Part shown: positions 1 to 64,000 of the stretch, piece after piece | How the letters are laid out: each line of letters begins with the position of its first letter | Numbering within the stretch: position 1 is the first letter of the stretch | NCBI GenBank assembly: GCA_029260215.1 | Contig: JAJDDQ010000031.1 | Location: 214,854-278,853, forward strand | Direction: 5' to 3' | Source: Phycisphaerae bacterium | GTDB lineage: Bacteria > Planctomycetota > Phycisphaerae > UBA1845 | Length of the DNA: 64,000 bases | Notes under the pieces: model-generated | Told to the model about the DNA's origin: nothing | What the model saw: the letters and a program-made list of their open reading frames with translations, nothing else | Databases searched by the model: none | Made by a program: the position numbers and the translations under genes

Positions 1-1019
1 GCGCCAACCTTGGGCACGCCTACTTCCCCGGCACAAACCGCGCGGGACAGGTACACCTGTGTGCCGACGAAACATGGGCTGTGGGCGGCGGAGACGGCGC
101 GTTCGACATGTTCACGGTCTTCATTCACGAGATCGGTCACGCACTCGGGTTGGAACATAGTCTCGACCCTGACGCGGTGATGGCCCCTTCGTATATGGGC
201 GGCGTTACGGAGTTGACGGCTGACGACATCGAATCGGTGCAACGTCTCTACGGCAATACCGACGGCAGCATTCCGCCGATCGTCGAACGCAGCGACGACT
301 TTGAAGCCTTCTGTGCAGAAGCCGCCGACCTGACCGCATTGAATGACCCGGATTCCGACGGCGACGGCATCCCTGACTCGCTCGAAATCTTCGTGCTCGA
401 TACGGAACCGCTGACCGTCGACTCCGATGCCGACGGGTCAGACGATTTCGCGGAGGTGTTCGTCCAAAGCACCGATCCGATCGTACCCAACACCCCGGTG
501 GATATCGCATTCGCCCGTTTGTTTGCGGACGGTGAATTGCTGGAGACCTTTTCGCTCGGCGGAACAGCCACAATCGGCACCGGCGAGGGCGATACGGAAG
601 GCAGCGAATACCAGATCGTCTTCATCAAGGGCGAACCGCGATCCACAAGCCAGGCTATCATCGTCTTCACCGAGCGCGCCGCCATCACAGGCCAATCGCT
701 TGAAGTCGGAGACGCGTTCAATGGCTACTTACAGTTGGGCGGCTTGGTTGACGACACTGAAGTGTTCGCACAAGTCTGCCGCAACTTCGACGACCCAGCC
801 TTCGTCGCAGCGTGCGACCTGGCCACCGAAAGCGTGGGCATGGGCAGCATTCGCCTGCGACTTGCGGGCGGGCGCATCGCCGGTACGTTCGATTTTTCGA
901 TCAATTCGCCCAACGGCGGGCCTTTCCGTGTCGTAGGAGAAGTCAGCCTGCCCGAAGAATTCGCGCAGGAAGGCACGCTCGGGACGATTTTCGATCTGGG
1001 CAATCCGCAGGGCGGCTAG
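1..1019 (+). CDS. Matrixin-like (M10) zinc metalloprotease, 5' truncated by window edge
   Basis: The reading frame is open from base 3, so the GTG at 81 in the ORF track is not the true start and the gene runs off the left edge. The visible part starts in a metzincin catalytic core: GHAYFPG and HLCADETW match the structural metal-binding part of matrixins, followed by the zinc motif HEIGHALGLEHS (HExxHxxGxxH) and the downstream methionine in DAVMAPSY. After the catalytic domain come two acidic calcium-binding stretches of thrombospondin type-3 style (DSDGDGIPDSLE, DSDADGSDDFAE) and a roughly 180-residue C-terminal region I do not recognise. It is probably secreted, but the signal peptide lies outside the window. 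The stop codon TAG is formed by the edge of a MITE-like repeat (1016-1149). Confidence 0.85.
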   Translation, partial: ANLGHAYFPGTNRAGQVHLCADETWAVGGGDGAFDMFTVFIHEIGHALGLEHSLDPDAVMAPSYMGGVTELTADDIESVQRLYGNTDGSIPPIVERSDDFEAFCAEAADLTALNDPDSDGDGIPDSLEIFVLDTEPLTVDSDADGSDDFAEVFVQSTDPIVPNTPVDIAFARLFADGELLETFSLGGTATIGTGEGDTEGSEYQIVFIKGEPRSTSQAIIVFTERAAITGQSLEVGDAFNGYLQLGGLVDDTEVFAQVCRNFDDPAFVAACDLATESVGMGSIRLRLAGGRIAGTFDFSINSPNGGPFRVVGEVSLPEEFAQEGTLGTIFDLGNPQGG

Positions 1020-1149
1020 TGTGTGGTCACGCGAAAAAGTGCGGGTTTCGCCCGCTCTTTCAGAGCCGCGACCCTGAGAGCGACCAATGCGGGAGCACGA
1101 AGGGAGCGGTTGGCGGGAACCCGTAAGATCAGGTGTGACAATGCACTAG
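1016..1149. mobile_element. MITE-like element, copy 0 (divergent interior)
   Basis: The left end CTAGTGTGTGGTCAC (1016-1030) and right end GTGACAATGCACTAG (1135-1149) are inverted repeats matching at 12 of 15 positions. The interior differs from the other copies and holds a GCGGG/CCCGC hairpin. The left CTAG provides the TAG stop of the upstream protease gene. Confidence 0.55.
1036..1062 (+). terminator. Possible hairpin terminator after the metalloprotease
   Basis: GCGGG-TTTCG-CCCGC stem-loop followed by TCTTTC, 22 bases after the stop codon and inside the MITE-like element. The stem is short, so terminator activity is uncertain. Confidence 0.35.
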
Positions 1150-1405
1150 GATTCCGCCACGCATGACAATGGGGCGGCCGTCACCCGTGCGACAAGTTCC
1201 TACAACCCCTCCCGTTCGTCGGTGACCTCAACCGATCGCTCTTGGAATTCCCCACAATTTTCTTACAGTTGAGACGATTGTTCGTCATAATCGGACCGTA
1301 ATGTTTCGGGGGCCGCACCGTCGGGAAGTGAAGCGGTGTGGCTGCTGCTACCGGGCGGAGTCGAGAGTCACGCTCCCACCATAAACCATTCGAGGGGATA
1401 TCAGG
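1150..1405. other. Non-coding stretch, no gene seen
   Basis: Short ORFs on both strands here lack family features and overlap each other. The region is the upstream leader of the IPTL-CTERM gene. No promoter stood out clearly. Confidence 0.5.
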
Positions 1406-2719
1406 ATGAAAAGCGTAATCGGTTTGCTCGTGTGCGTAACCAGCGTCCTTTGTTTGTCCACGTCCGTTTGCGGACAGATCGGAAACTTCCGCATCACCGA
1501 GGTGGACGTGATGGCCGACCAAGCTGAGGTGACCAATACCGGTCCCGCGCACGTGACCACATCGTCCCGTCCGTTCTGCCACCGCTTCACTTACTCGTCA
1601 TCCATCCCCACCGCTACGTCATTCGCCCCCGGGGAGGTACGCGTGTTTTCGGTCATCGGCTTGAACGGCGTGTCGAGCGACTTATGGCTTTACACCTCAG
1701 GCCCGTTCTCCAGTGCGGGAAACATTGTTCATGGTTTGCAGTACGGTGGAGGCAACATCGGGCGATCCACGTTGGCGTCCGGTGTCAGCCTTTGGTCGGG
1801 CGGCGGAGATTTCATCAACATGCCACCGATCGGTGCCACGCTTTCGTATGACGGCTTTGGTTTTTCACCGTTCGACTGGTACATCGACGAAACACCCTCT
1901 ATGGGTTCGGACGACGTAACCACACCCGGAACGGTCGCGCCAAGTCTTGCGCATCCCGCCGGCACGCAGGATTTCGAATCGCTGCTTCTGGGTGACGAAA
2001 TTATCGCCGTACAGGACTGGATCGTGGTGGATTCGAGCTTGGAGCAGGGACGATTCACAGCCCGCGTGGTCAACGATGTGCTCGGTGCGATTGTTCCGCG
2101 CAACGGTTCAACGCAATGGCTTCGCATTCGCGATCAGGATGAAACCGATGTTCAGAACCGCTTGTACACACCGATGATCGCCACGCCCGGCCCGGCGAAC
2201 TACACCTGGACATTCTTCGTGAATCTTGAGCAGGCTCCCCCCGGAGGCGGCGATGTGAAGCCGCGTATCACGGTGCAACACCCGGACGGATCATTCGCGA
2301 ATGCCTGGGGTATCGAGTTCACGAGCACCGGTGCCAACCTCGTCGTCACCGGCGTCGGCGGGCCTGCGGCTTCGACGCCCTTGTATTCGCTTTCCTCGCC
2401 TACCGGTATCGGCGATTGGGTGAAGCTGACCCTCTCCGTTGATTTTCTTGCGGGAACGGTTTCGTCGCAGGTCAACGATGGGGCGGCAGTCTCGCTGCCC
2501 ATCGCGTTGAGCGGAACCGCCGACGCAATGGTGTTCCGCCTGTGTTACCGCGGTGAAGGCGTCGGCAACGTCATGACGATGCTCCTCGACGATGTGTCAG
2601 TCGTGACAGCCGACAGTGGAATCCCAACGGTTTCCGAATGGGGATTGGTCATACTCACGCTGGTGCTCTTGGCGGGGGGAACCGTCATCTTCAAACAACG
2701 ACGCGTCCCGGTAGCCTAG
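1406..2719 (+). CDS. Secreted surface protein with IPTL-CTERM anchor
   Basis: 437 residues. The ATG at 1406 follows a purine-rich GAGGGGATATCAGG and opens a clear signal peptide (residues 1-23, ending near SVCGQ). Residues about 180-410 resemble a concanavalin/LamG-like beta-sandwich, including TWTFFVNLEQ, a GDWVKLTLSVD strand and LLDDVSV at the end; this assignment is by pattern only. The C-terminus IPTVSEWGLVILTLVLLAGG followed by KQRR is the IPTL-CTERM sorting signal: motif, membrane segment, basic cluster. The protein is therefore expected to be exported and processed by a rhombosortase/exosortase-type system that is not in this window. The TAG stop is the CTAG edge of a MITE-like repeat. 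The ligand or function is unknown. Confidence 0.85.
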   Translation: MKSVIGLLVCVTSVLCLSTSVCGQIGNFRITEVDVMADQAEVTNTGPAHVTTSSRPFCHRFTYSSSIPTATSFAPGEVRVFSVIGLNGVSSDLWLYTSGPFSSAGNIVHGLQYGGGNIGRSTLASGVSLWSGGGDFINMPPIGATLSYDGFGFSPFDWYIDETPSMGSDDVTTPGTVAPSLAHPAGTQDFESLLLGDEIIAVQDWIVVDSSLEQGRFTARVVNDVLGAIVPRNGSTQWLRIRDQDETDVQNRLYTPMIATPGPANYTWTFFVNLEQAPPGGGDVKPRITVQHPDGSFANAWGIEFTSTGANLVVTGVGGPAASTPLYSLSSPTGIGDWVKLTLSVDFLAGTVSSQVNDGAAVSLPIALSGTADAMVFRLCYRGEGVGNVMTMLLDDVSVVTADSGIPTVSEWGLVILTLVLLAGGTVIFKQRRVPVA

Positions 2720-2860
2720 TGCTTTGCCAAGCCTGAAACGACAAGTGGGTGCCCCGCTTCTTCAGAGGTGGGAGAGTCGAATGGTCCTCGGGATTCGAGT
2801 TCCCCACGGCTAAAGCCGCGGGGAACTCTATCTGTCGGTTGAGCTGTGACGATGCAATAG
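2716..2860. mobile_element. MITE-like element, copy 1
   Basis: Left end CTAGTGCTTTGCCAA; right end GTGACGATGCAATAG is its imperfect inverse. The interior has the two conserved parts of the family: an incomplete CTTCTTCAGAGGTGGG arm and CCCCACGGCTAAAGCCGCGGGG. The left CTAG contributes the stop codon of the upstream gene. Confidence 0.6.
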
Positions 2861-2896
2861 AAACACCAGACTGCCAAGAATGTCAGCTCTGCGTTG

Positions 2897-3442
2897 TTAT
2901 CGAGATTTCCGCCGCATGGTCGCTTTGTAGTCCGCTTTGAGTTGCTGAATCATGCGGCGGTTGGCGAGTTCGGTGATTTCGGACATGGCGTCCACTATCA
3001 GCACGCCGTCGAGATGGTCGTTCTCGTGCTGACAAACGCGGGCGGCGAGATCGACGACCTCAGCCTTTTGCGGCTTGCCCTCAATATCGAACCCCTCGAT
3101 GGTCAGCGTCGCAGCCCGACGCTTCGGAACGGTCACACCGGGGATCGAGAGGCAGCCCTCTTCGCTTTCAACAACGCCCTCAAGGTCTGATAAAACAGGG
3201 TTGATCCACACGGACGTGTCGTCCGGCTCGCCCGTCGGGTTGCAAAGGAAAAGACGAATGGGCACGCCGACCTGCGGGGCAGCCAACCCCACACCGTGGG
3301 CCTCATGCAGCAGCCACTCCATCCGCTGAACAAGCTCCGCCAACTGCCCATCAAACGTGTCGATGCGAGTGCATCGCTCGCGCAGGACGGGGTCGGGATA
3401 CAGGACGATATTGAGCTTCTCGATCGCGCCAGGCAGTCTCAC
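2897..3442 (-). CDS. def: Peptide deformylase
   Basis: Removes the formyl group from the N-terminal methionine of nascent proteins. All three family motifs are present: GVGLAAPQVG (motif 1), EGCLSIPG with the metal-binding Cys (motif 2), and QHENDHLDG with the HExxH metal ligands and catalytic Glu (motif 3). The ORF track begins at a GTG at 3475 without a good ribosome site. I prefer the GTG at 3442, which has GGAAAGG seven bases upstream and gives 181 residues, a normal length. The gene is single and divergent from the TPR gene to its right, so both promoters should lie in 3443-3638. Confidence 0.95.
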   Translation of the reverse strand: MRLPGAIEKLNIVLYPDPVLRERCTRIDTFDGQLAELVQRMEWLLHEAHGVGLAAPQVGVPIRLFLCNPTGEPDDTSVWINPVLSDLEGVVESEEGCLSIPGVTVPKRRAATLTIEGFDIEGKPQKAEVVDLAARVCQHENDHLDGVLIVDAMSEITELANRRMIQQLKADYKATMRRKSR

Positions 3443-3489
3443 CTTTGAAGCCTTTCCATCGGAATCACTGCCCACCGGGCGACGTTGCG

Positions 3490-3518
3490 TTCACGTCCGC
3501 ACCCCCGTAATGTATACT
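3490..3518 (+). promoter_or_regulatory. Possible sigma-70 type promoter for the TPR-rpsT-tlyA genes
   Basis: TTCACG (3490-3495), a 17-base spacer and TATACT (3513-3518) fit a -35/-10 pair, placed about 120 bases before the TPR gene. Only a pattern match; planctomycete promoter rules are poorly constrained. Confidence 0.3.
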
Positions 3519-3638
3519 AGCAGGCTAGTGCAGTCTGTAAAGACAGGCAGAACAACGACTAACGTCGATTCCTGCCTGCACCCAATCGAGCAGGTAACGG
3601 GCAGCGGCGAACACAACGCCCCCCGCAATGGATAAGCG

Positions 3639-5120
3639 ATGGCCAACAAAGATCAGGACAAAAGCGAAAAGGACGGCGAGAGCGGTCCCCCACCGGAGGC
3701 GGCAAGATACCCGGTAACCGAAGAAGACAAAGCCAAAGCGCGCAGGTGGTTCGCGCGGGCCAAGGAGCTGACCGAAGGCAAAAACTTCGACTACGCAATC
3801 CAATGCTACGTGGACGGCTTGGCCCATTGGCCCGAAGCCGTCGAAGAGGGGCACCAGCTCCTGCGATTGGCTGCGTCGGAAAGAAACCTCCGAGGCGGCA
3901 AGAAGCCCGGCTTCGCGGACACCATGAAACGCTCGATGTCAGGCAAGGATGCGAAAAAAGCGATGCTCAACGCAGAGTGGCTTTTGTCGCAGGATCCACA
4001 AAACATCTCCTACATCGAAGGACTGTTCAAGAACGCCAACAAGCTGCACTGCGAAGACACGCTCAAATGGATAGGCCCTATTTACACCAACGCGTGCGAA
4101 GCCGAAAAGAAACTCAGCCCCAAGCGGTTCGCCCTGATGCGCGAGGTGTACGAGGAGGCCGGCGACCGTGCCGCCGCCCGAGGCGAAGGGGCCATCGCGG
4201 TCGAGTTCTATGAGTTGGCCGCCGCCGCCCTGCGAACCCAATCGCACGTGGACCCGAAGGATCGCTCGCTCGAAAACGAGCTGCGCGATCTCAGCACCAA
4301 GCTCACCATTCTTAAGGGAAGATATGGGACGGCTGACACCTTCCTCGAAAGCATGCAGGACGCCGACGACCAGAAGGCGATTCACGATCAGGACCGCAAA
4401 GTGCAAAGCGGCGACGATCTCGCCAACCTCGTGCAGCGAGCCGAGAAAGACCTCGAAGGTACGCCGGACAACCCCGCCAAGATCGAACGGCTTGTCGAGC
4501 TTCTGTGTCGCGACGAGAAACCGGAAAACGAAACCCGAGCCGTCAGAATACTCGTCGAAAAATTCAAAGCCTACGGCGACTTCCGGCTCAAGGCTCGCGC
4601 GGAAGACATCCGCATCAAGCAACTCCGCCGCGCCGTCCGCAAAGCGAGAGCCGCCAAAGACCCCGCTGCCGCCAAAGCAGCCCGCATCGCACAACTGACC
4701 TTCGAAATAAAATCTTACCGCGAGCGGGTGAAACAATACCCCACAGACAACAAGTTAAAGTTTCACTTAGCCACCTGCCTGTTTGAGGGCGGCAAGCACG
4801 ACGAGGCGATTCCGCTGTTCCAGACGTCGCGGGCGGACCCCAAAGTTCGCACCCAGGCTGACCTGCACCTCGGTCGATGCTTCTACGCCAAAAAGTTCTT
4901 TGCCCAGGCTATCGGACTACTTACTCAGGCGGTCGCCTCCCACGAAATGCCCGACGACGCCGTCGCCAAGGAGCTGCGCTATTGGTTGGCCCGGTCCCTG
5001 GAAGCTGAAAAACGCGGCGACGAAGCCAAAAAAGCGTATGGCGAGCTCTTGCAGACGGATTACAACTTCCGCGACGTTCGCGACAGGCTTCAGGCCTTGA
5101 CAAATGCGGAAACGACGTGA
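3639..5120 (+). CDS. Cytoplasmic TPR-repeat protein
   Basis: 493 residues with no signal peptide. The start is highly charged (MANKDQDKSEKDGESG), followed by tetratricopeptide-like helical repeats at about residues 30-75 (ARAKELTEGKNFDYAIQCY), 150-220 and, most clearly, 355-485 (LATCLFEGGKHDEAIPLF, LHLGRCFYAKKFFAQAIGLL, WLARSLEAEKRGDEAKKAYG). A Lys/Arg/Ala-rich helical segment (about 320-350) may be coiled coil. It sits 36 bases upstream of rpsT on the same strand and is probably cotranscribed with it and the following rRNA-methyltransferase-like gene. A role as a scaffold in translation or ribosome assembly is suggested only by the neighbours. No enzyme motif is visible. Confidence 0.8.
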   Translation: MANKDQDKSEKDGESGPPPEAARYPVTEEDKAKARRWFARAKELTEGKNFDYAIQCYVDGLAHWPEAVEEGHQLLRLAASERNLRGGKKPGFADTMKRSMSGKDAKKAMLNAEWLLSQDPQNISYIEGLFKNANKLHCEDTLKWIGPIYTNACEAEKKLSPKRFALMREVYEEAGDRAAARGEGAIAVEFYELAAAALRTQSHVDPKDRSLENELRDLSTKLTILKGRYGTADTFLESMQDADDQKAIHDQDRKVQSGDDLANLVQRAEKDLEGTPDNPAKIERLVELLCRDEKPENETRAVRILVEKFKAYGDFRLKARAEDIRIKQLRRAVRKARAAKDPAAAKAARIAQLTFEIKSYRERVKQYPTDNKLKFHLATCLFEGGKHDEAIPLFQTSRADPKVRTQADLHLGRCFYAKKFFAQAIGLLTQAVASHEMPDDAVAKELRYWLARSLEAEKRGDEAKKAYGELLQTDYNFRDVRDRLQALTNAETT

Positions 5121-5156
5121 GAATAACCGGGCTTTGACGAACAGCAGGAGATAATT

Positions 5157-5432
5157 GTGCCGAACACGACATCAGCCAAGAAACGCATGCGACAGGACGG
5201 GGAACGCCGGGATCGGAGCCGTGCCCGCCGCAGCGTAGTCAAGACCCACATTCGCAAGTTCCTGGAGGCGATCAGGGCCAACGACGCCGGAACCGCCAGA
5301 AGCGAATTCAGTACCACGACCAAGCTGCTCGATCAGTCGGCGGCCAAGGGTACCTACCACAAAAACACCGTAGCACGCAAGAAATCGCGGTTGGCAGCAC
5401 GTCTGAACGCAATGTCCCAAGCCGCAGCCTGA
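5157..5432 (+). CDS. rpsT: 30S ribosomal protein S20
   Basis: 91 residues, normal length for S20, which binds the 5' and 3' minor domains of 16S rRNA early in 30S assembly. The N-terminal SAKKRMRQDGERRDRSRARR and C-terminal GTYHKNTVARKKSRLAARLN segments are the family hallmarks. The start is GTG, with CAGGAG seven bases upstream. It lies between a TPR gene and a methyltransferase gene that starts 17 bases after its stop, so the three probably form an operon. Confidence 0.96.
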   Translation: MPNTTSAKKRMRQDGERRDRSRARRSVVKTHIRKFLEAIRANDAGTARSEFSTTTKLLDQSAAKGTYHKNTVARKKSRLAARLNAMSQAAA

Positions 5433-5449
5433 GCGGGGACGGACCGGTC

Positions 5450-6013
5450 ATGCCCACGGACACCCCGCGTCGCTACGTCTCGCGCGCGGGTTTCAAGCTC
5501 GAACACGCACTCGATCAGTTCGACATTCAGCCAACAGGGTGGGTGTGCGCGGACCTCGGCAGCCACACCGGGGGATTCGTCGATTGTCTGCTCCAAAACG
5601 AGGCAGCCAAGGTTTTCGCAGTCGATACCGGGGCGGGCACCCTGGCTTGGACGCTGCGAAACGACCCCCGCGTCACGGTCATGGAGCGAACCAGCGCCCT
5701 GCACGCCGCCCTGCCCGAACGCGTCGCACTCGTGACCATCGACGTCGGCTGGACCAAGCAGCACCTCGTTCTGCCGCGTGCGATCGAATTCCTAGCGCCG
5801 GGCGGCAGGATCATCACGCTCATCAAACCACATTACGAATCCGATCGCAGACAGTTGGCCAAGGGCGTTCTGCCGGACGAACTCGTCGAGCCGACCGTGC
5901 GCTCGGTCGTTGACCATCTAGCGAACCTGTCGATTACGATCGCGCGCACAGTCGATAGCCCGATTCGCGGCGACGCGGGCAACCGCGAGATTCTGGCGTT
6001 GATTGAAACATAG
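5450..6013 (+). CDS. TlyA/FtsJ-like SAM-dependent methyltransferase without S4 domain
   Basis: 187 residues. RYVSRAGFKLEHALDQF corresponds to the linker and first helix that follow the S4 domain in TlyA-family rRNA 2'-O-methyltransferases. ADLGSHTGGFVDCLLQ is the SAM-binding motif I of this group, then VFAVDTGAGTLAWTLRND, a VTIDVGWTKQHLVLPRA segment and the IKPHYE catalytic-region motif. Known TlyA proteins are about 245-270 residues because of an N-terminal RNA-binding S4 domain; here that domain is absent and the start is only six codons before the VSRAG motif. The in-frame ATG 17 bases after rpsT supports a genuine short protein. rRNA is the likely substrate by family and by neighbours, not proven. 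Confidence 0.85.
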   Translation: MPTDTPRRYVSRAGFKLEHALDQFDIQPTGWVCADLGSHTGGFVDCLLQNEAAKVFAVDTGAGTLAWTLRNDPRVTVMERTSALHAALPERVALVTIDVGWTKQHLVLPRAIEFLAPGGRIITLIKPHYESDRRQLAKGVLPDELVEPTVRSVVDHLANLSITIARTVDSPIRGDAGNREILALIET

Positions 6014-6276
6014 AGACCTGCGGGGAATCGTGTGTCGCAGCATTCTCGGACGTTTGCCACATCGCTTTCGCGTGTTCTTTGGCGCACTTGTTTCACCCAT
6101 GCGGCAAATACCCCACTTGCTCGCGTCGTATCGCACACAGCGGCTGGTTTGCCATGCTGTCCAAGGGGGTTTGGTTGGCCGACGATTGTGGCACACCGCG
6201 TGCCTTGAAAATGGGGGATGCGTGCGTGGAAGGTGCGCTCTTCTGTCCCTCGGGGTTCCAGTAAGAGGAGGAAAAG
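6014..6276. other. Intergenic leader before the multicopper oxidase
   Basis: Overlapping short ORFs on both strands have no recognisable features. A strong ribosome site (AGAGGAGG) at its right end belongs to the next gene. I see no terminator with a U-tract. Confidence 0.4.
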
Positions 6277-8964
6277 ATGTCCGTCCGGTTCCCTAAGTGC
6301 CTGATGACCAGAACGAGAATCGTTTTTGCCTTGTCGGCGGCTCTGCTTGTCGCGGGGTCAGTGCGGGCGCCCGCCGACGTAGTCGAAGTCGCGGCGAGCC
6401 GGGATAATACTGTTTATTCCGAATCTGACGACAAAAGCAACGGTATGGGCGATTACTTTTTCTCCGGCACGAACGGAACCGGCAACTTGAAGCGGGGGCT
6501 GATCGCGTTCGATATTGCCGGCGCTGTACCCGCCGGCTCGACGATCAACAGCGCCACGCTTCAACTGTACATGTCCCGCACCTCAAGTGGATCCCAAAAC
6601 CTCTCCATCCATCGCGTTTTGAGTGATTGGGGCGAGGGCGCTTCCGATGCCCCCGGGCAGGAGGGTGGCGGAGCAAGCGCAGCCGCAGGGGACGCAACGT
6701 GGCGATACAGGTTTTACGACACGAACAAACCGACAAGCGCCCCTCAGTGGAGCACCCTGGGCGGAGACTTCAGCGCTGCGGCCAGCGCCACCGCGAGCAT
6801 CGGGGGTGTCGGCCCGTACACATGGGCAACGAATCCGAGCGTTGTGGCCGACGTTCAGGCCTGGCTTGATGTGCCGGCGGGCGATTTCGGATGGATCGTC
6901 GTCGGTAATGAGGGGCCTTCCACGACCACCAAACGCTTCAACTCCCGGACCAGCTCAGACGTGAGTCGCCAGCCGAAACTGGTCGTGGATTTCACGCCGA
7001 CGTCCGCCGACGGAGCGTGCTGTTTTGACAATGGCAGTTGCATGATTCTGACGACATCCAATTGCTCGACCCAATCCGGTCAGTACCAGGGCAACGGTAC
7101 GGTTTGCATACCGAACTCCTGCCCGCAACCCGGAGCCTGCTGCCTGCTTGATGGTACATGCGGAAACCTGCTCCAATCCGATTGTCTGGGTCAGTCCGGG
7201 TCGTTTCAGGGCGAGACCACTGTTTGCGACCTGGCGATTTGCCAGGGGGCATGCTGTTTCGACAACGGGACGTGCCAGCCGTTGTTCGTGAACGGTTGTG
7301 CGAGTCAGGCGGGCGCGTTTCAGGGAGCGGGCGTGGCCTGTGTGACCGACCTTTGTCCGGTCGTGCTGACGCCGTACCTTGATGCTCTGCCTCTCCCTGC
7401 TGTCGCGCAGCCGGTGTCCGGTGTGCCCGGCGGAGCGGCTGACTATCAGATCGCCATACGCGAATTCGATCAGCAACTACACACCGATCTGCCGCCGACG
7501 CGTGTGTGGGGATACGATGATGGAGGCGGCCCGACCTTTCCCGGCCCGACTTTCGAGGCTGCCAGCGGCGCGCCCATTTCGGTGACGTGGCTTAACGATC
7601 TGCGTGACGATCAGAACAACCCGCGTGTGGACCATTACCTCAGCGTCGATCTGTGCCCGCATGGTGCGGCCAACGTCGCGAAGACGGTTGTACATCTGCA
7701 CGGCGGGCACATTCCCGCGAACGTCGATGGCTATCCGGAGGACACTTTTCTGCCGCTCGAATCCGTAGTCTACAATTATCCGAATAATCAACCGGCTGCG
7801 ACGTTGTGGTACCACGATCATGCGCTGGGCATAACCCGTTTGAACGTTTACATGGGGCTGGCTGGGTTCTATCTGATACGCGACACGGACGAGGCTGCAC
7901 TGAACTTGCCGAGCGGCGAGTTCGAGATTCCCCTGGTCATTCAGGACCGCAGCTTCAACAGCGACGGCACGTGGAAATACCCAGCCACCTGGCAGGACCA
8001 TTTCTTCGGCGACACCATCCTGGTGAACGGCAAGGTTTGGCCTTTCCTGAACGTCAAGCAGGGCAAGTACCGGTTCCGATTGCTCAACGGGTCCAACTCG
8101 CGCGCGTACACGCTGTCGCTGTCCGACGGAGCGACTCTTGATCAGATCGGATCGGACGGCGGCCTTCTTTCGGCCCCGGTTCCGTTGACTCAGATCACCT
8201 TCGCACCTGGAGAGCGGGCTGACATTGTGGTGGACTTCTCGTCCTACGCACCCGGGACGGAGCTTATTTTGACGAACAGCGCGCCTGCGCCCTTCCCGGG
8301 GTCGCCGGGCGTTGGTGTGATTCCGGAGATCATGAAGTTCGTCGTGACAGCCGACGCGGGGTTTTCAACCGCTCTGCCGGTTCGGTTGCGTACGCTGGAG
8401 ATGCTTGACGAACTGAACGCGGTCGAGTTTCGAGACTTCGAGCTTCGCAAATCGTCCGAGCCTTGTTCCGGCGAAGCGTGGCTTATCAACGGGCTGGCGT
8501 GGGATGACATTACCGAGTTTCCGGTACTGGGTTCGACCGAGGTTTGGAGCTTCATCAACCGCTCCGGCATCACACATCCGATGCACATGCACCTCGTCTT
8601 TTTCCAGATCATTGATCGCCAGAACTTCGATGTAGTGAACGATCAAGTCGTGCCCATCGGTGTTCCCGTTCCGCCGTCCGACGAGGAAGCCGGCTGGAAA
8701 GACACCGTCATGGTTCATCCGCAAGAGATCGTGCGCGTGATCGCGCGGTTCGAGGACTATACGGGCAAGTTTGCGTACCATTGTCACATCCTCGAACACG
8801 AGGATCATGAAATGATGCGCCAGTTTCAGGTCGTGGGCGATCCTATACCGACGGCTTCAACGTGGGGCTTGATTGTTATGGTGATGCTGTTGCTGACGGC
8901 TGGCACGGTTGTCTTTCGACATCGTGTGCATATGAATGCGCGTGGTCGGGGCGTTGTTCGTTAG
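6277..8964 (+). CDS. Chimeric secreted multicopper oxidase: DNRLRE + Cys-rich repeats + cupredoxins + CTERM anchor
   Basis: 895 residues; ATG preceded by AGAGGAGGAAAAG. A signal peptide (about 1-34) is followed by a DNRLRE-like beta-sandwich (about 35-240; LKRGLIAFDIAGAVPAGSTI, LQLYMS). Next come three Cys-rich repeats of about 40 residues (about 247-365; each opens GACC and ends near TVC/VAC). The C-terminal half (about 370-850) is a CotA/bilirubin-oxidase-like multicopper oxidase with all four copper motifs: HLHGGH, WYHDHALGITRLN, HPMHMH and YHCHILEHEDHEMM, so type 1, 2 and 3 copper sites look intact. It ends with IPTASTWGLIVMVMLLLTAG plus RHR, an IPTL-CTERM-like anchor. It should oxidise a phenolic, pigment or metal substrate with O2 at the cell surface; the substrate cannot be read from sequence. 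The architecture is unusual for this enzyme class. Confidence 0.92.
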   Translation: MSVRFPKCLMTRTRIVFALSAALLVAGSVRAPADVVEVAASRDNTVYSESDDKSNGMGDYFFSGTNGTGNLKRGLIAFDIAGAVPAGSTINSATLQLYMSRTSSGSQNLSIHRVLSDWGEGASDAPGQEGGGASAAAGDATWRYRFYDTNKPTSAPQWSTLGGDFSAAASATASIGGVGPYTWATNPSVVADVQAWLDVPAGDFGWIVVGNEGPSTTTKRFNSRTSSDVSRQPKLVVDFTPTSADGACCFDNGSCMILTTSNCSTQSGQYQGNGTVCIPNSCPQPGACCLLDGTCGNLLQSDCLGQSGSFQGETTVCDLAICQGACCFDNGTCQPLFVNGCASQAGAFQGAGVACVTDLCPVVLTPYLDALPLPAVAQPVSGVPGGAADYQIAIREFDQQLHTDLPPTRVWGYDDGGGPTFPGPTFEAASGAPISVTWLNDLRDDQNNPRVDHYLSVDLCPHGAANVAKTVVHLHGGHIPANVDGYPEDTFLPLESVVYNYPNNQPAATLWYHDHALGITRLNVYMGLAGFYLIRDTDEAALNLPSGEFEIPLVIQDRSFNSDGTWKYPATWQDHFFGDTILVNGKVWPFLNVKQGKYRFRLLNGSNSRAYTLSLSDGATLDQIGSDGGLLSAPVPLTQITFAPGERADIVVDFSSYAPGTELILTNSAPAPFPGSPGVGVIPEIMKFVVTADAGFSTALPVRLRTLEMLDELNAVEFRDFELRKSSEPCSGEAWLINGLAWDDITEFPVLGSTEVWSFINRSGITHPMHMHLVFFQIIDRQNFDVVNDQVVPIGVPVPPSDEEAGWKDTVMVHPQEIVRVIARFEDYTGKFAYHCHILEHEDHEMMRQFQVVGDPIPTASTWGLIVMVMLLLTAGTVVFRHRVHMNARGRGVVR

Positions 8965-9005
8965 GGTGGTATCGTGGCGTGGCTATGGGCACGCTGTTCA
9001 TGCAA

Positions 9006-9030
9006 CATGCCCGCCTTCGAGGCGGGCATG
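9006..9030. repeat. Perfect intergenic palindrome
   Basis: CATGCCCGCC-TTCGA-GGCGGGCATG: 10-base perfect stem, 5-base loop, between convergent genes. It could act as a bidirectional terminator, though a U-tract is not seen. Confidence 0.6.
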
Positions 9031-9066
9031 CCACACGTCATTCAATGACGCGCACTTTTGAGTGAA

Positions 9067-9097
9067 GTCCGCGCCAACTGAAGTTGGCGGCTCGTTG
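9067..9097. repeat. ACTGAAGT-family palindromic repeat
   Basis: GTCCGCGCCAACTGAAGTTGGCGGCTCGTTG. The same framework with compensating stem changes (GG..CC instead of CA..TG) recurs at 42205 and, inverted, at 26606. Confidence 0.55.
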
Positions 9098-9114
9098 TTG
9101 GGAATCGAAAACGG

Positions 9115-9858
9115 TCAGTCCAGTTGGGCCATCACTTCGTCGGAGAGGTCGAAGTTAGACGCGACGCTTTCGACGTCGTCGTGGTCTTCGAGTTCCTCGA
9201 TGAGTTTGAGCACTTTGGTGGCGACTGCGAGATCGAGCGAAACGGTGGTGGACGCGATGTTGGTCACGTCCGATGACTCGATGGGGATGCCCGCATCTTC
9301 GAGCGCTTTTTTGAGTTGGTCGTAGGATTCCGGATCGCAGGTGGCTTCACGTATTCCGGCGGAGCTGGTCACATCCTCGCCGCCGTTTTCGAGGGCGATT
9401 TCCATAAGCCGGTCTTCGGTAACGGCTTCGTCCGTGAACGTGAAGACGCCCTTTTGCGAGAACATCCACGCGACGCAGCCGCTGGCACCGAGGTTGCCGT
9501 TTCGCCGTTCGAAAATCTTTTTGATCTCCGGTGCGGTGCGTGCGCGATTGTCCGTGACCGCGCAGGCCATGATGGCTACTCCGCCCGTGCCGTAGCCTTC
9601 GTAGACGACTTCCTCGTAGCTTTCGCCCTCCAGCTCGCCGGTGCCTTTTTTGACGGCTTTTTCGATGGTGTCGCGCGGCATGTTGTCTGCTTTGGCTTTG
9701 TCGATGGCGAGGCGCAGACGCGAGTTGTCTTCGGGGTTGCCGCCGTTCTTGGCAGACATGGTGATGTTGCGGGCCAGCTTGCTCCAGTTCTTGCCGCGTT
9801 TGGCGTCGAGCCTGGCTTTCTTATGCTTGATTGTGGACCATTTGGAGTGGCCTGACAT
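9115..9858 (-). CDS. yebC: YebC/PmpR (TACO1-like) family protein
   Basis: 247 residues, normal length. The N-terminal MSGHSKWSTIKHKKA, the AKNGGNPEDNSRLRLAIDKAK helix, YEGYGTGGVAIMACAVTDNR and the ASGCVAWMFSQKGVFT segment are family signatures. Members were named as DNA-binding regulators; recent work on homologues links them to relieving ribosome stalling at proline-rich stretches. It lies 24 bases downstream of the giant TPR lipoprotein gene on the same strand, as the last gene of the nusA-infB-rbfA run, which fits a translation role. Confidence 0.95.
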   Translation of the reverse strand: MSGHSKWSTIKHKKARLDAKRGKNWSKLARNITMSAKNGGNPEDNSRLRLAIDKAKADNMPRDTIEKAVKKGTGELEGESYEEVVYEGYGTGGVAIMACAVTDNRARTAPEIKKIFERRNGNLGASGCVAWMFSQKGVFTFTDEAVTEDRLMEIALENGGEDVTSSAGIREATCDPESYDQLKKALEDAGIPIESSDVTNIASTTVSLDLAVATKVLKLIEELEDHDDVESVASNFDLSDEVMAQLD

Positions 9859-9882
9859 CGTCGTTTATCCGTTCTGTTTGTT

Positions 9883-12800
9883 CTATTCCTTGCGTTCGCC
9901 GACCGTCGCCACCTCGGGCGGTTCACCGGCGGATACCGCATTGATCTTAGCTTTTATCGCGTCCAGCAGCATGCGCTGATCGGGCCTGTCCAGCACGGCA
10001 AGCTGTTCGTCGAGCAAGTTCGAGGCCTTTGTCCATTGTTCGACAGCCTGGTCGGTTTGCCCCAGTCGCCAGCGCGTGTCGCCCAGATGATCGTGGACCA
10101 CGGGGTCGCCGCCATCGAGCAGGTTGGCAGCTTTTTCAAGCCACGCACCGGCCTGCTCAAACTTACCCCTCTTGTACAAAACCCAGCCCAAACTGTCGAG
10201 ATAGGCACCGTTGTCGGGATCGCGCACAACGGCGTAGCGGATCATCTCCTCGGCCCGTGTGAGGTTGATCCCGTTGTCGGCGTAGGAGTAGCCGAGATCG
10301 TTGTGAACACCGGTGACCGACGACCCGGAGAGCGTGTCCGTCAATGCGAACGCCCGTTCGAGTGCTGAGATCGCCTTGGCTTTTTCACCCTGATACTGAC
10401 GGCAGAACGACAGGCGGGACAGATGCTCGAATTTGTGGTTGGGGCTGGCGGATTCCTCGATCCAACGGTTGAGACTGGTGACGGCTTCGTCGAACCGGCC
10501 GGCTTGGATGAACGCGTTGACGCTCACGTTGCGCAGCCACTCCACACGGCGAACATCGCGTTGGGAACTCACGTTTTCTTCGGCTTCTCTGAGCCATTTC
10601 TTGACGAGCTTGACGGCCTCTGCGTGTCGGCCCAATTGCTGGAGGATGACCATCTCGAACAGATTCCGCTGGTCGGGGTCGATTCCGCCGAGGCGAATGC
10701 CTTCTACAGAACCCGGGACGATTTCGCGAAAGCGAAGGTCATTGACCAGTTCCAGGGCGTCATCGAAGCGCTTGGCGGCCAGCAGCGTTCTGATGAACGC
10801 GTCGGAGAATCTCCGGCTGTTGGGGTCGTTCTCCAACTCGGTCAGCACGACCTGCTCCGCTTCCGTGTAGCGTTCCGCCTGCACGAGCGTTTCGCGCAAT
10901 TCCTCCAGCCCCCGTGCGCTGGGTTCACGGGCGTATTGTTCGCGGGCCAGTGCAATCGCTTCATCGTAGCGTTTGGCATCGCGATAGGCTTGCAGGAGTT
11001 CCCAAGTCCAGATGACGTCTTCTGTGCTCATTTCGCGCCACTGTCTGATCCTGGCGATGCGTTCGTCATGCCGCCGCGACCGGAGCAGGGCGGTCAATGC
11101 CACCGAGCGGTAGTGGTTGGTCACGTCGTCGGACAGATCGGGCTTTGCGAGTTGTTGCATGGCGAATGTGTAGGCAGCATCAAAGCGCTGATCGATCAAG
11201 AGCATGTTGGCTTTTCGTGCAAGCCAGGGCGCGCGGTTGGGGTGGCGGGCCAGCAGCTTGTCCATGAGCTTGATGGCTTGATCGTATTCGAGGGATGCGT
11301 TGTGAACGAAGACCATCCCCAGCAACAGGTCGCTGTCGTCCGGTCGCAGCTTGAGTGCTTCCTGAATGGCGAAGCGGGCCTGCTCGGGCTTGACCTGTTG
11401 AAGGTAGCTTCGCGCGATCAGATCGTACGTGTCGGCGTCGGGGCCTGAACGCTCGAGGGCGTCGTAGAGCAATCGGCGATACTTGTCCCACTCTTCGCTT
11501 GTGGGGTTGTCGCTTCGTTCCAGGCGGGCGACGCAGCGGGCGATGCGGTGCGGGGAGGCGGACAGGCGACGCATCTCCGCCAGTTGTTTCGCAGCTTCTC
11601 GCCTGTGGTCCTGTTCGGAATCGTAGAAAAATAATTCGAAAAGCCGCTCGCGTGAGGCTTCGTGCAGGGGGTTGATGCTGAGAATCTGCTCGAGCTGTCT
11701 GCGTGCCCGACGCGGTTCCCCACGGTCGATCAGCATGTCAGCCAGCGCGTCCATCGAGTCAATGTTCGCGCGGTCGCGACGGATGGCGGTGTTGAAATCC
11801 TTGTCCGCCTCGTCGAACTGGTCCAGCCCGGCGTGGGCCAACCCGCGCAGGTAGGGCAGCTTCGCGCTCGATTCGAGCGTTTCGGGCAGATCGGACGTCA
11901 ACGTCAAAACGCCGTTCCAGTCGTAGCGATCGACCAGAATGCGGGCCAACGCGACACGAACGGGTTCGAATTCGTTGTTCAATTCCAGCGAACGACGGAA
12001 GAGCACCGTCGCTCGATCGACGTTCTCCGATTGCAACGCGACCGTGCCGAGAAGATAGGCGGCGGCATGTTCGGAAACCTCGGCGACCGGTGTGGACCAG
12101 GCTTCGCGCGCACCGGGCATCTCGGCGGCTGCCAGCACATGCTCGCGCGCTTCGGCGCACGCGGTCGAATCGGAACGCAGCGCCTCCGAAGCCGTCGCGA
12201 GTGCGTCGGACCATTGGCTTCGCGCGACGAGGATGTCGAACAGTTTCCAGTTCAATTCCGTTGTGCGCGGCTTCGCCTCGCGCAACACCCGTTCCGCCTC
12301 TTCAAGGCGATCGAATTTTTGCAACACATTGACGTAAGCGACGAGAAACTCGGGGCGATCCGGGCGTTCGGCGCACATGCGGGCGAGGTCGTCGATCACG
12401 GCTTCGGGGCGACCGGTCTGCCCGTGAATTTCCGTCAGCAGTGCGACAGCCCGATTCGGTTCATCGAGCAGGCGGCGCGCCTGGGTGAGGGCTTCGTCGT
12501 TGCGTCGCGAGCGCATCAGCAGACGGGCCAGACGCTCGCGCGCGTTGGCGTCCAAGGTACGATCGTCGAGGGCGGCGGACAGCGCGTCGGCCGCTGCGGA
12601 GAATTGGCCGAGTTTTTCGTAGGCGACCGAAATCGGCTCGCCCGCGTTGCCGCCGTTGATGGCCAGCAGGATGGCAAGCTGCGGCTCGGACTTGTCCTCG
12701 TTCGACATGTCAGCTACCGCGTGTTCGTAGATGCGATATTGCTCGATCGCAGCCGTGAGATAGCCTTCCGCATTGAGCGCCCGCGCCAGGTAGAAATGCG

Positions 12801-13353
12801 CTAAGGCGACGTATGCACCGTGCGTGTCGATGTTGGAGGCTTTGAGCGCGATGCGGTATCGCCTGATGGCTTCGGTCGCGTCGCCGTCTTCGAATGCAAG
12901 TCGGCCCAGCAGGTAATGGGTGACGACGTCGTCCGCGTCGCGCTGAATCGCCTTCGACAGGTGGGTACGCGATCGCTCGAAGCTGCCGGCTGCGAAGTAT
13001 GCGGCTGCGATTCGCCGATGCAGCACCGGGGAATCGGGTTCCCGCCGGAGGGCTTTTCCAAGCTCGATCGAAGCCTCCGTGTAACGCTGTTCCGCGTAAA
13101 GAGATTCCGCTCGGGCCAGGCGCCGGGCGATTGGCCCTGACAATTCTGCCGCCGGCGTTTGGGCAGGCTGCGGAGCGGCTGGCTCGGGAAGGATGAGGTC
13201 GAGTGTAAGCCGAGCACGGGCGGGATCGATCTCTTCCGTCGCACCGTTCGACAGCGCGACCCGATCAACGCCAGGGGAACTCGCGCACCCCAGACACACA
13301 AAGAGGTTCACACAAATTAGCGGCAGGTTTGTTGCGACGCGCGTTGACTGCAT
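9883..13353 (-). CDS. Giant TPR-repeat lipoprotein
   Basis: 1156 residues. The N-terminus has a lipoprotein signal with lipobox-like LFVCLGC at residues about 17-23, so the protein is probably lipid-anchored and faces the periplasm. TPR-like helical repeats fill nearly all of the rest: for example ARAESLYAEQRYTEASIELG, LLGRLAFEDGDATEAIRRYR, YLRGLAHAGLDQFDEADKDF and, close to the C-terminus, LGWVLYKRGKFEQAGAWLEK. This makes an extended solenoid for protein binding, reminiscent of Tad/exopolysaccharide secretion TPR proteins. It starts 20 bases after the HhH-GPD gene and ends 24 bases before yebC. A GGAG ten bases before the ATG supports the start. No enzymatic motif is seen. Confidence 0.85.
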   Translation of the reverse strand: MQSTRVATNLPLICVNLFVCLGCASSPGVDRVALSNGATEEIDPARARLTLDLILPEPAAPQPAQTPAAELSGPIARRLARAESLYAEQRYTEASIELGKALRREPDSPVLHRRIAAAYFAAGSFERSRTHLSKAIQRDADDVVTHYLLGRLAFEDGDATEAIRRYRIALKASNIDTHGAYVALAHFYLARALNAEGYLTAAIEQYRIYEHAVADMSNEDKSEPQLAILLAINGGNAGEPISVAYEKLGQFSAAADALSAALDDRTLDANARERLARLLMRSRRNDEALTQARRLLDEPNRAVALLTEIHGQTGRPEAVIDDLARMCAERPDRPEFLVAYVNVLQKFDRLEEAERVLREAKPRTTELNWKLFDILVARSQWSDALATASEALRSDSTACAEAREHVLAAAEMPGAREAWSTPVAEVSEHAAAYLLGTVALQSENVDRATVLFRRSLELNNEFEPVRVALARILVDRYDWNGVLTLTSDLPETLESSAKLPYLRGLAHAGLDQFDEADKDFNTAIRRDRANIDSMDALADMLIDRGEPRRARRQLEQILSINPLHEASRERLFELFFYDSEQDHRREAAKQLAEMRRLSASPHRIARCVARLERSDNPTSEEWDKYRRLLYDALERSGPDADTYDLIARSYLQQVKPEQARFAIQEALKLRPDDSDLLLGMVFVHNASLEYDQAIKLMDKLLARHPNRAPWLARKANMLLIDQRFDAAYTFAMQQLAKPDLSDDVTNHYRSVALTALLRSRRHDERIARIRQWREMSTEDVIWTWELLQAYRDAKRYDEAIALAREQYAREPSARGLEELRETLVQAERYTEAEQVVLTELENDPNSRRFSDAFIRTLLAAKRFDDALELVNDLRFREIVPGSVEGIRLGGIDPDQRNLFEMVILQQLGRHAEAVKLVKKWLREAEENVSSQRDVRRVEWLRNVSVNAFIQAGRFDEAVTSLNRWIEESASPNHKFEHLSRLSFCRQYQGEKAKAISALERAFALTDTLSGSSVTGVHNDLGYSYADNGINLTRAEEMIRYAVVRDPDNGAYLDSLGWVLYKRGKFEQAGAWLEKAANLLDGGDPVVHDHLGDTRWRLGQTDQAVEQWTKASNLLDEQLAVLDRPDQRMLLDAIKAKINAVSAGEPPEVATVGERKE

Positions 13354-13373
13354 GATTCGGGCGACTCCGTGCT

Positions 13374-14120
13374 TCAGCGAGCGGCCGTCTTCTTGCGCGA
13401 CTTGGCGGCCGGCTTCCTGGTGGTTTTCTTACTGCTGGTACTTCGGGTCGTTTTTGCCTTGGGCTTTGCGGATTTTTCGCGTTTCGCCGCTTTTGGAGGG
13501 GCGAGCTTGGCTGCGACCTTGGAACTTGCGAAATGATCCATCAGCAGGCAGAAAATCTTGCCGTCGCTGGCCGCGATGTTGCGCTCCAGAAACGCCTGAA
13601 CCTCCACCACCGTCGCTTCGGGGTTGACCAGATTCGTCTTGCGCAACGCATTGCACATTCGGTCGCTCACCGGAACAGCGTGCCCGCCGAGGCTCCACAG
13701 CATGACGGAAGCGGCGGTACACGCATCGATACCGTCGAGGGATTCGAGATAGTGTCGTGCCTCGCGTCGGCCTGTCTTGTGCAGATGGTCGAGCGTGATG
13801 GCGTGTTCCTTGCGGTAGATCGCGTTCAGAGCGCGGCGGATCGCATCGGCACACTGTTTATTGTTGCTGACGTACGGGGCGATGACGGCTGCGATCTCCT
13901 GCGTCGTGGACACGCGCAGCTCGTTGACATCGACCATCACGCTGAAGAGCGCCTTGATCGCCCGGGCAGACTTGGCCTGCGTCGTTTCCGCCCCGAGAAC
14001 GCCCAGGATGACCTGCCGGACCGGGTCCACCGCTTCGGGAATCTCCGGCTTGCCCAGCTCGGTTTTGAGTTGCGTGAATGCCTTCTTGATGCGTTTGGCG
14101 TAGAGGGTACCGTTTTTCAT
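13374..14120 (-). CDS. HhH-GPD (endonuclease III-like) protein with histone-like basic tail
   Basis: 248 residues. Residues about 25-190 follow the HhH-GPD DNA-glycosylase fold: LDGIDACTAASVMLW is the helix-hairpin-helix position and PVSDRMCNALRK aligns with the PVDTHV stretch carrying the catalytic Asp. The lysine found at the start of the hairpin helix in bifunctional endonuclease III (GVGRKTA) is not there (GIDACTA), and no C-terminal four-cysteine iron-sulfur motif is visible. From residue about 200 the chain is almost purely Lys/Ala/Ser/Thr (KPKAKTTRSTSSKKTTRKPA), like an H1-type or bacterial histone-like tail, likely for non-specific DNA binding. It overlaps rbfA by four bases (ATGA), so it is translationally coupled to the ribosome-maturation operon. 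Glycosylase activity is an inference. Confidence 0.75.
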   Translation of the reverse strand: MKNGTLYAKRIKKAFTQLKTELGKPEIPEAVDPVRQVILGVLGAETTQAKSARAIKALFSVMVDVNELRVSTTQEIAAVIAPYVSNNKQCADAIRRALNAIYRKEHAITLDHLHKTGRREARHYLESLDGIDACTAASVMLWSLGGHAVPVSDRMCNALRKTNLVNPEATVVEVQAFLERNIAASDGKIFCLLMDHFASSKVAAKLAPPKAAKREKSAKPKAKTTRSTSSKKTTRKPAAKSRKKTAAR

Positions 14121-14530
14121 ACGCTCGGAATGTCCTCCTGTCCGTTGGTGCCGTCGATTGGATCCTGCTTGGCGGCTTTTTCGTGCTCGCGCATGGTTTC
14201 TTCAATAATGCGCATCGTCTCAGCCGCCTTGCGATCCGAATCGTCGTACTCGATCCGCAGTTCCGGGCAATTGCGCATGCGCAAACCCTTGGCCAAAAAG
14301 CCCTGAATGCGCCCGCGCGCGTTCTGCAGGGCTGCCATTGTGCGCCGGCCTTCCGCCTCGGTGCCGAACACGCTGATGAAGGCTTTCAGAACCTGCAAAT
14401 CGCTGGAAAGCTCGACACGTGTGACGGTTGTGAACGTCGCCACGCGCGGATCGTTCAGCTTGCAGCGAATCACGTCGCTGACGATGAAACGGGCGGTCGA
14501 TGCCAGCTTTTCAACGCGATGGGAAGGCAC
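14117..14530 (-). CDS. rbfA: Ribosome-binding factor A
   Basis: RbfA binds 16S rRNA helix 1 region and helps late 30S maturation, especially in the cold. SHRVEKLASTARFIVSDVI, LNDPRVATFTTVTRVELSSDLQVLKAFISVFG and the RIQGFLAKGLRMRNCPELRIEYD region are typical. The ORF track starts at a TTG (14572) that would overlap DUF503 by 26 bases; I prefer the GTG at 14530, which gives MPSHRVEKL, the usual RbfA start, with GGAG nine bases upstream and a 16-base gap to DUF503. The gene position after nusA-infB is the classic one. Confidence 0.92.
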   Translation of the reverse strand: MPSHRVEKLASTARFIVSDVIRCKLNDPRVATFTTVTRVELSSDLQVLKAFISVFGTEAEGRRTMAALQNARGRIQGFLAKGLRMRNCPELRIEYDDSDRKAAETMRIIEETMREHEKAAKQDPIDGTNGQEDIPSV

Positions 14531-14546
14531 GTCGGCTTGCTCCGGG

Positions 14547-14828
14547 TCAGTACAACTCGCGTTCGTAGTCAATCAGCACGACGCCGTGCTGCTTACGAAT
14601 CCAATCCACAATCTTGTCCAAAGCGCTGTGTACGAAGCGCGATTCGTTGGCGACCAGAGCGATGCCCAGCACCGCGGATCGCCACACATCCTGATCCTCG
14701 ACCTCGGCGGCTGACACGTTGAACGTGTTGGTCAACCGCTGCTTGACGCTCTTGAGCACGCGCCGTTTGTCCTTCAGCGAGTTGGCCTCCGCAATGGACA
14801 ACTGCACGCGCAGCACACCAACGATCAT
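14547..14828 (-). CDS. DUF503/YlxP-like protein
   Basis: 93 residues, full length. MIVGVLRVQLSIAEANSLKDKRRVLKSVKQRL is the conserved N-terminus, followed by NVSAAEVEDQDVWRSAVLGIALVANE. Members are small proteins commonly encoded between infB and rbfA in many bacteria, with a suspected but unproven role in ribosome biology. It overlaps the upstream zinc-ribbon membrane gene by four bases (ATGA), indicating coupling. Confidence 0.93.
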   Translation of the reverse strand: MIVGVLRVQLSIAEANSLKDKRRVLKSVKQRLTNTFNVSAAEVEDQDVWRSAVLGIALVANESRFVHSALDKIVDWIRKQHGVVLIDYERELY

Positions 14829-16039
14829 TTTGCATCCACGTACGCATCCGCCCTGCGTGTCACACCGTCCAACGCAACCGCGATGAACGCGCCGTCCATA
14901 GGGTCGATTCTGAACAACTGCATCTTGTTGTCGTCCATTCGGTAGCTGATCGTTCCGACCCGTCCAAGAATGTCACCAATGTACGTTTGCACTTTCGGAT
15001 CGACCTCGTAGTAATCCAGCTCAGTGCGAATGTCCTGTTCGTTGAACTTGAACGCCTGTTCCGAGGGCAGCAGTTCAACCGTTCGAGCCAAGTCTCCTAT
15101 ATACGGCAGGAACAACGGTGCCAGCATGCTCCACTTGTCCACATCAACGCGAACACTGTACCGACGAGCGATATGTACCCGCCCCCGAATGCGCATCACG
15201 CCCGTGGCTTCGGAAGCGTCGGGCCTGAAAAACCGATCGATCTCACGAATTGCAGGAGAGTCGGATTTCACTTCGCCCTCCTTGATCTTCGCGTCTTCGA
15301 TCTTCTTGCGTGTCGCGATGTAGCCCCAAGCCTCGTACCGCCGCATGAAGTGACTGTTGTTCACCGCGACCATCGCCACAAACGTGTAGGAACCAGGATC
15401 AAGCTTGATCGCCCGAGCACCATCGACGCGGCTGACTTCGTTGTCACCGGCACCGGGCAACACCCAGTCGAACCCTTCTTTCGATTCGTCGGCGTCGCAA
15501 TAATAAACTATGACATCATCCGGCACGGGCAGCACATAAACACCACTGTCGCCGTGAGCTGACAAGTCGTCCTTGATGAATCCGTTTCGACTGGTCTTGC
15601 GCGGAGACGGACGACTCGTCGACAAAGGTCTGGTCGGCGTGCGCACCTCCGACTCCTTCGGATCCGCTGTTGCGACCTGCCTTTGCTCACCCTCAATCGC
15701 GTCGGAGATCATAGGCCAAACGTATTTCTTGCCCACGAAAATGGCACAAATCAGAAAGGCTGCGACGTAGGCCATCTTCTTGATGACGTTGAACGGGTCC
15801 GACTGACTACGCGGGGTGAACGGCATACCCGCAGCCGCAGCCGCCTTGCGCCCGACCTTGGCGGACCCGCTGCCGGACGATGTTTTCTCACCCACTTCGG
15901 AAAACAGGAAGTCAAGCTCGTCACGCTCGTCGTCGGGGACGGCCGCCTCACGACCGCAGTAGGCACAGCGCACCGCTTTGCCGGCGTCATCGTCCTTCGC
16001 CCGTACGGTGTGGCCACAATCGGCTTTGAATTCAATCAT
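14825..16039 (-). CDS. Zinc-ribbon, single-span membrane protein of the infB operon
   Basis: 404 residues. The N-terminal zinc ribbon has the pattern C-x-H plus CAYC (KADCGHTVRAKDDDAGKAVR). A linker leads to one transmembrane helix (about residues 89-107; VAAFLICAIFVGKKYVW) and then a large domain with KLDPGSYTFVAMVAVNNSHF, rich in beta strands, presumably outside the cytoplasm. I do not recognise the C-terminal domain. It begins 20 bases after infB and overlaps DUF503, so it is an integral member of the operon and not an insertion between transcripts. Function unknown; the zinc ribbon is of the kind common in planctomycete membrane proteins. Confidence 0.75.
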   Translation of the reverse strand: MIEFKADCGHTVRAKDDDAGKAVRCAYCGREAAVPDDERDELDFLFSEVGEKTSSGSGSAKVGRKAAAAAGMPFTPRSQSDPFNVIKKMAYVAAFLICAIFVGKKYVWPMISDAIEGEQRQVATADPKESEVRTPTRPLSTSRPSPRKTSRNGFIKDDLSAHGDSGVYVLPVPDDVIVYYCDADESKEGFDWVLPGAGDNEVSRVDGARAIKLDPGSYTFVAMVAVNNSHFMRRYEAWGYIATRKKIEDAKIKEGEVKSDSPAIREIDRFFRPDASEATGVMRIRGRVHIARRYSVRVDVDKWSMLAPLFLPYIGDLARTVELLPSEQAFKFNEQDIRTELDYYEVDPKVQTYIGDILGRVGTISYRMDDNKMQLFRIDPMDGAFIAVALDGVTRRADAYVDAK

Positions 16040-16059
16040 GGGTAACGAACGACCAACCT

Positions 16060-18885
16060 CTATAGAGTTCGCGCGGTGCTCACGATTTCATAGGCTTCGA
16101 GAATATCCCCGGGCTTGATATCGTCGAACCCGACGAGTCGAATACCACATTCCATTCCGGAGCGAACTTCCTTCGCATCGTCCTTGAAACGCTTGAGCGT
16201 ATCGACCTTGCAGCCGTCACGCACAATCACACCGTCGCGATTGATGCGCACCAGATGGCTTCGCTGAATCGTGCCGCTGGTAACCATGCAACCCGCCACA
16301 GTGCCGACCTTGGTAATATTGAATATCTCGCGAACCTGACAGGCAGCGCGATTCTCTTCCTTCCGATCCGGCGACAAAAGACCTTCCAGCGCCTTCTTAA
16401 TGTCGTCGGCTACGTCGTAAATGACTTTGTACTGACGCAGATCAACGCCCTTGTTCTCCGCGAGTTTGCGGGCACCGGGCATCGGCGCGACGCGATAGGC
16501 GATGATGATCGAGTCCGATGCGTCAGCCAAGAGAATGTCGCTGTCGTTGACCGCGCCGACAGCGGTGTGCCGGAACGTGAGTCGCACCTCTTCAGAAGGA
16601 ATCTTGCCCAGCGTGCCGCGCAAAGCGTCAAGCGATCCGTCCACATCGGCTTTGATGATGATGCTCAACGCCGGCACCTCGCCGAGATCGCGCTGCTTGA
16701 ATGCCTCTTCCAGCGTGCGTACGCGGTGTGTCTCGCGTCGCCCTTCCTGAGCGCGGCGGCGGCGGCAGTCCTCTGCCACCGTCTTGGCACGCTGCATCGA
16801 GTCCAATACGTAGAATTTGTCGCCCGCAGCCGGCACCTCGTCCAACCCCCAAAGCTCCACGGGAATCGACGGGGTCGCTTCCTTCAGACGCTTGCCGCGA
16901 TCGTCGACCAGAGCGCGCACCTTGCCGAACGCGTTGCCGCACACCACCATGGCACCGGTCTTGAGCAACCCGTCCTGCACGAGCACGCGCGCCACCGGGC
17001 CTACACCCTCGCGCGTCTCAGCCTCAATAACGGTACCGCTCGCCTTGCCCTTGAAGTCGGCCTTGAGGTCGAGCACTTCGCCAAGTGCGGAAAGATGCTC
17101 GATCAGCTCAGACAGGCCGGTCCCCTTGGTGGCGGACACATGAATCACGTCTGTATCGCCGCCCCAGTCGCCGCTCGGCTGCAATCCGTGCTCAGCCAAT
17201 TGTCCGTAAATGCGCTGGACGTTCTGCGTACCCAGATCAATCTTGTTGAGGGCGACGACCACCGGGGCTTTCGCCGCTTTCGCGTGGTTGATCGCCTCGA
17301 TCGTTTGCGGCATCAAACCGTCGTCGGCTGCGACAAGGAGCACGACAATATCCGTGATCCCCGCCCCGCGCGCACGCATCGCAGTAAAGGCTGCGTGCCC
17401 GGGCGTATCAACAAACGTCACCTTGCCGGCTGTGGGGTGATCAAGGTGGTATGCGCCGATGTGCTGCGTAATGCCGCCGTCCTCGGAGTCGGTCACGCGC
17501 GTCTCGCGAATGGCGTCGAGGAGACTGGTCTTGCCGTGATCCACGTGGCCGAGAAACGTCACCACCGGCGCACGCGGTTTGAGTTGCTTTGGTTCGCGGT
17601 TGGCGAATTCTTCTTCCACCTCATTAAGCGCCGTCTTGGCGGGCATCACTGTGAGCACCACACCCTTTTCGAGCGCGATGTACTCAGCCATCTCAGCCGT
17701 CAGTTCCATGTTGATGCTGCCGCTGACGTTGAACTCCCGCTTGAGCAGGGGAAGAATCTGAATCATCGAGATGCCCGTGGCAGCGCAGAACCCCTTCATC
17801 ACAATCGGCTCTTGAACCGTGGCTTTGGTCTTGCGCGGTGCGGGACCAGCCATCCCGCCTCGACCCTGATCCACGCCGCGGCGATTGTGAATGCGCCGGC
17901 CCGTCGCATCGCTGATGCGTTCCTTGCGCTCCGCCAGATCGCGGTTGCGCCATTCCTTGAGCTTTTCCGCCGAAGTGTCCAGCGGACCCCGACCACGTGA
18001 TTTGCGCGCGTTGGCTGCCTCAGCAGCCGTTGCGGCTGCACCGCGACCGCGACCGCGACGACGCCCCGGAGCGTCCGGGCTTGGAGGCGCACCTCCCGGT
18101 GGCGGCATCGGACCCGCACGACGCGGCGGCGGACGACGAACGTCCTGATCCACAGGCTCGTACCGAACCACACGCGGGCCTTTCAACTTCACCGGCAGCG
18201 GTACGTTCTGCGGACCGGCCGGCCTGATCTTCTCCGGCTCTTCTGCATTGACTTCTTCAACAGCAGTCGCGTCAGCAGCAGGCGTGTCAGCCTCTGCCTT
18301 GGTCGCAGCCTCAGCCTCGCCAGCGTCTTGTGCTGCCTCTGATTCCTGCGGTTCTGTGGCTGAAACGGCAGCCGGCTCTTCCGAAACCGGTGCGTCCGCC
18401 GCAGGCGTCTCAGATGCGTCGGTCACCGCCTCGGGTGCAACAGCCGCAACCTCTTGCTCAGACGCGGCTGCGGGCGCATCGACCTGCCCCTCAATCACGA
18501 CCGTGGCGGACTCCGATGTTTCGGCTTCGGGAGTAGCTACGCCGGTTTCGTCTTTCGGCGGTGCTTCGACCGTAGCGATCGCGGTGGCGGACTCCGTTGC
18601 GCCGTCCTCCGCGCCCACCTGCTTGGTGGCAACACGGTCAGCCTTGCGCTGGGCGGCTTTCGCCTCCTTGCGAACGATTTCGAGATCGACACGGTCTGCC
18701 GACTCGACCGTCGTATCGTGTTTCCCCTCGCTGAACCACTCGCGAATCGTCGCTTCCAAGCCAGCGGACAGCGTCGACATGTGATTCGTCACGTCGAGAC
18801 CCTCAGCCTTACACTTGGTGATGATCATCTTGCTCGGAACTTTCAATTCCTTCGCCAAGATATGAACCCGCATCTTCTCAGCCAA
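16060..18885 (-). CDS. infB: Translation initiation factor IF-2
   Basis: GTPase that places initiator tRNA on the 30S subunit. [21 protein letters not shown] is the IF2 N-terminal subdomain. A long Ala/Glu/Pro-rich low-complexity linker (about residues 90-330) follows, with a run GRRRGRGRG. The GTPase has GHVDHGKTS (about 445), DTPGHAAF (about 494) and NKID (about 547), then domains II-IV. Start choice: GGAGGT lies six bases before a TTG at 18885, which gives MAEKMRVH; the ATG at 18873 is 18 bases from that site and the GTG at 18891 only one or two. The gene lies downstream of nusA as in most bacteria. The large antisense ORF (16255-18000) is a shadow. Confidence 0.96.
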
Positions 18886-18945
18886 CCGCACACCTCCAAT
18901 CGAGCATCACGCGGAAACGTGTCCGCGGATCTCGCACCGACAAAA

Positions 18946-20553
18946 CTAACCCTGCTGAACGTCACCGCCGCCGTCTTCCACAGTTGTCGGCGTCACCTCG
19001 TGAACCGGCCCCTCGACAACACCCGTCTCATTTCCATCGGACGCCGCCACGTCCGCAACCGTCTCACCATCAGAAACCACCTCCGGCTCACCATCGGCCA
19101 CCGCCTCGGCTTCGCAGGACACGGGCACATCGGCAGCAGCACCGTCTTGTTGTTCGACGGCCTCACCTTCGGGGACAGCCTCCAGCTCACCTTCGGAAGC
19201 CGCTTCGGTTTCAGCGGGCACGGGCACTTCCGTGACGGCTTCCTCCTGTGCAACAGCCTCAGTCTCACCTTCGGAAGTCGTCTCCGTAGCGGTATCGCCA
19301 GCCGTCTCAGCCTCAGCCTCCGACGAACCGTCGCCATCCGCGTCATCCGCAACGATGCCGGCGGCTTCAGCCGCTGCACGCTCCGCTTTGGCCTTCTCTT
19401 CCTCCTCGATCAGCCGCGTGCAGACTTCCTCGGCTGTCTCCACGATGCGGTTCGCAAGCTCTTCCTCAAGCTCAAGCTCCTTAACCAGCGGCTCGGTTCC
19501 GACTTCCTTGATGTCGAGCAAATTGATAATGCCCAAAGCCAGAATCTTATCCAACAAAACGTCGTCCACACCGTCGATGCTGCGCAACGCAGTGTGAAGA
19601 TCGTCAAGACCCTTGTTGTATTCAGCCGGAGTCAGAATATCGATGTCCCAACCAGTCAGCCGGGCGGCCAAGCGGACGTTCTGCCCGCGTTTCCCGATGG
19701 CCAGCGACAACTGATCCTCCGAGACAACCACGGTGGCCCGACCCAGCTCGAAACACAATGCCACTTCCTGAATCTCAGCCGGCTTGAGCGCGTTGCCGAT
19801 CAGAATCTGGGACGACTCGTTCCAACGCACAATGTCGATTTTCTCACCGCCAAGCTCGTCAACGATGTTGCGAATGCGACTGCCCCGAACGCCGACGCAA
19901 GCGCCGACCGCGTCCACCTTCATATCGATGCTGGCCACCGCAACCTTGGTCCGATAGCCGGCTTCACGCGCCAACGCGCGCATTTCAATTACCTTTTCCG
20001 CCACCTCGGGCACTTCCAGTTCGAACAATCGACGGATGTAGTCCGGATGCGACCGCGTCAGCACGATGCGCACTTGGTACGGGGCTTCACGCACGTCGAG
20101 AATCATCGCCCGGATTCGCTCGCCCACATGGTGCGATTCGCCCGGAATCTGCTCGCTTCGAGGCAGAAAACCCTCGCCGCGACCGATGTTCACGATCAGC
20201 AGATTGCCCTCCACCCGCGAGACGGTGCCCGTGACAATCGTACCCACACGCTGCGAAAATTCGTCAAAAATGCTGCCGCGCTCCGCTTCGCGAATACGCT
20301 GGATTATCACTTGCTTGGCTGTCTGCGCTGCGATGCGACCAAGCTGCTTCATCTCGATCTGTTCACCGTTCGCAACGGCGGATATTTCGCCCGTCATGCG
20401 GTCGATGCGCACCTCAACGTCCTCGGTCTCCCCGAACGCTTTGCGCGCCGCCGACGCCATCGCACTCTCGATGTCTTCGTAAACGAGATCCTTCTCGATA
20501 TTCTTGTCACGACTGATCGAGTCAATCAGTCGAATCAGGTCGGCGTTGCCCAT
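18946..20553 (-). CDS. nusA: Transcription termination/antitermination factor NusA, with long acidic tail
   Basis: The ATG at 20553 gives MGNADLIRLIDSISRDKNI, the usual NusA start, and has GGAAGG ten bases upstream; the ORF track start at 20661 is too early. Domains: N-terminal RNA polymerase-binding domain (1-125), S1 domain (about 130-200; GTVSRVEGNLLIVNIGRGEG), two KH domains (about 205-345; GACVGVRGSRIRNIVDELGG, LSLAIGKRGQNVRLAARLTG), a helix-hairpin-like segment (about 360-425) and then about 110 residues of Glu/Ala/Val/Asp-rich low complexity. The tail is not part of the core fold. It heads the infB operon; a rimP gene, usual before nusA, is not here, its place being taken by an ABC ATPase gene 209 bases away. 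Confidence 0.95.
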   Translation of the reverse strand: MGNADLIRLIDSISRDKNIEKDLVYEDIESAMASAARKAFGETEDVEVRIDRMTGEISAVANGEQIEMKQLGRIAAQTAKQVIIQRIREAERGSIFDEFSQRVGTIVTGTVSRVEGNLLIVNIGRGEGFLPRSEQIPGESHHVGERIRAMILDVREAPYQVRIVLTRSHPDYIRRLFELEVPEVAEKVIEMRALAREAGYRTKVAVASIDMKVDAVGACVGVRGSRIRNIVDELGGEKIDIVRWNESSQILIGNALKPAEIQEVALCFELGRATVVVSEDQLSLAIGKRGQNVRLAARLTGWDIDILTPAEYNKGLDDLHTALRSIDGVDDVLLDKILALGIINLLDIKEVGTEPLVKELELEEELANRIVETAEEVCTRLIEEEEKAKAERAAAEAAGIVADDADGDGSSEAEAETAGDTATETTSEGETEAVAQEEAVTEVPVPAETEAASEGELEAVPEGEAVEQQDGAAADVPVSCEAEAVADGEPEVVSDGETVADVAASDGNETGVVEGPVHEVTPTTVEDGGGDVQQG

Positions 20554-20762
20554 GTACGTTCGATCCTTCCAACCTTTGAGGCGTCCTTGTGGGCGCTCAC
20601 GTCTCGATGCAAACCATCGAAACTCCAAAAAAAAACGCGGGCGCACACGGGCATCCCACATTCTCTACAACGCAAAGCCGATATGTCCGATCGAACGCGG
20701 TATCAGTTCATGACACCACTCCGACCGGCTGACACCGGCGGTGAAGCCCAACAATGCCCGAT
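20554..20762. promoter_or_regulatory. Leader between ABC ATPase and nusA, likely operon promoter region
   Basis: 209 non-coding bases upstream of nusA on the minus strand. It contains an A-tract (CTCCAAAAAAAAACGCGGGC at 20624-20643 on the plus strand). I could not assign clear promoter boxes. Placement alone suggests the nusA operon promoter. Confidence 0.3.
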
Positions 20763-21908
20763 TCAGGCTTCACAACGCTCGACTCCCTGAGTGAGCACAA
20801 TCCGTCCAAACGGGCCTGGCTCGAACCAGAATGCCCGTCGTACATCCACCAATACCGCTACGCGCTCGCCGACCGCCGGTGACTCACGATCGAGACACCG
20901 CGTCGCCAGCGTGAAACCACCGGGCGTTCGTAAGAAAACAGTCCGTTGCAAACCCGACGACTCCGTCAAACAAACATCGGCTGCGAAGCGCTCGCCGCCG
21001 CTTATTCCATCACACGCGGATCGAATCCCGATGGCGTCCTCACGCACACCCAGAACAACCCGACCTTCTGCCAAACCCCTCAGCCCCGAAGCGACTTCCC
21101 GATCCAGAACAAGGCGGCTCTCGCCGAAAACGAAGCGAACCTCGCCATCCTCCGCGATCAAATCCCCCTCAAGGAAGCTCATCGGCGGAGACCCAACGAA
21201 GCCAGCCACAAAACGGTTGGCCGGCGACGAATACAACACACGCGGTGTCGCAACCTGCTGCAAGACACCGCCAGCCAACACAGCCACCCGGTCCGCCATC
21301 GCCAGCGCTTCCTGCTGATCGTGCGTGACGTAAATCCCGGTCAGACCGATCCTGCGTTGAATCTGCTTCAACTCGCGACGCAGACTCGTTCGCATCGGCG
21401 CGTCCAGACTCGCCAGAGGCTCGTCGAAAAGACACACCCGAGGGTTGCGAACGACAGCCCGGCCGACGGCCACACGCTGGCGCTCCCCGCCGGACAGCGC
21501 TCCCGGCTTACGCCGCAGCAACGCGCGAATCCCCAGCAAATCGGCGGCCTCCTCGACACGCCGTCGAATGTCACTTCGCGGAGTTCCCCGCATCCGAAGA
21601 CCGAACGCGAGATTGTCGAAGGTGCTCAGGTGCGGATACAACGCAAAATCCTGAAACACCATCGCAACGTCGCGATCCTTCGGGGCGACGTCGTTCACCA
21701 GCCGACCGGCTATTTCGATCAGCCCATCCGACGGATGCTCCAAACCCGCAATCAAACGGAGAGTTGTGGTCTTTCCGCAACCGGAAGGCCCCAGCAACAC
21801 CATCCACTCACCGTCGGCCACCTCAAGAGAGAGACCGTCCAGCGCAACGACGCTTTCGCGACGCCCACCGTAGACCTTCGTGACGTTCTTGAGGGCCACC
21901 AGGGCCAT
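20763..21908 (-). CDS. MalK/UgpC-type ABC transporter ATP-binding protein (orphan)
   Basis: 381 residues. Walker A GPSGCGKTT, Q-loop MVFQDFALYPHL, signature LSGGERQRVAVGRA, Walker B CLFDEP, H-loop THDQQEALAMADR. After the ATPase (about 1-235) there is an OB-fold-like C-terminal domain (about 236-381), as in MalK, PotA and other importer ATPases. ATG at 21908 preceded by AAGGAG; a GTG four codons earlier is possible. No permease or substrate-binding gene is adjacent, so it must pair with components elsewhere, as multitasking MsmX-like ATPases do. The substrate is unknown; sugar or polyamine/iron would be family-consistent. Confidence 0.9.
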   Translation of the reverse strand: MALVALKNVTKVYGGRRESVVALDGLSLEVADGEWMVLLGPSGCGKTTTLRLIAGLEHPSDGLIEIAGRLVNDVAPKDRDVAMVFQDFALYPHLSTFDNLAFGLRMRGTPRSDIRRRVEEAADLLGIRALLRRKPGALSGGERQRVAVGRAVVRNPRVCLFDEPLASLDAPMRTSLRRELKQIQRRIGLTGIYVTHDQQEALAMADRVAVLAGGVLQQVATPRVLYSSPANRFVAGFVGSPPMSFLEGDLIAEDGEVRFVFGESRLVLDREVASGLRGLAEGRVVLGVREDAIGIRSACDGISGGERFAADVCLTESSGLQRTVFLRTPGGFTLATRCLDRESPAVGERVAVLVDVRRAFWFEPGPFGRIVLTQGVERCEA

Positions 21909-22100
21909 CGCGGCGCACACTCCTTATGCTCAGCCGCACGAAATGATGCGCCGCCGTTTGTACTCGCGCGAATCGGATTATACCGATCCGTCCGATGCTG
22001 TCAATTTTCAGCAAACTATCTGATTAAACCAAGACTTTAACTCTGGCGGATTTCACAGGCCGCTTGCCACGCCCCGCACCTGCCGGTCGAATGGACACCC

Positions 22101-23444
22101 ATGATGCGCAAAAACCGCAAAAAGTGCTGGCCCGCCCTGATGCTCGCAGCGAGCACGACCCTGTTCGCACAACCGCCCAAGCCGGCGGAACCCGAGGAGG
22201 CAAATGCCCTGGTTGAATCGGTGGCAGCCTACCTGACCGAATCCGACCCGGCGCGAAGCCGCGAACTGTTGGCCAAGGTTCTGGGCGATTCGGCCGGATC
22301 GGTGGATCGCGTACACCGGGCACTCTGCGCAGTTCGGGCAAACCTTCCCGGAAGTGAGGCCAACATCCTCACGATCCAAAACCCAGGCGGAAATCAGCAG
22401 GAAATCCGCATCGAAAGACCGGCGGACTACGATTCCGCCACAGCCTGCCCGCTGGTTATCGTTCTGGCTGACGGCAACCTGCCGAAGTCCATGCGCGAGC
22501 AACTGGCCAACCTGAACACTACGCACATTGTCGCGCGGATCGGGGACTACTCCGATCTTTCCTTCAACGCGGACGCCCAATCATGGAATCAGCCGGCCCG
22601 CTGGCTGGCTGCTTTGCGACGCGAGCTAAACATAGATCGCAACCGTATTTACGTCGTCGGCTGGTCTCGCGGTGCGGACGCGGCGCTGCTGTGGGCGATC
22701 ATGCAGCCGGACCTGTTCGCCGGGGTGGTGGCTGTCGAGGGTATGCTGGATACACCCTATGCCCGCCAGATGGCCCAGCTTCTGCTTCCCAATCTGGCCC
22801 ATACCAAACTGCATCTGAACTGGACGCAACCTGAGTGGCCTACAGCAGTTACGTCGATTGATCGGACGATGCGGGTCGCACTTTCGAATACGGTTATGGC
22901 TGAAGTGGCTGACGCCCGGAGTCTGCCGGCGCATCATAACATTCGTCGTCCGGGGGAGTTGGTGTCAGCCGATTCGTGGGAATACATGTTTTCCGAAGTT
23001 CGGGCGTCCGACGTCAGCGGGTTCGTGCATCGATTTCGCTTCCCGACGCAGGGACACGCATGGTTCGCGCATACGCGGGAATTTGAAAAAGCCTGTTGGA
23101 CGGGGGATCGGATTCACATCGCACCGCGCGCCGCCGTCGATACAGACGCAGCCGTCAGGAAAGTGCTGGACGGGAAGCTGGCGCGCATTGAGGCTGACCG
23201 GAGGGGTTCGGAGTGGTCCCTGTCGTTTTCGCACGCCTCCGCCATCGATCTGTGTCTGAGGCTGGAAGAGGTTCGGGCGCACCCGGCCATTCAAATCGTG
23301 TTTGAAGGCAAGCGGCGATTTTCGGGCGATATCAAGCCCGACATCCGCACCATGCTGGAGTCCGCCAAGGCGAGTTGGGAACTTGATAACCCGATCGCCC
23401 TCCGTCTGCGCGTAGGCCCGCGCGGCCGCGTCTTGCCTTACTGA
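22101..23444 (+). CDS. Secreted alpha/beta hydrolase (esterase/depolymerase-like)
   Basis: 447 residues. A signal peptide (1-23; MLAASTTLFAQ) is followed by a short helical region and an esterase-like core: RIERPADYDSATACPLVIVLADGN, then VVGWSRGADAAL with the G-x-S-x-G nucleophile elbow (Ser in WSRG). A later FPTQGHAWF segment likely holds the catalytic His (residue about 318). The C-terminal 120 residues include LDGKLARIEADRRGSEWSLSF and a beta-rich end, probably an accessory domain. The fold resembles feruloyl esterase/PHB depolymerase-like peptidase S9 relatives; the substrate cannot be set. It is divergent from the ABC ATPase gene. Confidence 0.8.
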   Translation: MMRKNRKKCWPALMLAASTTLFAQPPKPAEPEEANALVESVAAYLTESDPARSRELLAKVLGDSAGSVDRVHRALCAVRANLPGSEANILTIQNPGGNQQEIRIERPADYDSATACPLVIVLADGNLPKSMREQLANLNTTHIVARIGDYSDLSFNADAQSWNQPARWLAALRRELNIDRNRIYVVGWSRGADAALLWAIMQPDLFAGVVAVEGMLDTPYARQMAQLLLPNLAHTKLHLNWTQPEWPTAVTSIDRTMRVALSNTVMAEVADARSLPAHHNIRRPGELVSADSWEYMFSEVRASDVSGFVHRFRFPTQGHAWFAHTREFEKACWTGDRIHIAPRAAVDTDAAVRKVLDGKLARIEADRRGSEWSLSFSHASAIDLCLRLEEVRAHPAIQIVFEGKRRFSGDIKPDIRTMLESAKASWELDNPIALRLRVGPRGRVLPY

Positions 23445-23615
23445 TTCACCACGACAGGGGCTACCGGCCCTCGGCGATGGTTTTCGGTTTTGCGTTCGTA
23501 TCGTCGCCGGATCATAACCCGTCTCCCCGAAAACGACACCCGACCCCTTAAAGGCTCTCGCAACCGAGTTTGACGAATTCGTGTCACGATCCATAATCCC
23601 GTCGGAGGTGCCATA

Positions 23616-24143
23616 ATGTCACGTTGGGCTTGGGGTGAGCGACTTTTCAATTTCGATTTCCCGCCGGAAAAGTTTCCAGACTTGCTGGAACGACTGCGCA
23701 GCACGCCCGCACGACTGGAAGACCGACTGGCGGACGTCCACCACGATATACTGACCTATCGCGACGGTCGCGGTTGGTCGATTCTCGAAAACGTTGGCCA
23801 CCTTATCGATCTCGGATACCTGCCAGCTATGCGTCTCGAACAGATTTTGGCTGGCGAGACTGTCCTTGTCGCCGCCGACATGAGCAACCGCAAGACTCAA
23901 GAGGCAAACCACAACGATTGCAACAAGTCGGAATTGCTGGCAGAGTTTCGGAGCGATCGCAAGAAACTCGTCGAGCGTCTGGAATCGCTCGACGAGACCG
24001 ATTGGGCCAAGTCCGCCCTCCACCCGCGTCTCAACCAGCCCATGCGCGTCGTGGACATCGTTTACTTTGACAGCGAACACGACGACTATCACTTGGCCCG
24101 CATCGGCGCGTTGCTGACCTCGTTCGTTGGCAATAAGGCATGA
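23616..24143 (+). CDS. DinB-like four-helix protein
   Basis: 175 residues. The ATG follows CGGAGGTGCCATA. GWSILENVGHLIDLGYLPAMRLEQIL and SEHDDYHLARIGALL match the DinB/YfiT superfamily, with His residues at three helix positions (HLIDL and HDDYH) able to bind a metal. Family members include thiol transferases such as bacillithiol transferase, though many have unknown roles. It is followed at 59 bases by a nitroreductase gene on the same strand, suggesting a shared detoxification theme, which is inference. Confidence 0.78.
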   Translation: MSRWAWGERLFNFDFPPEKFPDLLERLRSTPARLEDRLADVHHDILTYRDGRGWSILENVGHLIDLGYLPAMRLEQILAGETVLVAADMSNRKTQEANHNDCNKSELLAEFRSDRKKLVERLESLDETDWAKSALHPRLNQPMRVVDIVYFDSEHDDYHLARIGALLTSFVGNKA

Positions 24144-24202
24144 ACCGAACCGAGACTCTGCGACATCAGTGCAGACTCCAATCAAACGAGTGAGTACAGA
24201 CC

Positions 24203-24808
24203 ATGAGCAAGCACGCCAAGCCGGACCACCCGATTCAAGAATCCCTCGCTTCCCGCTGGAGCCCCTATGGATTCGACGGAAAGACTGTCTCGGGCTCCGA
24301 CCTGTGTTCACTATTTGAGGCGGCGCGATGGGCAGCCTCAGCTTTCAACGAGCAACCGTGGAGCTTCATCGCCGCAACGCGAGACGACACAGATGCCTTT
24401 GATCGCCTCTTGAGCTGTCTTGTCGAACCCAATCAAGCCTGGGCTCGAAACGCGGGTGCGCTCGCGATCTCGGTGGTGAGCAGGACTTTTTCTCGAAACG
24501 GCAAGCCCAACTCAGTCGCGCTGCACGACATTGGCTTGGCGGTTGGAAACTTGACGTTCGAAGCAACGGCCCGCGGGTTGCACGTACATCAGATGGCTGG
24601 CATCCTGCCGGACCGTGTGCGGGAGTTGTACGCGGTTCCGGAGGGTCACGACCCTGTCACCGGAATCGCCGTCGGCTACGCAGCCGATCCCGCCGGCCTC
24701 TCCGGTGACCTGCGCCAGCGCGACGAAGCTACCCGTGAACGCAAGTCGTTAAGGGAGTTTGTGTTCGGTGAGAAATGGGGCAACTCTTCACCGCATGTGG
24801 CATCTTGA
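24203..24808 (+). CDS. Nitroreductase family flavoprotein
   Basis: 201 residues, normal length. SRWSPYGFDGKTVSGSDLCSLFEAARWAASAFNEQPWSFI is the FMN-binding N-terminal motif (R-S-x-R-F-like start and A-A-x-x-x-N-x-Q-P-W). LALHDIGLAVGNLTFEATARGLHVHQMAG is typical for the mid region. Likely an NAD(P)H-dependent reductase of nitro or quinone compounds. The final residues (KWGNSSPHVAS) end 22 bases before a block of DNA duplicated from the neighbouring prepilin-like gene, so the 3' end may have been remodelled by that rearrangement. Confidence 0.88.
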   Translation: MSKHAKPDHPIQESLASRWSPYGFDGKTVSGSDLCSLFEAARWAASAFNEQPWSFIAATRDDTDAFDRLLSCLVEPNQAWARNAGALAISVVSRTFSRNGKPNSVALHDIGLAVGNLTFEATARGLHVHQMAGILPDRVRELYAVPEGHDPVTGIAVGYAADPAGLSGDLRQRDEATRERKSLREFVFGEKWGNSSPHVAS

Positions 24809-24830
24809 CGATACCTGGCGCATTCTGCTC

Positions 24831-25036
24831 GTGCGCGAATTCCGGCGTGGTCGTGGACCCGATCGGGTAACCCCCGCAAACGTACGTTCCAAAAACCAAA
24901 CGCGACCGTCGCACAACACGCGGCGGTCGCTCTTCGTTTCGCAATTCGACTGCACACCGACGCGTCGTCGTAGCGAATCACGTTTTTTGCATCCCATGTC
25001 ACCCCCGCCCGCTTAGCCGTGTCGCGTGCGACACGA
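24831..25036 (+). pseudogene. Relic: 3' end plus terminator of a second prepilin-like gene
   Basis: This block aligns, with only about one base of net length change, to 26346-26552. It includes the last codons of the prepilin-like protein in the same reading frame (SCANSGVVVDPIG and stop here, SCADSGVVVDPIG and stop there), the GCGACCG/CGGTCGC hairpin, and the distal GTGTCGCGTGCGACAC palindrome. No start, pilin helix or body remains here. The simplest reading is that a tandem prepilin gene was lost, leaving its tail. Confidence 0.75.
24902..24940 (+). terminator. Hairpin terminator (relic copy)
   Basis: GCGACCG (24902-24908) pairs with CGGTCGC (24924-24930), followed by TCTTCGTTTC. It is the counterpart of 26417-26453. 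It may now terminate the nitroreductase transcript. Confidence 0.5.
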
Positions 25037-25323
25037 CGCCGATTGCCTGATGGCATCACCCCTATCGCCCAACCACAACCATGAGAGCGTGGCGAGCGCG
25101 AAACGATGAAATCACGCCCGCCCGGGCAATTGCCAATTGCGCCCACGCTGCAATCCACTCAATTGATAGATTTTGAGCGAACAAATTTGCCGGTTCCTCC
25201 TAACTTTTGCCGTATGGGCTCATAGAATCCCAATGGTTCATAAGTATGTTCTCACGCCCAAAGGCCAACGGTACCGGCGGGCGCGATATATTTTTTTCAT
25301 ACCGTCGTAATTGGAGAATTCTC
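25037..25323. other. Upstream region of the prepilin-like gene, no gene seen
   Basis: Relatively AT-rich around 25155-25325. An in-frame ATG at 25207 precedes the prepilin gene but has no signal for translation; the ATG at 25324 has GGAG upstream. Promoter boxes could not be assigned. Confidence 0.4.
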
Positions 25324-26385
25324 ATGTCATCATTTGCACCGGACATAAGGGAACGTCGACAGCCGGCGAAAGCGTTTACGCTTATCGAACTGCTCGTTGT
25401 CGTTGCAATCATCGCACTGTTGGTCAGCATCCTGCTGCCCTCACTCAAACGGGCACGTGCCCAGGCGAAAATGGTCGCTTCGATGGCCAACGTGCGCGGC
25501 ATCGCGCTGGCGTCGAATACGTTCGCCGCAGAAGACAGGAATGACCTGTCGATCCCGGCCCACCACCTGATGGGCCTGATCCCCGGCGCCGTCGGGGAAT
25601 ACGAGTACGGCGGCAAGTCGGGCATCGGTGAGCCGCTTTCGGGTAACGACGTCACGTCCTCCAAGTGGGGCACACAGGAAGGCAGAGGCCCCGCAACGCG
25701 AGGCCTGAACGAGATTGTCTATAAGGGCGGCTTTCAGGACTACCGGTTCAACGCAGGCCCGGAAAACGAAAACTGGCTGAACGATACCAAGCTTGACCTT
25801 GGCATCTTCCGCGCACCTTCCGACACCGGCTACGCAGGCCACCACTACTCCGCGTGGCGCAACTCCGGCCTGACCTCGTACGATCATTACGGGAACAGTT
25901 ATTCCGCAAGCACGGCGTGGATCGGGGTCACCGGCGGAGACTGCCGGCTGCGCAGCAACTCGTCATTCCTGAAGCCGATCACACGCGTGCCGAACCCGGC
26001 CAACACGATCTACTTCATCGAGAATTGCGGGCGATTCGCGTGGCGAAAATCCTATGGTGCAGATGGTTGCCAGTCGCTGAGCGGCGGGGCAACCGGGTCC
26101 GATGTCGAGTCGATCGTCAAAGGCTGGCACGGTAGGCCTTGGGAGTTCGCGACAGCCTTTGTGGACGGGCACGCGGCCATAACCCACATCGAGGGGCACA
26201 CGATCCCGCAGCCCAGGTTGTCGAGCTACCCCGCCCGCGCGGACGGTTCACCGGGCACCTACGACAACTATCACTGCGTCATCATCCGCGGCAAGGGTTG
26301 GCAGTTGGACACACTGCCCGCCCCGCCGGTTCAAACGAACATTTCGTGTGCGGATTCCGGCGTGGTCGTGGACCCGATCGGGTAA
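25324..26385 (+). CDS. Prepilin-like protein with N-terminal methylation motif and FVDGHA tail motif
   Basis: 353 residues from ATG 25324 (GGAG upstream). A charged leader is followed by KAFTLIELLVVVAIIALLVSILLPSLKRARAQAK, the type IV pilin/pseudopilin signal and helix; cleavage by a prepilin peptidase is expected just before the Phe. Residues about 60-330 form the large planctomycete-type pilin-like head; ATAFVDGHAAITHIEG near the end is the late DG-containing motif typical of these proteins. Such proteins occur in large numbers in planctomycete genomes, with unclear roles (pseudopili, surface fibres). Its 3' end exists a second time upstream (24831-25036). The C-terminal GVVVDPIG is conserved in both. 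Confidence 0.88.
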   Translation: MSSFAPDIRERRQPAKAFTLIELLVVVAIIALLVSILLPSLKRARAQAKMVASMANVRGIALASNTFAAEDRNDLSIPAHHLMGLIPGAVGEYEYGGKSGIGEPLSGNDVTSSKWGTQEGRGPATRGLNEIVYKGGFQDYRFNAGPENENWLNDTKLDLGIFRAPSDTGYAGHHYSAWRNSGLTSYDHYGNSYSASTAWIGVTGGDCRLRSNSSFLKPITRVPNPANTIYFIENCGRFAWRKSYGADGCQSLSGGATGSDVESIVKGWHGRPWEFATAFVDGHAAITHIEGHTIPQPRLSSYPARADGSPGTYDNYHCVIIRGKGWQLDTLPAPPVQTNISCADSGVVVDPIG

Positions 26386-26416
26386 CATCCGCAAACGTAT
26401 GTTCCAAAAACCAAAA

Positions 26417-26453
26417 GCGACCGTCGCACAACACGCGGCGGTCGCCCTTCATT
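26417..26453 (+). terminator. Hairpin terminator of the prepilin-like gene
   Basis: GCGACCG (26417-26423) pairs with CGGTCGC (26439-26445), followed by CCTTCATTT, 31 bases after the stop codon. It is conserved in the relic copy at 24902. Confidence 0.55.
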
Positions 26454-26553
26454 TCAAAATCCAACCGCATACCAAAGCGCCGAAGTAGCGAATAGCTATT
26501 TTCGCATCCAAGGTCACCCCCAACCCGCTTAGCCGTGTCGCGTGCGACACGAT

Positions 26554-26775
26554 CCAAGACAACACACAACGCCACAAACAAGAAGAGGATTCAGTAAACA
26601 CAAAACGAGCCGCGGACTTCAGTCCGCGCGGACGCCCCGGTGCGCACAGGCGCATCGCAGCAGTCGAGACACAGCACAACGACTGAAACCACGCTGGTAT
26701 CCTGCTTCATAAGTTTCGCGACTGTCTGCGCCAAAGGTTATTCCACGAGGGAACATCCGCGCGAGCTGAAGCGCG
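26554..26775. repeat. Intergenic repeat-rich region with two ACTGAAGT-type palindromes
   Basis: Contains CGAGCCGCGGACTTCAGTCC... (26606-26634), the inverted form of the repeat at 42205, and a degenerate ATCCGCGCGAGCTGAAGCGCG form at 26755-26775 that runs into MITE-like copy 4. No coding region is convincing. Confidence 0.5.
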
Positions 26776-26886
26776 TACCGCACCTCTCCACAGGTGGGGG
26801 AGCCGAATAGCTCCTCGGATTTGACGTCCCCACGGCTAAAGCCGTGGGGCACCCAATCCGTCAATCGGGTTGTGACAAAGTGCTAG
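26776..26886. mobile_element. MITE-like element, copy 4 (left-truncated)
   Basis: CACCTCTCCACAGGTGGGG and CCCCACGGCTAAAGCCGTGGGG hairpins are followed by a perfect right end GTGACAAAGTGCTAG (26872-26886). Read on the minus strand, this end is CTAGCACTTTGTCAC and its TAG is the stop codon of gltA. The left terminal repeat is missing. Confidence 0.6.
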
Positions 26887-28232
26887 CCTGCGCTGCGCGC
26901 CGGGCACGGACCTCGCTTGGCAAGCGGAACAAACGGGCGCGCGACAGGCCCATTGTAAATCTGTCTGGGCCGACCGATACGCATATCCGGGGCGAGGATC
27001 ATCTCCCGCCATTGGGCGATCCAGCCCGGCAACCTGCCGATGGCAAACATGACCGTGAACATCTCCGTCGGGATACCCAGCGCGCGGTACAAAATACCGC
27101 TGTAGAAATCCACGTTCGGATAGAGCTTGCGCTCGACGAAGTACTCGTCACGCAAGGCTGCCTCTTCCAGCTCCATAGCAATATCAAGCAGCGGATCGCT
27201 CACACCCATCTTTTCCAGAATGCGGTCGCACGTCTTCTTGATGATGCGCGCACGCGGATCGAAGTTCTTGTACACCCGATGGCCAAAACCCATCAGGCGG
27301 AAGTCCGCGTCCTTGTCCTTGGCCAGTTCAACGTACTTTTCAACTTTGCTGCCGTCGTCGTGGATGCGTTGCAGCATCTCAAGGACAGCCTGGTTGGCCC
27401 CACCGTGCAAAGGCCCCCAAAGCGCCGAAATGGCAGCCGATATCGCGGCGTACAGATTCGCACGGCTGCTGCCCACCAGGCGCACGGTCGATGTGGAACA
27501 GTTTTGCTCGTGGTCCGCGTGGAGAATCAGCAACTGATCCAGCGCGGCAGCCTCATCAGGGTCCGCCTCGTAAGATTCACACGGCACGCCGAAAAGCATC
27601 TTGAGCAGGTTGGCTGAGTACCGAAGCGAGTTGTCCGGGTAGATGAACGGCTGGCCGCATGATTTCTTGAACGCAAACGCGGCGATCGTCGGGAGCTTCG
27701 CGATCAACCTGCGAATGGTGATGTCCGTGTTCTGCGTATCCCCCCAATCGTAGCTTTCCTGGTAAAACGCGCTCAGGCTACAAACCATGCTCGAAATAAT
27801 CGCCATCGGATGAGCTTTGAGCGGAAAGCCCTGAAACACGTGGCGCAAGTTCTCGTGAATCAGCGTGTGGCGGGTGATGTCCGTGACGAATTCTTCGTTC
27901 TGCGTTTCGTCCGGCAAGTCGCCGTAGATCAGCAGGTAGGCTGTCTCCAGAAACGTCCCCTGCTCGCACAAGTCCTCGATCGCATACCCGCGATGCCGAA
28001 GAATACCCTTCTCACCGTTCAGGAAGGTGATGTCGCTGGTGCAGGCACCGGTGTTGCCGTACCCCGGGTCCAGCGTGATGCACCCCGTCGCCGAGCGCAG
28101 ATTGCGAATGTCGATGCCGCGCTCGTTCTCACTGCCCACCACAATGGGCAATTCGTACGTCGTGCCGTCGATAATCAGTTGAGCCGTCTTGGATTCGCCT
28201 TGGGTTGATTCTTGCATTTCAGCCACCTTCAT
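26883..28232 (-). CDS. gltA: Citrate synthase
   Basis: Condenses oxaloacetate and acetyl-CoA in the TCA cycle. Family motifs: LILHADHEQNCSTSTVRLVG, LWGPLHGGANQAVLEML and FRLMGFGHRVYKNFDPRARI with the catalytic His residues, plus a catalytic Asp region near NVDFYSGI. The length (449 residues from ATG 28232) fits the type I hexameric-style enzymes; an ATG at 28217 with AAGGTGG upstream is an alternative, and the TTG at 28250 in the track is less likely. The stop codon is provided by a MITE-like terminal repeat. The last 25 residues (RPFVPLAKRGPCPARSAG) look less conserved and may have been altered by the insertion. Confidence 0.96.
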   Translation of the reverse strand: MKVAEMQESTQGESKTAQLIIDGTTYELPIVVGSENERGIDIRNLRSATGCITLDPGYGNTGACTSDITFLNGEKGILRHRGYAIEDLCEQGTFLETAYLLIYGDLPDETQNEEFVTDITRHTLIHENLRHVFQGFPLKAHPMAIISSMVCSLSAFYQESYDWGDTQNTDITIRRLIAKLPTIAAFAFKKSCGQPFIYPDNSLRYSANLLKMLFGVPCESYEADPDEAAALDQLLILHADHEQNCSTSTVRLVGSSRANLYAAISAAISALWGPLHGGANQAVLEMLQRIHDDGSKVEKYVELAKDKDADFRLMGFGHRVYKNFDPRARIIKKTCDRILEKMGVSDPLLDIAMELEEAALRDEYFVERKLYPNVDFYSGILYRALGIPTEMFTVMFAIGRLPGWIAQWREMILAPDMRIGRPRQIYNGPVARPFVPLAKRGPCPARSAG

Positions 28233-28331
28233 GACAAAGTGCCTTGGCAATGTTGTATCGGACCAAAGTAGCAGCCATTCGCATTTTGTGCCAGTGCATT
28301 AAAGCAACTAAACTCCCACTTTAGAGAACCA

Positions 28332-29204
28332 ATGGCGATCAAAAATCAGCTTTTCGGTGCCCACATGTCCGTAGCTGGCGGGTTTCAGAACGCCTTCGCC
28401 GCAGCCGCGAACGCCGGCTGTGATTGTCTCCAAATCTTCGTGAAGAATCAGCGACAGTGGTCCGCCCCACCGCTGACGCGCGAAGCCGTCGATGCCTACA
28501 AGTCCGCCGAGCACGAAACCGGCATAGGCCCGGTCGTTGCCCACGCATCGTATCTGCTGAATCTGGCTTCCCCGGAAAAAGAAAACGTCAAACGCAGCGT
28601 CTCAGCCCTGATAGACGAGATCGAACGCTGCGCGCAACTCGGCGTGCCGAACCTCGTTTTCCACCCCGGCGCCCACATGGGGGAAGGCGTCGATGCCGGA
28701 ATCAAACGCATCGTTGGCGGCCTGAACGAGGTTCACAAAAAAGCCAAAGCCGGTTCCGTTCAAGTATTACTGGAAACCACGGCGGGGCAGGGAACCTCGA
28801 TCGGGCATGAAATCGAGCATCTGGGGCGAATACTGGCTGGTGTGCGGAATCCGGATTCGCTGGGCGTTTGTGTGGATACCTGTCACGTTTTTGCGGCGGG
28901 TTACGATCTGACCAGCGACGCCGGGTACGAAAAACTTGCTTCCGAGATCGAGCGATTTGTTGGCTTCGAGCGGGTGAAGTGCATCCACGTCAACGATTCC
29001 CTCCGCCCATGCGGCAGCCGCGTCGATCGACACGACCACATCGGCAAGGGCGAGATCGGCTTGGGCGGGTTTCGACGCGTGCTCAACGACGGGCGTCTCG
29101 CACACGCCATGCGCATCCTCGAAACCCCAAAGGGCGTTGACGGCAGGGGGACGGACCTCGACAAGGTGAACCTGCGACGGTTGCGGAAGCTGATTACAGA
29201 GTGA
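28332..29204 (+). CDS. nfo: Endonuclease IV (AP endonuclease)
   Basis: 290 residues. Cleaves DNA at abasic sites. Metal-binding motifs of the TIM-barrel family are present: HASYLLNLASP, VFHPGAH, LLETTAGQG, CVDTCHVFAAGYD, HVNDS and RVDRHDHIGKGEIG. Divergent from gltA with a 99-base spacer, single gene. Nothing unusual in length or motifs. Confidence 0.96.
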   Translation: MAIKNQLFGAHMSVAGGFQNAFAAAANAGCDCLQIFVKNQRQWSAPPLTREAVDAYKSAEHETGIGPVVAHASYLLNLASPEKENVKRSVSALIDEIERCAQLGVPNLVFHPGAHMGEGVDAGIKRIVGGLNEVHKKAKAGSVQVLLETTAGQGTSIGHEIEHLGRILAGVRNPDSLGVCVDTCHVFAAGYDLTSDAGYEKLASEIERFVGFERVKCIHVNDSLRPCGSRVDRHDHIGKGEIGLGGFRRVLNDGRLAHAMRILETPKGVDGRGTDLDKVNLRRLRKLITE

Positions 29205-29386
29205 CTGAAAACCCCTCCCGGCTTGAATCGGATGGACCGGACACCTTGCGAGACGCAGAATCTCACAGGTGTGGCGCAGTCTTGCGGCGGGCGGGTGACG
29301 CTTCTATACTTCGCTCGGATGCTGTGTAGGTCGTCCCGATGGGCATGGTGCGGCCGGGGCGAGCCTTAGTACGGAAAGCGAATCAT

Positions 29387-29662
29387 ATGAAACCAACCTT
29401 GTGGCGGCGAACGAAGGTCAAATTGGCGGCGTTGTGTACAGCCGGCGTTGTTTTCGGCAGCGTTCCGGGTGATCTGGGCTGCACGTCCTTCTTTGTGGAG
29501 AACCAGATTGGTTCGCTGGATTTCTGCTTCCTGCTGAACTGCAACGACGGCGCGCTCGGCGGCCTGTTCGATTTCTGTGCCCCGATCAACTTTACGAGCT
29601 TCGTCGGCGGCGGAAATGACGCTGCCGAGGGAACGTTCCTTTCAGACTGCCCGGACGGTTAG
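29387..29662 (+). CDS. Small secreted Cys-containing protein (cluster member 1)
   Basis: 91 residues from ATG 29387 (GGAAAG upstream). A signal peptide with basic start RRTKVK and a hydrophobic core (about 11-27) precedes a short mature part with five cysteines, including DLGC, SLDFCFLLNC and FDFCAP. No known family. It is followed by two more small exported ORFs in the same direction with ribosome sites; FCAP is shared with the next one. Probably an envelope or surface peptide; function unknown. Confidence 0.6.
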   Translation: MKPTLWRRTKVKLAALCTAGVVFGSVPGDLGCTSFFVENQIGSLDFCFLLNCNDGALGGLFDFCAPINFTSFVGGGNDAAEGTFLSDCPDG

Positions 29663-29719
29663 TAGCGTGCCCACAGCAATTGGTCCTCAGGCCGATCTCA
29701 TTCGGAGGTGTTTGACAGC

Positions 29720-29998
29720 ATGATTGCCAGGATTCGAAAAATAGCCGGGCGTGGATTCAAGAGCTTGGCCATCGTTGCGGTTGGTATTCAGTTCGGTTTG
29801 ATTCCGTCATGTGAAGGGCTTCTGACGACGTTCAATCCTTGCGGAACGATTTTCGGGTTCTGCGCGCCGGAGGATATCGATCTGCTCTTCGCGGACATTC
29901 CGGATTTTCGTCTCGATCCGACGTGTACGATTCCTTTCGCCACGGGCGGCGGCTGTGCGGGCGGACCCATTCTGCCCAACCCAGGCCCCGGATTCTAA
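29720..29998 (+). CDS. Small secreted Cys-containing protein (cluster member 2)
   Basis: 92 residues. ATG 29720 has GGAGG 11 bases upstream. A basic start (RIRKIAGRGFK) and a hydrophobic stretch (SLAIVAVGIQFGLIPSC) form an export signal. The mature chain has FNPCGTIFGFCAPEDIDLLF and a Gly/Pro-rich end (GGGCAGGPILPNPGPGF). Similar in size and layout to members 1 and 3; FGFCAP resembles FDFCAP of member 1. Function unknown. Confidence 0.55.
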   Translation: MIARIRKIAGRGFKSLAIVAVGIQFGLIPSCEGLLTTFNPCGTIFGFCAPEDIDLLFADIPDFRLDPTCTIPFATGGGCAGGPILPNPGPGF

Positions 29999-30027
29999 GT
30001 GATTGTGCATCACCCCGGAGTAATCTG

Positions 30028-30198
30028 ATGTCTTTTCGAGCCGCCGCCATTCGCCGTGTTTTGCTCCTGACCGTCGGTGGCGGTGTGATGCTGCAATTCG
30101 CCGGGTGCGTCGGCTCGCTCGTCCCCGGAGCGATCGCAGCCGGGGAACAGTTCTTCCTGTCCGTTCTCGCCGACCGGTTGTTCAACCAGTTGTTTTAA
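30028..30198 (+). CDS. Small putative lipoprotein (cluster member 3)
   Basis: 56 residues from ATG 30028 with GGAG eight bases upstream. Basic N-terminus, hydrophobic helix (VLLLTVGGGVMLQFAGC) ending in a lipobox-like QFAGC, then a short tail GSLVPGAIAAGEQFFLSVLADRLFNQLF. It follows member 2 by 29 bases, suggesting one transcript. No known family. Confidence 0.5.
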   Translation: MSFRAAAIRRVLLLTVGGGVMLQFAGCVGSLVPGAIAAGEQFFLSVLADRLFNQLF

Positions 30199-30240
30199 GG
30201 CGATTTCGGTATCCATTCAGTGTCTCCGCAGCCGCGGAAC

Positions 30241-30274
30241 GTCCGCGCGGGCTGAAGTTCGCGATCCGCTGGGG
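30241..30274. repeat. Degenerate ACTGAAGT-family repeat
   Basis: GTCCGCGCGGGCTGAAGTTCGCGATCCGCTGGGG shares the GTCCGCGC..CTGAAGT..GCG framework with 9067 and 42205 copies; the stem is imperfect. Confidence 0.4.
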
Positions 30275-30315
30275 CTCTCGCGTGAGCTGTTGCGATTGCC
30301 ATTGGAGACTTCGTT

Positions 30316-30708
30316 GTGCGCACCCCGGTCAAATATGGCGTGATCCTTGCGATGCTCCACCTCGTTCTCTCGGGGTGTATCGTACTGCTTGCACGGGTTG
30401 ATGTTGAGAACTTGATGCTGTTCCTGGCCATCGACTACCCCGTCACCATACTTCTAGACCTTCATCCTTGGGGGCAGTGGCTCTATGAGTCGTTATCCCT
30501 CCCCGGTGACGGGGGCGTTACGGGGATTGTCGTGCTTGGAACTCTCTTCTACGCAGCCGTTGGCGCCTGCTTGGGATTGGTCGTTTCGCGCTGGCGTCGG
30601 AATCGTTTGCAACCCCCGGGAACCTGCCGCGAATGCGGTTACGATCTGACGGGAAACGAATCGGGCGTCTGTCCGGAATGCGGAATGGCGATCGGCGTGA
30701 AAAATTGA
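30316..30708 (+). CDS. Small membrane protein with C-terminal zinc ribbon
   Basis: 130 residues; GTG start with GGAG eight bases upstream. Two or three transmembrane helices (about 7-26, possibly 32-47, and 68-91) and a C-terminal ribbon CRECGYDLTGNESGVCPECG with two CxxC pairs. The same ribbon style is found in the protein at 62284-62748 (CPKCGYNLTGISSTRCPECG), so the two probably belong to one class of planctomycete membrane proteins. Function unknown. Confidence 0.65.
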   Translation: MRTPVKYGVILAMLHLVLSGCIVLLARVDVENLMLFLAIDYPVTILLDLHPWGQWLYESLSLPGDGGVTGIVVLGTLFYAAVGACLGLVVSRWRRNRLQPPGTCRECGYDLTGNESGVCPECGMAIGVKN

Positions 30709-30876
30709 GGGGCGAACCCAAGTTCCGCAGTTGTAGGTCCAAAACAGGTATGACGAGGCGTCAGGCCTGTTAATTCTAGGATTTTTGGACTATATCTGCG
30801 CGTCAGAACTCCATTTTGGTGTCAGCGATCGCGATATGATCGGAGTAGTCGATTCGTCTGCAAGGAGGCCACGGTA

Positions 30877-31464
30877 ATGAAATCCGACCGCTTTTGCTTT
30901 GCCGGATATCTGCTTCAGGAGCCGTGTCCCACCGATATCCCGGACAGGGAGATGTTCCAGTTGGCCACATTGGACCTTTCGCTTCGATTTATCCACGATG
31001 GGATGAAAACGCCGAAGTTCGAGGAAGCGCAAGGCTTTGTAAACGCGACCGAGTTCGTGTTCACGCCGCCTCCGCCGATCGAATCTTTTGAACTGTGCGG
31101 CTACGCCATAGATCGAACCGTGATTGACAGCATTAAGTCATACAGCATAAAGCGCGACGGAACCAGGGAGCAGTTCACGGATTTTGAGTACGCACGCTAT
31201 TTGAGCCGTTCGCAAGATGGCTTGGAAGTACTTGGCTACGAAGTGATTGATGGAATTATCCATCACCTCTCCATTCTTCATAACTGCGGCTTGGGATTGG
31301 AGGAAATCGAGGATGTTTCACAGAGCCGATTGAACACACACGGGTTGTTCGATAACGTCGAAGCCGCCGAAAAACTCATATCGGGAATCCAGGCCAGTGA
31401 TCCAATGGAACCCCATTTCGAGTTGCCCGTGATTTGGCAGGTGCTTGGAGCCGAGCGGAGTTGA
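30877..31464 (+). CDS. Hypothetical soluble protein, isolated
   Basis: 195 residues; ATG follows CAAGGAGGCCACGGTA, an excellent ribosome site. No signal peptide or membrane helix. The sequence is rich in aromatic and acidic residues (FEYARYLSRSQDGLEVLGYEVIDG, SILHNCGLGLEEIEDV) and looks like a folded single-domain protein. I do not recognise the family. It lies in a stretch of lower GC and short genes between housekeeping regions, which may indicate acquired DNA. An immunity-type protein is conceivable from its size and isolation, but there is no toxin next to it, so this is not claimed. Confidence 0.65.
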   Translation: MKSDRFCFAGYLLQEPCPTDIPDREMFQLATLDLSLRFIHDGMKTPKFEEAQGFVNATEFVFTPPPPIESFELCGYAIDRTVIDSIKSYSIKRDGTREQFTDFEYARYLSRSQDGLEVLGYEVIDGIIHHLSILHNCGLGLEEIEDVSQSRLNTHGLFDNVEAAEKLISGIQASDPMEPHFELPVIWQVLGAERS

Positions 31465-31593
31465 AACCGGGACGCAGATGGTCGCTCTACCGTCCGCCAC
31501 CTCGGCATCGAACAGCACCCGACGCCACCACGCAAGACCGTTCGTACAAACCGATCCCTCCGTTTCATTCCCCCCTGTTTCATTCCCCGTCTA

Positions 31594-31815
31594 CTACCAT
31601 GTCGCGGGACACACTGGCTCTGATTTCAACGTCTTCATAGGGTTCCAAGTCCATTGTGCAGGCTTGTATTCCGTGCGTCGATTTCCAATTCCATAGGCGT
31701 TGTGCTCGATTTTTATGCACCCGCATTCTCTGCATTTATCCGTGTGAATCCCCATGCTTTGCTCGTGGAGTATTTGATCTGCGCTTCGGTGTTCGTCTGT
31801 CCAATCATGGGGCAT
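31594..31815 (-). CDS. Hypothetical 73-residue protein with Cys motif
   Basis: MPHDWTDEHRSADQILHEQ then DKCRECGCIKIEHNAYGIGNRR, a C-x2-C-x-C cluster that could bind metal, and a Trp-rich end. AAGGA lies nine bases before the ATG. Third in a row of minus-strand small ORFs. Coding status is uncertain because of length. Confidence 0.4.
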   Translation of the reverse strand: MPHDWTDEHRSADQILHEQSMGIHTDKCRECGCIKIEHNAYGIGNRRTEYKPAQWTWNPMKTLKSEPVCPATW

Positions 31816-31822
31816 CGTTCTA

Positions 31823-31872
31823 CATCCTTGAACTAATCATCAATAGGCATCCTTGAACTAATCATCAATAGG
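31823..31872. repeat. 25-base perfect tandem duplication at a stop codon
   Basis: CATCCTTGAACTAATCATCAATAGG occurs twice back to back (31823-31847 and 31848-31872). The right copy contains the last codons (IDD) and TAG stop of the minus-strand gene 31858-32088; the left copy repeats them beyond the stop. Confidence 0.9.
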
Positions 31873-32088
31873 CGACAAGTCATCGACGCGCGCAAAAGAA
31901 ACCTTGTGATGAGGAAGTATTTCGACCTCACACTGTATCGCCATACCAGGGTGAGTATCGATATCCGATGGGTCGTTCGACCACTCCATTTCGCTCACCA
32001 ACGGTAAGGGAGGCCCCTTAATGACTACAGATACGGTCTGCCTACCCTGCGCCCAAGTGTATATCTTCCCAATTTTTGGTGCGTTCAC
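31858..32088 (-). CDS. Hypothetical 76-residue protein, coupled to upstream gene
   Basis: I place the start at GTG 32088, which overlaps the stop codon of the upstream gene by one base (TAGTG) and has AAAGGATC upstream; the ORF track start is earlier and in another gene. The sequence (GKIYTWAQGRQTVSVVIKGP, MAIQCEVEILPHHKVSFARV) is beta-rich and soluble. No family recognised. The stop lies inside a 25-base tandem duplication. Confidence 0.5.
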   Translation of the reverse strand: MNAPKIGKIYTWAQGRQTVSVVIKGPPLPLVSEMEWSNDPSDIDTHPGMAIQCEVEILPHHKVSFARVDDLSPIDD

Positions 32089-32447
32089 TACTGATGATCC
32101 TTTCTGGCTTCTCTGGTGGACTCGATGATGATCGCCCTGAGACCCCATAGCAGAAACGGTCCAGTGACTCCTGCGACGTAAAACAACTTTGCCTTTGCCG
32201 ATCTGTTCCGCACTGCACCTGCTAGCGCTTGAAGTCGAGCATCGTCCGACCGCCCCAAACGGTCAATGATATCGATCTGCTCTTTGATATCCCGGCCTTC
32301 CCTTGCTGCGGAAAGAAGCTCGTTGGTACTCCGGACGCGGTAGCCAGCGACCAATTTGTCAGCATCTCTCGCGTACTCGCGACCTATCCCAAGACACAAA
32401 GCGCACCACAAAACGGAAACAAGTACGAAGGCCGATTTCCCGCTCAT
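32088..32447 (-). CDS. Hypothetical membrane-associated protein
   Basis: 119 residues; ATG preceded by GGAGGTGCGGTAG, a strong ribosome site. N-terminal hydrophobic helix (AFVLVSVLWCALCLGIG), a charged helical middle with coiled-coil character (LLSAAREGRDIKEQIDIIDRL) and a second hydrophobic helix (LFYVAGVTGPFLLWGLRAII) near the C-terminus. First gene of a small minus-strand group of two or three. Function unknown. Confidence 0.6.
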   Translation of the reverse strand: MSGKSAFVLVSVLWCALCLGIGREYARDADKLVAGYRVRSTNELLSAAREGRDIKEQIDIIDRLGRSDDARLQALAGAVRNRSAKAKLFYVAGVTGPFLLWGLRAIIIESTREARKDHQ

Positions 32448-32636
32448 CTACCGCACCTCCAAGACGAAAAAACCCATCTGGGTCGTGGAGAAACGGGGAC
32501 GCCGCTAGTTCTTGCCCCCTGCTGGCTCGGCGACGAGCAATTTGCGCAACGCCTGCGCGACATTGCTCGGCGACAGCGGAGACATCGCGCGTCCCTGCAT
32601 CGCCTGAATCCTAACTGCCTTCCCGTAAATTTCCAC

Positions 32637-33962
32637 TCAACCCGCACCGGAATACAACAACTGAAACGTCCCAAAGTCCGCCAGGTCAATCCCCCCATCG
32701 CAGTCGGCGTCAAACGCCGCGCAGGCCTCAGCCGGCGACTGTTCCAGGCAACCCAGCAGTTCGGCATAGTCCGCGATATCCACATCACCATCCGTGTCGA
32801 AATCGCCGACCTCGCATTCGTCGGGAATGTCCGTCGTGTTACAGTCCGGACTCGTGCCCGTCGCAATGTCCTGCGCGTCAGCCAGAATGTTACCGTTGCA
32901 GTCGTCAGCCGGCGTCGAAACGAGATCCCAACCAAGCAAATCGAGCATGCGCAGATCGCGAGTCCCCAATTCCCGCAACGCACCCGGCACGACATTCGGG
33001 TCCATCAAGCCGTAGTCAAAGAACGGCGGCAGCAGATCGTCGCGCCAGTGGCTGGCCTGCGACAGATCACCGTGGGCCAAGCCTTCCGAAAACCGCAAAT
33101 CGACCGCCCCGTCAAAACAGGCATGCTCGGGCGACCACTCCCCGGGCACGAAAAGCCGTAACGCCGACGTGAAGTCCACGACGCCCTCGGCTGGTTGAAG
33201 CCGGAACAGGTCCATCGGCGTCGGCGTCACCGCGAAGGGCGGACCGCCAAAACTCTCGTTGAGGTCCACGAAATCCACAATACTGGCAAACCCCAGCAGG
33301 TGGATCATCTCATGCATAGCCACACCAACGAAATCGATGGTCCCCGGCGTAATCCCGTCCGAGGGGTCATAATCGAAGGGCAGCAGGGTTGTGAATTGAA
33401 TCAGCCCGTCAGCCGGCGTATCGCAATCCAGCCCGATCGCCCGGCAGTTGGCCGCGGTGATGAACCCATCATCCGACAGCGTGTACCCGTCCAGCATGAA
33501 GGCGTTCAATTCAGCGAGGTTGGGCAGCCCAGCCAGCAGATCGACTTCATCCGCCCCGGCGTCGGCCATCATGGCGTCGCGCATCATGTCGAAATCGATG
33601 AAGAAATAGGTGTTTCCCGTGCTGGCCAACACCCCGGGTGCCAGGGGGCCGATGTCCGCGTTGACCACCACCGTCACGGAATCCGCGAACAGATTCTCAA
33701 GATTGGCAGCCGCTTCTTCCCAGGCAGCCATCGCCTGAGCATCGCCCAGCAGCGTAGGCCCCGGCTGAAGAACGATGTTCAGCCCCGTCCCAGGCCCTTC
33801 GCGCACCGGCGATCGGCCCCTCGCTCGCCCGAATTGCCCGATTTCGACCTGCGAAGGCACCTTAACCACACAGCGCGGAGGCGATTCCGCGAAGCTTTCC
33901 GCGGCTGACAGCCCGAGCGCCAAGATCACCGCGCAAACCGATTTCCCGAAAACCCCTACCAT
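32637..33962 (-). CDS. Secreted zinc metalloprotease-like protein with dockerin-type C-terminus
   Basis: 441 residues. Signal peptide about 1-25 (LGLSAAESFA). Residues 50-340 resemble the NF038122-type metalloprotease group: VGVAMHEMIHLLGFAS carries HExxH followed by a Gly/Phe stretch, and the preceding region (LENLFADSVTVVVNADIG) is the usual conserved entry. DDCNGNILADAQDIATG and DCNTTDIPDEC are the planctomycete DCNxN calcium-type repeats. The last 60 residues form two dockerin/EF-hand-like loops (DFDTDGDVDIADY, DADCDGGIDLADF). No cohesin gene is in the window. Secreted Ca/Zn protein; substrate unknown. Confidence 0.8.
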   Translation of the reverse strand: MVGVFGKSVCAVILALGLSAAESFAESPPRCVVKVPSQVEIGQFGRARGRSPVREGPGTGLNIVLQPGPTLLGDAQAMAAWEEAAANLENLFADSVTVVVNADIGPLAPGVLASTGNTYFFIDFDMMRDAMMADAGADEVDLLAGLPNLAELNAFMLDGYTLSDDGFITAANCRAIGLDCDTPADGLIQFTTLLPFDYDPSDGITPGTIDFVGVAMHEMIHLLGFASIVDFVDLNESFGGPPFAVTPTPMDLFRLQPAEGVVDFTSALRLFVPGEWSPEHACFDGAVDLRFSEGLAHGDLSQASHWRDDLLPPFFDYGLMDPNVVPGALRELGTRDLRMLDLLGWDLVSTPADDCNGNILADAQDIATGTSPDCNTTDIPDECEVGDFDTDGDVDIADYAELLGCLEQSPAEACAAFDADCDGGIDLADFGTFQLLYSGAG

Positions 33963-34029
33963 ACCAAGCCATTATAGGCGATGAAGTCGCGCGATTCTGG
34001 TTTCTCGTAACTATTTTTGTGGAAAGATG

Positions 34030-34827
34030 TTACGGTTTTCCGTCGTATTCCGCCCAGGTTTTGGGCGTTTCGTACACGCGTACGCGGTCCAGCGTGGCTG
34101 GTGGTGGGAATTTGTCCGTCAGAAGGTCGAAAATCACCATTGCGATGTTCTCAACACTGGGATTCCGTTCGGCGAAGTCCGAGCAATCCAGATTCAGATG
34201 CTTGTGGTCGAACCGGTCGATCACCCGCTCGGTCACGATGCGTTCGCACTCCGCGAGCGAAATGAGGGTTCCGAATCGCGGATCGGGTTGACCTTTGAGC
34301 GTTACGCGCAGGACGTAGTTGTGGCCGTGTCCGTTGGGGTTGGTGCATCGCCCGAAGGTCGCGAAGTTCTCCAGATCGGTCATATCCGGGCACCACAGGC
34401 GGTGGGCGGCGCTGAATTCGAAAGCGTAGGTTGATCGGGCCATCGTCGGTTCCTCGCGCGACACGGAGACTGAGGCGTGCGGCGACAGTTGAAGCGTAAC
34501 TTGTTCCAAAACGGTGGTCGGCGGCGACTGGTTGGCCAGTGTTTTCCAAAGATTTACCGTCTCCTCAGCCACTCGGCAGCGGCGGCGCGCGTTTAAGAAA
34601 ACGATTCGCAGGTGTTCGACTGCATTTTCTCGCAGCAGTTTGTCGATGAGTTTGATGTTGCAAAGGTAGCCGGTGCGTTTTTCGACCGGACCCGACACGA
34701 CGGCTTGAAGGATAAGGTGGGGGCAGATGGCATCTGAACCGGGCATACCAGCCCAACCATTGATGGACGCTCGCTCGCTCGGACTCTCGGGTCCGAGTGA
34801 GAACCTGATTTCTCTCATCAGCCGCAT
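34030..34827 (-). CDS. QueD/6-pyruvoyl-tetrahydropterin synthase-like protein, possible two T-fold domains
   Basis: The C-terminal 138 residues are a clear QueD/PTPS domain: FEFSAAHRL and HGHNY supply zinc His ligands, CTNPNGHGHNYVLRV contains the catalytic Cys region, then DHKHLNL, ENIAMVIFDLL and VRVYETP. Likely role: 6-carboxytetrahydropterin synthesis for queuosine, or a pterin pathway. The reading frame continues about 128 codons upstream (IRFSLG...GYLCNIKLIDKLLRENA...LQLSPHASVSVSREE), with a layout like a second T-fold domain lacking the zinc His residues. Starts: ATG 34827 for the long form; GTG 34881 is the track start; an internal ATG at 34443 with GAGGAA seven bases upstream would yield a normal single-domain QueD. 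Which is used cannot be decided here. Confidence 0.82.
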   Translation of the reverse strand: MRLMREIRFSLGPESPSERASINGWAGMPGSDAICPHLILQAVVSGPVEKRTGYLCNIKLIDKLLRENAVEHLRIVFLNARRRCRVAEETVNLWKTLANQSPPTTVLEQVTLQLSPHASVSVSREEPTMARSTYAFEFSAAHRLWCPDMTDLENFATFGRCTNPNGHGHNYVLRVTLKGQPDPRFGTLISLAECERIVTERVIDRFDHKHLNLDCSDFAERNPSVENIAMVIFDLLTDKFPPPATLDRVRVYETPKTWAEYDGKP

Positions 34828-35146
34828 GTTTGACGATCCGTCGGGTTTCGCGGAAGGCGGGGCTTCGCAGCCCGCGCGCACCGGTATTCTAGGATTTTGG
34901 CGCTAAATTGACACCTGTTTCGTACCATCGTGACGATCCGCATCTTCGGCAAAGAATGCTTGACTGTCACAGATCGGTCTCGTACGGTCCTCGATGGTGT
35001 ATTGGCGCGGGTGAGCGTGGACCCGCTTCAGATCGTGTCGTGCGCCGGCGTTTCGGTTTGTTCGAGTTGGGCGGATCGGGGTCGTGCGCATGCGTGTAGC
35101 CAAGGAAGGCCCACACCGCTTCCACGGGGGTGGAGATCATAAAATC
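34828..35146. other. Divergent intergenic region between QueD-like gene and secretin
   Basis: About 320 bases without a convincing gene. TTGACTGTCACAG near 34961 could be a -35 region for a plus-strand transcript into the secretin, but no good -10 at the right distance is seen. GTGGAGATC just before 35147 is the only ribosome-site candidate. Confidence 0.35.
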
Positions 35147-36772
35147 ATGACGCGAAATAAGTTTCCGGGACTGTTTCGGTATTCGGCTGGCTGGCCTGCG
35201 CGACGTTGCCTGGGCATCGTCAGTGCGGTTTTGGTCCAAAGCCTGTTCGGCGCGGGCATCGTTGCTGCGCAGGGGGGCTCGGCGGATTCGTCGGGGGCGG
35301 TCATTCGCGATCCGCGCGGGACGGCTCAGACCGTCAAAGTCGCGATCGGCAGGCAGGTCATCATCGAAACGACGGCCAAGTTCGATCGTGTGGAGGCGAC
35401 CAATGCGGATATTGTCCGTCTTGACCCGATGACCGAGCACAAACTGCTCATCACTGGTCAGCAGTACGGTATTACGCAGGTCATCGTCTGGACGGACGAC
35501 GGCGAGCAGCACGCTTTTGAGGTCAATGTCGAGCTTGATCTGGAGCTTTTGAACCGGACGATCAAGGATATCGACCCGCAGGCGGACGCCAAGGCGCTTT
35601 CGGTTCTGGGCAACGTCCTGCTGGTGGGCAGCGTGAGCGGGGCGGATATCGCACGGCAAATCGAGGAGCTTGCGACGATTTTTGTTCCCGCCCGGACCGG
35701 GGAGATCAAGGTCCAAAACATGCTGCGCGTCGCCGGCGAGCAGCAGGTTTTCCTGAAATGCGTGGTGGCGGAAGTCAGCCGTACGTCGGTACGGAGGCTT
35801 GGTTTCGATGGGTTCCTGGCTGGTGAGACATTTCGCGACGGATTCCTGATCAATCAGATCGGCGGATTCAATCCCATCAATATTCAGCCGACTGCGGGTG
35901 CGTCCGCGACGCTGAATCCTGGGTTCGTTTTCGGTGACATTCCCGTGTTGCGCGATTCGACACTTACGCTGGGGTTCCCGCGTGCGAATCTTTCACTTTT
36001 CATCCAAGCCATGGCCGACAACCAGCTCGCACGCATTTTGGCTGAGCCGACTCTGGTGGCCATCAGCGGCGAAACGGCGGAGTTCCTGGTTGGCGGCGAA
36101 TTTCCCGTGCCGATTCCGCAGGGCGGCTCCGCTTCCGGTGCCATCACGATTGAATTCAAAGAATTCGGCGTGCGCCTTTCGTTCACGCCGCTCGTCCTGC
36201 CCGGTCAACGTGTACGCCTGACTGTGCAACCTGAAATCAGCGCTCGCGATGAGGTTCGCGGTCTCACCACGGCCAGCGGGTTTGTCCCGGCCATCACGAC
36301 GCGACGGGTTACGACAACGGTCGAAATGGAAACCGGTTCGACGATCGCCATCGCGGGGTTGCTCCAGGATGACGTTCGCGGCGTGGCCAGCAAGGTTCCG
36401 GGACTGGGAAACGTGCCTATTCTCGGCCCGCTGTTCCGTTCTGTGGACTACCTGCGGCAGCGGACGGAATTGATCATTCTGGTCACGCCCGAAATCGCGG
36501 CGCCGATGTCTCCCGAACAGGTGCCCGAGTTGCCGGCGATGACCATGCGTGATCCGTCTGACTTCGAGCTTTACTTCCTCGGCTCCCTCGAAGGCGCGAA
36601 GCCTGAACCGGAGGAGTTCGAGGCTCCGATGGGTATGGACGAGGAACAGACGATCGCCCGTCGCCGAGCACGGTGGCGGAGCGAGCCGGAAAAGCTTTCG
36701 CTCCACGGTCCGTGGGGGTTCGAATCTTCGGGCGAGGATGGGGAAGTTAAGTTGGTGGAGAATCGCAAGTAG
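35147..36772 (+). CDS. CpaC/RcpA-like secretin (Tad/type II-like outer membrane channel)
   Basis: 541 residues from ATG 35147. Signal peptide about 1-40 (VLVQSLFGAGIVAAQ). Residues about 55-140 match the pilus/secretion N-terminal domain that precedes secretins (VKVAIGRQVIIETTAKFDRVEATNADIVRLDP), then a BON-like region (ALSVLGNVLLVGSVSGADI) and the secretin core from about 220 (RVAGEQQVFLKCVVAEVSRT; LARILAEPTLVAISGETAEFLVGGEFP; GSTIAIAGLLQDD; VPGLGNVPILGPLFRS; ELIILVTPEI). This matches CpaC of Tad pili, forming the outer membrane pore. The C-terminal 70 residues are charged and variable. Two lipoprotein genes follow. The stop TAG touches a MITE-like repeat. Confidence 0.9.
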   Translation: MTRNKFPGLFRYSAGWPARRCLGIVSAVLVQSLFGAGIVAAQGGSADSSGAVIRDPRGTAQTVKVAIGRQVIIETTAKFDRVEATNADIVRLDPMTEHKLLITGQQYGITQVIVWTDDGEQHAFEVNVELDLELLNRTIKDIDPQADAKALSVLGNVLLVGSVSGADIARQIEELATIFVPARTGEIKVQNMLRVAGEQQVFLKCVVAEVSRTSVRRLGFDGFLAGETFRDGFLINQIGGFNPINIQPTAGASATLNPGFVFGDIPVLRDSTLTLGFPRANLSLFIQAMADNQLARILAEPTLVAISGETAEFLVGGEFPVPIPQGGSASGAITIEFKEFGVRLSFTPLVLPGQRVRLTVQPEISARDEVRGLTTASGFVPAITTRRVTTTVEMETGSTIAIAGLLQDDVRGVASKVPGLGNVPILGPLFRSVDYLRQRTELIILVTPEIAAPMSPEQVPELPAMTMRDPSDFELYFLGSLEGAKPEPEEFEAPMGMDEEQTIARRRARWRSEPEKLSLHGPWGFESSGEDGEVKLVENRK

Positions 36773-36908
36773 TAGGTCAAGCTTGAAACGACGGATGGGT
36801 GGCCCACCTCTTCAGAGGTGGGGAACTCGAATAGCCCCTGGATTCGACTTCCCCACGGCTAAAGCCACGGGGCACCCAACCCGCCTGTTGATCCGTGGCG
36901 GAGCACTG
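36773..36908. mobile_element. MITE-like element, copy 2 (degenerate ends)
   Basis: Interior CCCACCTCTTCAGAGGTGGGG and CCCCACGGCTAAAGCCACGGGG hairpins are intact; the left end retains only GTCAAGCTTGAAACGACGG after the secretin stop TAG, and the right end is GAGCACTGG. Lies inside the secretin-lipoprotein gene pair. Confidence 0.6.
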
Positions 36909-36945
36909 GGCGGCCGATCGATCGCCGGGACGTGAGGAGCGTGTT

Positions 36946-37470
36946 ATGAAGTCGCGAACGCAGATAATGAACGTTTTCGTTGGGATGGTCGTGTTGGCTG
37001 GTTTGGCTGGCTGCGGCGAGGACTTGATGGAACAACGGCCTGATCCGCTGCTTGGGCAGACGACTGACGTTACCTATCTGAACGAAGCCTACGAATCGAT
37101 GGTTCAGAACGGTGCAGCCCACTCGCTGGTTGTGGCCGACGGTCATTTCGTACCGCATACCGCGCAGTTGAATGGTTTGGGGCATCGCCAGTTGGATCGT
37201 CTTGCCTTGCATCTTGAGCGTTACGGTGGAACGATTCACTATGAGACGCGGTCCAAGGACGAGGGTGCTATTTCCGCCCGCATCAAGAACATAGAGGAAT
37301 ACTTCACCGATACGGGCATGGATATGTCGAATATCGTAGTTGAAGCTGGCCTGAGTCGCGGACGCGGCATTGGTGCCAAGGATGCGATCGAGTCGGCTGA
37401 CCGGGTCAAGGAAGCGGGTGAATCCTCTTCTTCCGGCGCCTATTCTTCGCGTGACCTGCCTGGCGGCTAG
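36946..37470 (+). CDS. Lipoprotein in the secretin locus (CpaD position)
   Basis: 174 residues from ATG 36946, with TGAGGAG upstream. Lipobox LAGLAGC at residues about 18-24, so an acylated envelope protein. The mature part has LNGLGHRQLDRLALHLERYGG and a region IKNIEEYFTDTGMDMSNIVVEAGLSRGRGIGAKDA, which recalls CpaD-type pilus lipoproteins in layout (LDAF-like helix, Arg-rich segment), but the resemblance is weak. A Ser-rich C-terminus. Context, between a CpaC-like secretin and a TPR lipoprotein, suggests a Tad-like machine component. Confidence 0.6.
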   Translation: MKSRTQIMNVFVGMVVLAGLAGCGEDLMEQRPDPLLGQTTDVTYLNEAYESMVQNGAAHSLVVADGHFVPHTAQLNGLGHRQLDRLALHLERYGGTIHYETRSKDEGAISARIKNIEEYFTDTGMDMSNIVVEAGLSRGRGIGAKDAIESADRVKEAGESSSSGAYSSRDLPGG

Positions 37471-37609
37471 AATTGATGGGTAATTCGAACCGCGAAGGTG
37501 TGTATCAAAATGGGCGTAATAGACGACTATCCCGGCCCACCGCTTCCTTACGGGCGCGGCTTTGTTCGTCTCTTTGCACCGAACGATGGCTGACAAGGCA
37601 CCAGGAATT

Positions 37610-38623
37610 ATGAACGCACGATGGGTCGTGATATTGTCGGCGGTGGTGTGGTGTGCAGGTTGCGCCAAGGATCGTTCACCGTTTGATCGCCCCGGTGCGG
37701 GGGGCTTGGTTCAGGTTAACCCGGCTGAAATCGCATCCTCGCCCGATGCGCCCGAGCCGGAAATCGACACGCTGACGTTTTATCGTGCCGGCCGATTTCA
37801 CGAATCCACGCGGAATTTTGAAGATGCGGTCAAGCAGTATCGCAACGCGATCGAATCCGACCCCAATTTTGTTGATGCATACGCTCGTCTTGGCATCGTT
37901 TTCAGCTTCATGGACGAGCGCGAGAAATCCGAGCAGGCTTTTCTCACCGCCATTCGCCTTCGGCCTGACGACGCTAACGTTCGAAATAATCTTGGCTTCG
38001 CCTATCTGATTCAGGAACGGTGGGCCGACGCGGAAGCTGCGCTGCGTCGCGCGCTGGTCATGAACCCTGATATGATGCGTGCCCGGATCAACCTGGGGGC
38101 TGCTTTGGCTGCTCAAAGCCGATACGAGGAAGCTCTGACGGAGTATCGTGCGGTGCTCCCCGAAGCCGATGCACAGTACAACATTGCATTGGCCTACCGT
38201 ACCAACAAGCGATACACCGACGCTCGCAAAGCGCTCGAGCGTACCCTGGAAATTGATCCTGCATTTGAGGCTGCTCGGGAACAACTGGCCCGCCTGCCGA
38301 AATCGTCCGGAATGGGCGGAACCTCATCGCAATCGAAGCAGGCCCCCGCCTCGAAAGTAACGACGGTCGCGGTCGCGGGAATTCCCCAAGGTCAGGGGGG
38401 CAGGCCAGCTATGATTTCGGGCGAGCAAAATCACGAATCACCCACTCGTGGCGACATCAACGGTGACGGTCGCGTAGACTTGGCAGACTTTGCGGATTTT
38501 CAGAAATGTATGGCTGAATCCGCGATTGAGACGCCTCAATGCGTGCTGGCTGACTTCGACGGTGATGGGCGCGTCGATCTGGTCGATTACCAGGCCTTTC
38601 AATCCGTGCTCAACCATCCGTAA
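37610..38623 (+). CDS. TadD-like TPR lipoprotein with C-terminal dockerin-type domain
   Basis: 337 residues from ATG 37610 (CAGGA upstream). Lipobox VWCAGC near residue 17. Four to five TPR repeats (about 65-235): FYRAGRFHESTRNFEDAVKQ, AYARLGIVFSFMDEREKSEQ, NNLGFAYLIQERWADAEAAL, INLGAALAAQSRYEEALTEY, IALAYRTNKRYTDARKALER. A linker follows, then a dockerin-like pair of EF-hand loops: DINGDGRVDLADFADFQKCM and DFDGDGRVDLVDYQAFQSVL. The TPR part and position fit TadD, a pilotin-like assembly lipoprotein; the dockerin tail is unusual for such a protein. No Tad ATPase or pilin genes are adjacent. Confidence 0.8.
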   Translation: MNARWVVILSAVVWCAGCAKDRSPFDRPGAGGLVQVNPAEIASSPDAPEPEIDTLTFYRAGRFHESTRNFEDAVKQYRNAIESDPNFVDAYARLGIVFSFMDEREKSEQAFLTAIRLRPDDANVRNNLGFAYLIQERWADAEAALRRALVMNPDMMRARINLGAALAAQSRYEEALTEYRAVLPEADAQYNIALAYRTNKRYTDARKALERTLEIDPAFEAAREQLARLPKSSGMGGTSSQSKQAPASKVTTVAVAGIPQGQGGRPAMISGEQNHESPTRGDINGDGRVDLADFADFQKCMAESAIETPQCVLADFDGDGRVDLVDYQAFQSVLNHP

Positions 38624-38772
38624 ACTTTGCCTATCTTAACAGGGGCGGTCGCGGTTCGTGCGATTCGTCGCCGCCACCCGATACTAGACTGTAAGAGGTT
38701 CGATGCATCGCCGGTCGCGAATTCCCGGTGGAGTTTGGCTGCGCGCGGCGGTGCTTTGCTGGGGAGTTGCAT

Positions 38773-41472
38773 ATGGCAGCCAAAAAGAAGGTCGATCGCC
38801 GGCCGTTGTTGTGGCCTTTCTTGGCGTTTTTGATTTGCGTATTTCTTTGGGCGGCAAACCTGACGTTCGACGCTGGCGATTGGCCTAGTTCGCACCAATA
38901 TCCGCATGCGGAAGCGACGGCCAATGCGTGCGGGCGGGCAGGGGCGTTTGTCGCGTACCACATGCGGCGAACGATCGGCGACGGCGTCTACCCGTTGATA
39001 CTCTTCGCCACCTGTGCAGCTGTCCTTTGGCTGTTTCAGGGTCACATTGTGAATCTCCTGCAGCGCGTGTTCGGATTGTTGCTGGTTGTGGTCTGCACGT
39101 CGGCATCGGTACATCTCATCTCGGAACCGGGTGCCAACGCGCTCGAATTCGGCGAGGGGGGATTGGTCGGGGCGGCTGCGGGCAATTTCCTGAGCGAGAC
39201 GTTTGCGGGCGTCGGAGCGGTGTTGGTTCTGGGGTATTGTTTTCTGGTAGGGCTGCTTTTTACGGCTGAGGGTTGGATGTTGCGTGTCGGCGGTGCCTTG
39301 GGGCAGTTTGCGCGTTCGTCCGGTGAGATGATCGCGTCCGCGCGGGACCATTTTCCGCGTGCTCTGCCAAGCCCGGCTATGGTGACCGGGGCGGTGATTC
39401 GCGAGGTCAAGTCCCGCGTTGAACCGGTTCGGCGAAAACCGCGTTCTGTGGAAGTGGATCAGCACGAGCCTGCGATCAAGGCCGACCCGGAGCCGGAGGT
39501 CGACGACCCGGACGTTCCAAGATTTCGATTCCACGGCGAGCACGATGGCAAGACGCGCAAGGGTAAGGCTCGCGGGGCGAATCAGCCTTCGCTTTTCGAG
39601 GAAGAGGAGGGTGCGGTCGAAGAACCCAAGCCAAGCCGGCGGGGGGGGAAGTCGGGGCGTAAGCAGTCCGCCGTCGCGAAGAGTGCTCGGTCGAAAACAA
39701 CGCCGGTGGAGCCGCCGCGTGTTTCAAGACCTGAACCCGAGCCGCCGGCGGAGGCCTACCCGCGCATGCTCGATGCTTGGGAGTTTCCCCCGCTCAGTAT
39801 GCTGGGCGACCCGGTGTACACGTTTGGGGCGGCTCAGGAGAGCGTTCTGCGTGCCAAAGCCAAGACGCTCGAGCGCACGCTTCAGGAGTTCCGCCTTGAC
39901 GCCCGCGTGGTGGAAATCGATACCGGGCCTGTCATTACGATGTTCGAGTTGTCCATCGGTGCGGGTATCAAAGTAAGCCAGATTTCCGCGCTGGCCAACG
40001 ACGTCGCCCGGGCACTCAAAGCGCCGAGCGTTCGCATCATCGCACCCATCCCCGGCAAGAACACCGTTGGTGTGGAAGTGCCCAACTCCGACAAGGAAAC
40101 GGTTCGTCTCAAGAGCCTCATCGTGGCTGGCGAAGAACGCAGCAAGAAGATGGCGATCCCGCTGTTTCTTGGTAAGGACGCATCCGGTTCACCGCTTGTC
40201 GCCGACCTTGCGGGCATGCCGCATATGCTCATCGCCGGGACCACGGGCAGCGGCAAGAGCGTGTGCATGAACACGATCATCATGAGCGTGCTCATGTGCC
40301 GCAGGCCTGACATGGTCAAGCTGATTCTTATCGACCCGAAGATGGTCGAGATGAGCCAGTTCAAAGACGTGCCGCACCTGATGGCCCCCATCGTCACGGA
40401 TATGAACCGGGCTGAGCAGATTCTCGAATGGGCTGTCACCAAGATGGACGAGCGTTACGCGCTGATTGCCGAAGCCCGCGTGCGGAACGTCGGTGCGTTT
40501 AACAAACTGAGCGAGGAGGAGCTTTACCGCAGGCTCGAACCGTCTACCGAGCAGGAGAAGGCAGCCATCCCCAAGCGTCTGCCGTACATCGTCATTATGA
40601 TCGACGAGTTGGCGGACTTGATGATGACGTCGGCCAAGGAGGTCGAGCATCACCTGGCGCGTTTGGCTCAGAAATCGCGTGCGGTGGGCATTCACATCAT
40701 TGTGGCCACCCAGCGTCCGGAGGCGAAAGTCGTGACCGGTTTGATCAAGTCCAACCTGCCTTGCCGTCTCGCGTTTCGCGTGGCATCGCGTATGGACTCG
40801 CGCATCGTGCTCGATCAGAACGGGGCTGAGGTCTTGTTGGGGCAGGGTGACATGCTGTTCCTGCCGCCGGGTTCGCACAAGCTGATGCGTGCTCAGGGAA
40901 CGTATGTGGAGGATGACGAGCTGATGCGTGTCATTGATTTCCTTGGCGATCATGCGAAGGCGGAATTCCATCCCGAATTGATGAAGATGAATGCCAAAGG
41001 CGCGGACTCGCTCAAAGATCGCGATCCGCTGTTCGACGATGCCGTACAGGTTGTTCTGGAGACCAAACGCGGCAGTGTAAGCCTGTTGCAGCGTCGATTG
41101 ACCATCGGCTACTCGCGGGCGTCGAGGCTGATCGAGCAGATGGCGGCTGCGGGTATTGTTGGGGAATACAAGGGTTCGCAGGCGCGCGAAGTTATGGTCA
41201 CGCCCGAGGAGTGGGAGCAGCTTCGGGCGGCTGCGGATACTGCCCCCGGTGTTCAGGCTCAGATGTTCGACCTCGCCCACACGCCCGACGAAGTGGCTGT
41301 TGATGAGGAAGAGGAAGAGGATTCGTACGAAGAGGATGAGTCCGCCGACGAGGACGGCGAGGAGGAAGAAGAAATGGAAGAAGAAGAGGAGGAGGAGGAC
41401 GAGGAAGAATACGAAGACGATGAAGAGGAGGAAGAAGAAGACGAATACGAGGAAGAGGCCCATTCGGCTTGA
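38773..41472 (+). CDS. ftsK: FtsK/SpoIIIE DNA translocase
   Basis: 899 residues from ATG 38773 (GGGAG upstream). Four membrane helices (about 12-30, 75-95, 100-120, 150-170) anchor it at the septum; a charged linker (about 220-330); then the motor with Walker A GTTGSGKSVCMN (about 488) and PYIVIMIDELADLMM Walker B, and a gamma winged-helix domain (about 750-815; GSVSLLQRRLTIGYSRASRLIEQM) that reads KOPS-like DNA sequences. It moves chromosome ends and supports XerCD recombination in division. An extra C-terminal tail of about 60 residues is almost pure Glu/Asp (EEEEEDEEEYEDDEEEEEED), not present in typical FtsK. The minus-strand shadow ORF (40189-41586) is not real. Confidence 0.95.
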   Translation: MAAKKKVDRRPLLWPFLAFLICVFLWAANLTFDAGDWPSSHQYPHAEATANACGRAGAFVAYHMRRTIGDGVYPLILFATCAAVLWLFQGHIVNLLQRVFGLLLVVVCTSASVHLISEPGANALEFGEGGLVGAAAGNFLSETFAGVGAVLVLGYCFLVGLLFTAEGWMLRVGGALGQFARSSGEMIASARDHFPRALPSPAMVTGAVIREVKSRVEPVRRKPRSVEVDQHEPAIKADPEPEVDDPDVPRFRFHGEHDGKTRKGKARGANQPSLFEEEEGAVEEPKPSRRGGKSGRKQSAVAKSARSKTTPVEPPRVSRPEPEPPAEAYPRMLDAWEFPPLSMLGDPVYTFGAAQESVLRAKAKTLERTLQEFRLDARVVEIDTGPVITMFELSIGAGIKVSQISALANDVARALKAPSVRIIAPIPGKNTVGVEVPNSDKETVRLKSLIVAGEERSKKMAIPLFLGKDASGSPLVADLAGMPHMLIAGTTGSGKSVCMNTIIMSVLMCRRPDMVKLILIDPKMVEMSQFKDVPHLMAPIVTDMNRAEQILEWAVTKMDERYALIAEARVRNVGAFNKLSEEELYRRLEPSTEQEKAAIPKRLPYIVIMIDELADLMMTSAKEVEHHLARLAQKSRAVGIHIIVATQRPEAKVVTGLIKSNLPCRLAFRVASRMDSRIVLDQNGAEVLLGQGDMLFLPPGSHKLMRAQGTYVEDDELMRVIDFLGDHAKAEFHPELMKMNAKGADSLKDRDPLFDDAVQVVLETKRGSVSLLQRRLTIGYSRASRLIEQMAAAGIVGEYKGSQAREVMVTPEEWEQLRAAADTAPGVQAQMFDLAHTPDEVAVDEEEEEDSYEEDESADEDGEEEEEMEEEEEEEDEEEYEDDEEEEEEDEYEEEAHSA

Positions 41473-41650
41473 CGGGTGAATGGGGCAACGTTGCAGCGGA
41501 AAACGACTCCCGACCCCTTTGTTCCAGCCGGCCAAAATCGCTGGCCACGAAGCTTTTCCCACAGATACTGCGAACAGGAACATCACCTGATCTTCGCGCG
41601 ATTTCCCAAGATTTCTTGACCATTTTCAGGGAAATTATGGACTCTGAGAT

Positions 41651-42075
41651 TCAATTTGGCTGGTTCGGCGAATCTCCTGCAATTATCCAATGGTCTTCTT
41701 CAAACCCGTCCTCAAAAAGATCGCCGACTTCGTAATGGTCTACAACAGAACATGAGTCGCAACGTTTGCAGGGAACATCGGAGTTCGGGGTCGCTGGAGG
41801 CTTATCTGCCTTCAAGAACGTACAGCCGGTCTTGACGGGCGTTTCCCAGTCGAAAGACGCCGAATGCCACCACCAGCAGTGTCTCCGTGGACGCACATCT
41901 CTGGGCAAGTTTCTCGCCCTATCGAGGTCATCAGGGGTCGCTTTGTAGGTTTCATGCACCTTGATGTCGTAGTACTTTCGGCCCATATGTTTGCCACATG
42001 TTTATCGGGGGCGATAAGCCTCTCGGCTTTGGCGGCGACAATCATATCAACATCCGTAGCCGGAAGCGGCATCAT
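41651..42075 (-). pseudogene. Hypothetical gene, probably frameshifted
   Basis: Two minus-strand frames appear to join. Frame one starts at ATG 42075 (AAAGG eight bases upstream) and reads MIVAAKAERLIAPDKHVANI. Frame two, from about 41986, reads GRKYYDIKVHETYKATPDDL and continues with several Cys (CKRCDSCSVVDHYEVGDLFE) to a stop at 41651. Deleting one AT from the CATATG at the junction would give a continuous protein of about 140 residues. Both halves look protein-like. Alternatively 41651-41986 is a separate 111-residue gene. No known family. Confidence 0.4.
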
Positions 42076-42204
42076 GCGTCAAGCCTTTCTACTTGTCTAT
42101 GCAGACTCCAATTTGATGGAACACAACTGGTCAGCAATCTGCGATGGCGATGTTTCGGCTTGGAGGCGTGTTGGTTGAGAATAGTGTTGGATGGGTCTGG
42201 GTGC

Positions 42205-42238
42205 GTCCGCGCGGACTGAAGTCCGCGGCTCGTTGGGG
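42205..42238. repeat. ACTGAAGT-family palindromic repeat
   Basis: GTCCGCGCGGACTGAAGTCCGCGGCTCGTTGGGG. The core CGCGGACTGAAGTCCGCG is a hairpin; the flanking GTCCGCG and GCTCGTTG match 9067 and the inverted copy at 26606. Confidence 0.6.
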
Positions 42239-42324
42239 TGTGCTCGAAAACTGAGTGGAAAATACGGCGAACGCGGCCCTTAAGTGAATTGGCGTTGCAC
42301 ACGGCTGACCTGTTACGCACTGGC

Positions 42325-42425
42325 TGGAAACTGATGCTGCACCGTGTTCAACTTGCGCCGGTCGGAAACTGATGCCACACCCAACTTGCACCGGTTTGGA
42401 AGCCGGTGCCACGCCGTGTTCAACG
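42325..42425. repeat. Imperfect tandem repeats of the GCACCGGT palindrome family
   Basis: Units of roughly 40-48 bases share GGAAACTGATGC and a TTCAACTTGCGCCGGT-like end; the last holds the hairpin GCACCGG-TTTGGAAG-CCGGTGC. The same palindrome type is at 49288-49308. Confidence 0.5.
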
Positions 42426-42514
42426 TGCGTCGTCTTCGACCAGATTGTTGGACGGGCCGGCGGTTGGATTCTTGCGTTGCGAAGCGGAGGCTTGTGGCGT
42501 TAAGATGTTTTGCT

Positions 42515-44125
42515 ATGGGCAAACTGCGCTATTTCGACGACCAGCAGACTTTTCGGACGCGGAGCTTGGGGTCTGACAAGTTTGTGATCGGCAGGGTCGA
42601 GTCCTGCCAGCTCTCAATTGTGGATGATCTCGTCTCGCGCGAGCATTCGCGTCTGGACCGCGACCCGGACGGTCGCTATCGCATTCGCGATCTGGGCAGT
42701 CGCAACAAAACATTCGTCAACGGGCAACAGGTGGCGGAGACGCTGCTCAGCCACGGAGACCTTATCCGCATCGGCAATCGCGTCTTCGAGTTTCTCGACG
42801 ACAAGCAGGGGGAGGTCGCGGCTGAGCTGGATTTCCTGACGCCCGATCGGCAGGACCCGCCCGGTACGGAATGGATCAAGATCAAGGAGCCTATCTCTCT
42901 GCCCTTGGCACGCTATGGAGAGTTGGCGACGCTCGGTTCGGACGCGGGCTATCCTGCGCGGGTGGAGGATGTGGCGGCTGTCGCGCTGGGGCGCTTGTGC
43001 CCGCTGCTCGGTGCGGATCGCGGCTTTGTCGCATTGCGTGGTGAATCGAACAAGGAGTTGCGTTGCGTCGCAACGCGCGGGTTGAGCGTGATGCAAGGGG
43101 CTACGCGCACGCCGGTCAGTCAGACGTTTGTTTATTCGGCTTTGTTGCAGTCTGTCGCGGGCCGGTATCCGCTGAAGACGAGTCAGCTTGACCCCAAGGC
43201 CGGCTTCGCGGTGACGGGTCTGGTTGCGCCGTTGCTGTTCAATTCGGATGTGGTAGGCGTGCTCTATGTGGATCGGCCAGCCGGTGCGCAGCCGTTCCCC
43301 GCGAGTGCGGTACAGGAGATGGCGGCTGCGGGTGCGCATCTTGGATCGTTGATGGCTGACACGTCGCAGAGGCTTGTCTCGGCGGAGCAGGCAGTCGCGC
43401 CGGCTTGGCTGGCGACGTTGCGCCGGCTGCAACTCTCGCTGACGGTTCAGCCGAAGAGTACGGAATCGTTCGATGTTTCGGTGAAGCTGTTGGCGGGGCG
43501 ATCGCGGTGCGGCGACTTTATCGACGTCATCCCGGCGGCGAAGGGTCGGATGTTTCTGATCGTGGTGGATGCCGGGGGTCAGGGTGTTCGCGGGTTTGTT
43601 CAGGCGGGGGGCGTGCGGACGGCGTTGCGTACAGCTCTCAACATCGAGGACGGCACGCGCGACCTAGCTGCCATTATGACCGCACTGAACCGGACCATGA
43701 CCGAGCGGCAGGCGAGGCAACTGATTACGTGTACAGTTATCGATATCGACCCAGCCGGGGGGCAGATTCGTTACATCAATGCGGGTGGGCCTCCGCCGCT
43801 GATGCTTGTGGCGGCGGGCAGGCTTGTCACGCTCGATCAGCCGTCGCTGGTGTTGGGCATCGACGTGAACTACGGATATGAAATCGCGACGCTGGATCTG
43901 CCGGCTTCGTTTCGTCTGGTCTGCCACACGGACGGACTGACCGAGATGTGCAACGCAGCCAACGAGCCGCTCGGTACGCAGCGTCTTCACGATCTCCTGC
44001 TGGATCGGGATCTGTACGGATCGAGCACGGACATGATTGCCCGCATTACAGCGGCCTGCGACAAACATCGCGGAACCACCATTCTCGACGACGATGCCGT
44101 TATCGGTGTGGTCGGCCACGGATAG
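42515..44125 (+). CDS. FHA-GAF-PP2C (SpoIIE-type) phosphatase
   Basis: 536 residues from ATG 42515. Domains: FHA (about 1-95; KFVIGRVESCQLSIVDDLVS, IRDLGSRNKTFVNG), which binds phosphothreonine; GAF (about 150-290; LCPLLGADRGFVALRG), a ligand/redox sensor fold; SpoIIE-type PP2C (about 320-535; RCGDFIDVIPAAKGRMFLIV then DAGGQG, and CHTDGLTEMCNAANEPLG). The metal-binding Asp residues of the PP2C core appear in place. The combination suggests a signal-controlled Ser/Thr phosphatase that acts on an FHA-recognised partner or an anti-sigma antagonist pathway. It stands 10 bases upstream of a GspE/PilB ATPase gene, so cotranscription is likely. Ribosome site before the ATG is weak. Confidence 0.88.
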   Translation: MGKLRYFDDQQTFRTRSLGSDKFVIGRVESCQLSIVDDLVSREHSRLDRDPDGRYRIRDLGSRNKTFVNGQQVAETLLSHGDLIRIGNRVFEFLDDKQGEVAAELDFLTPDRQDPPGTEWIKIKEPISLPLARYGELATLGSDAGYPARVEDVAAVALGRLCPLLGADRGFVALRGESNKELRCVATRGLSVMQGATRTPVSQTFVYSALLQSVAGRYPLKTSQLDPKAGFAVTGLVAPLLFNSDVVGVLYVDRPAGAQPFPASAVQEMAAAGAHLGSLMADTSQRLVSAEQAVAPAWLATLRRLQLSLTVQPKSTESFDVSVKLLAGRSRCGDFIDVIPAAKGRMFLIVVDAGGQGVRGFVQAGGVRTALRTALNIEDGTRDLAAIMTALNRTMTERQARQLITCTVIDIDPAGGQIRYINAGGPPPLMLVAAGRLVTLDQPSLVLGIDVNYGYEIATLDLPASFRLVCHTDGLTEMCNAANEPLGTQRLHDLLLDRDLYGSSTDMIARITAACDKHRGTTILDDDAVIGVVGHG

Positions 44126-44135
44126 GTCTATCGCC

Positions 44136-45812
44136 ATGATCGCTGCCATCGATACCGAGCGTAAGATTCTCCTGAAGATGCTCGAACGCAGGGTCATGTC
44201 GCACGACGCTCTGCAGAACGTTCTGATGGAATCGGCTATGACCGGTCTGCCGCCGGTCGAGATGTTGCTGGCCAACGATTCGCTCAGCGACGCGGAAGTC
44301 GCACAGGCGTACGCGGAACTCCACGGGCTGCGTTATCTTGATCTGACGCGGCGACGCCCGTCGGTGCCGTGGGTTCTTGCGCTGCCGGAAAATGTTTCGC
44401 GCCGGAAGCAATGCCTGGTTTTCGGCGAGGTTTCGAATCAACTGGTCGTCGCGGCTGCGGACCCGGTGGACCCGAGCGTACGGGCTGCGTTGCTGGAACA
44501 CTTCGACAGGCCGACGCAGTTCGTGGTCAGCCCGCGTTTTCAGATTCTTGAATTACAGGATGAGGTTTACGGGGACGCTCGCGCCAAAGGGGCGCGTATG
44601 GTCGAGCTGTCTCCCACGGCGCGGCGGACCGCCCAAGTTTCCATCACCGGTTTGAACATGGTCGAGCAGCTGGACAGTATCATCGACGAAGCCGTCGATC
44701 GTCGGGCCAGCGACATTCACATCGAACCGGAGGCGGACCGCTTGCGTGTGCGTATGCGCATCGATGGGCGGATGATCGAAGCGCGGGCTTTCCCGCTGGA
44801 GGCGGCTCCGGGTATGACCTCGCGCGTCAAGGTGCTCACCAATCTCGACATCACCGAGAAGCGCAAGCCGCAGGACGGGCGTTTCACGCAGACGAGCTTT
44901 GAGCAGGAAATCGACGTGCGTGTCGCGATCATTCCGACGGTCAACGGCGAGCGTGTCACGATGCGTCTGCTGAACATGGACCGTTCGCAGGTCAGCCTCG
45001 AACGACTTGGCATGGGTTTGGAAACGCGACAGGCGTTTGAGCGACTGATTCGCCAACCGCACGGCATTATTCTGATCACAGGTCCGACGGGGAGCGGCAA
45101 GAGTACGACGATGTACGCGGCGTTGCAGCAGATCAACGCGATCGATCGCCACATCATTACCATTGAAGACCCGGTTGAATACCACATGCCCGGTATCAAT
45201 CAGGTGCAAGTCGATGCGGAATATGGGGTGACTTTCGCGGCGGCTTTGCGCAGCATCCTGCGACACGACCCCGACGTTATTATGGTTGGTGAGATTCGCG
45301 ACGAACCGACGGCTCACTTAGCTTTGGAAGCGTCGCTGACGGGTCATCTGGTCTTCGCCACACTGCACACCAACACTGCCGTCGGCTCGCTGACGCGATT
45401 GCTGGACATGGGCTGTGAACCGTATCTTGTATCCAGCGCCCTCATCGGTGCGATGGCTCAGAGGCTGGTGCGAAAAATCTGCACGAACTGCAAGACCGCG
45501 TTCGAAGCCAACGCTACGGAGCGCAAGCTCCTCGGCGTGCCCGAGGAACGTGATGCCGTCGAAATCTATCGCGGCGCGGGTTGCTCGCGGTGCGCCCGCG
45601 CGGGCTATTACGATCGGGTGGGGCTGTACGAATTCGTGCCGTTCGATGAGGGTCTGTCCGAGCTGGTTATGGAGAAAGCCTCCACCGAGCGACTTCAGCA
45701 GCACGCGATCACGCACGGTGCGACCACGCTGCGGCAGGACGCCATGCAGAAAGTTCTTCAGGGTTTGACCACGCTCGAGGAAGCGATGCGTGTGACGGTT
45801 TCGGAGACGTAA
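44136..45812 (+). CDS. GspE/PilB-type secretion or pilus ATPase
   Basis: 558 residues from ATG 44136. N-terminal GspE domain (about 1-150; DALQNVLMESAMTGLPPVEM, LHGLRYLDL), then the hexameric ATPase: RASDIHIEPE, Walker A GPTGSGKSTT, Asp box IEDPVEYHMPGINQVQVD, Walker B PDVIMVGEIRD, His box TGHLVFATLHTN, and the zinc-binding tetracysteine CTNCKTAF...GCSRCARAGY. Drives assembly of a type IV pilus or type II secretion pseudopilus at the inner membrane; which one cannot be told without the neighbours, as no inner membrane platform gene is in the window. It could serve the prepilin-like protein at 25 kb. Confidence 0.93.
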   Translation: MIAAIDTERKILLKMLERRVMSHDALQNVLMESAMTGLPPVEMLLANDSLSDAEVAQAYAELHGLRYLDLTRRRPSVPWVLALPENVSRRKQCLVFGEVSNQLVVAAADPVDPSVRAALLEHFDRPTQFVVSPRFQILELQDEVYGDARAKGARMVELSPTARRTAQVSITGLNMVEQLDSIIDEAVDRRASDIHIEPEADRLRVRMRIDGRMIEARAFPLEAAPGMTSRVKVLTNLDITEKRKPQDGRFTQTSFEQEIDVRVAIIPTVNGERVTMRLLNMDRSQVSLERLGMGLETRQAFERLIRQPHGIILITGPTGSGKSTTMYAALQQINAIDRHIITIEDPVEYHMPGINQVQVDAEYGVTFAAALRSILRHDPDVIMVGEIRDEPTAHLALEASLTGHLVFATLHTNTAVGSLTRLLDMGCEPYLVSSALIGAMAQRLVRKICTNCKTAFEANATERKLLGVPEERDAVEIYRGAGCSRCARAGYYDRVGLYEFVPFDEGLSELVMEKASTERLQQHAITHGATTLRQDAMQKVLQGLTTLEEAMRVTVSET

Positions 45813-45858
45813 GGGGGGCAGGACATCGGGCGACTTTTGTTGAAACTGCGGCAGAGGT

Positions 45859-48800
45859 TCACTCGCTGCGCAAGGCGTGAACCAGTGGAACGCGAAGCGC
45901 TCGACTGACAGCGAACGAACCTGCGGTGAATCCGGCGGCGAGCACGGCTGCCAAGGTGTAGAACATCGGTATCCAGTCTACCGCGCGATTGGGTGCCACG
46001 GCGAAGGGGATGACCGCGACAGCCGCTGCCAGCGTGCCGCAAAGCAGCCCGGCGATGAGGAGGGCTGCGTTCTCGGCGAGTACCATGATCGACAGGGTCT
46101 TTCGGGAAAATCCGAGGGCGCGCATGAGGGCCAACTCGCGACGTCGCTCCCAGACATTCCGCAAGAGCACGGCTGACAGCCCGACGACACCGAGAACAAG
46201 CCCCAATCCACCCAGCGTCTGAAAAGTCGAGATGTAGGTGTTCTGGACCGCGAGATATCGCTCCAGCCTGCGCTCGACGGGTTCGACATCCAGCGAGTAG
46301 TCAGCCAGGTCTTTTTCCAAAGCTATTGCCAACGCACTGACGTTCGACTTCGGTGCTTCGATCAGGAACAGGCTGAACCCGTCGATTGTGGGGAACATGC
46401 GTGCGAAATTCTCTTCTGAAACGACAAGCTCATCCTGCAAGGCGCTGCCTGAGAGAAGAGCCACGAACCGCAAGCGGACGGGTCGGCCTCGCTCGTCGGT
46501 GATTTTCAAATCCTTGCCCAAACCCGAATGAAGCTGCCACATGACGGCGGCTTCGTCGCCGATGACGGGGATGACGCCGTCGGGGAGATCGAGGTTGAGC
46601 AATTCCCACGGGTTCGTGCGATCCTCGACGATGGACGAAAATCGGAAGCCGCCGCGGGCGATCATGCTTTGTGTGGCACCGATGATCTTGGGGTCGGTCG
46701 GTACGTAGAGATTCGCGCATCCGGTGTCGTCGCCCGGTTTCAAACGAAAGGCCTGCACTTTCATGGTGTTGTAGGCGTTTTCGTTTGCGGAGAGATTCAG
46801 CGCGTCTCGGCCTTGGGGTGTGTTGAGATCGTAGGCGATCGGAACGGTCGATTCCGCAAGAAGGGCGAAGCCACCGGTGGGCGTTTCGCGATCGAGTGTG
46901 TCTGCGGTGCCAGCGTCCTGACGGAAAACGTGCAACGATGCGACGATGAAGAAGGCCGACGCGATCAGGGAGATGGTCATCATGCTTCGTCCGCGATGAC
47001 GACGCAGGTTGTGCAACCCGAGCATAATGGCGGCGGGTGTTCCCTTGGTGTGGATGGCGCGGTGGAACAGCCGGGGGAAGCCTTCGCGCGTGAATCCGAG
47101 TACGGCGACCAGTGCGCAAACACCCGCGCCGAAAAACGCCAGCGATGCGGACATCGGATCGGAGCCGGTGGGCATGAACGGCAGGACAACAGCGGCGGCT
47201 GCGAATGCGATCCAGATGAACAGCCCCCACGGTCGCCGGGCGGCGTGTGCGTTTTGCGTCGCGTCGAGAACCTGGCCGGCGAGAAGCGACCGGGGCGATT
47301 GCCGGGTCAGCCCGCGTACCGACCATGCCACCGCGATACCGGCGACCGCGATGCCGGAGAGCAGGCCGACAGCGAGACTTGTGGGGGTGACGTGGGCTTT
47401 GAGAAACGGCGCGTTGACCGCATCCGACCACCATGATGTCAGGCCGGCGATCATGAGTTGTGCGTAGGCGACGGCGGCGGCCAGCCCTGCGAGGGCGCCC
47501 GCGCATGCGACGACGGTGCCGTCGACAATCAGCAGGCGCGTCACGCGTTTCGGTTCAAATCCGATGGCGAGCATCAATCCGATTTCGCCTGCCCGTCGCT
47601 CGGCACCGAGACGAAAGAGGAGTGCGACCAGCATGGCTGACGATGCGATAAGGAACAGGCTGAAGCCGATGAACAGGCCCGCGAAATCCGTGCTGCCCTT
47701 GCCGGCGGTCAGCGCCTGCTCGCGAAGCGGTTGCACAGACAGGCCTACGGCGGCAGGTTCGAGTTGCGTTTGAATGCGGTCGGCCCAGGCGGTCGCGAGT
47801 TCTTCCAATGTTTGCGAAGTGTCGGACGGGCGGATCCGAATCGAGGTGAGGCGACCGAATCGTTCGGCATCGTCGGCCCAGAGGTCTTGTCCGGATTTCA
47901 GCGCGATGAAGGCTTTGGGGGCGGCGCGGTACTGCTTCCAATAGTCGTCGTCTTTGTCGCGAACTTTCTTGAGGTCGATGGGGAACGGCGGATCCCAATC
48001 CGCGATGCTGTCGGTGTCGGTGACGCCTTTGTATTGCGGAGTGAAACCGGGGTCCACACAGGCCGGTGTCATCGGCATAATGCTGGCGAGCGTGAATTCA
48101 GCCCGCCCCGTGTCGAGGCGACCCGCTTGGCCCATCGCGTAGTAGTCCAGACGAATGGTGTCGCCGAGACGCGCGCTGAGATCGTCGGCGGCCCACTGGT
48201 GCAGGACAATTTCGCCGGGTTTGATCTGTGGAATCGACGCTCCGTCGCACGCTTGTGCATTGATGGCTGCCACGGTTGAGTAAGGTATTTCACTGCCGTC
48301 GTCGGCGATTCCGTTGGCGAGATAGGTCAGTATGCGTTCGACGGAGGCGTTCAGGTCGCTACCGGCGTTTGCGGCTGCACGCTCGACGGCGGGTTCGATC
48401 AGAAATCGCTCGCTTTCGAGGGCGACGTAGCCTCGGGATTGGTCGATGCGGATGGACAGGCCTACATCATCGAGTCGCCATTGGTCTTTCAGGGTGCGGC
48501 GAATCGAATCGGTCTCAGCATCTTTCGCGAAGATGAGGACGGTGTTCACGCGGGCGGATTGGTCGAGACGACGCTGAATGTCTTTGAGCGGGATGAATAC
48601 GTTCCGCGGGACGTCGTGTTTGGGGGTCAACTCGAGGCCGCCGATTCCGTGGCTGGGGATGATCCCGCGTACCGTTTTGCGCATCGAAGCCGTCGTGTCG
48701 TCGCGCCGGCCTAGAATCGTTTCGGTGGAGACCCTGCCTGACTTGCCGACGCGAATGAGTACGTCGTCGCCGACGGTTGCGTTCAAATCGCGAGCCAGCG

Positions 48801-49182
48801 CTTCGTTGAGCACGATTCCATCGTCGAAATCAAGGTTGAAAGAATCGTCGAGGCCAAAGACGTTGACGCGATTGGTGCGGGCTGCGGTGTGCGCGTGTTC
48901 AGCCGTCCCGGTGAGGACGAACAAGGGGCGGGCGTCGACCTCTGATCCCGCGCCAGCCAATCTTCCCACCAAAGATTCGTCGAAAAATCCGCCGGAACGG
49001 ATCGCGCAGTCCGCGCCGGCCAATCGTTCGAGGGCATTGGCTTGCAAGCTGATGCGCACGGAATCGCCGACGATGAGCGCTCCGGTGAGGGCGGTTGTGG
49101 CTGCCAGCACGCCAAGCCCGACCGCGAGATTCGTTCGCCGATGATAAGTGAACGAACGGACATGAAGGGTTCTAAGTCGCAC
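45859..49182 (-). CDS. FtsX/MacB-like ABC transporter permease
   Basis: 1107 residues. One N-terminal membrane helix (about 20-40), a large periplasmic domain (about 45-510), then groups of membrane helices: about 510-535, 555-580, 605-625, 660-710, 745-765 and the terminal FtsX domain with three helices (LGGLGLVLGVVGLSAVLLRNVWERRRELALMRALGF is a typical FtsX stretch). The double-FtsX layout matches MacB/LolC-type exporters that move lipoproteins or other molecules mechanically rather than through a pore. GTG start. The ATPase gene lies just upstream on the same strand (177 bases), and the gap holds GCACCGGT-type repeats. Confidence 0.88.
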   Translation of the reverse strand: MRLRTLHVRSFTYHRRTNLAVGLGVLAATTALTGALIVGDSVRISLQANALERLAGADCAIRSGGFFDESLVGRLAGAGSEVDARPLFVLTGTAEHAHTAARTNRVNVFGLDDSFNLDFDDGIVLNEALARDLNATVGDDVLIRVGKSGRVSTETILGRRDDTTASMRKTVRGIIPSHGIGGLELTPKHDVPRNVFIPLKDIQRRLDQSARVNTVLIFAKDAETDSIRRTLKDQWRLDDVGLSIRIDQSRGYVALESERFLIEPAVERAAANAGSDLNASVERILTYLANGIADDGSEIPYSTVAAINAQACDGASIPQIKPGEIVLHQWAADDLSARLGDTIRLDYYAMGQAGRLDTGRAEFTLASIMPMTPACVDPGFTPQYKGVTDTDSIADWDPPFPIDLKKVRDKDDDYWKQYRAAPKAFIALKSGQDLWADDAERFGRLTSIRIRPSDTSQTLEELATAWADRIQTQLEPAAVGLSVQPLREQALTAGKGSTDFAGLFIGFSLFLIASSAMLVALLFRLGAERRAGEIGLMLAIGFEPKRVTRLLIVDGTVVACAGALAGLAAAVAYAQLMIAGLTSWWSDAVNAPFLKAHVTPTSLAVGLLSGIAVAGIAVAWSVRGLTRQSPRSLLAGQVLDATQNAHAARRPWGLFIWIAFAAAAVVLPFMPTGSDPMSASLAFFGAGVCALVAVLGFTREGFPRLFHRAIHTKGTPAAIMLGLHNLRRHRGRSMMTISLIASAFFIVASLHVFRQDAGTADTLDRETPTGGFALLAESTVPIAYDLNTPQGRDALNLSANENAYNTMKVQAFRLKPGDDTGCANLYVPTDPKIIGATQSMIARGGFRFSSIVEDRTNPWELLNLDLPDGVIPVIGDEAAVMWQLHSGLGKDLKITDERGRPVRLRFVALLSGSALQDELVVSEENFARMFPTIDGFSLFLIEAPKSNVSALAIALEKDLADYSLDVEPVERRLERYLAVQNTYISTFQTLGGLGLVLGVVGLSAVLLRNVWERRRELALMRALGFSRKTLSIMVLAENAALLIAGLLCGTLAAAVAVIPFAVAPNRAVDWIPMFYTLAAVLAAGFTAGSFAVSRALRVPLVHALRSE

Positions 49183-49359
49183 GTTGTTAATGCTCGCTTA
49201 GCGGGCTGAAGTAAAAGCGTGGTACGGGTTTTCAACCCGTGTATTCACCAGCTCCAAAGCCAGTGCCACTTGGAACGCCATTCATTTGCACCGGTTGAAA
49301 ACCGGTGCCACACTAATCGATACCACACTAATCGGTGCCACACGGAAAGCCTGTGTTCT
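49183..49359. repeat. Palindromic repeats between ABC ATPase and permease genes
   Basis: ACGGGTT-TTC-AACCCGT (49224-49240) and GCACCGGTT-GAA-AACCGGTGC (49288-49308) hairpins plus two short copies of CACACTAATCG. They sit inside an otherwise cotranscribed gene pair, where they could lower permease expression. Confidence 0.6.
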
Positions 49360-50040
49360 TCAGCAAGCTTTCAGTCGGCCTTCAAGCAGTTCATACCGTT
49401 TGTCGAATCGTCGGGCGAACGGCTCGCTGTGCGTGACGAGAATCAGAACGACATTCTGCTCGCGATGGAGCGACTGCAGCATGTCCGCAACCCGATCCGC
49501 GGACACGCGATCGAGGTTTCCGGTCGGCTCGTCGGCCAACACGAGTTTCGGGCGATTCATGAGCGCCCGGGCGATGGCTGCCCGCTGACGCTCGCCGCCT
49601 GAAATTTCGGCGGGCAAATGTTCGAGGCGATCAGCCAATCCGACCTTTGCGAGAAGTTCGCGAGCGCGGGATTCGTCCACCTCGCCCGAAGACCCGACGA
49701 GCGCGGGCAGCATGGTGTTCTCCAGGACGGTCAAATGCGGCAGGAGGTGGTGATCCTGAAACACGAACCCGATGCTCCGATTGCGGAAAGCGGCTAACCC
49801 TTTTTCGTCGAGCGTGGTCGGATCGACGTTGTCCAGCGTGATGCGCCCGCCGGTCGGCTGTTCGAGCGAGCCGAGGATGTTGAGCAGCGTGCTCTTGCCG
49901 CACCCGCTGGGGCCCATGATGACGGCGGCTTGGCCACAATCGATCGATAAGTCTACGTCGCACAGGACTTGCAGCGTTCCGCCGGGCGAGTCGTAGGATT
50001 TTGAGATTTTTTCGACGGTGAGTGTCGGCAAGGTCAGCAC
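49360..50040 (-). CDS. LolD/MacB-type ABC transporter ATP-binding protein
   Basis: 226 residues. Walker A GPSGCGKSTLLNILG, Q-loop FVFQDHHLLPHL, signature ISGGERQRAAIARAL, Walker B LVLADEPTGNLD and switch THSEPF. The sequence is of the LolD/FtsE/MacB class that partners FtsX-type permeases. The GTG start overlaps the end of the glycosyltransferase gene by seven bases and follows GAGGAG, so translation is coupled. Partner: permease 45859-49182. Confidence 0.93.
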   Translation of the reverse strand: MLTLPTLTVEKISKSYDSPGGTLQVLCDVDLSIDCGQAAVIMGPSGCGKSTLLNILGSLEQPTGGRITLDNVDPTTLDEKGLAAFRNRSIGFVFQDHHLLPHLTVLENTMLPALVGSSGEVDESRARELLAKVGLADRLEHLPAEISGGERQRAAIARALMNRPKLVLADEPTGNLDRVSADRVADMLQSLHREQNVVLILVTHSEPFARRFDKRYELLEGRLKAC

Positions 50041-51326
50041 ACCTCCTCGATGATGGCCCAGACGCCGTCGGCCATGTGCTGGTCTGTGTGACGCTCGCGC
50101 ACCGCCCGCGTACCGGCTTGGCCCATCTTTGCACGCAACTGTTTGTTTTCGATGAGGCTGATGAGTGATTCCTCCAGGGCGCCTTCCACGGTTGGATCGT
50201 ACAGCAGGCCAGCCTGCGCGGGTTCGACAAGTTCGCGAAACGAACCGATATCCGGCTGAACGACCGGCACGCCGCAGGCCATCGCTTCGAGCACGTAGAA
50301 GCCTTTAGCCTCATGATAGACCGCCGGCACAGAAAGGACATGCAGCGATCGCAGGAAATCCATTTTTCCCTTGCGGTCCAACTCGCCGCAAAATTGTACG
50401 TGCTCACCGTGACCGGCTTGCGAGATCGACGCCTGTGCTTGTTCGTAATATGCGCGATCGGCAGGTTCGACGTAGCCCGCCACGCGCAGGCGGCAGTCAT
50501 GGCCTGCATCGCGCACGCGCGCGAATGCGTTGCACAGGATGGCCAACCCTTTCTCCGGACTCGCGCGTGCCAGGTAGCCGATGACGACCGGTCCATCGCC
50601 GGGTGATGCGATGTCGCAGTCGTCGATGCTGATGCCCATCGGCACGTGACGCACGCGCCCGGGGTCGAGCTTGAAACGCTCGATGCACAAACGGCTGAAG
50701 TACTGCGTGGGCGAGATGAACGCGTCGATGGCCGCTGCGTGTTCAGTGATCAGATCGTCCACGTTCGTGCGGTATGGATCGGGCAGAGCGTCGAGGAAAA
50801 TATCCTCGCCAGCCAGCGTGCAAAGGACAGGAACATTCAACGCATTCTTCAGGTCTCTCGCGACGCCGGCAAACATCAGGTTTGGCAATACGACGCAGTC
50901 CGGCTTCAATCCACGCAAGCCGACGATGAGTTTCTTGAGTTCTTTGCGTTGCAATCCGTCGCGGCCTTGCAGTACGGATACGGTGAGTGCGCCCAAATCC
51001 TTGGCGTCGGTCTTGGCGGCCAACTTGCCGACACCGCGAAGCAGTGACGGTGCGTCGAGCAGGCGATCGACAAACCACGGCGTGTGTCGAAACAACGCCA
51101 GTTTTTGTTGGAGGAACGCGTTGATGCCGCCGTAATAGACGCGCTGCATGCTGACGTCGCGCTCGTCGGTGCGCAGCGGCGTGTAGAGCGGCATGAGCAT
51201 GACGTCACGCCCTTGGGTGATAAGCGTAGCTGCCACCCGGTTGTCGCGCATGCAACTGCCGCAGTACATCCCGCCCGCACCGGCGGCGAGATAGGCGACA
51301 CGTAATGAGCGGGCGGGTGATGTCAT
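50034..51326 (-). CDS. GT4-type glycosyltransferase
   Basis: 430 residues from ATG 51326 (MTSPARSLRVAYLAAGAGGM); the track start at 51437 is unlikely. N-terminal Rossmann domain with GGMYCGSCMRDN, typical for one group of GT4 enzymes, and the C-terminal donor-binding domain with VVIGYLARASPEKGLAILCNAF and HEAKGFYVLEAMACGVPVVQPDIGSFRELV containing the E-x7-E motif. Transfers a sugar from a nucleotide donor to an unknown acceptor. It is the first gene of the glycosyltransferase-ATPase-permease operon, which might export a glycosylated envelope compound. Confidence 0.9.
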   Translation of the reverse strand: MTSPARSLRVAYLAAGAGGMYCGSCMRDNRVAATLITQGRDVMLMPLYTPLRTDERDVSMQRVYYGGINAFLQQKLALFRHTPWFVDRLLDAPSLLRGVGKLAAKTDAKDLGALTVSVLQGRDGLQRKELKKLIVGLRGLKPDCVVLPNLMFAGVARDLKNALNVPVLCTLAGEDIFLDALPDPYRTNVDDLITEHAAAIDAFISPTQYFSRLCIERFKLDPGRVRHVPMGISIDDCDIASPGDGPVVIGYLARASPEKGLAILCNAFARVRDAGHDCRLRVAGYVEPADRAYYEQAQASISQAGHGEHVQFCGELDRKGKMDFLRSLHVLSVPAVYHEAKGFYVLEAMACGVPVVQPDIGSFRELVEPAQAGLLYDPTVEGALEESLISLIENKQLRAKMGQAGTRAVRERHTDQHMADGVWAIIEEVC

Positions 51327-51424
51327 GACCGGGTTCGATTCTTCACAAACAAGGCTAGATACCAATTGACGAGCCGCTGGCTTCATCCGGCGCGGACGTT
51401 TGTGATCGGAAACCCTCGTACGAT

Positions 51425-51460
51425 CAAAAAAACACACGGCCCGAAAAAGCGTTCGGGCCG
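51425..51460 (-). terminator. Rho-independent terminator (minus strand)
   Basis: Perfect 9-base stem CGGCCCGAA/TTCGGGCCG (51437-51445, 51452-51460) with loop AAAGCG; on the minus strand the hairpin is followed by GTGTGTTTTTTT. It terminates transcription of the dockerin protein gene 51660-52463. A MITE-like element lies between that gene and the terminator. Confidence 0.8.
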
Positions 51461-51481
51461 CGTCGTTCCGGCGATGCCGGC

Positions 51482-51626
51482 TTAGTGCTTTGTCGAGCGT
51501 GAAATGATGGTTGGGTGCCCCACCTCTTCAGAGGTGGGGAAGTCGAAAGGCCCCTGGATTCGACTCCCCCCTCGGCTAAAGCCGTGGGGCACCCAATCCG
51601 TCAATTGAGTCGCGACAATGCGCTGG
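51482..51626. mobile_element. MITE-like element, copy 3 (best preserved)
   Basis: Left end TTAGTGCTTTGTCGAGCG, right end GTCGCGACAATGCGCTGG, imperfect inverses. Interior: GGTGCCCCACCTCTTCAGAGGTGGGG hairpin, then CCCCTCGGCTAAAGCCGTGGGG. Inserted in the 3' untranslated region of the dockerin protein gene, before its terminator. Confidence 0.7.
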
Positions 51627-51659
51627 CAATGTGCATCAGCCCGATGGGTTTGGCATCTG

Positions 51660-52463
51660 CTACTTCGCGTTCTGGTCTGCCCTGAAGGTGCGGAGGTCGT
51701 AACGATCAACATCGCCGTCGAGATCAAGGTCGGCCAACTCGCAAACAGGATGATCGTAATCAACGTTCACTCCACTGAAACAATCCCAGAGGAATGAAAA
51801 GTCGTCGCGATCGACGACGGCATCGGCGTTGAAATCTGACTGCTCGGGAATCTGGAACTCGGTATGAACCTCGCAGCGGTAGAAGAAGGGCAACTCGAAC
51901 GGCGGTTCACCGATAACGCCCTCGCCTTCCCAGATCATGTCGATCGTGCCGGACGTTTCGCTGCCGGGGTGGAATTGCATGGTCCCCGTCGAGTCGGAAG
52001 GAAGGACGAACGGTGATTCGATTCCGAACAGGCTCAGGTCGCCTTCAAAGTAGACGGCGTAGGTGTCACTCGTGGTGAACTCGCCGGTGCGTGTCTGCTC
52101 GTCGAAAGAGAATTGAGCACTCTCCGATTCGATAATCTCGATCTTGATAGCGCCGGTGTCGAAACCCGGTCCGCCTTGGCCGTCGGGAAGGTTGAGCGAA
52201 GCGACGTCCTGCTGGTAGTCGAGAAAACGGGCAGACCCCTTGCTCGCAACAAGATCGTAACGCATGACGATGTCGGTGCGTGCGATGTCTCCAATCGAAG
52301 CATTGCCCGGTGCTCCGAATTCGAGCGAGAAAAAGCTCGGCAAAGCTTTGTTCTCCTTCGCGACGGTGTAAGTCGGTGCCTCGGCCCGCAGACTGGTAGC
52401 CATCATCATGGTGCCCGCCAACGACAGCGAAGCGGAAACGATCAAGCGTCGATTCGTAAACAT
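51660..52463 (-). CDS. Secreted protein with dockerin-type C-terminus
   Basis: 267 residues from ATG 52463, preceded by AAAGGAGC. Signal peptide about 1-26 (SLAGTMMMATSLRAEA). Residues 30-200 are a beta-rich domain without a known name (LEFGAPGNASIGDIARTDIV, YAVYFEGDLSLFGIESPF). The final 60 residues are a dockerin-like EF-hand pair: DFNADAVVDRDDFSFLWDCF and DLDLDGDVDRYDLRTF. Likely a surface or extracellular protein. Third dockerin-tailed gene in this window without a cohesin partner. Confidence 0.75.
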   Translation of the reverse strand: MFTNRRLIVSASLSLAGTMMMATSLRAEAPTYTVAKENKALPSFFSLEFGAPGNASIGDIARTDIVMRYDLVASKGSARFLDYQQDVASLNLPDGQGGPGFDTGAIKIEIIESESAQFSFDEQTRTGEFTTSDTYAVYFEGDLSLFGIESPFVLPSDSTGTMQFHPGSETSGTIDMIWEGEGVIGEPPFELPFFYRCEVHTEFQIPEQSDFNADAVVDRDDFSFLWDCFSGVNVDYDHPVCELADLDLDGDVDRYDLRTFRADQNAK

Positions 52464-52725
52464 GAACCTTGCTCCTTTGTGATTTCGGTACAGGGCTAAA
52501 CCACGGTCAGCCCCAAGAATGATTGATACAAAGGCGGAGCGATTTTCGCCCGCACACACCCGAACACCAACATCGTACCGGTCGACACTCTGGATACAAG
52601 CGAATCCGGCGGTACGGTTACATCTAATTACCGCGACAAGACACCCGTCTTTGCGGTCATCCAGCCCCCGTGTTACATATTCTTACAGTCTGCGGCATCG
52701 CGAACGTGCTGCTTTGTGGGCTAAG

Positions 52726-54072
52726 ATGACCCCCGAAGGACATGGTCGTCGTTTCAGAATCGGGGTATCGCACTCGCTGATGGCATTTTTCGACAGGCAG
52801 GAAGAAACGTTGGATGCGGAGGCGGTCCGCACGTTGCAGCGCGTGAAACTCGGCGGCTTGCTGAGCGTCGTGCGATCGAGCAATGATTTTTATCGCGAGC
52901 GGTTGGCCGACGTGCGTTTCAATGCCGGCTCCGACGACATGAGTGTGCTGCCGCTGCTTTCAAGAACTGAAATCGAAGCCGATCAGCAGGGTCATCCACC
53001 CTATGGAACAATCCACACGTTTCCGATCGAAAAGTACAACCGGTTTCACCAGACATCGGGCACGGGCGGTCAGCCGTTGCGTTGCCTCGACACGCCGCGA
53101 AGTTGGGCGTGGTGGAAGCGCTGCTGGAGCATCGTATTCAAAGCGGGCGGATTGCGTGACGACGATCGCTTGATGTTCCCGTTTTCGTTCGGGCCTTTCG
53201 TCGGGTTCTGGTCTGCGTTTGAAGCGGCGGCTGACCTTGGGAATCTGTGTCTGCCTGCGGGCGGCATGACCTCGGCGGCTCGATTGCGTTACATGCTGGA
53301 CAACGGGGTGACGGTGGTTTGCTGCACGCCGACCTATGCGATGCATCTTGCGGAGACAGCGCACGAAGAGGGAATCGACCTGGCTGGTTCGACGGTGCGC
53401 ATGCTCATCGTCGCGGGCGAGCCGGGTGGAAACGTTGCAGCCGTAAAATCTCGAATCGAGTCCGCGTGGGGAGCGCGCGTCATTGATCACGTGGGCATGA
53501 CCGAAATGGGAGCGTGGGGTTTCGAGTGTGCGGAGAACCCCGGCGGGATTCATGTGATCGAGACGGAATTCATCGCGGAAATCATTGACCCTGACTCGCA
53601 TCAGCCTCTGCCCGACGGGCAATCGGGCGAGCTGGTCCTGACCAATCTGGGTCGCACGGGCCTGCCCATGATCCGCTACCGCACGGGCGATTCAGCCGCA
53701 CTCACGCGGGGCTTGTGCGCGTGTGGTCGATGGTTCGCACGGATCGAGGGCGGCATCGCCGGGCGCATCGACGACATGTTTCTGATTCGCGGCAACAACG
53801 TCTTCCCGTCCGCGATTGAAGGCATTCTGCGTGAGTTTGACGAGGTTGCGGAGTTTCGTCTGACCGTCGAGGATAGGGACGCGATGGATGAGCTGCGCAT
53901 CGAAATCGAACCGTACGCCGACCGCACGCCTGAGGGCCTGGCGGATCGGATCGCGCGGGCTGTTCGTGATCGTCTGAACTTCAGGCCCATCGTCGAATCG
54001 GTGCCGAGCGGAACATTGCCTCGATTCGATTTGAAAGCTCAACGTGTTCGACGCGGTGGGTCGCCATCGTGA
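52726..54072 (+). CDS. Phenylacetate-CoA ligase-like adenylate-forming enzyme
   Basis: 448 residues from ATG 52726; the ATG at 52780 (MAFFDRQEETLD) fits the usual family start better by alignment, and neither has a strong ribosome site. NRFHQTSGTGGQPLRC is the phosphate-binding loop, DHVGMTEMGAWGFECA the A5-like motif, IRYRTGDSA and GRIDDMFLIRGNNVFPSAIE the hinge region, and GTLPRFDLKAQRV carries the C-terminal catalytic lysine. Members activate aryl or other acids as CoA thioesters. The acid substrate is unknown. The stop is 19 bases from the next gene, a propeller lipoprotein, so it likely starts a four-gene operon. Confidence 0.9.
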   Translation: MTPEGHGRRFRIGVSHSLMAFFDRQEETLDAEAVRTLQRVKLGGLLSVVRSSNDFYRERLADVRFNAGSDDMSVLPLLSRTEIEADQQGHPPYGTIHTFPIEKYNRFHQTSGTGGQPLRCLDTPRSWAWWKRCWSIVFKAGGLRDDDRLMFPFSFGPFVGFWSAFEAAADLGNLCLPAGGMTSAARLRYMLDNGVTVVCCTPTYAMHLAETAHEEGIDLAGSTVRMLIVAGEPGGNVAAVKSRIESAWGARVIDHVGMTEMGAWGFECAENPGGIHVIETEFIAEIIDPDSHQPLPDGQSGELVLTNLGRTGLPMIRYRTGDSAALTRGLCACGRWFARIEGGIAGRIDDMFLIRGNNVFPSAIEGILREFDEVAEFRLTVEDRDAMDELRIEIEPYADRTPEGLADRIARAVRDRLNFRPIVESVPSGTLPRFDLKAQRVRRGGSPS

Positions 54073-54091
54073 ATTTGAATGGACCGATGAT

Positions 54092-56350
54092 ATGAAACGA
54101 AAAAGCATATTCAGCACACTCGCCGTCCTTGCCTTCATGCTGCAAGCCTGTAGCTCGTCGGCGAGTGATTGGCCTTACTGGCGAGGCCCGGAGCAAACCG
54201 GTGCGACGCGCGAAAATGCGGTCGTCACGACATGGTCGTCCGACGGTGAAAACCTTCTCTGGAATTCAGAACTCGGCGGACGCTGCACGCCTATCATCAT
54301 GAATGGTCGCGTGTTCGGTTTCGGTTTGGCAGGTCACATCAGCACGGCGGCTGAACGAGTGTTCTGCCTCGACGCCAACACAGGACGAACGCTCTGGGAG
54401 CACCGCTTCAACGTATTTCACACTGACATCGTCGAGAACCGGGTCGGCTGGGCGTCTCCGGTGGGCGATCCGCAAACGGGCAACGTCTACGTTCACGGCA
54501 CGGGCGGCGAGATGTTTTGCTTCAATCGCGATGGAAAAATCCTCTGGAAACACTCGATGGCCGAGGAGTACGGTCGCGTCAGCGGATACGGCGGCCGACT
54601 GCACAATCCGATCATCGACGAGGACCGCGTGATCGTCAGCTTCCTCAGTTCGAGCTGGGGCAACCAAGGTCGGCCTCTGCATCGTTACGTCGCATTCAAC
54701 AAGCACGACGGTCGCGTCATGTGGTGGTCCGCGCCGGGTGGCAAACCGCTGGACACGACCTACGCCGCGCCGGTCGTAGCCGTCATCGACGGTGTGCGTC
54801 AGCTCATCGCACCCAATGCGGACGGCAATGTTTATGGAATGAAAGCGCGCACCGGCCAGGGCTTGTGGAAATTCCGTTTCAGCAAACGAGGCTTGAACGT
54901 ATCGCCGGTGGTGAACGGGGATCATGTGTTCGTCGCCCAAAGCGAAGAGTGCATCGACAATACGGACATGGGCAGGGTGGTGTGCATAGATGCGTCCAAA
55001 CGCGGCGACATCACCGAAACGGGGGAAGTGTGGCGCATCCGCGAAATGACGGTTGGCTATGCATCGCCCGCAATCGCGAATGGGCGACTCTATCTGGTGG
55101 ACAATTCCGCGAATCTGTTCTGCATCGACGCGGCAACCGGCACGAAGATATGGGAGTTCAGCCTCGGTCGCGTCGGCAAGGGATCCCCGGTCGTTACAGC
55201 CGACGGCGTGATTTATGTCGGCGAGCAGACGGGCACCTTTCATATCCTGCGCGACGCTGGTGACAAGTGTGTGTCACTGGATCGCCATGAGTTCAAGCGC
55301 GCGGACAATTTGGTGGACGAGATTTACGGATCGCCAGCCGTGTCGAATGGGCGTGTGGTCTTCATGACGCGCTACGGGACGTATTGTCTTGGCAGCAAGG
55401 GCGCCAAGGTCGAATTGACGCCTATCCCACCGATGCCAGCGGAATCAACCGCCTCCGCCGACGGTGCAGGTTTTCTACAAATTGTCCCGGCGGAAGTCAC
55501 ACTGTCGCCGGGCGAGACGGTTCGATTCGAACTAACACGCTTCGACCAACTCGGGCGGCGTGTCGGGACGGTCGTGCTTCCGCTGACACCGATCGGCCTG
55601 GACGGGCGCGTGAGTGCGGACGGATCGTTCACCGCACCCAATCGTGCCCAATACACTGCCGGCTACATCGTCGCCCGTGCGGAAGGTTTGGAAGCCAAGG
55701 CCCGCGTGCGCATTTGCCCCAAATTGCCGATCAGCGACGACTTTGAATCTTACAAAGTGGGCTCCGTTCCTTCCGGCTGGATCGGCGTGGGCGGGAAGAC
55801 GAAAATCGTCGAGCGGGACGGCGGCAAAATGCTGCGCAAACTCGCCCCCAAGGAGAAACCCAGCCCCCCCATCATGCGCCTTCGCGCTTACGCAGGACCA
55901 CCGATCCCCAGCGGATACACCGTGCAGGCGGACATGATGAGCGAGCTGAAAAAGAAGAGACGGCGATCCTATCTGCCGGAGCAGGGGCTTATCAACGCAC
56001 GCTATCGCTTCATCATGATGCGGTCGGAGGCAGACCCAAGTCAGACGATCCTGCGTATCGAAAGCTGGTCGCCCGTACCGCGATTCCGACACGACGTACC
56101 CTTCGACTGGACACCGGACACGTGGTACACAGCCAAATTCGAAGTGACTCCCCAGTGGAAAACGGCGGTCTGCCGCGTGAAGGTTTGGCCAAGAGGTGAA
56201 TCCGAGCCTGATGCCTGGAACATGGAAGTGACTGACGCGTTGCCCAACGTCGAGGGCAGCCCCGGACTCTATTGTTACTCGACCGGTACCACGTCCGGCA
56301 GCGACGGGCCTGCGACTTTCTTCGACAACTTCAAGGTTACACGAAAATGA
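54092..56350 (+). CDS. PQQ-like beta-propeller lipoprotein
   Basis: 752 residues from ATG 54092. Lipobox LQAC near residue 17. Residues 25-420 are a BamB/PQQ-type propeller: WPYWRGPEQTGATREN is the common entry in planctomycete proteins, and blades read like VFCLDANTGRTLWEHRF, MFCFNRDGKILWKHSM and LFCIDAATGTKIWEFSL. The C-terminal part (about 440-752) has an Ig-like segment and a jelly-roll-type domain ending FFDNFKVT. Whether PQQ is bound is not evident; many such proteins are scaffolds. The stop overlaps the next propeller gene start by four bases (ATGA), so both are produced together. Confidence 0.85.
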   Translation: MKRKSIFSTLAVLAFMLQACSSSASDWPYWRGPEQTGATRENAVVTTWSSDGENLLWNSELGGRCTPIIMNGRVFGFGLAGHISTAAERVFCLDANTGRTLWEHRFNVFHTDIVENRVGWASPVGDPQTGNVYVHGTGGEMFCFNRDGKILWKHSMAEEYGRVSGYGGRLHNPIIDEDRVIVSFLSSSWGNQGRPLHRYVAFNKHDGRVMWWSAPGGKPLDTTYAAPVVAVIDGVRQLIAPNADGNVYGMKARTGQGLWKFRFSKRGLNVSPVVNGDHVFVAQSEECIDNTDMGRVVCIDASKRGDITETGEVWRIREMTVGYASPAIANGRLYLVDNSANLFCIDAATGTKIWEFSLGRVGKGSPVVTADGVIYVGEQTGTFHILRDAGDKCVSLDRHEFKRADNLVDEIYGSPAVSNGRVVFMTRYGTYCLGSKGAKVELTPIPPMPAESTASADGAGFLQIVPAEVTLSPGETVRFELTRFDQLGRRVGTVVLPLTPIGLDGRVSADGSFTAPNRAQYTAGYIVARAEGLEAKARVRICPKLPISDDFESYKVGSVPSGWIGVGGKTKIVERDGGKMLRKLAPKEKPSPPIMRLRAYAGPPIPSGYTVQADMMSELKKKRRRSYLPEQGLINARYRFIMMRSEADPSQTILRIESWSPVPRFRHDVPFDWTPDTWYTAKFEVTPQWKTAVCRVKVWPRGESEPDAWNMEVTDALPNVEGSPGLYCYSTGTTSGSDGPATFFDNFKVTRK

Positions 56351-57795
56351 CCCATCGACTCTTAAGCTCCTCCATCGTCGTTCTTGTCTGCTCCCTCTGC
56401 GTGACGGCTGAGCCGCTGTCCAAAGCCAAACGCGGCGATTGGCCTATGTGGGGCGGATCGCCCGACCGCAACATGGTTTCGGGCGAAACCGGCATCCCCG
56501 CGACCTGGGACGTCAAGACCGGCAAGAACGTCAAATGGACAGCCGACCTCGGCTCGCAATCCTACGGCAACCCGGTCATCGCTAACGGGCGCATCTTCAT
56601 CGGCACAAACAACAACGCCAACCGCCGCCCCAACATCAAAGGCGACAAGGGCGTGATTATGTGCTTCGAGGAAAAGACCGGAAAATTCCTCTGGCAGGCG
56701 ACGCACGACAAGCTGCCCACTGGGCGCGTGAACGATTGGCCTGAGCAGGGAATATGCTCTTCGCCGTTTGTCGATGGCAACCGCCTGTACTATGTCAGCA
56801 ATCGCTGCGATGTGGTCTGTGCGGATGTCGAGGGCTTTACCGACGGCGAAAACGACGGCCCATTCAAGGGCGAAAAATACAAAGAGTCCCAGGACGGCGA
56901 TTTCATCTGGACCTTCGACATGATCGAGGAACTCGGCGTCTTTCCGCACAACCTCGCAACGTCCTCGCCGGTCGGGGCTGGGGATCTGATCTTCCTTCTC
57001 ACGTCGAACGGCGTGGACGAAGGGCATCTCAATCTCCCCGTGCCCGACGCGCCGGATATCATCGCAATCAACAAGAAAACCGGCGAACTCGTTTGGGATA
57101 AAATCCTCGCGGGCAGAAACGTCCTTCATGGCCAATGGTCGTCGCCGGCGTACGGCGTCATCAAAGGCAAGCCGCAGGTCGTTTTTGGCGCGGGCGACGG
57201 CTGGTGCTATTCACTCAATCCCAAAAACGGCGAACTGATCTGGAAATTCGATCTCAACCCCAAAAAATCGCACTGGGAACTGGGCGGACGCGGCACGAAG
57301 AACAACATCATCGCCACACCCGTCATCTACGACGACAAGGTTTTCCTCGCAGTAGGCCAAGACCCCGAGCACGGCGAAGGGCCTGGGCATCTATATGCCA
57401 TCGACGCCACGAAGACCGGCGACGTAACTGAATCGGGAAGAGTCTGGCATCTCGGCGGCGACGATTTCCATCGCACGATGTCGTCCGTCGCCATCGCCGA
57501 CGGCCTGCTTTACACTGCGGACCTGAGCGGGTTCATATACTGCCTGGACGTCAAGACCGGTAAGCCGCACTGGAAGCACGACACGTTCGCAGCCATCTGG
57601 GGATCGCCCTACGTAGTGGACGGAAAAGTGTACCTCGGCGACGAGGACGGAGAAGTCGTCGTGCTCAAACACAGCCCCAAACTGAAGGAAATCGCCACAA
57701 ACGATCTCCGCAACGCCGTCTACACAACACCGGTAGCCTCCCGCGGCGTGCTGTATATCGTCAACAGGCGGACGTTGTTTGCACTGGACGACTAA
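56347..57795 (+). CDS. Secreted PQQ-like beta-propeller protein
   Basis: 482 residues from ATG 56347, overlapping the upstream gene by ATGA. Signal peptide about 1-20 (VVLVCSLCVTAEP). Propeller blades start with WPMWGGSPDRNMVSGETGIP, then VKWTADLGSQSYGNPVIANG, VIMCFEEKTGKFLWQATH, IIAINKKTGELVWDKILA, CYSLNPKNGELIWKFDLN, LYAIDATKTGDV, FIYCLDVKTGKPHWKHDT. It covers a whole propeller without an extra domain. Forms a pair with the neighbouring propeller lipoprotein. Role inferred only: envelope-located binding or redox protein. Confidence 0.88.
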   Translation: MTHRLLSSSIVVLVCSLCVTAEPLSKAKRGDWPMWGGSPDRNMVSGETGIPATWDVKTGKNVKWTADLGSQSYGNPVIANGRIFIGTNNNANRRPNIKGDKGVIMCFEEKTGKFLWQATHDKLPTGRVNDWPEQGICSSPFVDGNRLYYVSNRCDVVCADVEGFTDGENDGPFKGEKYKESQDGDFIWTFDMIEELGVFPHNLATSSPVGAGDLIFLLTSNGVDEGHLNLPVPDAPDIIAINKKTGELVWDKILAGRNVLHGQWSSPAYGVIKGKPQVVFGAGDGWCYSLNPKNGELIWKFDLNPKKSHWELGGRGTKNNIIATPVIYDDKVFLAVGQDPEHGEGPGHLYAIDATKTGDVTESGRVWHLGGDDFHRTMSSVAIADGLLYTADLSGFIYCLDVKTGKPHWKHDTFAAIWGSPYVVDGKVYLGDEDGEVVVLKHSPKLKEIATNDLRNAVYTTPVASRGVLYIVNRRTLFALDD

Positions 57796-57877
57796 CGATA
57801 CGGCGAGCTTATCTCCATTCGGTCACGGCAGGAATCGAACACCTTGTACGACGGTCGCCGTCTTGAATACAACGATC

Positions 57878-58954
57878 ATGAAGATGGAAAAACATATCTC
57901 CGAAGCCAAGGACCAACTCGACGCCCACGTGCGCGAAATAGTCGCTTGGCACTTCGATCCCGAGACCGGATGCCCGTTCTGGCTTGAATACGCCTCGAAG
58001 CTCGACTGGAACCCGCGCAAGGAAGTCAACAGCTTCGCCGATCTTCGCAAGTTCGAACCGTTCAAAGACGAATGGCTCCGCGGCGGGCCGGTGCGACGGT
58101 GGGTACCGAAAGCTCTTGCGGACAAGCCGATCTACGTATTCGAGACCGGCGGCACGACCGGCATACCCAAGAGCCGCATCAACATCGAAGATTTCCGCAT
58201 CGACTACGAACAATTCAGCGAAACGCTCTGCGACAAAGCCTTTCCCAAAGGAGCGGACTGGCTCATGTTAGGCCCCAGCGGTCCGCGACGCTTGCGCCTG
58301 GCCGTTGAGCACCTGTGTCAGCATCGCGGCGGCATCTGCTTCTGCGTGGACATGGACCCGCGCTGGGTGGTCAAGCTCATCAAGTCCGGCCGCCCAGCCA
58401 TGATGCACGAGTACAAGGACCACGTAATCAATCAAGGCCTGTCGCTGCTCAAAGCCCACGATGACATTCAATGTCTGTTTACCACCCCGAAATTGCTCGA
58501 AGCCCTCTGCGACCGCATCTCCCTGGTCAGTGCCGGGATCAAAGGCGTGTTCTGCGGCGGAACGCAACTCACTGCACAATTCCACCGCTTCGCCCGCGAG
58601 GAACTGCTCGAAGGCAAGATTGACTTCGTACCGACCTACGGCAACACGCTGATGGGCTTAGCCTGTCACAAGCCGTTCGATCCAGCCGACAAATACAGCG
58701 TGATCTACCATCCGCCCCAGCCTCGGGCGACGGTCGAGGTGGTCGACCCCGACGATCTCGATCGCGTTGTCGACTACGGGCAGATCGGACGCACACGCCT
58801 GACGACACTCACGAAGGAATTCTTCATGCCCGGCTTCCTCGAGCGCGACGAAGCCGTCCGCACCCCGCCTTGCGAAGCCTACCCGTGGGACGGAGTCGGC
58901 GACGTCCGCCCCTTCTCCGGCTTCGCCACACCGCTTGTGGAAGGCGTCTACTAA
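57878..58954 (+). CDS. Short AMP-binding (phenazine/PaaK-like) adenylate-forming protein
   Basis: 358 residues from ATG 57878. The phosphate-binding loop VFETGGTTGIPKSRI is clear, with CFCVDMDPRWVVKLI and FVPTYGNTLMGLA as A4/A5-like regions. The A7/A8 hinge part is altered (GQIGRTRLTTLTKEFFMPGF...RDEA) and the chain ends soon after, so the C-terminal lid domain with the catalytic lysine seems missing. It therefore may only adenylate an acid, or need a partner. Located 82 bases after the second propeller gene. Together with the PaaK-like gene it frames the two propellers. Confidence 0.8.
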   Translation: MKMEKHISEAKDQLDAHVREIVAWHFDPETGCPFWLEYASKLDWNPRKEVNSFADLRKFEPFKDEWLRGGPVRRWVPKALADKPIYVFETGGTTGIPKSRINIEDFRIDYEQFSETLCDKAFPKGADWLMLGPSGPRRLRLAVEHLCQHRGGICFCVDMDPRWVVKLIKSGRPAMMHEYKDHVINQGLSLLKAHDDIQCLFTTPKLLEALCDRISLVSAGIKGVFCGGTQLTAQFHRFAREELLEGKIDFVPTYGNTLMGLACHKPFDPADKYSVIYHPPQPRATVEVVDPDDLDRVVDYGQIGRTRLTTLTKEFFMPGFLERDEAVRTPPCEAYPWDGVGDVRPFSGFATPLVEGVY

Positions 58955-59008
58955 CCTTTTTCACCCGTTTCGCCTCCAAACTGTGCTATTATGGAGGCGG
59001 AGACGAAC

Positions 59009-59605
59009 ATGCACACGACCACCGACCAACTCACACAGCAAAGCCCTTGCCACTACGGCCTGCGTATGACCGCAGAAGAGTACTTCCAGCTTGGCGAATC
59101 TCAGGAGCGTTATGAACTCATCGACGGTGTGGTTTGCATGTCGCCCAGCCCGACGCGAATGCACCAGGCCATACTTATGGAAGTGGCCCACCAAATCGCG
59201 ACGTACTTGAAGTCCCACCCCGTCGGCGTGGTCTATCCCGAGATCGACGTTTTTCTAGGCAAGGGACTTAATGATCGCGATCTTGTATTCCGCCCGGATG
59301 TCACATTCATCACCAACGAACACGCCGAACGCAGCGGCCATCAAATATCGGGTCCGCCAGCCATGATCGTCGAAATCGTATCGCCATCGTCGCGCCGCTT
59401 CGACAAGGAAACAAAAAAGTCCGACTACGAGAGATTCCAGGTCGCCGAGTACTGGATCATCGACCCGCAGGCGAACGAGTTGATTTTCTATCGCCTCGAA
59501 GATGGACGATACGTTCCGCAGCCGCTTACCGATGAATCGTTCACTTCTCGCGCAATCGAAGGATTTCGTTTGAACCTTGCCGCGGTACGCGCACTGTTCA
59601 AGTGA
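59009..59605 (+). CDS. Uma2 family (PD-(D/E)xK-like) protein
   Basis: 198 residues from ATG 59009; the preceding GGAGGCGGAGACGAAC contains its ribosome site. RMTAEEYFQLGESQERYELIDGVVCMSP, VVYPEIDVFL, VFRPDVTFI and PPAMIVEIVSPSSRRFDKETKKSDYERFQVAEYWIIDPQ are the family motifs, with the D...E-x-K-like nuclease core. Uma2 proteins are abundant in cyanobacteria and planctomycetes; their DNA target and function are unknown. Single gene. Confidence 0.93.
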   Translation: MHTTTDQLTQQSPCHYGLRMTAEEYFQLGESQERYELIDGVVCMSPSPTRMHQAILMEVAHQIATYLKSHPVGVVYPEIDVFLGKGLNDRDLVFRPDVTFITNEHAERSGHQISGPPAMIVEIVSPSSRRFDKETKKSDYERFQVAEYWIIDPQANELIFYRLEDGRYVPQPLTDESFTSRAIEGFRLNLAAVRALFK

Positions 59606-59651
59606 CGGCTCACGAAGAGATCGACACCCGTTCCCCCGGCCGCGCGATGCG

Positions 59652-61355
59652 TCAAACCTCGATCCGCTTGAGATGCCTCGCCCCGACGGCCATCGCCACC
59701 GTACCAGCCGCGATACCCAAAAGAACGATAACACCCGCCAGAATAAACACCATCCATTCAGACCGGGAGTTGATACCCCCCTCGCCAACGCGGTAGGTCA
59801 CAAAGCCCATCCCAGCCAACATGAACGCGATCAGGGCGACCGACGCGATCAGGTTGATCGTGCCGCCCAATCCGTTGGCGATGCGCGCGGGGTTGTGCTG
59901 GTCGAATTTCGGCAGCCTCGCTCCGATACCGACCGCGAACCCGCAAAGCCCCCAGCACACCGAAGCCGTCACCGCCCAATGCACCACAGACGAAACGAAG
60001 CTGATGCGCAGAATGTAGGAGGCCAGCATGTTCACGCCCGTCGCCACCGAAAGCGTCACCACCATCGCAAAAGAGAATTTCGCCACCAGAATCCACGCCC
60101 GCGAAATCGGCAGCAGACCGATCAGCCAAAGCTGGTGCCCTTCCATCGAAATGAGCGGAAAAACGAACCGGCTGGTGAACGTCGCCAGGATGAAGCTGAT
60201 GGCTGTCAGATTTAGAAACGGAATGAAGGACGACCATCGCGTAGGCCCGTCCGCCACGGAGAATCGCGGCGTGTTGATCAGGTAAAGCGACATAAGTCCG
60301 AACAGAATCGCCAACTGCGACCATTGCAGCGGATCGCGCAAAAACATGCGCAAGTCCTTGGCTGCTATGAGGCGGGGGGATTTGGGCAGGAAAGCGAAGA
60401 TCATCCCAGCCACACCGCCGGAAGTTTCAACGGCGGGCCGATCCGTCTCGCCGCGCGATCCGCCCGCACGATCGAACGCCCCCACGAATCCGAACGACAC
60501 CAGATGAATGGCGAACCAGCTCAGGAACAATCCGTTGGCCACAAGCACGATGAGGTAACGCAACGCGTCACCGCGACGATCAGCCACCGCCGCCTCGATG
60601 CCGCGCGTCACCCACGTACTCGGCAGCACGGATGCCTGAATAATCGACAGGCGTGTAAAAAACCCGTCAAGCCAGTTTTCGTCGATCCACTCCCATCGAC
60701 GCACAGACTGCAATCCCCAAAGCACAGCCACAATCAACACCGCGACGCCGACATGCAGAAGCGACCGTCTCGCGGACCTCGGCAGATAACGCACGATCAT
60801 CCAGGCCAACAACAACCCCAACGCGCCCGGTATCGGTATGAACGCGAGAAAATAGGCGATGAACAACGGGTAGAAAAGCCAGGCTTCGTTCTGCACATGA
60901 GCGATAGCCATCATCAACGGCATGCCCAACAGCAGAAGCGACCAGCTTGAGAAGAACAGACTTTCGCCGTACTTCAGTGCGACCGTCGTGCGCGTGCGCA
61001 GCGGAGCGGCCATGAGATACGCAGCCTCTTCGTGCGTAAACAAAGCCCCGTACGCCAAAATGGCGTTCGAGACGGTCAGCAGCACCAGCAGCGTGACGAA
61101 GAAGAAGTTAAACAACAACGGGATGGCCACCGCAGACTGCAAAGCGTCACGCTGGAAAAAGAAGAATCCCCAGCGAAAAAGCATGTAGAGCGCCATCCAG
61201 ATGGCTGCCAGGAATATGCCCGTAGCGAACACTTTCACGGGAGCTTCCGCGACCACCGCGCGCGTGTGGTTCCACAGCGCACGAGACTTCATGCGCCAAA
61301 GCACACCGATGCCGCACGGCGTGAAAACCGGAGCGATTTCAGACGGTTTCGTCAC
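59652..61355 (-). CDS. ABC-2 type exporter permease
   Basis: 567 residues with about twelve hydrophobic helices (for example VFATGIFLAAIWMALYMLF, LLFNFFFVTLLVLLTVSNAI, YPLFIAYFLAFIPIPGALGL, SLLHVGVAVLIVAVLWGLQ, YLIVLVANGLFLSWFAIHL and a terminal FILAGVIVLLGIAAGTVAM). It starts inside the end of the ATPase gene (17-base overlap) on the same strand; a later ATG at 61292 is possible. It forms a two-gene exporter with the ATPase. The layout of paired hydrophobic halves is of the putative ABC exporter type; substrate unknown. Confidence 0.85.
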   Translation of the reverse strand: MTKPSEIAPVFTPCGIGVLWRMKSRALWNHTRAVVAEAPVKVFATGIFLAAIWMALYMLFRWGFFFFQRDALQSAVAIPLLFNFFFVTLLVLLTVSNAILAYGALFTHEEAAYLMAAPLRTRTTVALKYGESLFFSSWSLLLLGMPLMMAIAHVQNEAWLFYPLFIAYFLAFIPIPGALGLLLAWMIVRYLPRSARRSLLHVGVAVLIVAVLWGLQSVRRWEWIDENWLDGFFTRLSIIQASVLPSTWVTRGIEAAVADRRGDALRYLIVLVANGLFLSWFAIHLVSFGFVGAFDRAGGSRGETDRPAVETSGGVAGMIFAFLPKSPRLIAAKDLRMFLRDPLQWSQLAILFGLMSLYLINTPRFSVADGPTRWSSFIPFLNLTAISFILATFTSRFVFPLISMEGHQLWLIGLLPISRAWILVAKFSFAMVVTLSVATGVNMLASYILRISFVSSVVHWAVTASVCWGLCGFAVGIGARLPKFDQHNPARIANGLGGTINLIASVALIAFMLAGMGFVTYRVGEGGINSRSEWMVFILAGVIVLLGIAAGTVAMAVGARHLKRIEV

Positions 61356-62082
61356 GGGTGTCGGTCAGCTCCAGGAAGATGGTTTCCAGCGACTCCTGCC
61401 CACTGGCTTGGGTGCGAAGCTCCGCCAGCGTGCCCAGGCAGATGAGGCTGCCGTGGCGGATAATCCCGATCCGGTCAGCCACCGCCTCCGCCACATCGAG
61501 CGTGTGCGTGCTCATAAACACCGTGCCGCCCGCCCGCGCCATGTCGCAAAGCAAATCCTTCACCTCGCGGACGGTCTTGGGGTCCAAACCGACCATCGGC
61601 TCGTCGATCACCAGCACCCTGGGTTTGTGCAACAGGGCAGCCGCCAGGACAACGCGCTGCTTCATGCCGTGCGAGTAGGTGTCCGCCAACTGATCCATAA
61701 ACGGACCGATATCGAGCCGATCGACAAGTTCGCCCAGCGACTCGTCCCGCTGCGCCCGCGACAGGCCGTACATCTCAGCCACAAAGTGCAGAAATTCGCG
61801 GCCGGTGAGCTTTTCATACAGAAACGGCTGATCGGGCACGTATGCGAGTTGGGCTTTGGCTGCCAAACCGTTGTGACCCATCGAGTGCCCGCAAACGGTG
61901 ACACGCCCCTCCTGCGGCATGAGCAAACCGGCGATCATCTTGATCGTCGTTGTCTTGCCAGCCCCGTTCGGACCCAGGAAAGCGAACAACTCCCCCTCGG
62001 CTACGTTAAGCGTCAGATTGTCCACAGCGGTCTTAGCACCGAAGCGCTTGACCACCGATTCGATACATATCGCGTCGGCCAT
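61339..62082 (-). CDS. ABC-2 exporter ATP-binding protein (CcmA-like)
   Basis: 247 residues from ATG 62082 (MADAICIESVVKRFGAKTAV); the track start at 62142 is too early. Walker A GPNGAGKTTTIKMIAGLL, Q-loop AYVPDQPFLYEKLTGREFL, signature YSHGMKQRVVLAAALL, Walker B VLVIDEP, switch STHTLDVAEA. This is the drug/Na+/heavy metal export ATPase class. Its permease overlaps the 3' end. Likely energises export of an unknown lipid or small molecule. Confidence 0.93.
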   Translation of the reverse strand: MADAICIESVVKRFGAKTAVDNLTLNVAEGELFAFLGPNGAGKTTTIKMIAGLLMPQEGRVTVCGHSMGHNGLAAKAQLAYVPDQPFLYEKLTGREFLHFVAEMYGLSRAQRDESLGELVDRLDIGPFMDQLADTYSHGMKQRVVLAAALLHKPRVLVIDEPMVGLDPKTVREVKDLLCDMARAGGTVFMSTHTLDVAEAVADRIGIIRHGSLICLGTLAELRTQASGQESLETIFLELTDTRDETV

Positions 62083-62283
62083 AATCGGTCGTACTTGATT
62101 CCTGGTTTTTTCGGCTTCGCGACCACAAACCGCAGCCGACACACCATCATATCCGCTTGCCGAGGGTCGGTACGCCCTTTTTGCCTAATTTCAGCGTTTT
62201 TGACAAGTCCCGACGCGACTCACCCCAAATTCAACCGCGAGAAAAAGCCTCAGTGTTTGCCACGGCAGCCGCGACACCCCGTC
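62083..62283. other. Intergenic, no gene seen
   Basis: About 200 bases without convincing coding potential between two minus-strand genes. No strong hairpin with U-tract noted. Confidence 0.4.
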
Positions 62284-62748
62284 TTACCAGGCCAGCATGA
62301 TCGACCCCAGCATCAGCCCGACACCCATGAAGGCGAGCATCCGACCCTTGGTGTCGTCAACCTCGATGCCAAGCGCAACAAGCGCCTCAGGCGACACGAA
62401 TTTGGCACGATGTGTTTGCAACCCCAACCCCGTCGCAGCCAACCCCGACAGAAATCCAAGAACCACGCCAATCCCACCAACCCCCGTCGCCTTCGTGAGA
62501 ACCAGACAGAACAGGCCGGCACCCCACACACGGAACCCCATCGACGTACTCTCTCGGAAAGACCGAAGCCCCCGGGCTGCATAGAGCGCCTCTTGCGCAT
62601 TCCGCCTGAGTTCGGTAAGTGTCGCACGGTGGCCGCACTCCGGGCATCGCGTTGACGAAATTCCTGTGAGGTTATAGCCGCACTTGGGGCATTGAGGCGG
62701 GATGGCCTCCGTCCATTCGCGACCCAGAATGCTTTCATCCACCGGCAT
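62284..62748 (-). CDS. Small membrane protein with N-terminal zinc ribbon
   Basis: 154 residues. Ribbon CPKCGYNLTGISSTRCPECG at residues about 19-38, then a helical linker and two hydrophobic segments (about 74-110; VWGAGLFCLVLTKATGVGGI and GVVLGFLSGLAATGLGLQ) and a third near the C-terminus (MLAFMGVGLMLGSIMLAW). The ribbon matches the one in 30316-30708 and is a mark of a planctomycete protein class. It precedes, by reading direction, nothing obvious; a related zinc-ribbon membrane gene lies just upstream. Function unknown. Confidence 0.7.
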   Translation of the reverse strand: MPVDESILGREWTEAIPPQCPKCGYNLTGISSTRCPECGHRATLTELRRNAQEALYAARGLRSFRESTSMGFRVWGAGLFCLVLTKATGVGGIGVVLGFLSGLAATGLGLQTHRAKFVSPEALVALGIEVDDTKGRMLAFMGVGLMLGSIMLAW

Positions 62749-62785
62749 CTTGTATTCACTCCTCGGTGCGCGTCACGCAGCCCCA

Positions 62786-63736
62786 TTACCCCCACGACCA
62801 GGCGAATCGGTCTTTGAAATGGGGGTAGTACAAACCGATGGCGCGCATGGCTACGATCGCGATGTAGAGCTGCACAATTTCAGCCACCATTGCCAGCGCT
62901 AACGGGTGCTCCACGGCTTTTGGCAGAAAAACAACGCCCAGGACAACGACAACAAGTGGCCCGAAGGTGATGAACAGCAAACCCAGATACGGCAGGAACG
63001 TCCGAAACACGGCAGTCGCCAGAAAATCAAAACGCAGCACGCTGTAGGTATTCCCTACAGCCGCGACCAGCACAACAATCGGCCAAAAGAACACACCGAC
63101 GCTCACCAAAAACAAGACGATCGGGTCACGGTCGCCCAGCATCGCGATCAATGTGTGGCCTGTGACGTGTGCGTACGCCCATGCGGGCGACAACACGATC
63201 AGCCAGGTGACGATGAATTTGACCAGCGGAGCCAGCACATCCGCGAGCATACCATCCGTGAACGTGATTTCGGGCAGGTCGCGTTCACCGGCGGAAGCCT
63301 CCTGAACCGTATTGAACAGAAAGCAGCAAACCCATCCGCGAATGATCACGATGCCCGGCAACCCGAACGGGCCTGCGAGGAAAAGCAGCGGCTCAAAGGC
63401 GACGATCACCGACATGACCAGAAACCTCATCAGACTTTGGCGATTCGCGATGAAAAACAGCCCTTCAACGCAATCAAACCAATAATTCCCCGGTCCCATC
63501 GAAGGCGGTCCCTGCTCTTCAGCCGGGGATAATTCCTTCGGAACACCCGTTTCATCGACGAGCGGCGGCATCCACGACGGACGGCCCGATTCATCCACGC
63601 CGACGGGGGCAGCCGATTTGCCCTCAGATTGTGCGACGGCAATCGGCCCGCCGCAGCGCTTGCATTTCACGCGCCGGCCAGCCAACCGGTCCGGAACGTC
63701 GTAATACGCCCCACATGTACAATCGACTCTGAACAT
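62786..63736 (-). CDS. Zinc-ribbon multi-span membrane protein
   Basis: 316 residues from ATG 63736. N-terminal ribbon CTCGAYYDVPDRLAGRRVKC with following CGGP, resembling that in 14825-16039. A Pro/Glu-rich linker leads to about six hydrophobic helices (FLVMSVIVAFEPLLFLAGPF, VKFIVTWLIVLSPAWAYA, LFLVSVGVFFWPIVVLVAAV, YLGLLFITFGPLVVVVLGVV, ALAMVAEIVQLYIAIVAMRA). Layout resembles DUF4013-like membrane proteins. Likely cotranscribed with the next minus-strand gene (38-base gap). Function unknown. Confidence 0.7.
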   Translation of the reverse strand: MFRVDCTCGAYYDVPDRLAGRRVKCKRCGGPIAVAQSEGKSAAPVGVDESGRPSWMPPLVDETGVPKELSPAEEQGPPSMGPGNYWFDCVEGLFFIANRQSLMRFLVMSVIVAFEPLLFLAGPFGLPGIVIIRGWVCCFLFNTVQEASAGERDLPEITFTDGMLADVLAPLVKFIVTWLIVLSPAWAYAHVTGHTLIAMLGDRDPIVLFLVSVGVFFWPIVVLVAAVGNTYSVLRFDFLATAVFRTFLPYLGLLFITFGPLVVVVLGVVFLPKAVEHPLALAMVAEIVQLYIAIVAMRAIGLYYPHFKDRFAWSWG

Positions 63737-64000
63737 AACATCGTTTCCCACCGTATCCTACGTAAAAATACCCGGTGCTTCCGACGCAGGCCATGATGAA
63801 CCCGGCTGCGGTTTATAACGAGGGGATGCTGAATCGGTCGTTGCGCCGAATACTGAAATCGAAACTCTTCAGCCACGTGCAATGCGAAGCTGACCTGCCC
63901 TCGCCTTGCGAAAGGAAACGATCTTTTCCCCCCTTGCAAAGGGGGGATACAAGGGGGGTCTGGACCGGAGCAACGCTTCGGTTCGCAAAAAGAACCTCCC
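63737..64000. other. Right-edge non-coding region
   Basis: No gene supported; the next coding gene may start beyond the window. Contains the G/C-run palindrome listed separately. Confidence 0.4.
63928..63946. repeat. CCCCCCTTGCAAAGGGGGG palindrome
   Basis: Perfect 8-base stem CCCCCCTT/AAGGGGGG with GCA loop, followed by ATACAAGGGGGGTC. A short palindromic repeat of a kind commonly dispersed in bacterial intergenic regions. Confidence 0.65.

Follow-up and report, generated by a model that had tools for sequence, protein, structure and literature searches.

Gene and domain organization

The window analysed here is a stretch of 64,000 nucleotides from contig JAJDDQ010000031.1 of a Phycisphaerae bacterium (assembly GCA_029260215.1). 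A single intact gene on its forward strand, at positions 6277-8964 with an ATG at 6277 and a stop codon at 8962-8964, encodes a protein of 895 amino acids with the following features.

6265-6271, + strand: ribosome-binding site GAGGAGG, read from the sequence
6277-8964, + strand: whole gene, 895 amino acids plus stop, exact ORF coordinates
6277-6375, + strand: Sec-type signal peptide, residues 1-33, with probable cleavage at APA|D, read from the sequence
6376-6999, + strand: DNRLRE/CBM96-like beta-sandwich, residues 34-241, from profile scans and predicted fold
7012-7122, + strand: GACC repeat 1, residues 246-282, from the sequence pattern
7132-7242, + strand: GACC repeat 2, residues 286-322, an extra copy relative to most homologues, from pattern and alignment
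7246-7356, + strand: GACC repeat 3, residues 324-360, from pattern and alignment
7366-8835, + strand: CotA-type multicopper oxidase, residues 364-853, from profile, sequence and fold matches
7693-7710, + strand: copper motif HLHGGH (H473, H475), from alignment
7813-7821, + strand: copper motif HDH (H513, H515), from alignment
8575-8592, + strand: copper motif HPMHMH (H767, H770, H772), from alignment
8779-8814, + strand: copper motif HCHILEHEDHEM (H835, C836, H837, H841 and axial M846), from alignment
8842-8961, + strand: IPTL-CTERM-like tail (IPTASTWG, hydrophobic helix, basic end), residues 856-895, from borderline profile scans and the structure model

The initial annotation, which had described one ORF combining a signal peptide, a DNRLRE domain, three Cys repeats, an oxidase and an IPTL-like tail, was confirmed by profiles, fold and alignment. 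The predicted structure of the whole chain reached a pLDDT of 86.9 and a pTM of 0.64, with low confidence for residues 1-30 (the signal peptide region) and a pLDDT below 50 for residues 286-320; the relative placing of the domains in this model is uncertain.

The gene lies among rpsT and genes for an FtsJ-like methyltransferase, YebC and TPR proteins, and no operon is suggested by these window neighbours. Elsewhere in the window, an ORF at 81-1019, which is either cut by the window start or has a late start, contains HEIGHALGLEHS, the zinc motif of metzincin-type metalloproteases, together with acidic repeats typical of calcium-binding regions. The ORF at 1406-2719 encodes a secreted protein of 437 amino acids with a clear IPTL-CTERM tail (IPTVSEWG) that scored above the TIGR04174 cut-off.

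The oxidase domain

In a sequence search of solved structures, residues 364-853 matched CotA (1gsk) with an E value of 4.3e-119, and the predicted oxidase fold matched the same enzyme with a TM score of 0.90 by target, CotA being the nearest solved structure by both sequence and fold. The earlier claim of a complete CotA-like oxidase with all four copper motifs was borne out, with 12 of 12 ligands present: the T1, T2 and T3 ligands H473, H475, H513, H515, H767, H770, H772, H835, C836, H837, H841 and axial M846 were invariant in 50 aligned sequences. Judged from its sequence, the domain is a CotA-type oxidase and a predicted laccase or metallo-oxidase.

No second PF00394 multicopper oxidase was found in the genome, a point in favour of a copper-detoxification oxidase like CueO or CopA. 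However, the CueO and CopA models gave scores far below their cut-offs (215.9 versus 525 and 48 versus 479, respectively), the best kin is CotA, and copper-export genes were absent among the neighbours in the window and at homologous loci; a detoxification role was thus rejected as very improbable.

The DNRLRE domain and the GACC repeats

Ahead of the CotA-type oxidase, the N-terminal domain was recognized by the DNRLRE profile NF033679 (60.6 bits versus a cut-off of 34) and by the CBM96 profile PF24517 (27.7 bits versus a cut-off of 26). A model of residues 33-362 (pLDDT 83.7) gave as its best fold match the chondroitin-sulfate-binding module 8wab (E value 1.8e-6), and the alginate-binding founder of CBM96, 7vbo, was also matched (E value 2.2e-5, TM score 0.70 by target). 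When the DNRLRE part was searched against PDB sequences, only chance matches appeared, to viral capsid chains at an E value of about 0.03. The CBM96 domain has been tied to NF033679 by its own authors (PMC9971899). Because of the fold matches and this link, polysaccharide binding is the best inference for the domain, which probably grips polysaccharide, as far as profiles and predicted fold can tell, and more likely serves as a carbohydrate-binding module than as a neutral part of a stalk.

The three GACC repeats are of 37 residues each and follow the pattern GACC-x5-C-x7-C-x13-C-x4-C. None was covered by any Pfam or NCBIfam model in scans of the protein, and the repeat is a candidate for an undescribed repeat family. 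Most oxidases of the fused family have two copies and the protein at 6277-8964 has three, the middle one having no counterpart in the homologues of the alignment shown. The repeat was matched 22 times elsewhere in the same genome, several times in long proteins, and occurs in many relatives too.

Distribution of the fused architecture

A genome search gave 80 loci, and the order from signal peptide to oxidase was kept in most of the best ones. The 49 homologues that were aligned with the protein have the common domain order at 48-61% identity, and matches of 58-59% identity over about 840 residues were found among homologues of this order. The full architecture was present in 22 of 100 genomes (the window's own and its relatives, own included), while the repeat-oxidase junction was matched in only four of 392 genomes drawn evenly from the phylum, including the window's own and one without most of the repeat part. 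These counts and the aligned homologues together indicate a genuine architecture that is most frequent in the window's order and sporadic elsewhere. The initial annotation had left room for its absence from every related genome, which is refuted by its recurrence in relatives. An assembly join of two genes, raised in the same place, was ruled out by the 49 aligned homologues; independent assemblies have identical junctions, no point was found in favour of a join, and its probability is negligible.

The architecture was also found in metagenome-assembled genomes (MAGs) labelled Myxococcota, Acidobacteriota, Gemmatimonadota, Eiseniibacteriota, Verrucomicrobiota and Bacteroidota, taxonomic labels that can be wrong. 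In the Myxococcota MAGs the oxidases bear tails typical of Myxococcota, which speaks for true hosts. The record L061, named Leptolyngbya sp. PLA1, is near-identical to the Phycisphaerales MAG L025 in both domains and is probably a mislabelled planctomycete. One Sedimentisphaerales MAG contains five such oxidases without GACC repeats (L053-L057), and for four of these the open frame runs to 2252-2863 codons and includes a long stretch of repetitive sequence on the C-terminal side.

The fused architecture is therefore a recurring family across several phyla and not a one-off. No description of a fused multicopper oxidase and DNRLRE architecture was found in the literature searched, most subscription papers being outside the search, and the fused oxidase is a real, and apparently undescribed, variant of a well-known enzyme class.

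A sub-group with a fused cupredoxin domain

In nine homologues (L033, L038-L041, L044, L048, L052 and L059) a GACC repeat lies on both sides of the DNRLRE domain. A complete plastocyanin-like domain, missed by Pfam, precedes the DNRLRE domain in eight of them (L033, L039, L040, L041, L044, L048, L052 and L059); the L038 frame shows none, and eight homologues are therefore counted as having it. The ligands H41, C78, H81 and M93 are invariant in these eight, and the domain matches plastocyanin and amicyanin; its presence hints that these oxidases are able to take electrons via a blue-copper partner. The fused domain with its invariant ligands would fit an oxidase on the outside that receives electrons from small blue-copper proteins and acts as the end point of extracellular electron transfer. 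For the protein at 6277-8964 this role is quite unlikely, as it has no cupredoxin domain in Pfam and NCBIfam scans and no cytochrome or cupredoxin neighbour in the window.

The C-terminal tail and its exchange

The tail gave a borderline score with the IPTL-CTERM profile, 17.9 bits versus a cut-off of 20.8 in one scan and 22.6 bits, above the cut-off, in the genome scan; TIGR04174 was not reported for the protein in the NCBIfam scan. Signal peptide, motif, helix (residues 860-871 in the model) and basic end stand in the expected order. About 17 IPTL proteins, the one at 1406-2719 among them, scored above the cut-off in the same genome, which also encodes an XrtH-family exosortase (TIGR04177, 90.9 bits versus a cut-off of 86) and two weaker homologues. 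Going by the names of the curated models, we take XrtH to be the enzyme that serves IPTL-CTERM; a literature search found no paper on an exosortase with IPTL-CTERM or XrtH. The initial annotation had proposed an IPTL-CTERM-like anchor and surface display. Export and retention at the surface or in the matrix are supported, but the fixed anchor is not, the tail being most likely a sorting tag that would be cut by an exosortase.

Several tail types occur in the family, and their labels were given mostly by eye from the sequence, with profile support for the scanned examples only, some of them below the cut-off. IPTL tails are found in the protein at 6277-8964, L002 and L070 (degenerate in L014), PEP-CTERM-like tails in L016, L022 and L027, MYXO-CTERM-like tails in L020, L021, L024 and L026, dockerin-like tails in most Phycisphaerae homologues, FlgD/T9SS-like tails in L012 and L033, and other types in further homologues. 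In a quick oxidase-domain tree, all DNRLRE/GACC proteins cluster together with the GACC-free Sedimentisphaerales proteins at 99% support, separate from Bacillota CotA, and at least 13 changes of tail class are required. Distances of the DNRLRE and oxidase domains were correlated (Spearman 0.42, Mantel p 0.001). Tree, tail changes and distance correlation together indicate that the core has been passed on as one unit, separately from the tail, which is inherited as a module of its own. Since one core bears PEP-CTERM, MYXO-CTERM, dockerin-like or T9SS/FlgD-like tails in relatives, the sorting modules have been swapped by lineage. IPTL-rich genomes were seen for four of four IPTL-tailed oxidases versus four of 18 with other tails (p 0.0096, uncorrected for kinship). 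Because several systems carry one and the same passenger, the tail swaps offer a ready-made set of test cases for signals of C-terminal sorting.

Proposed role and alternatives

On balance, we regard the protein as an exported CotA-type laccase or metallo-oxidase that is held outside the cell, with the extracellular polysaccharide matrix as its most likely place; this reading is probable. The anatomy of the protein gives good support for export, predicted copper catalysis and retention at the surface or in the matrix, and polysaccharide binding, tail processing, final location, the role of the repeats and the substrate are inferred. The oxidase would be exported by Sec and loaded with copper outside the cytoplasm, after which an XrtH-type exosortase might cut off the IPTL tail and pass the protein outward. 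The CBM96-like domain may then hold acidic polysaccharide, with the disulfide-rich GACC repeats as a putative spacer protecting or orienting the oxidase. The T1 copper would accept electrons one at a time from a reductant outside the cell, and O2 would be reduced to water at the T2/T3 cluster. Phenolic or humic compounds and Mn(II) have roughly equal odds as the presumed substrate. Against the matrix-held oxidase stand the borderline tail score, the alginate-binding residues of the CBM96 founder that could not be mapped onto the domain, and neighbour scans that gave no operon or partner indicating a substrate, and we also count against it the dockerin-like tails of most homologues, which are putative sorting signals.

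No conserved gene neighbourhood was found, and in a Pfam scan covering 96 neighbours no family was shared by more than three. The sole recurrent neighbour is a stand-alone DNRLRE gene, which adjoins the oxidase gene in either orientation at 10 of 54 loci (L007, L013, L016, L017, L021, L022, L023, L026, L027 and L028). The L013 protein, the one that was scanned, has a PEP-CTERM tail above the cut-off. Stand-alone DNRLRE domains did not pair with the fused domain of their own locus on a quick tree and so do not stem from recent splits. This neighbour might suit an enzyme of matrix cross-linking or maturation that, in the manner of CotA in the spore coat, oxidises tyrosines or phenolic groups in matrix proteins, and the kinship with CotA by sequence and fold, together with a sugar-binding domain and sorting tail that would put the oxidase in the matrix, is consistent with such a role. 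We consider it unlikely, as the DNRLRE neighbour is found in a minority of loci and is absent in the window, and no pigment or cross-linked product is known.

Extracellular Mn(II) oxidation, with Mn(II) converted to Mn(III/IV) and the oxide kept in the biofilm by the sugar-binding domain, is a possible role, although a somewhat unlikely one. CotA is the nearest characterised family and includes a Bacillus pumilus enzyme with Mn-oxidase activity, as cited in PMC10732223. Several homologues come from the Mn-oxide-rich tunnel biofilm of the Oslofjord study (PMC10732223), whose authors used cotA as one of their queries and called manganese oxidases in 15 of the 29 MAGs of Planctomycetota, so that a Mn role has in effect already been suggested by homology for such genes. 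However, homology is the sole basis of this assignment, CotA enzymes are laccases of broad range, and the text of PMC10732223 does not connect its Mn-oxidase call with the protein at 6277-8964.

Beyond the matrix-held oxidase that we favour, a wider reading is tentative and rather doubtful: a matrix-bound oxidase family across phyla, whose core of sugar-binding domain, Cys-rich repeats, CotA oxidase and at times a built-in blue-copper electron relay would be docked onto the host's surface-sorting system and, in the biofilms of planctomycetes, would drive the oxidation of Mn or phenols outside the cell. Some metal-rich biofilms contain abundant Planctomycetota (PMC10732223). No characterised planctomycete Mn or phenol oxidase was found in a literature search. 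The fused family provides a specific, conserved and expressible candidate for such an enzyme, with a predicted location.

Comparison with known systems

The oxidase resembles the CotA laccase/bilirubin oxidase of Bacillus (PDB 1gsk, 7z5p) in about 41% identity, a TM score of 0.90 and all copper ligands including the axial Met. The equivalents of CotA D116 and E498 are D484 and E842, both invariant in the alignment. Two CotA loops are shorter in the planctomycete oxidase, and the cysteine pair Cys229-Cys322 of CotA is missing in the alignment. Unlike CotA, the protein has a sugar-binding domain, Cys repeats and a sorting tail.

The CBM96 alginate-binding module of Dp0100 (PDB 7VBO, PMC9971899) and the DNRLRE domain share a beta-sandwich fold, whereas their identity is only about 19%, at which the alginate-binding residues of the founder could not be mapped, and the partner is a lyase in Dp0100 and an oxidase here.

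PEP-CTERM/exosortase sorting (PMC1569441) is similar in its signal peptide, short C-terminal motif, helix, basic end, exosortase gene and single-gene context, whereas the tail described here is of the IPTL type with a borderline score. As in MYXO-CTERM/myxosortase sorting (PMC11980579), the Myxococcota versions (L020, L021, L024 and L026) end in a Cys-containing motif, a helix and an Arg-rich end, in place of which the protein at 6277-8964 has its IPTL-like tail.
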